Below are positions 1-21,879 of a stretch of DNA of 21,879 bases, one piece after another. This stretch comes from a virus. Location: positions 1 to 21,879 of the IMG/VR virus record IMGVR_UViG_3300028025_003363; one strand, written 5' to 3'. Numbering within the stretch: the stretch's first letter is position 1; the number at the start of each line of letters is the position of its first letter. The notes beneath the pieces are model-generated. The model ran no database searches. It had not been told where the DNA came from and saw nothing but the letters and a program-made list of their open reading frames with translations. The position numbers and the translations under genes were made by a program.

Positions 1-1664
1 CTATTAGATGTTTTCCAAGCTAAGTTCTCAATTGAAAACATATATTTCTTAGCATAAAAACCTCCACCATAAGTATAACCACTAAAAATGTTTGTTGAAC
101 CAGCAAAATCTCTTTTACCATTTGACATTGGTGCGATATTCAAATTCCACACTCTACTTGAGCCACCCATTACACTTGAATCAAATTTTCTATAGTTACT
201 TGTTTTTTTCATTGTATCTGAAAAATTTAAATAACCTCTATCTTTTGTCCATACTCTACAGTATTCAACACCGGCCTCATCAGAACTATATTTGTCTGTG
301 TATTTGATTGCCGAACCGCGTGATATTTTCACATCACCATCCATAAAGACTCTACTTGTTTGGTCAATAACATTAGCCACGTGTGAACGAGACGCTCCAC
401 CATCAGTAGGCATCGAATCTAATATTTCTTGTGTTTTACCTAATATCGAACTATCTCTAAATCCAAACTTAGTTGATAGACTGTCTTGTAATAACGATTG
501 TTCGGATTTGGAATATTCCGCATTGTTTATGCCTAACTTGTTTTTGGAGTTTTTACTAATCCAAGTTAAGTTACCCGCAATACCACCACCTTCGGTATAG
601 TTTCTACTTCTGTGAAAAAGTTCAGCGGCGGTCTTGTCAAACATTAAAGTAAGATAATAACTACTTCTTACGGGTCTATCATATGCGTCATTTGTTGCTG
701 ATAATACGTTTTCACCTCTATCATCACCAATATAAGCAACACCTGCCGGTGCTTCAACACCAAGTAACTTATTAAATCCTTGAGCAACTTTATCTACAAA
801 ATTAAATAACTTAGACGTGTTTTGTGAACGTGCTGTGCTTGTATAATTAGGTGCGTATTTTGAAAATGCTAAAGCATTAAATAAACTTTGTTTTGGACCT
901 TGACCCATATACTCAATCATAAGGTCTGACGGTTTTCTTGATTGTGTTGGTCTTCTTTGAATACCAATTAAAGAACCTAAAGCACCAGTCGCATCTTGTA
1001 AAATCTTACCTAATTGAGTTTTAGCCTCGGGTCTAATATTTGTTGGTCTTAATGGATTACTTAAATAATCGCCAGGTATTTCAGAAAACGGCGCAGTAAC
1101 ACCCGCAGCTGTTTGTAAAAAATCAATAGCCTTACCGGGTAATGTTTTAGCAACAGTAATTGAATTATTGAATTCAACTAATGGTTCTCTACCAGTAAGT
1201 AAATTAATGGCTGTGGATGTATTACCATTTAAGGCGTCAAGTATTCTAACTCTACCTAATGTGGCCTTATTAATATTACTCGATATTCTTGATAAAACGG
1301 GTCCCTGTGGATTTTTCTGTATATTTGACACCGCAAATTTAAACAACTCCGACTCATATTGATAACCGGCAGTGTTTGCCATAATACCAACTAAATTATA
1401 GTTAGGTACATTAGTTGGAAACAATGGGTAAAGTTTTAATTCTTTATATGTGTTACCACTTTGTAATTTGTTCAAAGTATCAACACTATTCATTACGTTA
1501 TTTGATATAACGTCGCCGGGGTCTTTATTTGAAAAGCTACTTAATGTTTGAAAGTCATATGTATCTTTGGTAAATGTTTGTGGACCGTTTGGTTGATTTA
1601 ACGTTTTACCTATGATAAAATCTCTGAACTTTTTGGTTGAATCAAAATTTAAGTAACTTGGCAT
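1..1664 (-). CDS. Unrecognised virion protein, C-terminus cut by window edge
   Basis: An open frame runs on the minus strand from an ATG at 1664-1662 to the left edge without a stop: 554 codons are visible and the C-terminus is missing. It begins MPSYLNFDSTKKFRDF. I do not recognise a family. It is rich in Asn, Ser and Thr, with many short beta-type stretches and a Gly-rich patch (YTEGGGIAGN), and shows no signal peptide or membrane segment. It starts 49 bases after the tape-measure stop, with a TATTTATA element 15 bases before the ATG and no clear Shine-Dalgarno site. The place after the tape measure in a contractile-tail operon is usually taken by baseplate or hub genes, so a baseplate or other tail-tip structural role is inferred from context only. 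Confidence 0.75.
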   Translation of the reverse strand, partial: MPSYLNFDSTKKFRDFIIGKTLNQPNGPQTFTKDTYDFQTLSSFSNKDPGDVISNNVMNSVDTLNKLQSGNTYKELKLYPLFPTNVPNYNLVGIMANTAGYQYESELFKFAVSNIQKNPQGPVLSRISSNINKATLGRVRILDALNGNTSTAINLLTGREPLVEFNNSITVAKTLPGKAIDFLQTAAGVTAPFSEIPGDYLSNPLRPTNIRPEAKTQLGKILQDATGALGSLIGIQRRPTQSRKPSDLMIEYMGQGPKQSLFNALAFSKYAPNYTSTARSQNTSKLFNFVDKVAQGFNKLLGVEAPAGVAYIGDDRGENVLSATNDAYDRPVRSSYYLTLMFDKTAAELFHRSRNYTEGGGIAGNLTWISKNSKNKLGINNAEYSKSEQSLLQDSLSTKFGFRDSSILGKTQEILDSMPTDGGASRSHVANVIDQTSRVFMDGDVKISRGSAIKYTDKYSSDEAGVEYCRVWTKDRGYLNFSDTMKKTSNYRKFDSSVMGGSSRVWNLNIAPMSNGKRDFAGSTNIFSGYTYGGGFYAKKYMFSIENLAWKTSN

Positions 1665-1679
1665 TATTTCTGTTTATAA

Positions 1680-1687
1680 TATAAATA
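1680..1687 (-). promoter_or_regulatory. TATTTATA element before the 1664 gene
   Basis: The minus strand reads TATTTATA here, 15 bases before the ATG at 1664. It is one of eight exact intergenic copies in the window, all in the same orientation relative to the following gene. A promoter -10-like role is inferred. Confidence 0.4.
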
Positions 1688-1713
1688 GATGTTATTTAAT
1701 TTTGTTAGTGGAA

Positions 1714-3597
1714 TTACGCCATCTTAACCTGTGTAAATTCTCTCGGGTCGGTGTCATTTACATTATATTGTAAATTAATGGTTCTTGTCTTATCGTATTT
1801 ACTTCCCATTGATTCGGTGAAACTTGTTTTGAAACCATCTAATAATTTTTTAATATACTCCTCACCATTTTGAACCGCTTCATCTTTCTTTTCTATTATT
1901 TTATTTTTTAAATCTTCTCTCGCCTCGGATGATGACATGACATTTTTTATTTTAGCACCCAATTCTTGACCACTTTTTTTATCCTCAGTTACATTTACTT
2001 TTTTAGTGTCAACCAATTTGGTTAAGGATTCCTTAAATTCATCTTGGAATGTTTTTGCTAAATTAGAACTCATTCCTTTTACATAAGCAGCACCACGAAC
2101 TTTTACGTATGCCGCAATAACATCAACTTGGCGTGAAATTTGTTGAGTTTCTGTTAATTGACTCATAGCAATTTTACTGCTATCCATCTTTTCAAACGCT
2201 TCTTGATTCTTAATTAAAACTTCTTTTTGTGCCTCAGTTAACTCTTCCAATTTAATTGGTTCCATACCTAATTGGTCTTGTAAAGATTTTGGAACAACGA
2301 TTTTCATTTCACCGTTTTCCATTCTTGAGATATTAGTTAAGAACTCTCTATCTTTCTCAGGCATATTCAAACCTGACGCCATTAACGATGCAGCTGCGGA
2401 GGAACGTTCAGCCGCGGCAATTGCTATTTTATTTAACTCACCCATTGAAATACCCATTTGTTGAGCCATCTCTTTAGATTTTCTTAAATTAACACTTGTA
2501 ACCTCAAACCTACCTTGTTCCTGATTATATGTAGCTAAACCACCTGCGGCACCCACTAATGCGTCTTGTAGTCCCTCCACATTATTTGTGGCCATATACA
2601 TTAATTTAAGTGGGTCATTAAAATCACCAATAGCACCACCCAATACTTGCATGTTTGCGGTAAAGTCAATAGCACTTGTTGCGTCAAAAACTTTATCGGC
2701 AATTGTAAACACCGAATCCATATTCATTCTAAACTCAAGTGCTTTTCTTGACATATCTTCAAGACCTTTTATACCATTTTTAAACCCATACTCATTAAGT
2801 TTACTCATACTGGCCGTCATAGTTTCGGTAACTTTTCTAGCACTCATACCTAATGAAATACTTTTTGTGGCGGCTTGGTCTAAATTTTTGATTGTTTGGT
2901 CAACACCCACACCTATGGTCTCATAGTCACTCATGATTGAGGCCATTTCTTCCATAGTTTTACCTAAAACCATAGCAACAGGTGCTGCCGATTCCATAGT
3001 ACTTCGGTTTATGAACGCGAATTTACCTGAATTATCAACTAATCCCGTATATAATTCTCCAATGTTAGATAAACTAAAACCATATCTTCTCGCCTCGATT
3101 GAGGCTTCTTTCATATCATCTTGTAACGCTTCCGATAATTCACCACTAAGACCAGTTTTTGCGTTTATTTCGGATAGTAATGTTGACTCGGCCTTTAATT
3201 GTTCAAGAGCCTGTTCATATGCCAAACCTGTGGCGTTACCAACTAACGCCGCGGGATTTGCCCCACTCTTTTCAAGTAACTCCGCAAGTTTTTGGGCTGT
3301 GGAATCAGATTCTTCGACACCCATTTGACTTTGGTATACGTCATTAATTGCCTTACCAACAAGTTTAGTGGCGTCATTGGCAATTCCAAAAGTTTTTTTG
3401 GTAAATTTTGAAATCATACCGGACATGTCAAAACCTCCGGTCGTACCCTCAGCTTCTAATCCGGTAGTACCTGCCTTTGCGGCATTATACGCAATTTCCC
3501 ACGCTTTGGGGTCTGAGCTTCCATATAACGCTTCGTAGGCAATTTTAAAACTTTTTTTGTTACCGTTTTTAGCGTACTTTAGTAAATCCTTATTCAT
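1714..3597 (-). CDS. Tail tape-measure-like protein (gp29-like)
   Basis: This 627-residue protein is mostly helical and rich in Ala, Lys, Glu and Met, with long heptad-like stretches (for example around residues 95-170 and 440-600) and a Gly/Thr-rich break near residue 45-57. It resembles a tape measure, the rod that sets tube length and is packed inside the tail tube. The length is close to T4 gp29 (590 residues). The identification rests mainly on position: in most tailed phages the tape measure follows directly after the tail tube and the two overlapping tail-assembly chaperone ORFs, exactly as here. It starts 21 bases after the small chaperone ORF, with a TATTTATA element ending 4 bases before the ATG, so a transcript starting there would be nearly leaderless. 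There is no clear transmembrane segment. I did not recognise a specific sequence motif. Confidence 0.65.
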   Translation of the reverse strand: MNKDLLKYAKNGNKKSFKIAYEALYGSSDPKAWEIAYNAAKAGTTGLEAEGTTGGFDMSGMISKFTKKTFGIANDATKLVGKAINDVYQSQMGVEESDSTAQKLAELLEKSGANPAALVGNATGLAYEQALEQLKAESTLLSEINAKTGLSGELSEALQDDMKEASIEARRYGFSLSNIGELYTGLVDNSGKFAFINRSTMESAAPVAMVLGKTMEEMASIMSDYETIGVGVDQTIKNLDQAATKSISLGMSARKVTETMTASMSKLNEYGFKNGIKGLEDMSRKALEFRMNMDSVFTIADKVFDATSAIDFTANMQVLGGAIGDFNDPLKLMYMATNNVEGLQDALVGAAGGLATYNQEQGRFEVTSVNLRKSKEMAQQMGISMGELNKIAIAAAERSSAAASLMASGLNMPEKDREFLTNISRMENGEMKIVVPKSLQDQLGMEPIKLEELTEAQKEVLIKNQEAFEKMDSSKIAMSQLTETQQISRQVDVIAAYVKVRGAAYVKGMSSNLAKTFQDEFKESLTKLVDTKKVNVTEDKKSGQELGAKIKNVMSSSEAREDLKNKIIEKKDEAVQNGEEYIKKLLDGFKTSFTESMGSKYDKTRTINLQYNVNDTDPREFTQVKMA

Positions 3598-3601
3598 ACC
3601 T

Positions 3602-3609
3602 TATAAATA
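3602..3609 (-). promoter_or_regulatory. TATTTATA element before tape-measure gene
   Basis: The minus strand reads CTATTTATAAGG, ending next to the tape-measure ATG at 3597. It is nearly identical in context to the copy before the 10303 gene (CTATTTATAAGGAT). A promoter or initiation element is inferred. Confidence 0.4.
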
Positions 3610-3618
3610 GAACGTTTA

Positions 3619-3780
3619 TTATTTTTCAGATTCTAATTCTATAAGATAACTTACATAATATCTTCTAATGTAAACGGGCATACCCATAATGTCGGTGTAT
3701 GTGAAACCTCTCTTTACTAAAAATAAAATTTCATCTAATTGATTTTTCCTATAATCCGTAGAAAGGACGAAAAAACTCAA
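3619..3780 (-). CDS. Second tail-assembly chaperone ORF (gp51-like), possibly made by frameshift
   Basis: A small frame overlaps the end of the gp26-like gene in the +1 frame and ends in TAA at 3621-3619. It reads ..RKNQLDEILFLVKRGFTY, then TDIMGMPVYIRRYYVSYLIE, then LESEK. The core pattern (hydrophobic helix, G-F-T-Y-x-D-I, MP, then R-R-Y-Y and an acidic tail) looks like the short gp51-type baseplate-hub or tail chaperone proteins. There is no ATG near its beginning. The frame opens after a TAG at about 3791, and the only reasonable independent start is TTG at 3780 (53 residues). Otherwise it is reached from the upstream gene by a +1 slip at TTTTTTC (3775-3769), giving a fusion of about 294 residues. 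Its place between the tail tube and tape measure is where frameshifted tail chaperones are found in many phages. That the frame is coding is fairly sure; how it is expressed is not. Confidence 0.65.
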   Translation of the reverse strand: MSFFVLSTDYRKNQLDEILFLVKRGFTYTDIMGMPVYIRRYYVSYLIELESEK

Positions 3781-4504
3781 CCCCGAACCCTAATTCAATT
3801 TGGGTTTTGTCTCCTGACGGGGTGATTACTTCTTGGGTTAAATCTAACCCTGGTTTATTTTCGTTAACGTATTTTCTAAAATCTTGAGAATCTTTAATTG
3901 GTAAAGTTTCCACAAAGTTACGTATCATCATCAAATCCTTATTACCTCCAACCGATTTAATCATAAATTCAAGTTGTTTGGTAATAATAGGTGCCACGCC
4001 AAGACCGTTCCAACTTCTTTTTATTTCATCAATTTCTTTTTCTTGTTTTTTTGTTAAGAAATTAAATGTGATATCAACTTTACTTTTTTCCATAAAAAAT
4101 GGATATTCGTTATTTGAATCGGGTATTAGATTAAATTCTTTAGTTTTAAGTGTACTTAAATCTACTTGAATTGTAAATTCCTCATCAGTTTTGGGGTCGG
4201 TTAATGTAACATTATAATCTGTACCAAATGCAGTATTTCTTAAGAATATTAAAATGGCCTGTCTATCTTCTTCAATAATATCATCAACAAGTAAGTCTTT
4301 ATCCAAAACTTTTCTTTTTAGAAGTTCATCAACAACTCCACCTGAATTTATTAAACTTGATGATGATAAAATATTTTCATCGGATGCGGTAAGATACGCA
4401 ACTCTTACACTTTTCTTTTTATTTGTGTAGTAAATTCCTCTACTCGGTAATTCAACCACATCATATGCGATAGTTGGGTCAATTCTTAATTCTTCCATAA
4501 ACAC
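3749..4504 (-). CDS. Baseplate hub / tail-assembly chaperone, gp26-like (T4_baseplate family)
   Basis: The protein has 251 residues; T4 gp26 has 208. It begins with the family-like pattern of ELPSRGIYY (residues 18-26), a short basic strand (KKKSVRVAYLTASDE) and a helical region ending DRQAILIFLRNTAFG, followed by a beta-rich middle (YNVTLTDPKTDEEFTIQVDL) and a C-terminal helical part. These features match the T4 gp26/PF12322-type proteins, which assist baseplate hub or tail-tube assembly. It lies 111 bases after the tail tube gene, with a terminator-like hairpin between. Its last codons overlap the small second chaperone ORF, and the run TTTTTTC near codon 245 could allow ribosomes to slip into it. 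A second Met at residue 3 is an alternative start. Assignment is from remembered family pattern plus gene order; no profile search was possible. Confidence 0.65.
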   Translation of the reverse strand: MFMEELRIDPTIAYDVVELPSRGIYYTNKKKSVRVAYLTASDENILSSSSLINSGGVVDELLKRKVLDKDLLVDDIIEEDRQAILIFLRNTAFGTDYNVTLTDPKTDEEFTIQVDLSTLKTKEFNLIPDSNNEYPFFMEKSKVDITFNFLTKKQEKEIDEIKRSWNGLGVAPIITKQLEFMIKSVGGNKDLMMIRNFVETLPIKDSQDFRKYVNENKPGLDLTQEVITPSGDKTQIELGFGVEFFRPFYGL

Positions 4505-4549
4505 TAATTTACATTATAATTAGTTGAAAGTAAAGTTTTTGAGCATAAT

Positions 4550-4596
4550 AAAACCGAAGCAAATTAGACAGATTTACTAAATTGTGCTCCGGTTTT
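4550..4596 (-). terminator. Hairpin terminator after the tail tube gene
   Basis: On the minus strand AAAACCGGAGCACAATTTAG is followed, after a 9-base loop, by CTAATTTGCTTCGGTTTT, forming a long but imperfect stem whose base is AAAACCG/CGGTTTT. It lies 19 bases after the tail tube stop. The terminal T-run is short and part of the stem, and the plus strand could also form it, so it may act in both directions. Confidence 0.55.
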
Positions 4597-4615
4597 AAAA
4601 ATGTTTTTTAGAATA

Positions 4616-5104
4616 TTAGTAAACTTGGATACATCTATCCATTCTCAATCCACAAGTGATTGAAGCGATAGCATCAGCACTATAGTCTAATGTACCAAAA
4701 TCAACTGATGTTAAGAAAGCACCTTGGATAATCCATTTTTCCACAACAACACCTGTTGGGTCTAACATTTCTAATTCAATATCTTTTTTATATCCCGCCG
4801 CGTAACCCATACGACCAGTTACTGATTCTGCGTGTAAACGGAACCATTCCATTAAAGCTTGTGATGCTGAAGGTCCAATTGGGTCCTTAAATGTTACAGT
4901 CATTTCATCCCAAGTAAATCTACCGGCAACATAAGTTGATGTGTTTAAAAAAGGAATCTCAGTAGAGTTAATTTTAGCTGAAGGTCTTTTAGTTGAGGTT
5001 ACATACCATTCATTAATATTCATTGATGAAGGGAATCTCAAAATAAATCTGTTTTGTCTTTTCGGTTCAAATGGAACCGGCATTTTCATTAGTAAATCTG
5101 CCAT
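4616..5104 (-). CDS. Tail tube protein (gp19-like)
   Basis: A 162-residue protein, nearly the same length as T4 gp19 (163). It has the tube-protein pattern: an N-terminal segment ending in RFILRFP (residues 16-26), NEWYVTSTKRPS (31-42), a beta-hairpin stretch with FTWDEMTVTFKDPIG (63-77), a helix ALMEWFRLHAESVTGRMGY, then KDIELEMLDPTGVVVEKWII and a final strand series ending SADAIASITCGLRMDRC. Tube proteins stack as hexameric rings inside the sheath and form the DNA channel. It follows the sheath gene, the T4 order 18-19, but is separated by a terminator and a 287-base region, so it is likely transcribed on its own at high level. The ATG at 5104 is preceded by an A-rich leader without a Shine-Dalgarno site; a TATTTATA element lies 35 bases upstream. 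Confidence 0.88.
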   Translation of the reverse strand: MADLLMKMPVPFEPKRQNRFILRFPSSMNINEWYVTSTKRPSAKINSTEIPFLNTSTYVAGRFTWDEMTVTFKDPIGPSASQALMEWFRLHAESVTGRMGYAAGYKKDIELEMLDPTGVVVEKWIIQGAFLTSVDFGTLDYSADAIASITCGLRMDRCIQVY

Positions 5105-5139
5105 TTTGTATTTGTTAAATTTTTCTTTATTTTACTTCT

Positions 5140-5147
5140 TATAAATA
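5140..5147 (-). promoter_or_regulatory. TATTTATA element before tail tube gene
   Basis: The minus strand reads ATATTTATAAGAAG here, 35 bases before the tail tube ATG. A second exact copy lies upstream at 5299-5306 in the same orientation. As the gene is cut off from the sheath by a terminator, it needs its own promoter, and this is the best candidate. Confidence 0.42.
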
Positions 5148-5226
5148 TATAATTTTTAAAAAAGTCATTTATTTTCTATTAATTATTTGACTATGTCATT
5201 TTTTTTCGTTAGTTTTTTACAAACAC

Positions 5227-5325
5227 CCAGTATAACCAGTTCCAGAATAAATAATTTCTAGTATAATACTAGTATTATTAACTAGTTTTATAATAATTTA
5301 TAAATACTAGTATAACTAGTTCTAG
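5227..5325. repeat. CTAG-rich palindromic repeat cluster
   Basis: CCAGTATAACCAGTTCCAG (5227-5245) and CTAGTATAACTAGTTCTAG (5307-5325) are the same 19-base unit with three C-to-T changes, each converting CCAG to CTAG. Between them are a 15-base inverted repeat CTAGTATAATACTAG (5258-5272), an overlapping perfect 16-base palindrome ATAATACTAGTATTAT (5263-5278) and an ACTAGT at 5281-5286; ACTAGT occurs four times in all (5268, 5281, 5306, 5315). The cluster sits between the sheath terminator and the tail tube gene. It could be operator sites or a structured leader; no function is shown. Confidence 0.7.
5299..5306 (-). promoter_or_regulatory. Second TATTTATA copy upstream of tail tube gene
   Basis: An exact TATTTATA on the minus strand inside the CTAG repeat cluster, about 195 bases before the tail tube ATG and just downstream of the sheath terminator. 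Its location after a terminator fits a promoter for the tail tube transcript. Confidence 0.35.
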
Positions 5326-5339
5326 TTTATACCGGGCAC

Positions 5340-5378
5340 AAAAAAGGGATACTCTTAATCGAGTATCCCAATTTTTTT
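5340..5378 (-). terminator. Strong rho-independent terminator after the sheath gene
   Basis: A perfect 9-base stem, GGGATACTC/GAGTATCCC, with a 6-base loop is followed on the minus strand by six T residues. On the plus strand it is followed by AA and seven T, so it can work in both directions. It lies 13 bases after the sheath stop codon at 5392. Confidence 0.9.
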
Positions 5379-5391
5379 GCCATTTTGAATA

Positions 5392-8253
5392 TTAGATATT
5401 CTCGAATGATGCTCCTGTTGGAGTGATAATAAATTCCAAATCGATAAATTCAAGAGAACGAGTTGGTTTGATATAAATCTTACCTCTTAAAGTATTCGCA
5501 TCGATGTCCTCAGGGTCATTAGATACCGAAACTTTAAATTCATTTAAACCTCTTTCTTTCTTAATTGATTCCAAGATAGGGTTAACTAATCTCAAGAATT
5601 CTTGTCTTACTTGTTCATCATTTTGTTCAAATAACAATCTAACCGCAACTGCTGAGATTAATTTTCTTGCTCTTAATAATAATCTTCTTACGTTGATTCT
5701 ATCTAAAGCAGATTCTCTAACTTGAAGTGTTTTGTTACCCCAAATGATTGTACCTGTATCAGAGAACGTTGCGATTGGGTTAATTCTGTTCTTATATAAT
5801 TCATCTCTTTCATCAAGAGTTAATTTTTTGTAAGCTTTGATTGCGTTTACTAAACCTCTTTGGTAACCCGCAACTGCGAACCATGGGTATGATACATTAT
5901 CGGTTAAAGCAATATTCTTCAATACTTCACCTGTTGGTGGAATGTAAAGTTGAGTTGCGTTATCTGTATCTCTTACTTGAATCCAAGGCCAATAAGTTGC
6001 TGAGTAGTTAGTGTCTAATGAAACTGAATCCAATGAACCAACAACACCGTCAGCTGAAGTATCATTTGGTGCCCCAATAATGTAAAGTGAATCCGCTCTA
6101 TCATTTTCAACCATATCAATTGCTTGACTTGTTAATGAACTATGGTCAAAAAAGTTTATACCTGGTGTTGCGAATACATTAATATCAACCGCCTCTGGGT
6201 TGGCAAATGTTTCAATACCTTTTAGATATGCGTAATAATCGGAGTTTCCTACTGTTGTACTAAATAAACCACTAGCACTGTATGTTGATTTACCGAAAAT
6301 ATAAGCGTCACCATAAGTTCTTACTGTTCTATAAACATCCCATCCATCATAACCACCACAAACCGCAAATGTAAATTTACGATAATTGATATTATCTAAA
6401 AGTCCTTTATCGGTTCCTTCTAAATCATATTCAGTTGTTTGATATGCGTAACCTGATGGCATTGTGCCCGTAATGTCCGCCGCTTGTGAAGAAAGGTGGA
6501 AACCATATGAAACTGATGATGCTCCAACACCTTTATATTTAAACAAGTCACTATCAATACCAACTTGTGATGATAAACCTAATGAAACTTTCTTTACTTT
6601 ATCACCACTTGAAATATTAGCAGTACCATCGGAATCGTAACTTATAACATCACCCGCTTCGTAGTATTTTGTTTTAAATAAAACACTACCTAAAGTTGAA
6701 GTGCTGTCAAAATCGGCGTTTGAGATAAAACCTTTAAATCCCGCCGGAAATGCGTCTGTCGGGTGATTTTCAGCCATTTGTAACATGATATACTTTGAAC
6801 GTAATTCATACTCACCATCTGAAGTACCTATTTTTCTTGCCACATAACCTGGCATATCAGGATTCATTGAACATCTTGAATATTTTTCAAGAACCACTTG
6901 ATTCTCGTCCGTATCATTAAAATCACGAACAATTAAATCAAATTCATTTGTATCTAAGTTAATGTTGATTACCGAAATTTTAACTTGGTAGTTAGCATCT
7001 TCACCATCTGAAATTGTCGCCACTTCAAATAAATCAGAAACACTTCCACCACGTACCTCAGAAACTACCATCGGAGAAACCGGTGTTTTCCAATCTGTTA
7101 AGAAATTATTACCTTCACTGTTGGCTAAAACTGTAGTCGCATGGATACCTCTTATTAAACCTTGTTGGAATGCGGTCTTTAATAAGTTTGGGTATGATTC
7201 GTAAACATATAATGGGAAGTCTTTATTATCTTTATCTGTAACTTTAGTTCCTAATACTTTATTTATGTATTTGTTTGATGATGAATCCAATGAACATGTA
7301 AATGTTTTAGTGTCACCATCTGAATTTACTGCGGAAATTGTAAAATTACCTAAAGGATTAGTCGCCACACCCGCAACATCACTAATAGTAACATCTCCAC
7401 CTGATGTAACCTCAAGAGTTAAATTTTGACCATCATAAACACCACGAGGTCTTAAAGCGGCAACTACAATATTATTATAGTCTTCGTTTAATGTACCACC
7501 ATAAACAAATCTTGTAATGTCAAATGAACCTGTCGAACCACTGTTATATACAAAAAGATATGAATAAACATCAGGATTAGTTCCTCCGTTTTCCTCAACT
7601 AAGGTATTGAACCATTCTTTTTCATTGTTATTATCAGTATTCTTTTTACCTGTTAGTGGTGATAATTGTTCTTTTAATGGTGTGTTTGGAATACTAGCAC
7701 TTGGAACAAGACCCATAACAAACCACTTACCGTGGTCCGCATTCGTGTAACCACTAAATGTTTTTAAAATATAGTTAGTAATTGTTGTACCATCATAAGC
7801 GGTTTTACCTGATAATTCACCATAGTAATCACTATTATCAATATCATCTAAAGTAGATGGGTCCATAGTTGTTCCCGTTTGTGTTACATGACTTGTTGTA
7901 TCTACGGTAATACCACCCAATGTTTTGATACCGAATGTTGTTTCGGGTTTATATCCGGTTAAACCAAGAACTCTTGTTACGAATAATTGGTTTGACTCTT
8001 GTAAATATGATTTTGCTACGTAAGGTAACTCATATTTTGGATTTCCGGCACCATCTTTTTCAGGAGATGTACCACCAAAATATATTTTAAATTCATCGAA
8101 ATTAGAAATTAACACTGGTTCAAAGGCCGGACCTCTTAAGGTCTCACCCACCAATCCTAATGTTGTTACTCCGACACTTTGCGCTACGAATGTTAAGTCT
8201 TTCTCAGATGTGTATACTCCGGGAGAAACGAATACTCTGTTTGAATTTGCCAT
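5392..8253 (-). CDS. Contractile tail sheath protein (gp18-like), extra long
   Basis: The N-terminus (residues 1-60) has the sheath pattern FVSPGVYTSEKD..VGVTTLGLVGETLRGPAF. The C-terminal 117 residues hold the conserved sheath domain: NKTLQVRESALDRINVRRLL, a helix with FEQNDEQVRQEFLRLV, then GLNEFKVS, a D-x-x-T-x-x-G-K strand and IYIKPTRSLEFIDLEFII. Sheath proteins stack around the tube and contract to drive it into the host. At 953 residues it is much longer than T4 gp18 (659). The extra length lies in the middle (about residues 100-650), which is rich in Asp, Ser, Thr and Gly and beta-type sequence, so surface domains projecting from the tail are inferred. It is monocistronic: a divergent region lies upstream and a strong terminator follows. 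A TATTTATA element lies 37 bases before the ATG. Confidence 0.92.
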   Translation of the reverse strand: MANSNRVFVSPGVYTSEKDLTFVAQSVGVTTLGLVGETLRGPAFEPVLISNFDEFKIYFGGTSPEKDGAGNPKYELPYVAKSYLQESNQLFVTRVLGLTGYKPETTFGIKTLGGITVDTTSHVTQTGTTMDPSTLDDIDNSDYYGELSGKTAYDGTTITNYILKTFSGYTNADHGKWFVMGLVPSASIPNTPLKEQLSPLTGKKNTDNNNEKEWFNTLVEENGGTNPDVYSYLFVYNSGSTGSFDITRFVYGGTLNEDYNNIVVAALRPRGVYDGQNLTLEVTSGGDVTISDVAGVATNPLGNFTISAVNSDGDTKTFTCSLDSSSNKYINKVLGTKVTDKDNKDFPLYVYESYPNLLKTAFQQGLIRGIHATTVLANSEGNNFLTDWKTPVSPMVVSEVRGGSVSDLFEVATISDGEDANYQVKISVININLDTNEFDLIVRDFNDTDENQVVLEKYSRCSMNPDMPGYVARKIGTSDGEYELRSKYIMLQMAENHPTDAFPAGFKGFISNADFDSTSTLGSVLFKTKYYEAGDVISYDSDGTANISSGDKVKKVSLGLSSQVGIDSDLFKYKGVGASSVSYGFHLSSQAADITGTMPSGYAYQTTEYDLEGTDKGLLDNINYRKFTFAVCGGYDGWDVYRTVRTYGDAYIFGKSTYSASGLFSTTVGNSDYYAYLKGIETFANPEAVDINVFATPGINFFDHSSLTSQAIDMVENDRADSLYIIGAPNDTSADGVVGSLDSVSLDTNYSATYWPWIQVRDTDNATQLYIPPTGEVLKNIALTDNVSYPWFAVAGYQRGLVNAIKAYKKLTLDERDELYKNRINPIATFSDTGTIIWGNKTLQVRESALDRINVRRLLLRARKLISAVAVRLLFEQNDEQVRQEFLRLVNPILESIKKERGLNEFKVSVSNDPEDIDANTLRGKIYIKPTRSLEFIDLEFIITPTGASFENI

Positions 8254-8290
8254 TGATAAATGTTTGGTTAAATTTTTTTATTAGTTTTAT

Positions 8291-8298
8291 TATAAATA
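8291..8298 (-). promoter_or_regulatory. TATTTATA element before the sheath gene
   Basis: The minus strand reads GATATTTATAATAAAA, ending 37 bases before the sheath ATG. It overlaps the first of the AAAGAT/ATCTTT half-sites of the divergent region, so binding of a repressor there could block it. Confidence 0.42.
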
Positions 8299-8366
8299 TC
8301 TTTGTTTTTACCAAAGATTTCGATACTTTTAACATAAAAGATAGTTAATTATCTTTTTTTATCTTT
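8298..8366. promoter_or_regulatory. Cluster of AAAGAT/ATCTTT half-sites, candidate operators
   Basis: Five copies of AAAGAT or its complement ATCTTT lie in about 70 bases between the divergent sheath and ribbon-helix-helix genes: 8298-8303, 8313-8318, 8337-8342, 8351-8356 and 8361-8366. The first pair forms the inverted repeat ATCTTTG/CAAAGAT with a 7-base spacer; the next forms AAAAGATA/TATCTTTT (8336-8343, 8350-8357) with a 6-base spacer. The second could also form an AT-only hairpin with a following T-run, which would be a weak terminator. Operators for the neighbouring ribbon-helix-helix protein are inferred, not shown. Confidence 0.4.
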
Positions 8367-8377
8367 ATTTATCCTTT

Positions 8378-8536
8378 ATGGAACAAAACAAGAGTAAAAA
8401 CGTAAAAATCAGTGAAAAACATCACGAGATGTTAAAATCACACTGTGAAAAGAATGGGTTAAAAATCTATAAAGTTTTAGAAAAATTTATAGAGGACACT
8501 TGTAAACCTAAAAAGAAAGACATCTACGGAGATTAG
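8378..8536 (+). CDS. Small ribbon-helix-helix DNA-binding protein
   Basis: A 52-residue plus-strand ORF starts at ATG 8378 and ends TAG 8534-8536. The sequence MEQNKSKNVKISEKHHEMLK, then SHCEKNGLKIYKVLEKFIED, then a Lys-rich tail has the ribbon-helix-helix layout: a basic beta strand (KNVKIS, about residues 7-12) that would insert in the DNA major groove, helix A (about 13-27), a G-L/I turn, and helix B (about 29-42). Such proteins act as dimers and often repress their own promoters. It is the only plus-strand gene in the tail block, is transcribed divergently from the sheath, and ends in a 4-base overlap with the convergent gp15-like gene. TATTTATC lies six bases before its ATG, and the AAAGAT half-sites lie just upstream. 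A regulator of the late or sheath promoter is inferred. Confidence 0.7.
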   Translation: MEQNKSKNVKISEKHHEMLKSHCEKNGLKIYKVLEKFIEDTCKPKKKDIYGD

Positions 8537-9789
8537 AATAAATAAGTAATACCAATTCTCGAACCTAAATACGGTTCACCCAATAGTTTAATTTCACTCA
8601 ATCCACTAATTTCAAATCCGGACCCCTCCTCTTCTTGAAGACCGTTTATGTCTACCGATACAACACTATTAATTGCATTACTTGTTTGAAAAAATAATGA
8701 GGTACCATCATATTCAAAATGTTCAGTATTGACTTGTATAATTTTACCAAAGTCGTCAATAATAACATTATTCCTTCCTTTGTAATATGTTATTATAATA
8801 ACACTTCCTTCTAATGGTGGTGTGGCAAAGGTAATTTTTGATGTATAGGCAACATGATAAAAATCAACATCTCTTTCTTGTAATAAACCATTTATTGAAA
8901 CACTAAATAATGTACCGATACTTTCACCAACACTAAATTGTGTTTGTAAACCATCGGCCGGAAATGAGACAACAGTAATATCAATTGTTTTACTAATGTA
9001 TTTCTTTCTTGGGGCACCTTCTTTCGCAAATTCATTTAACAAAAAGAACCTACTAATTGCCGGTTTTATTTCAAATTCTTCACTATCAATTAAGAAACCT
9101 AACATTGTAAATTTATAGTTCTGCATATAAAATCTACGACCATCCATGGTATCCATTGGAGTGTTATCGGAAATTGTGTCTAAAATAATAGGTATGTAAT
9201 GACCTTTTACTGTTGTATATGCTTGACGTGATGAAAATTTTTGTAAAACTTTTTGATTAAATTTATTTAAATCTCTAAATTTAGTACATACAATTGTTAC
9301 CTCAAATGTAATATCGATAGCCACAGGTTGTGGCATCTTATAAATATCGGCACCCATTTGTGTTCCATTCCATGTTGGTACTGTAGCGTAATGGAATGTA
9401 CTTCTATCTGGAATTGTTCTTTGAACTACAGGGTTTGTGCCGGGTTGAACATCAGGTTGTCTGATAACCGCAATGAAAGGTAATTTCATATTATTATCCG
9501 CATCGACAAACTCCCAATTATTTTCAAATTCCGCCCATCTTTGTATAGTTAATATTTTAGGAATAATTGGAATTTTAGCACCATCAGAAACTACCACAAA
9601 GTTTTCCTTTATAAAATCTAACATACCCAAATCCAAATCATCATGTAAAATAGAATCGGGTAAGAATGAATCAGATTTTGTGATTTTATCTAATAATTCT
9701 TGTCTTCTTGCTATTACACCTTCACCAGGTAAATTACCTTTACCACCACCATAAACATTAATATTATTTTTTCTTTTAGGTACACCCAT
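8533..9789 (-). CDS. Tail completion / sheath terminator-like protein (gp15-like) with two C-terminal beta repeats
   Basis: A 418-residue protein. I place the start at ATG 9789, one base after the stop of the upstream gene and preceded by AGAGGA, rather than at an in-frame ATG at 9828 that would overlap that gene. Residues 60-255 have the layout of T4 gp15-type proteins, which cap the tube and sheath and join the tail to the neck: a strand with IPIIPKILTIQRWAEF, an R-x-P segment, and a MPQPVAIDITFEVTIVCTKF strand pair followed by a helix NKFNQKVLQKF and HYIPIIL. T4 gp15 is 272 residues; the extra length is two copies of a beta unit (about 275-337 and 358-418), each with D-G, then S-V-x-I/V-N-G-L-Q/L-Q/E and a G-S-x-I-x-I-T-Y end. 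The gp15 call is from pattern and gene order (14-15); the repeats are plain to see. Confidence 0.55.
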   Translation of the reverse strand: MGVPKRKNNINVYGGGKGNLPGEGVIARRQELLDKITKSDSFLPDSILHDDLDLGMLDFIKENFVVVSDGAKIPIIPKILTIQRWAEFENNWEFVDADNNMKLPFIAVIRQPDVQPGTNPVVQRTIPDRSTFHYATVPTWNGTQMGADIYKMPQPVAIDITFEVTIVCTKFRDLNKFNQKVLQKFSSRQAYTTVKGHYIPIILDTISDNTPMDTMDGRRFYMQNYKFTMLGFLIDSEEFEIKPAISRFFLLNEFAKEGAPRKKYISKTIDITVVSFPADGLQTQFSVGESIGTLFSVSINGLLQERDVDFYHVAYTSKITFATPPLEGSVIIITYYKGRNNVIIDDFGKIIQVNTEHFEYDGTSLFFQTSNAINSVVSVDINGLQEEEGSGFEISGLSEIKLLGEPYLGSRIGITYLF

Positions 9790-9790
9790 T

Positions 9791-10303
9791 TTATATTCCT
9801 CTAAATTCTGATTCTTGTACCGGCGCACAAGTTATTGTTCTGTAGAATGGTCTATAACCCATCATATTATGTTTACCATCAGTTGTAATTCTACCATCAT
9901 TAGTCACTTGATAGTATCTAATTCTACTTTCAGTTTCTGGCCATCCAATGTAGTCACCATACTTAACGTCGACACCCAATTCCTCTAAGTGTTTAATATA
10001 AACAGACACTACAATGTTGCCAGGTTCATTATATCTTAACAAACCACCCTTATATGAATTATTTTTCGCATCCTCAATTCTAACTAAAGCGTTAAACTCC
10101 ACAGGTGGAAAATATTTAATCTCATCCATACCAACCTCACCATATACCGAATCGTTACCCGTTTTTGCGGTATCAACACGATATAGAACCAATTTTAAGT
10201 TTAAATCTCCATGAAGATATTCTTGACCCATTTGAATATTTAAATCAAAATCGTCATTTGATACGAATTTGGATAATCTTGTGATAGGTAATTTGTTTTC
10301 CAT
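9791..10303 (-). CDS. Probable neck protein (gp14-like)
   Basis: The protein has 170 residues. It has no strong diagnostic motif, but it shows the layout of T4-like gp14 neck or head-closure proteins: a D-S-V-Y-G-E segment (about 51-56), a mixed strand region with FNALVRIEDA, a central EPGNIVVSVYIKHLEELGVD, then YGDYIGWPETESRIRYYQVT (a G-D-x-I-x-x-P-x-x-x-x-R-Y-Y pattern) and GYRPFYRTITCAP near the end. Neck proteins seal the head after packaging and give the tail a docking site. It is followed after one base by the gp15-like gene, so the two are probably translated together, in the T4 order 14-15. It starts 49 bases from the divergent helicase gene, with CTATTTATAAGGAT directly before its ATG. 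The alternative is another head-tail connector of similar size. Confidence 0.5.
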   Translation of the reverse strand: MENKLPITRLSKFVSNDDFDLNIQMGQEYLHGDLNLKLVLYRVDTAKTGNDSVYGEVGMDEIKYFPPVEFNALVRIEDAKNNSYKGGLLRYNEPGNIVVSVYIKHLEELGVDVKYGDYIGWPETESRIRYYQVTNDGRITTDGKHNMMGYRPFYRTITCAPVQESEFRGI

Positions 10304-10308
10304 ATCCT

Positions 10309-10316
10309 TATAAATA
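10309..10316 (-). promoter_or_regulatory. TATTTATA element before the gp14-like gene
   Basis: The minus strand reads CTATTTATAAGGAT immediately before the ATG at 10303. Within the same 49-base divergent gap the helicase has its own copy on the plus strand (10337-10344), so each gene has one facing its own direction. Confidence 0.45.
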
Positions 10317-10336
10317 GTACAATTTTATGTTCTTAT

Positions 10337-10344
10337 TATTTATA
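10337..10344 (+). promoter_or_regulatory. TATTTATA element before the helicase gene
   Basis: The plus strand reads TATTTATATTTTAAAT directly before ATG 10353. It is the divergent partner of the minus-strand copy at 10309-10316. Confidence 0.42.
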
Positions 10345-10352
10345 TTTTAAAT

Positions 10353-12104
10353 ATGGAAACAACAATTCCCGAAATAGAGGCGAGAAATATATTATCCACA
10401 TATGAAGGGTCCAATAATCAACTATTGGAATGGAAGAAAAAATTTGAGGAATTGAAGAGTTTTAAACTCACAAGACCCCAAGCCGAATATGTTCAGAAAT
10501 ATCATACAGTAACCCCAAAGGTGGCAAGAAAATATATTAACATAGTTAGTACATTTGGTGAAAAACTTGCCGACGATAAGTTACTACCAACTATACCTGA
10601 TAAAATATGGTGTGAAAAATTACTTTGTGATTCAGACAAAGCATATCATATATGGGGTAAATTAACTGAAAATGGACAATTACACGCAATGTGGTTACCA
10701 AAAGCGGCGGTTAAACAAGAAGAGAAAAAACTTAATCGTGTAATTGATTATTCAAAATATGGTAGTCGCCCACCAATGGACCACCAAAAGATTGCCATTG
10801 AAAAATTATTAGCGAACGATAAGTTCATTCTTGCTGATGATATGGGTCTTGGTAAAACCACTTCCGCTGTGATTGGTGCTCTTGAGAGTGAAGCAAAAAA
10901 GATTTTAATAGTATGTCCCGCTTCATTGAAAATAAACTGGGAGAGAGAGATTAAGAACTACTCAGACCGACGTGTACTAATTGTCGAAGGACGTAAATGG
11001 GGCTCGACATTTGACTTTTATATTATTAACTATGATATCATCAAAAATTACCACTCGACAGATAAGTCAGAAGATAGTGACGATTATAAGTTATTGGTTA
11101 ATGCCGGTTTTGACTTGGCAATCGTAGATGAAGCTCACTATATTTCAAACGCAACCGCAAACAGAACGCGTCTATTAAATGACGTACTTGAACAAATTCC
11201 AAAGGTTTGGTTATTAACAGGTACACCGATGACATCAAGACCGATTAACTTCTACAACCTTTTAAAGATTGTTGAAAGTCCATTAACATTAAATTGGCAA
11301 CAATACGTTCGTAGATACTGTGCCGGTTACCAATTCAGAGTTGGACAAAGAAAGGTATGGAATACAAGTGGAGCGTCTAATTTAGATGAACTTCGTGAAC
11401 TTACAAAGAATGTTGTTCTTCGTAGAATGAAAACAGATATTCTTGATTTACCCGAAAAAATTGTTACTCCGGTATTTGTGGAATTGAATAGTAGAATGTA
11501 CGATGAAGAGTTGGAAGATTTTACCCGTATTAGTAATGACAAGAAAGAATCTGAAACAATTACCGTTACATTAAATCGTTTAATGAAAATTAGACAACTA
11601 ATATCTTACGAAAAGATACCTTATACGTGTGAGATTATTGACCGATGTTTAGAACAAGGTAAAAAAGTAATCGTTTTAACTAACTTCACAATGACATTAG
11701 ATATGTTACATGAGAAATACAAAAAGAACTCCGTAACTCTTGATGGTCGTATGTCCAAAGATAAAAGACAGGAAAATGTGGATAGATTTCAAACCGAAGA
11801 TAAAATTAAAGTGTTCATTGGTAATATTAAAGCTGCCGGTGTTGGTATTACCTTAACTGCGGCTGAAGTTGTTATTATGAATGACTTATCATTTGTACCG
11901 GCAGACCACTCACAAGGTGAAGATAGGGCTTACCGATATGGTCAGAAAAATAGTGTATTAGTTTACTACCCCGTATTTGAGAATACAATTGAAAAGATTA
12001 TCTATAATATCTTACAAAAGAAAAAAGGTGTTATTGACCAAGTGATGGGGGATGGTGAATATTCAGAGTCGTTCAGTAAAGACCTAATAAAGGAACTCCT
12101 TTAA
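10353..12104 (+). CDS. SNF2-family DNA helicase/translocase (SMARCAL1-type)
   Basis: The 583-residue protein has the complete SNF2 motif set: motif I DDMGLGKT (residues 162-169, Lys168), Ia-type ILIVCPASLKINW (184-196), motif II DEAH (259-262), motif III LTGTPMTSRP (288-297), V-type AAGVGITLTAAEVVIMNDL and motif VI QGEDRAYRYGQ (521-531). The TGTP-M-SRP-x-x-F/L-Y run and the Q-x-E-D-R-x-x-R-x-G-Q end resemble SMARCAL1-like enzymes that use ATP to track on DNA and re-anneal strands or reverse forks. A phage role in recombination-dependent replication or fork repair, like T4 UvsW in function but of a different subfamily, is inferred. The first 135 residues have no recognised domain. It is the only large plus-strand gene on the left side of the polymerase and its last 21 bases overlap the convergent small gene. 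Confidence 0.92.
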   Translation: METTIPEIEARNILSTYEGSNNQLLEWKKKFEELKSFKLTRPQAEYVQKYHTVTPKVARKYINIVSTFGEKLADDKLLPTIPDKIWCEKLLCDSDKAYHIWGKLTENGQLHAMWLPKAAVKQEEKKLNRVIDYSKYGSRPPMDHQKIAIEKLLANDKFILADDMGLGKTTSAVIGALESEAKKILIVCPASLKINWEREIKNYSDRRVLIVEGRKWGSTFDFYIINYDIIKNYHSTDKSEDSDDYKLLVNAGFDLAIVDEAHYISNATANRTRLLNDVLEQIPKVWLLTGTPMTSRPINFYNLLKIVESPLTLNWQQYVRRYCAGYQFRVGQRKVWNTSGASNLDELRELTKNVVLRRMKTDILDLPEKIVTPVFVELNSRMYDEELEDFTRISNDKKESETITVTLNRLMKIRQLISYEKIPYTCEIIDRCLEQGKKVIVLTNFTMTLDMLHEKYKKNSVTLDGRMSKDKRQENVDRFQTEDKIKVFIGNIKAAGVGITLTAAEVVIMNDLSFVPADHSQGEDRAYRYGQKNSVLVYYPVFENTIEKIIYNILQKKKGVIDQVMGDGEYSESFSKDLIKELL

Positions 12105-12287
12105 CTCATCAACTAATTCTTTTAATAATTGATTTAAATTTTCGTTTTTAGGGTCACCAACAAAAACAGAGATTTTTTTACTTTGTAAATCGACACTTGC
12201 TTCATTTTCACCCTCTCCTGTTCTATATGAGAATTCAAAATTATGTCTACCACCTATTTCAAAAAGTTCTAATAATATCTTGTTCAT
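12084..12287 (-). CDS. Small acidic protein of unknown function
   Basis: A 67-residue minus-strand ORF: MNKILLELFEIGGRHNFEFS, a Gly/Glu-rich turn, ASVDLQSKKISVFVGDPKNE and a C-terminal acidic helix ending LVDELKEFLY. The pattern of two or three beta strands and a final helix looks like a real small folded protein and fits its start (ATG 12287 after an AT-rich leader) better than the plus-strand frame here, which is rich in His, Cys and Tyr and looks like noise. It is convergent with the helicase, overlapping its last 21 bases, and divergent from the gp13-like gene 37 bases away. I do not recognise it. Coding is likely but not sure. Confidence 0.6.
   Translation of the reverse strand: MNKILLELFEIGGRHNFEFSYRTGEGENEASVDLQSKKISVFVGDPKNENLNQLLKELVDELKEFLY
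12088..12103. repeat. Short palindrome at convergent gene ends
   Basis: TAAAGGA, two bases, TCCTTTA lies across the overlapping stop regions of the helicase and the convergent small gene. It could form a 6-base hairpin on either transcript but lacks a following T-run, so a terminator role is weak. Confidence 0.35.
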
Positions 12288-12302
12288 ATCTTAAATATAA
12301 AG

Positions 12303-12310
12303 TATTTATT
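12303..12310 (+). promoter_or_regulatory. TATTTATT element before the gp13-like gene
   Basis: A near-match to the TATTTATA element (last base T) 14 bases before ATG 12325, in the same orientation as the gene. A TTG lies 20 bases upstream of it, which is the spacing of Bacteroidota -33/-7 promoters, but the -7 sequence lacks the usual TTTG. Confidence 0.35.
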
Positions 12311-12324
12311 AGAATAAATCAATT

Positions 12325-13446
12325 ATGGCTACAAATATCATATCACCCGAAGAAAAAGATAAGTTATATACCCAAGTGTTCCATTTATTAGGAATGCCTG
12401 TTCGTGGTATTGAACTTACCGAAGAACAAATGGATACTTTTTTAGAGTTATCTCTATCAGAATACGAACAATATGTATCTGACTGGTTAATCGAATCACA
12501 ATGGTCTTCGTTGGCCGGTTTAAATGTAGACACACAATCACTAACTCGTGCGTTCACAACAAGAAGTTTAGATTATGAAACCCAATTTACACAAGCGTAT
12601 TCTAAAATCGTTGGTTTACAAGCGGGTAGTGGTGATGCTGAATTGAAAAAAGACTTTATCACATTAACGGGTGGTACGCAAGTTTATCAAATACCCGCCG
12701 GCCGTGAGGTTAATGAATTATTATGGTTCTCAAGAGCAGAATTAACAGATTCAATTGTTGACCCTTTCTTAGGTGGTTTTGGTGGTATTGGTGGAGTTGG
12801 TTTTGGTGGTGTGGGTGGTTTTGCTCAAATTGGTTCCGCGGGTTCATACTTTATGATGCCGGCCTTTGACTTATTACTTAGAATGGGTGATAGAAGTATG
12901 AAGAACCGTTTAATTGGTGGTGATTTAACTTATAGAATTACTGCGGGTCCTGACGGAACTAAACTTATTCACTTATATAATGTACCGGGTGGTAAGTTTG
13001 ACTTTGGTGCTATTGCCAATAGAAATTATCAGGTATGGTATTGGTATTATGAAACCACTGATAGAGACAGTTGTCTTGAGAAAAATAAAGATATTATTCG
13101 ACTTCCATCAGATGTGGACACCGAATTATTAAAATGGATGGATTTAAATAAACCGGCTCAGAACTGGGTTAGAAAATATTTGATTGCTTACTCTAAAGAA
13201 GGTTTAGGTCGTATTTGGGGTAAGTTTAGTGGTGACCTTAAAGTACCTGATAGCGAATTAAAGTTAGACTACCAATCATTATTAACTGAAGGTAAGGATG
13301 AAAAATCTAAGTTGGTTGAAGAATTAATGGCCCGTTTAGAAAGACTTCGCCCCGACAAACTTCTCGAAAGAAAAGGTGCCGAGGCTGAAAATCTTAATAA
13401 GTCATTGAAGTTCAGAGCAATGCCATCACCAATTACGGTAATCTAA
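12325..13446 (+). CDS. Neck / head-completion protein (gp13-like)
   Basis: The 373-residue protein starts with a helical unit (LYTQVFHLLGMPVRGIELTE, then a helix ending EYEQYVSDWLIESQW) that matches the opening of gp13-like neck proteins of T4-type cyanophages: a short helix, L-G-x-P, a strand, and an acidic helix ending in a Y-x-x-Y-x-x-x-x-W type stretch. A beta core follows (about 110-260) and the C-terminus has the gp13-like helices NWVRKYLIAYSKEGLGRIWG, a short strand pair, and a helix KSKLVEELMARLERL. These proteins join the portal to gp14 and the tail. Between 150 and 173 is a Gly-rich loop (GGFGGIGGVGFGGVGGFAQI). It is on the opposite strand from the gp14- and gp15-like genes, and the last four bases overlap the polymerase stop. 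T4 gp13 is 309 residues. Confidence 0.65.
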   Translation: MATNIISPEEKDKLYTQVFHLLGMPVRGIELTEEQMDTFLELSLSEYEQYVSDWLIESQWSSLAGLNVDTQSLTRAFTTRSLDYETQFTQAYSKIVGLQAGSGDAELKKDFITLTGGTQVYQIPAGREVNELLWFSRAELTDSIVDPFLGGFGGIGGVGFGGVGGFAQIGSAGSYFMMPAFDLLLRMGDRSMKNRLIGGDLTYRITAGPDGTKLIHLYNVPGGKFDFGAIANRNYQVWYWYYETTDRDSCLEKNKDIIRLPSDVDTELLKWMDLNKPAQNWVRKYLIAYSKEGLGRIWGKFSGDLKVPDSELKLDYQSLLTEGKDEKSKLVEELMARLERLRPDKLLERKGAEAENLNKSLKFRAMPSPITVI

Positions 13447-16340
13447 ACCTCAACCGCATGTAACACTGCGTCAGTATCGGTATTCCCGATAATTTCGTCT
13501 TCATTACTCTTTGTACTTTCCGCTTGTAAAAGTAGAACCTTTCTATTATGGTCCACCCAATATTGGTCAGCTAATTTCAGACTATCTTCCACATACATAA
13601 AGAATGGGTCACGTCCTACTTTATTCCAAAAGACAACCTCACTATCCGATAAGGTCATAACCTCATCAAACTTATCTTGACCACTCTCTTTAAGAGGGAA
13701 ACCGTTGACAAGTTCACATTGTAACTTAGTAAAGTATTGTCTATCCTTAGGGTCTTCAATAAGAATGTCCTCACGAATGTTAGGATTAAACGCAACCAAT
13801 AATGGTTCGACACGTTTGTTAAAGTTTGTCAAATAACGAGCCACATTATAATCACCCAACATATCGGGATTATTTGTAATCTCCTTTTCATCAATCATAT
13901 AACAATTAACCTCAATAAAACCGTCAGGTATTTGAACACCATGCTTAGCCAAAAATTCTTCTTGTTGTTTCTTAGTTGGTTTGGTGATTTTTTGTACATC
14001 ACCTGATGATTTCTTCTCACCATTATTTACATAATAAATGGTATCACCAAGACCTGCAGGATAATCATTCATCAAAATCAACTCCATATGAGCTTGACGA
14101 GACATTAATGAACCCGATTTTGTGGTTTTTTTAACATACTTTTTATATTCCTCAATTGATTGTTTAACACGAGCTTTGTTGGCAATCTTTGATAATGGGA
14201 TTTGTTTATCATAAATCTTTTGTACGTAATCATAGTACAATTCAACAAATGAATGACCATCACCATTTAAAAGATATTTTAAACCCTCATCCAAGAATTC
14301 AACAACATAGGTTTGTAGTTTCTTAGACTTAATGGTGTTACCTGTTAATTTGATTTTCTCTTTACCTTTCTTGATTAACTTAATGATGTAGTTCTTACGA
14401 GATACATTAATACAAGATGGTGCGGTATAGTCAATATCAAGACCCATTTCATTTCTCATAAAGATATCGTTAAATTCAGCGGTGTGTGCTTCAATACCAT
14501 GATATTCTTTACCCTCCTTAACAAGTTCATTTAAACCTTTACCAATATACACAGCATCGGCCGCGCTATCGGGTGTCTCAAAGTTCACACCGTCCGTATC
14601 CATTACAAGAGGTTTATATCCTTTTTGCATATAGAACATAATCATCATACGAAGACATTGACGACCGATACAAGTGATTGTTTCACCTGAATCCATCTCA
14701 CCCCAAGGAAATACGTGAGGTGCCGATAATGAACCAAAGTATGCGTTGATGAAAATCTTAATTGGTAATTGTTTACGGTCATACATTTCGGCAGCAACAG
14801 GGTCACTATCCTTTAATTCACCGGCAAGATGTTTGTACTTAATACGAATGTTACGGAAATACTTCAACATTGATTTCTGAACGCCCATAACATCACAAGA
14901 TGGGAACACATCATATACCAATTGAATTGACGGGTATAAGGATGAGTAGTCAAACTTCACAATGTTCTTTGCATAACCCACATTCAATAAACGAGACAAA
15001 CCACCCGTAAATGGTCGTTTAGAATCTTTTGCCGGAATTGCTAAATTGTTTTCGTATGACCATGCTAACATGATAATCTTCCATAATGTGGCGGTACCCA
15101 TTGTGGCAATCCTCTCATATGTAGTTGGTACAAGTTTTGACAATAAGAATGTTGATTGAGAGAATGAGTCATCGACAATCATTGTCTCATAAAGGTCATC
15201 ATCAAGATATTGTTCCACAATCTTTCTTCCCGGCCATATCTCAAACTTACCGGGGAATCTTGTAAGTAAATCCTGTGTACCGGGTTCACCAATCATTTTG
15301 TAACCACCTGTTTTTGGGTTTACATAATAACTCTCATTCCCAAGATATATTTCGGAAATCTTATTACCCTGAACATAAACCCGATTAGGTTTCTCTTTCT
15401 CCAAATACTTGGTGATGTATTTCAAACCCCAAGATTTAATCTCCGAGTTAATTGCTTGTGCTCTACGAACAGAGTGGGCAATATCAATAATGTTAAACCC
15501 CCAAATTACGTGTTGGACATAATCCTCCATTTCATTGGCAAGTTTTAACACACCTTTCTTTTCTTTAATTCCCGTACCTGTAAAGATTTGAGTTAATCCA
15601 TTTACATCCACACCTAAAATTTCGGCACGTTTAAGAATAAAAGGAAAGTCAAAGAATGCGGAGTTATAACCCGCAACAATTGTTGGTTTTAATTCTTTAA
15701 TTAATTGAAAGAATCGTTCAATACATTTCTTTTCACCATCTTCACCAAATGCGGGTATTGTTTCTTGTAGACCACGGTTATCCTTAACTCCAATCAAAAT
15801 GATTTTACAAGTTTCAGGGTCTAAACCCGTAGTCTCAATATCGAATACAAATCGATACACATCCGCATAATCTTCAATTCCTTTAAACAATCGTTTTCTT
15901 GTTTGTACGAGATATTGTTCTACAGGTGATAAAATAGTAAAACACTTCTTTGTGTTTTCGCCCCACGGGTCAATACCACCGGTTTTAAAGAAACTGATAA
16001 GGTCAGTATATGTCTTGATACTTTTGACCAAGAATTTCATACCAGACTCAAGTCGTTCATCACCGTAAGTGTCTAATTTCTCAATGATGATTCCATACTT
16101 ACCCATCATCTGTTTCTGTTTGGCCTTTGAACCACCATAGAAATTAAATTCAGTTAAGTCACCCACCCAAAGAAACGGGACAAATGAATCTGATTTAACA
16201 ATTTTACCCTTATCGGGGTCTTGAATAATTTTGGAAATTGTGTTTGTGGGGTAGTCATATTCAACACCAACGATGTACTTCTCATCGTCACCCCCGTTCA
16301 GGAAATTCTCGATAACCTCCTGTGAGATTACTTCTTTCAT
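13443..16340 (-). CDS. Family B DNA polymerase (T4 gp43-like)
   Basis: The 965-residue replicative polymerase carries a proofreading exonuclease with Exo I FDIETTG (Asp167, Glu169), Exo II GYNSAFFDFP (Asp231) and an Exo III-type QYLDDDLYE (Tyr378, Asp382). The polymerase domain has motif A FDYSSLYPSIQ (Asp464, with the Tyr469 sugar gate), motif B KIFINAYFG (Lys528, Asn532) and motif C VMDTDGVNF (Asp581, Asp583). It copies the phage genome. Two sites differ from the common form: motif B has NAYFG for NSxYG (Phe535 where Tyr is usual) and motif C has DTDG for DTDS. T4 gp43 is 898 residues. The gene has its own Bacteroidota-type promoter about 60 bases upstream, a leader hairpin, and no clear Shine-Dalgarno site. 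Downstream it overlaps the convergent gp13-like gene by four bases. Confidence 0.97.
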   Translation of the reverse strand: MKEVISQEVIENFLNGGDDEKYIVGVEYDYPTNTISKIIQDPDKGKIVKSDSFVPFLWVGDLTEFNFYGGSKAKQKQMMGKYGIIIEKLDTYGDERLESGMKFLVKSIKTYTDLISFFKTGGIDPWGENTKKCFTILSPVEQYLVQTRKRLFKGIEDYADVYRFVFDIETTGLDPETCKIILIGVKDNRGLQETIPAFGEDGEKKCIERFFQLIKELKPTIVAGYNSAFFDFPFILKRAEILGVDVNGLTQIFTGTGIKEKKGVLKLANEMEDYVQHVIWGFNIIDIAHSVRRAQAINSEIKSWGLKYITKYLEKEKPNRVYVQGNKISEIYLGNESYYVNPKTGGYKMIGEPGTQDLLTRFPGKFEIWPGRKIVEQYLDDDLYETMIVDDSFSQSTFLLSKLVPTTYERIATMGTATLWKIIMLAWSYENNLAIPAKDSKRPFTGGLSRLLNVGYAKNIVKFDYSSLYPSIQLVYDVFPSCDVMGVQKSMLKYFRNIRIKYKHLAGELKDSDPVAAEMYDRKQLPIKIFINAYFGSLSAPHVFPWGEMDSGETITCIGRQCLRMMIMFYMQKGYKPLVMDTDGVNFETPDSAADAVYIGKGLNELVKEGKEYHGIEAHTAEFNDIFMRNEMGLDIDYTAPSCINVSRKNYIIKLIKKGKEKIKLTGNTIKSKKLQTYVVEFLDEGLKYLLNGDGHSFVELYYDYVQKIYDKQIPLSKIANKARVKQSIEEYKKYVKKTTKSGSLMSRQAHMELILMNDYPAGLGDTIYYVNNGEKKSSGDVQKITKPTKKQQEEFLAKHGVQIPDGFIEVNCYMIDEKEITNNPDMLGDYNVARYLTNFNKRVEPLLVAFNPNIREDILIEDPKDRQYFTKLQCELVNGFPLKESGQDKFDEVMTLSDSEVVFWNKVGRDPFFMYVEDSLKLADQYWVDHNRKVLLLQAESTKSNEDEIIGNTDTDAVLHAVEV

Positions 16341-16369
16341 ACTATATTTGTTTAAGTGACCTATTAGCT

Positions 16370-16384
16370 TACGGTACTTCCGTA
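16370..16384 (-). promoter_or_regulatory. Hairpin in the DNA polymerase leader
   Basis: TACGG, five bases, CCGTA forms a 5-bp hairpin 29 bases before the polymerase ATG (minus-strand reading TACGGAAGTACCGTA). T4 gp43 binds a hairpin in its own leader and blocks its translation, so this could be an analogous self-regulatory site. It is short, and the analogy is inference. Confidence 0.3.
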
Positions 16385-16400
16385 GTTTGTCTTAATGTTA

Positions 16401-16432
16401 CAAATATAAATATAAAATTCTATTTTATCAAA
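16401..16432 (-). promoter_or_regulatory. Bacteroidota-type promoter for the DNA polymerase
   Basis: The minus strand reads TTTG (16432-16429), exactly 20 bases, then TATATTTG (16408-16401), matching the -33 TTTG and -7 TAnnTTTG promoter of Bacteroidota vegetative sigma factor. It overlaps a TATTTATA element (16412-16405). The 20-base spacer contains a perfect 7-base inverted repeat, ATAAAAT-TCT-ATTTTAT on the plus strand (16412-16428), which could be an operator. The -33 end overlaps the stop codon of the upstream 16796 gene. Confidence 0.7.
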
Positions 16433-16796
16433 TTACGTTAATGTATAATTTTTCTTTGATTGGCATGATGAGTTTGTGTGAGGGTGTTGACGTTTCATCG
16501 TAAAATTGAATCGTAAACACACCCTCATACCTACCCTTGATTGACGTATCAGATTCTGTTAATCTGTACGTGATATAATATTCGTCAGTTACATTATTGA
16601 ATTTTTCTGTTCTTGTTGCCAATGAGCATGTTGCATCAACAACTTGATATTGTTCAGTTTTTACATCGAACATTTCAAATTTTATGTCCGCGTTTTCCAA
16701 TAATTCATTGAACGATGATTTGTCGTTTTTACCGTCATCTATCATTCTCATTTTTAATATTGGGTCACTTGCACCTTTTCTTATAAAAAATTCCAT
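16428..16796 (-). CDS. Small immunoglobulin-like virion protein (BppU N-terminal-like)
   Basis: A 122-residue protein. It starts EFFIRKGASDPILKMRMIDD and ends GRYEGVFTIQFYD, a short turn, then KLIMPIKEKLYINVI. This layout (a strand with a basic residue and Gly, P-x-L-x-x-x-L/M-x-D, an N-x-x-F-E-M-F-D strand, then G-x-Y-x-x-x-F-x-I-x-F and a final P-x-x-E/K-x-L-x-I-x-I) is that of the small beta-sandwich domain seen at the N-terminus of BppU-type baseplate proteins of other phages. In tails this domain forms a mounting point for fibres. It is the last gene of the fibre operon, 12 bases after the 325-residue fibre, so a baseplate or fibre-attachment role is inferred. The fold is from pattern only; the sequence is not recognised. 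Confidence 0.55.
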   Translation of the reverse strand: MEFFIRKGASDPILKMRMIDDGKNDKSSFNELLENADIKFEMFDVKTEQYQVVDATCSLATRTEKFNNVTDEYYITYRLTESDTSIKGRYEGVFTIQFYDETSTPSHKLIMPIKEKLYINVI

Positions 16797-16808
16797 ATAT
16801 ATCTTTAA

Positions 16809-17786
16809 TTATGATAATGTTACTTGTTTCCACTCAGTTCCGTTATGGAAAAATAAGTTTGAACCAGATACTGCGATTTCACCTCTTTGTCCTAAAGGTA
16901 AAGCCGAACCTGTTTGTATACCATCCCCATCATACGGCTCAAGATACATACTACCACTAACCATTAATGTTGCTATTGTTGGTGTAACCCATTTAGTACC
17001 ACCGTAACCAACTGAAAGACGATTGGTGGTTATATTTAAAGTACCAATACTATTTTCATTGTCAGGTACACTGTTGGCTATCATTTGTACGTATGAATCA
17101 TTAATATCATCACTAAATATAATAGACCCATGAAAATTGCTCGTTCCACCCGACATAAAATCAACCTGTCCACCCATAAAATACGTGGCACCTGAAATAA
17201 TATTTACCGGCGGGTATTCAAAACCTTCAGCATTAACTTTTAGATTACCACGTATATTTGTGTCACTATTTATAGTCGTCTCAGTATTAATTGTAAAACC
17301 ACTTACGGAATCAATAACAACCTTATCATTGACTGAATCTATTTTTATATGATTATCGTCATCACCAAAGAACGTATACGAAGCATTTCCAACGATGTGA
17401 GTGTCCGTTAAGTCTGTGTTGTAAATACTTAGAGTTCTACTATCACCTTTATCTGGTTGAATATAAAGTGTCCCATTACCCTTTATACTGTTGTCGATAG
17501 TTAAACTTCCCGATAGTGAAACATTACCACCTTCAGCGTAAAGACTAATATCACCCAAATTATGAGTGGTTATTGAAAAATTACTACTAGTAGGTTCTGT
17601 TAATAATTCAGTACCACTTATTGTCTGAGTTCCTGTAAAACTATTAGAACCGGTTGTGGCTAATCCATCAACCAAGTCTATATAATTTGAATAATATGTT
17701 GAACTACCAGATTCAACTAATAACTTTGTATAGTCGTCTACTGTAGTTAATTGTGTTAATTCACCAATTGTTTTTCCTGTTAACAT
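16809..17786 (-). CDS. Tail fibre-like beta-helical protein
   Basis: A 325-residue protein. The N-terminus (GKTIGELTQLTTVDDYTKLL) has the T/L-V-D-D-x-T/x-K-L-L pattern typical of the head end of phage fibre proteins, and the C-terminus ends NLFFHNGTEWKQVTLS, a tag typical of phage fibres. Between them are many short beta-strand repeats (for example INTETTINSDTNIRGNLKVN and SGGTSNFHGSIIFSDDIN) consistent with a trimeric beta-helix or shaft. It likely lies on the virion surface and takes part in host recognition or display. It starts 10 bases after the 80-residue gene, so they are cotranscribed, with no clear Shine-Dalgarno site, and is followed after 12 bases by the small Ig-like gene. No enzymatic motif is seen. 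Confidence 0.7.
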   Translation of the reverse strand: MLTGKTIGELTQLTTVDDYTKLLVESGSSTYYSNYIDLVDGLATTGSNSFTGTQTISGTELLTEPTSSNFSITTHNLGDISLYAEGGNVSLSGSLTIDNSIKGNGTLYIQPDKGDSRTLSIYNTDLTDTHIVGNASYTFFGDDDNHIKIDSVNDKVVIDSVSGFTINTETTINSDTNIRGNLKVNAEGFEYPPVNIISGATYFMGGQVDFMSGGTSNFHGSIIFSDDINDSYVQMIANSVPDNENSIGTLNITTNRLSVGYGGTKWVTPTIATLMVSGSMYLEPYDGDGIQTGSALPLGQRGEIAVSGSNLFFHNGTEWKQVTLS

Positions 17787-17796
17787 TTTTATTTAT

Positions 17797-18039
17797 TTAT
17801 TTAATTGTTATTATTAGTTCATTACCCGATAAAAATGGTACACTATCAGTATCTTTTAATTCATCTGACATATAGTAAAAATCTTCTTTTACCACTTCAA
17901 ATGGAAATGTTATTTCATTTTTAATAACACTTTTAACATGTTCAACCGTTAAGGATTCATTAGTGTAAAATGTTTTTTTAAATCTTTTAATTTTTTGTTT
18001 GTTTTTGATGATATTAACATCAATATCTAATATTTTCAT
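17797..18039 (-). CDS. Small basic protein of unknown function in the fibre operon
   Basis: An 80-residue protein: MKILDIDVNIIKNKQKIKRF, then a KKTFYTNESLTVEHVKSVIK segment, a strand FPFEVVKEDFYYMSDELKDT and a short C-terminal strand ending LIITIK. It begins with a beta strand, a Lys/Asn-rich basic turn and a helix, and looks like a small folded beta-alpha protein. I do not recognise it. It lies 17 bases downstream of the 702-residue gene and 10 bases upstream of the fibre gene, so it is cotranscribed with them and may be a small fibre chaperone or structural part; that is context only. Confidence 0.7.
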   Translation of the reverse strand: MKILDIDVNIIKNKQKIKRFKKTFYTNESLTVEHVKSVIKNEITFPFEVVKEDFYYMSDELKDTDSVPFLSGNELIITIK

Positions 18040-18056
18040 AATATATTTTTTTCTTT

Positions 18057-20165
18057 TTAGTCATTATTGTAAATGTAGTCATTAACTTCCTCCTCACTAC
18101 CATAATCTTGAGTTGTTACCGATGTTATAACATTTTCACTTACTAAATAAATTTCCACAGTATTAGAAGTATAGTTATTCACCACAAATCTTTCGTTTAC
18201 CCCATATGTGTTCCAACTATTTGTCCAAGTTGTTGTTTCACTATTCAATAATGTACCCGCAAAATCGTATAGTCTTATTTTAACTAAATTATTATCATTA
18301 TAGTCTGAGTAAACAAACATAAATTTAGTTGCGCCAACATTAATGGAGTATCCACTATATTCAGGAAATGAAAACGATTGAGTTAATCCTGTCGAATTTA
18401 AAACTCTAAAATCTAATTGACCGTCGGTAAATAATACCATATCGGAATTTTGTTTAAATGTATTAGTGTCGTATGGTGGTGTATCATAGATATTTCCATA
18501 ATAATCCGTTTGAGTAAATCCAGTACTACCACTATATACATAAAATCCTATATTACCCTCAGATTGAATACTTATATAACCATTTTGACCTTGGGTGTTA
18601 ACATTTGAAGCATATGAAGTAATTAAACCATAGTCGTCTAATGTGTCTGTAACAACCCCCAATTCGTTTATGTATTTGTATGTTACATTATTCGCTGAGT
18701 TTGTAAAAATTTGATATATTGACTTATTACCCAAGCTCCAATAATTATACTGATAAACATCGGTAACGTTAACACTTAAACTTTCTATTCGAGTGCTACC
18801 GGACATGATTGTTAATACCGCAGCAATACCATCACCATTATCACACGCAACTCTATATATATCACTTAATTGACCCCAACTATTTATTTTCTTTGATTCA
18901 TCATCGGCGAACGTATATGTACTAAATGTTGATTGATTATCAAACATATACATAATATCACAGAAGGTAACTTCGTAACCATAACTAGTCCAGTTGCCAC
19001 CACTATAAAGTTGAATAACTACCGCACCGTTATTTCTATCCACACTGTTTGACCAAAAATTTTGATATCCCTGCATATTAATATTTTGGTATTCAGTACC
19101 TCTATTATGTGATGTTTGGATTAATGTCGATGTATCACTATTATAATGTATAATTTTATATGGAACATTTATATCATTGTAGCTATAAAAAACTATGGTA
19201 TGTTTGTTTGTTCCGTGAAATTCCTCATAATAGTTATTATATGTAGCTCCGGTTAATAAAACAGTTTCTAAAATATTCCCACTAGTGTCATATATTTCAA
19301 AAGTCGTATATGTACTACCCGTTACATTATCTTGAGTTTCTGTTATAACGTGAATAGCATTAGATGATGGTGATATGTGATGTCTAATATATGTTCCGTC
19401 CGTCCATGTTTTAAATAATGATGTTGTTCCATCATTTGGATTAACAATATAGGATTGGCCCGGACCATTATTTGTCCATCCACTTAAAGGTGCAACTTCC
19501 CATTTTTTAATGATAAATGTATTATCAGATGATATGGCATCCCAATCCCATTCAATGTCGATGTAATGTGTTACAGGGTCCCAAGTATATGTGTAAACCG
19601 ATGTACCATCTGAATATTTCAATACACCATTGTCAACATCCTCAAACGTTGTCCATCCACCATCTAATGTATTTCTACTGGCATTCCCCGTGGTTCCACT
19701 ATATCTTGTGATTTCATTATTAGAAGCGTCTGTAAATACTACCAATCTATCATTACTATCCGCGACACCTCTAAAATAATACATATAACCCGAATTGGTT
19801 ATTTCATATATATTATTATTATTCCAAATATTTATGTCGACACCTAAATCAATAATTTCGGCGGTAAAAGTATTAAAATTTAAAGTTGCTGCCGCGTAAT
19901 TATCCGAATCATTCATTCTATTCATGTAAACATACGTTTGAACATCAACCTCAGGTTCGGGTATGTTTAATGTGTACGTGTAATCATATTCAGGTACATA
20001 GATATTGTAAACACCATATGGATGTGTTGTGATGTTATTAAAAGGGATAACATTTTCCCCGAGGTTAACTGTTGTTCCTGATGTTGACCCAGTGTATGGT
20101 ATAAACGTAACTGTTGCCGTTTTTCCACTTAAATTTTCACTTGTTATTCTTGCTCCTATCGCCAT
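18057..20165 (-). CDS. Large beta-rich virion surface protein, possibly propeller-like
   Basis: The 702-residue protein is rich in Asn, Tyr, Thr, Ser and Asp and poor in Lys, which is typical of phage receptor-binding or decoration proteins. The first 90 residues form a compact beta domain (GKTATVTFIPYTGSTSGTTV, then GVYNIYVPEYDYTYTLNIPE) that looks like a mounting domain. The rest is a series of strand-turn units ending in D/N-G or S-x-x-D, such as LVVFTDASNNEITRYSGTTG and KFMFVYSDYNDNNLVKIRLY, suggestive of a beta-propeller or related fold. No signal peptide, membrane segment or catalytic motif is seen. It is preceded 4 bases upstream by TATTTATC, and starts 52 bases after the adhesin gene. 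A role in host contact is inferred from composition and neighbours. Confidence 0.65.
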   Translation of the reverse strand: MAIGARITSENLSGKTATVTFIPYTGSTSGTTVNLGENVIPFNNITTHPYGVYNIYVPEYDYTYTLNIPEPEVDVQTYVYMNRMNDSDNYAAATLNFNTFTAEIIDLGVDINIWNNNNIYEITNSGYMYYFRGVADSNDRLVVFTDASNNEITRYSGTTGNASRNTLDGGWTTFEDVDNGVLKYSDGTSVYTYTWDPVTHYIDIEWDWDAISSDNTFIIKKWEVAPLSGWTNNGPGQSYIVNPNDGTTSLFKTWTDGTYIRHHISPSSNAIHVITETQDNVTGSTYTTFEIYDTSGNILETVLLTGATYNNYYEEFHGTNKHTIVFYSYNDINVPYKIIHYNSDTSTLIQTSHNRGTEYQNINMQGYQNFWSNSVDRNNGAVVIQLYSGGNWTSYGYEVTFCDIMYMFDNQSTFSTYTFADDESKKINSWGQLSDIYRVACDNGDGIAAVLTIMSGSTRIESLSVNVTDVYQYNYWSLGNKSIYQIFTNSANNVTYKYINELGVVTDTLDDYGLITSYASNVNTQGQNGYISIQSEGNIGFYVYSGSTGFTQTDYYGNIYDTPPYDTNTFKQNSDMVLFTDGQLDFRVLNSTGLTQSFSFPEYSGYSINVGATKFMFVYSDYNDNNLVKIRLYDFAGTLLNSETTTWTNSWNTYGVNERFVVNNYTSNTVEIYLVSENVITSVTTQDYGSEEEVNDYIYNND

Positions 20166-20169
20166 ATTG

Positions 20170-20177
20170 ATAAATAT
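20170..20177 (-). promoter_or_regulatory. TATTTATC element before the 702-residue gene
   Basis: A one-base variant of the TATTTATA element lies immediately before the ATG at 20165, in the same orientation and at the same distance as the exact copies before the tape-measure and gp14-like genes. Confidence 0.35.
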
Positions 20178-20217
20178 TTGTGTTTTTGTGTTTAATCTGT
20201 CTTTTTATTTTTTATTT

Positions 20218-21879
20218 TTACGAACTAAATGTTATTGTTATTGGGTCACCATAAACAAATGGGTTAGTTGAATTTTGTATTTGTGATATACCCGTATCTA
20301 ACGCAAATTGAACATATCCACCATAATTAGGTAAATTAGTTATGTAATTTAAATTCGCAGGAAGTGAGAATTTTGCGGTGTCACCATTTTGTGTTAATGA
20401 CAGTGTTCCACCATTAGTTTGAATATTTTGAAATAATGATAAGTAGTCGGTACCAGCACTATTTTTAGTGTTGATACGGATTACACTTGTATAATCAGTA
20501 AAATTAGGATTATACGTTATATATAAATTTGATGTCAATCCTGTTGTAAAAAATATATCACCATTTCCATACGCCTCTCTTCCGACAGATGTATATAATC
20601 CCTCACTAGTGAAGAAAAACCAACTTCCAATGGTTACCGATGGAGTTGGGCTTGGTGTCGGTGTTAATGTACTTGTTAAAGTTGGTGTTGGTGTTTGAGT
20701 TTGGGTACTTGTAGGTGTTGAAGTTGGTATTGGAGCATTGGCACCACAACTAATCAATGTATTAGTTGCTGTACTGCTAGCAAATCCAGGTCCTCCCGGA
20801 AAACCATTTACGAAATAGGTAACAGACACAGGTTGACCTGATTGAACACAAATATCATTAGTATATGTTCCCGCCACTGTATAGTATTTTATGGTTGTTA
20901 AACCATTATCGTCTTTATATGTAACACGTACTCTATTATTATTTTCACCACTATTCACCGCACTATCTAAATCCGATTGTGATATTACTATTGTATAATA
21001 TGTGCTAATTAATAATGTTGAGGTTGGTGTTGGTGTGAGTGTGCTTGTTGTTGTAGGTGTCGGTGTTACACAACTTATTGTTACAGATTTTGCGATAATG
21101 TTTGATGGATTACTAACTTCTCTTACCGCCACCCAATACGTTCCACTTGCTGCTATAACTACAATACCACTACTTGGAGCAGAAATATTTTGCCATGTTG
21201 ATGCGTTAAGGGCACTATTTTCTGTTAGGTGAGTTCCCGCACTGTACTCATAAAAATTAGATAATGCTCCAACAAAATTACTTACTACGATTGTTCCATT
21301 ATTATTACATGTACTTGAAATTGTAAAACCTATTGGTGGTAAACTTGTTGTTGGTGTTGGTGTGGATGTTGGTGTTTTAGTCATCGTTGGTGTTGGTGTT
21401 GGCGTACCTGTTTCAGTCTGAGTTGGTGTTGGTGTTGGTGTTGGACACGGGTTAACTGCAGTAATTTGATTTGAATCAATTCTTACAACAGTATAAACAC
21501 CCAACATTTGAATGATGTAATATCCATCAGTTAATGAAGCGGCTACACAACTATTTTGTCCTAAATAAGAATAATCACCAACTTGTGGGGACGCATTATC
21601 GTAATATAATGTGTTATACCCACCAGCATGTAATGTTCCATTGTTCATACCTATGGCTGAATTACATGCCGTATTTAAATTATCTAAAAATTGACCTGAA
21701 CCCATATCATCTCTATCTATTAAATCTAAAGTATAAGGATGGTAACACGTTCTAGATGTTGTTGGTGTTAAAGTTGGCGTTGGTGTTAAAGTTGGTGTTT
21801 CAGTCTGAGTTGGGGTGGGTGTGGGTGTTGATGTTAGTGTTTGTGTTAATGTTGGAGTATTAGTTGGTGTTGGTGTACC
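20218..21879 (-). CDS. Modular adhesin-type protein with Pro-Thr linkers, N-terminus cut by window edge
   Basis: The frame is open to the right edge, so the ATG at 21705 is internal and 553 residues are visible. Four globular modules alternate with Pro-Thr linkers rich in TPTP and TPTxT: linkers at about 21754-21879, 21343-21444, 21010-21069 and 20638-20733. The modules are beta-rich; at least the first three both begin and end near a Cys (for example STCNNN...VTISC and DICVQ...LISC), suggesting disulfide-stabilised or mutually supporting domains on the virion surface. The last module of about 139 residues has WFFFTSEGLYTS and ends PITITFSS. Pro-Thr linkers of this kind are known in extracellular adhesins and cellulase-type enzymes and appear in phage surface proteins. 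It heads the fibre operon as seen. Host adhesion is inferred from this architecture; no domain is recognised by name. Confidence 0.75.
   Translation of the reverse strand, partial: GTPTPTNTPTLTQTLTSTPTPTPTQTETPTLTPTPTLTPTTSRTCYHPYTLDLIDRDDMGSGQFLDNLNTACNSAIGMNNGTLHAGGYNTLYYDNASPQVGDYSYLGQNSCVAASLTDGYYIIQMLGVYTVVRIDSNQITAVNPCPTPTPTPTQTETGTPTPTPTMTKTPTSTPTPTTSLPPIGFTISSTCNNNGTIVVSNFVGALSNFYEYSAGTHLTENSALNASTWQNISAPSSGIVVIAASGTYWVAVREVSNPSNIIAKSVTISCVTPTPTTTSTLTPTPTSTLLISTYYTIVISQSDLDSAVNSGENNNRVRVTYKDDNGLTTIKYYTVAGTYTNDICVQSGQPVSVTYFVNGFPGGPGFASSTATNTLISCGANAPIPTSTPTSTQTQTPTPTLTSTLTPTPSPTPSVTIGSWFFFTSEGLYTSVGREAYGNGDIFFTTGLTSNLYITYNPNFTDYTSVIRINTKNSAGTDYLSLFQNIQTNGGTLSLTQNGDTAKFSLPANLNYITNLPNYGGYVQFALDTGISQIQNSTNPFVYGDPITITFSS
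20638..21879 (-). repeat. Four blocks of Pro-Thr coding repeats (GTTGGTGTT-type DNA)
   Basis: The plus strand shows tandem GTTGGTGTT-like units in four blocks: 20638-20733, 21010-21069, 21343-21444 and 21754-21879. They code for the linkers of the adhesin. Such near-identical blocks can recombine with each other, giving gain or loss of the modules between them. Confidence 0.75.

Follow-up and report, generated by a model that had tools for sequence, protein, structure and literature searches.

Organization of the tail locus

The window analyzed in this work is a 21.9-kb virus fragment in which the tail genes lie on the minus strand in the order sheath, tube, G, T and a long ORF, matching the order of a lambda-type tail module. 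G (3749-4498, minus strand) is a putative gp26-like tail assembly chaperone gene; its short form, 249 aa plus stop, starts at ATG 4498 and ends at the TAG (3751-3749) of the unshifted frame. T (3619-3774, minus strand) is a 49-residue extension domain in the +1 frame that begins at the slip site and ends with TAA 3621-3619. The tail tube gene is located 5' of G (4616-5104, minus strand; phrog_4542 tail tube protein, E 1.4e-25), and directly 3' of T is the probable tape measure gene (1714-3597, minus strand), named from its position and from its annotation as such in Flavobacterium phage immuto and Bacillus phage SP-15. This ORF had no Pfam or phrog family match of its own, and the placement of G and T between tail tube and tape measure relies on those annotated relatives for the second of the two genes.

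Elsewhere in the window, the 953-residue tail sheath (5392-8253) has its sheath domains confined to the C-terminal third, behind a long N-terminal part. An ORF running off the end (20218-21879) carries long Thr-Pro repeats (TPTPTPT) and adjoins probable structural genes, and two plus-strand ORFs (10353-13446), one helicase-like and one of 373 residues, break into the otherwise minus-strand genes. A host search of GTDB genomes found no relative.

G matched Pfam PF12322 (T4_baseplate, gp26) above the family cut-off (E 7e-6) and phrog_150, a baseplate hub family, at E 1.4e-9. The structures of G and T were modelled separately. For the AF2 model of G (pLDDT 86), the best named match in BFVD was the SP-15 baseplate hub subunit (E 7.5e-15); a PDB fold search with this model gave no significant match, the HK97 chaperone 2ob9 being listed at E 2.8 and probability 0.15. 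PDB sequence searches with G and with T4 gp51 returned no matches. T was modelled as a helical hairpin (pLDDT 92) whose best fold match was a gp51-type protein, with a TM score of 0.81 of the query and an E value of 0.34 that make the match supportive only.

The first-pass annotation had placed the opening of the second frame inside the end of the gp26-like gene, with no ATG near its start, and both features are seen in the window: compared with G, T is read in +1 (or, equally, in -2), and its frame opens after TAG 3792-3790. A fusion of about 294 residues had been proposed; the fused reading frame stands, and its length becomes 292 residues from the ATG when TTT_C is read as one Phe, the larger figure counting from an upstream GTG.

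Conservation and selection of the T frame

A scan of viral contigs yielded 80 loci with 68-84% identity to the window, 62 of them distinct and 35 nonredundant, and the +1 ORF is kept in every locus with enough sequence. Over the 108 nt past G, stops occur in the +1 frame in none of the 35 nonredundant relatives, compared to 34 and 35 of the 35 in the other two frames. The open T frame is thus far beyond chance. Past the G stop, the pN/pS of T is 0.27 in the +1 frame, the corresponding values for the remaining two frames being 1.25 and 1.11, and the +1 frame upstream of the slip site is neutral (0.98). Purifying selection on T is confined to its +1 frame and begins at the slip site. T is a second ORF that stays open past the end of the first, has no conserved start and is under selection.

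The proposed slip site

The ending of G reads ...GAG TTT TTT CGT..., and the slip site TTT_TTT_C lies at 3769-3775 on the minus strand, with TTT 3772-3770 as the P-site codon and CGT 3769-3767 as the A-site codon. The first-pass annotation had pointed to TTTTTTC at this position and to a slip of the 0-frame TTT to TTC with CGT next. The heptamer was found where described, and comparison of the overlap among relatives of the window clade, which the annotation had recommended, showed that the frame relation and the TTT_C part are invariant, although the full TTTTTTC is not always kept. In all 35 nonredundant genes of the window clade, TTT encodes the second Phe and CGN follows it. Elsewhere in G of the same 35-gene set, CGN accounts for 18 of 287 Arg codons (6%) and AGA is dominant. 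The third base of CGN is variable, so that A, V or D follows the slip in the +1 frame; the fixed element is the C that allows UUU to re-pair as UUC. The window clade thus has the arrangement of UUU_CGN +1 frameshifting, with UUU in the P site, CGN next and an ORF in the +1 frame.

A rare or 'hungry' A-site codon was considered and not established. CGT is common in the window overall (53 of 230 Arg codons, CGN making up 31%), and avoidance of TTT_CGN was not shown either, with one in-frame occurrence in the window versus about 2.4 expected. The contig of one large relative (a 269-kb record) carries 24 tRNA genes, which could affect decoding of the slip site.

Upstream RNA stem-loop

A conserved RNA stem-loop, missed by the first-pass annotation, lies directly upstream of the slip site (3780-3823, minus strand). 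Its outer stem pairs 3823-3818 with 3785-3780, its inner stem pairs 3806-3800 with 3792-3786, and 7 nt separate its end from the P-site TTT. The structure was evident from fixed synonymous choices in G at ACCCC and GGGGT, which form the ends of a 44-nt stretch and pair with each other. (Codons 1-8 of G, window 4475-4498, also show excess synonymous conservation, possibly an initiation signal.) Across the alignment the two-stem structure has 94.1% of its cells paired, compared to 91.8±0.4% in shuffled alignments, and a covariation score of 0.165 against 0.122±0.007; pairing falls to 61% or less once the structure is slid by one base or more. Permuting codons within columns gave 92.0±0.4% pairing and never reached the observed value (0/200), and the mean MFE is -14.3 kcal/mol versus -9.9±0.5 for random synonymous sequences. 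One pair that links two third codon positions is AU in 17 genes and GC in 15, with about nine independent double changes on the tree. Three relatives (L019, L053 and L080) have the inner stem shifted by one base and retain pairing in another register.

Excess pairing was not seen 60-120 nt upstream or mid-gene. RNAalifold alone recovered only the outer stem, the hairpin of the window taken singly was not significant (z -1.46), and an Rfam search at the stem found no family. A second clade of relatives, described below, shows a weaker excess of pairing beside its slip site. We propose, as the likeliest role of the stem-loop, that it re-forms once the ribosome has passed and thereby favors the forward slip.

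A rather unlikely alternative is that the +1 shift is stimulated by the upstream GGGG, as an internal Shine-Dalgarno-like element of the prfB kind, with the stem pairing incidental. The GGG at codon 239 is indeed fixed in 35 of 35 genes, compared to 37 of 394 elsewhere in G; however, the matching CCCC strand is fixed as well and the pairs covary, the distance to the slip codon is 7-8 nt rather than the 3 nt of +1 stimulation (PMC5009743), and the other genes of the window are preceded by no clear Shine-Dalgarno pattern.

Alternative routes to T

We considered that T might be a separate small protein, made from an internal start that is translationally coupled to the end of G. The first-pass annotation had offered the TTG of the T frame at 3778-3780 (minus strand) as a simple alternative to frameshifting. 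The window keeps this codon, which could start T, some ATG, GTG or TTG precedes the slip site in the T frame in 38 of the 62 distinct relatives, and in cyanophage records T is entered as a gp51 of its own. Against this, 23 of the 62 have a +1-frame TAG directly before the slip site (GGGG TAG ART TTT TTC), 24 lack any ATG, GTG or TTG in the T frame as far as the end of G, selection on the +1 frame is absent ahead of the slip site, and the homologous domain in T4 sits within a G-T fusion. The TTG fails as a general start: it lacks conservation, and a stop takes its place in many relatives, which makes it a local accident rather than the mechanism. A separate T product is therefore very improbable. 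Frame conservation, selection and the absent starts instead lend strong support to the programmed frameshift that the first-pass annotation had proposed to join G and T.

That annotation had left the direction as +1 or -2. A -2 slip as in Mu, giving a product with one extra Phe, is permitted by the TTTTTT of most members. A Mu-type shift would require that the P-site tRNA be able to re-pair two bases upstream in all members, which the TTCTTTC and AACTTTCTA members do not allow: four loci (L020, L040, L041 and L094) read TTC_TTT_CGN and one (L084) reads AAC_TTT_CTA, which bar re-pairing two bases back, and both frames are kept in all five. The +1 half of the proposal is favored, and a -2 slip has very little probability left. 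RNA polymerase slippage on the T-run, giving mRNAs of both frames, is very unlikely as well. Most members do have a run of suitable length (6 to 8 T), but it is cut to 3 T in the TTCTTTC and AACTTTCTA members, and such slippage would not need an upstream stem or a fixed codon phase of TTT_C.

Relation to T4 gp26 and gp51

T4 gp26 and gp51, two paralogous genes on opposite strands, both match PF12322. Cyanophage T matched the stretch of gp51 that gp26 lacks (E 1.5e-10) and had no match to gp26. The T domain alignment of the window clade matched that of the immuto clade at 3.6e-15, and the cyanophage alignment matched the immuto clade at 1.4e-6. Coverage of phrog_150 was 5-232 for cyanophage G, 231-278 for cyanophage T, 14-235 for T4 gp26 and 13-280 for T4 gp51. 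These alignments link G to gp26 through PF12322, and T to the C-terminus of gp51 through profiles and weakly through fold, and they argue that T is homologous to that C-terminus. Because of the profile coverage of gp26, gp51 and T, T4 appears to make G (gp26) and G+T (gp51) from two genes, while the window would use one gene and a +1 shift. The TAC genes of T4-like phages have reportedly been identified by Vladimirov, Gautam and Davidson in 2022. A 2016 review gives T4 as the exception for frameshifted tail chaperones (PMC5009743), and PMC12846349 cites the 2022 study on T4-like TAC genes.

Shift direction in the wider family

We further searched phage records with tblastn and recovered immuto, Microcystis phage Mel-JY01, Rhodothermus phage RM378, SP-15 and Streptococcus phage GXN1. 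In all of these remote phages the T frame is +1 and branches off at the corresponding Phe-Phe pair (Phe-Leu in immuto), with slip sites TTT_CTT_TGG in immuto, TTT_TTT_TGG in Mel-JY01 and RM378, TTT_TTT_CAC in SP-15 and TTC_TTT_CGT in GXN1. The predicted junction peptide of immuto would be ...IGVSFFGLTPEYR or ...IGVSFLGLTPEYR, depending on which codon slips. In the immuto record, an annotated hypothetical protein (3614-3724) is a 37-codon piece of T and no slippage feature is annotated; the T domain has been missed or truncated in reference genomes such as this one.

A second viral-contig scan, combined with references, gave a second clade of 78 distinct loci that includes immuto and Mel-JY01. 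All but one are +1, with TTT_TGG_CC in 66, TTT_TAC in 4, CTT_TGG in 4 and TTT_TTC in 2; this sister clade has UUU_UGG in place of UUU_CGN. In the T-domain alignment of this second clade, 8 of 42 members match the functionally uncharacterized family PF20546 (DUF6760; best E 2.5e-5), which might represent the T domain in other contractile tails.

The opposite direction was also found. Two isolated relatives, L139 (2432-3253) and L095 (about 2501-3300), carry a -1-frame T preceded by A_AAT_TTC and T_TTT_TTC, respectively, which suggests that shift direction switched within the family. The T of cyanophages and other T4-like phages, which often bears the name gp51, is likewise in the -1 frame: five of six references have T_TTT_TTC and the remaining one, Sinorhizobium phage phiN3, has T_TTT_TTT. 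T_TTT_TTC also stands at 76 of 76 distinct loci of cyanophage-type contigs, none of which has an upstream start in that frame. The first-pass view that a +1 or -2 event in a T4-type gp26/gp51 pair would be unusual needs a correction: given these -1 versions, frameshifted pairs are not unusual outside T4's own family. The cyanophage gp26 and small gp51 ORF are homologous to G and T and slip at the same Phe-Phe codons; cyanophages shift -1 at U_UUU_UUC, whereas the window, with T in +1, departs from the canonical -1 heptamer and its clade would shift +1.

Proposed mechanism and comparison with known systems

Taken together, the locus is very probably a G/GT-type (TAC-N/TAC-NC) gene for a tail assembly chaperone, with programmed +1 ribosomal frameshifting as its mode of expression, a reading drawn from comparative sequence data. 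We infer slippage and its efficiency as follows. Most ribosomes would read G and terminate at 3749. In some, the Phe-tRNA on the P-site UUU, with CGN waiting in the A site, would slip forward by one base to UUC, with which the same tRNA should pair at least as well as with UUU. The stem-loop 7 nt upstream would re-form behind the ribosome and draw the mRNA backward through it, favoring the forward slip. The shifted ribosomes would go on into T and make a GT protein of 292 residues. If lambda is taken as the model, G and GT would form a coat on the tape measure protein, and T would bring in tail tube subunits.

More tentatively, and with somewhat less than even confidence, we suggest that a hairpin re-forming behind the ribosome and pushing a UUU-bound Phe tRNA forward defines a distinct +1 class in bacterial viruses, and that homologs have exchanged shift direction or duplicated the gene while still arriving at equivalent proteins. 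What looks new is the forward (+1) direction, together with the motif and the 5' stem. One homologous gene family would produce a single pair of proteins by +1, -1 and duplicated-gene routes, all at one Phe-Phe site, which makes the evolution of shift direction directly testable. The covarying 5' stem is also a candidate bacterial +1 stimulator distinct from a Shine-Dalgarno sequence.

Frameshifted tail chaperones are a textbook form of recoding, and the described cases are nearly all -1. Xu et al. (2004) reportedly described tail assembly chaperones made by a -1 shift, lambda G/GT among them. The window resembles lambda G/GT in its place between tube and tape measure and in a short and a C-terminally extended form from one gene; lambda shifts -1 at a heptamer, whereas the window has a probable +1 shift, a UUU_C site, a 5' stem and a G of the gp26 family. 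Annotation also places forward shifts in certain other phage chaperone genes, PRFect giving a count of 350 forward motifs for the annotated cases (PMC10885494).

The P-site codon, A-site codon and direction of the window are identical to those of influenza A PA-X and plant amalgaviruses, for which UUU_CGN is the +1 motif (PMC5052127). However, both belong to eukaryotic RNA viruses, and PA-X has no evident stimulator (PMC5009743), while the window clade has a conserved 5' stem. In T4 gene 60, a 5' stem-loop re-forming behind the ribosome has been proposed to drive forward movement (PMC5009743), and the likeness to the window lies in an RNA hairpin behind the ribosome with a proposed forward drive; the gene 60 bypass spans 50 nt, compared to the single base of the window, where the role of the hairpin is presumed. 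The device at this locus appears to be the forward-slip version of one usually seen with a backward slip, in a large uncultured family of T4-type phages.
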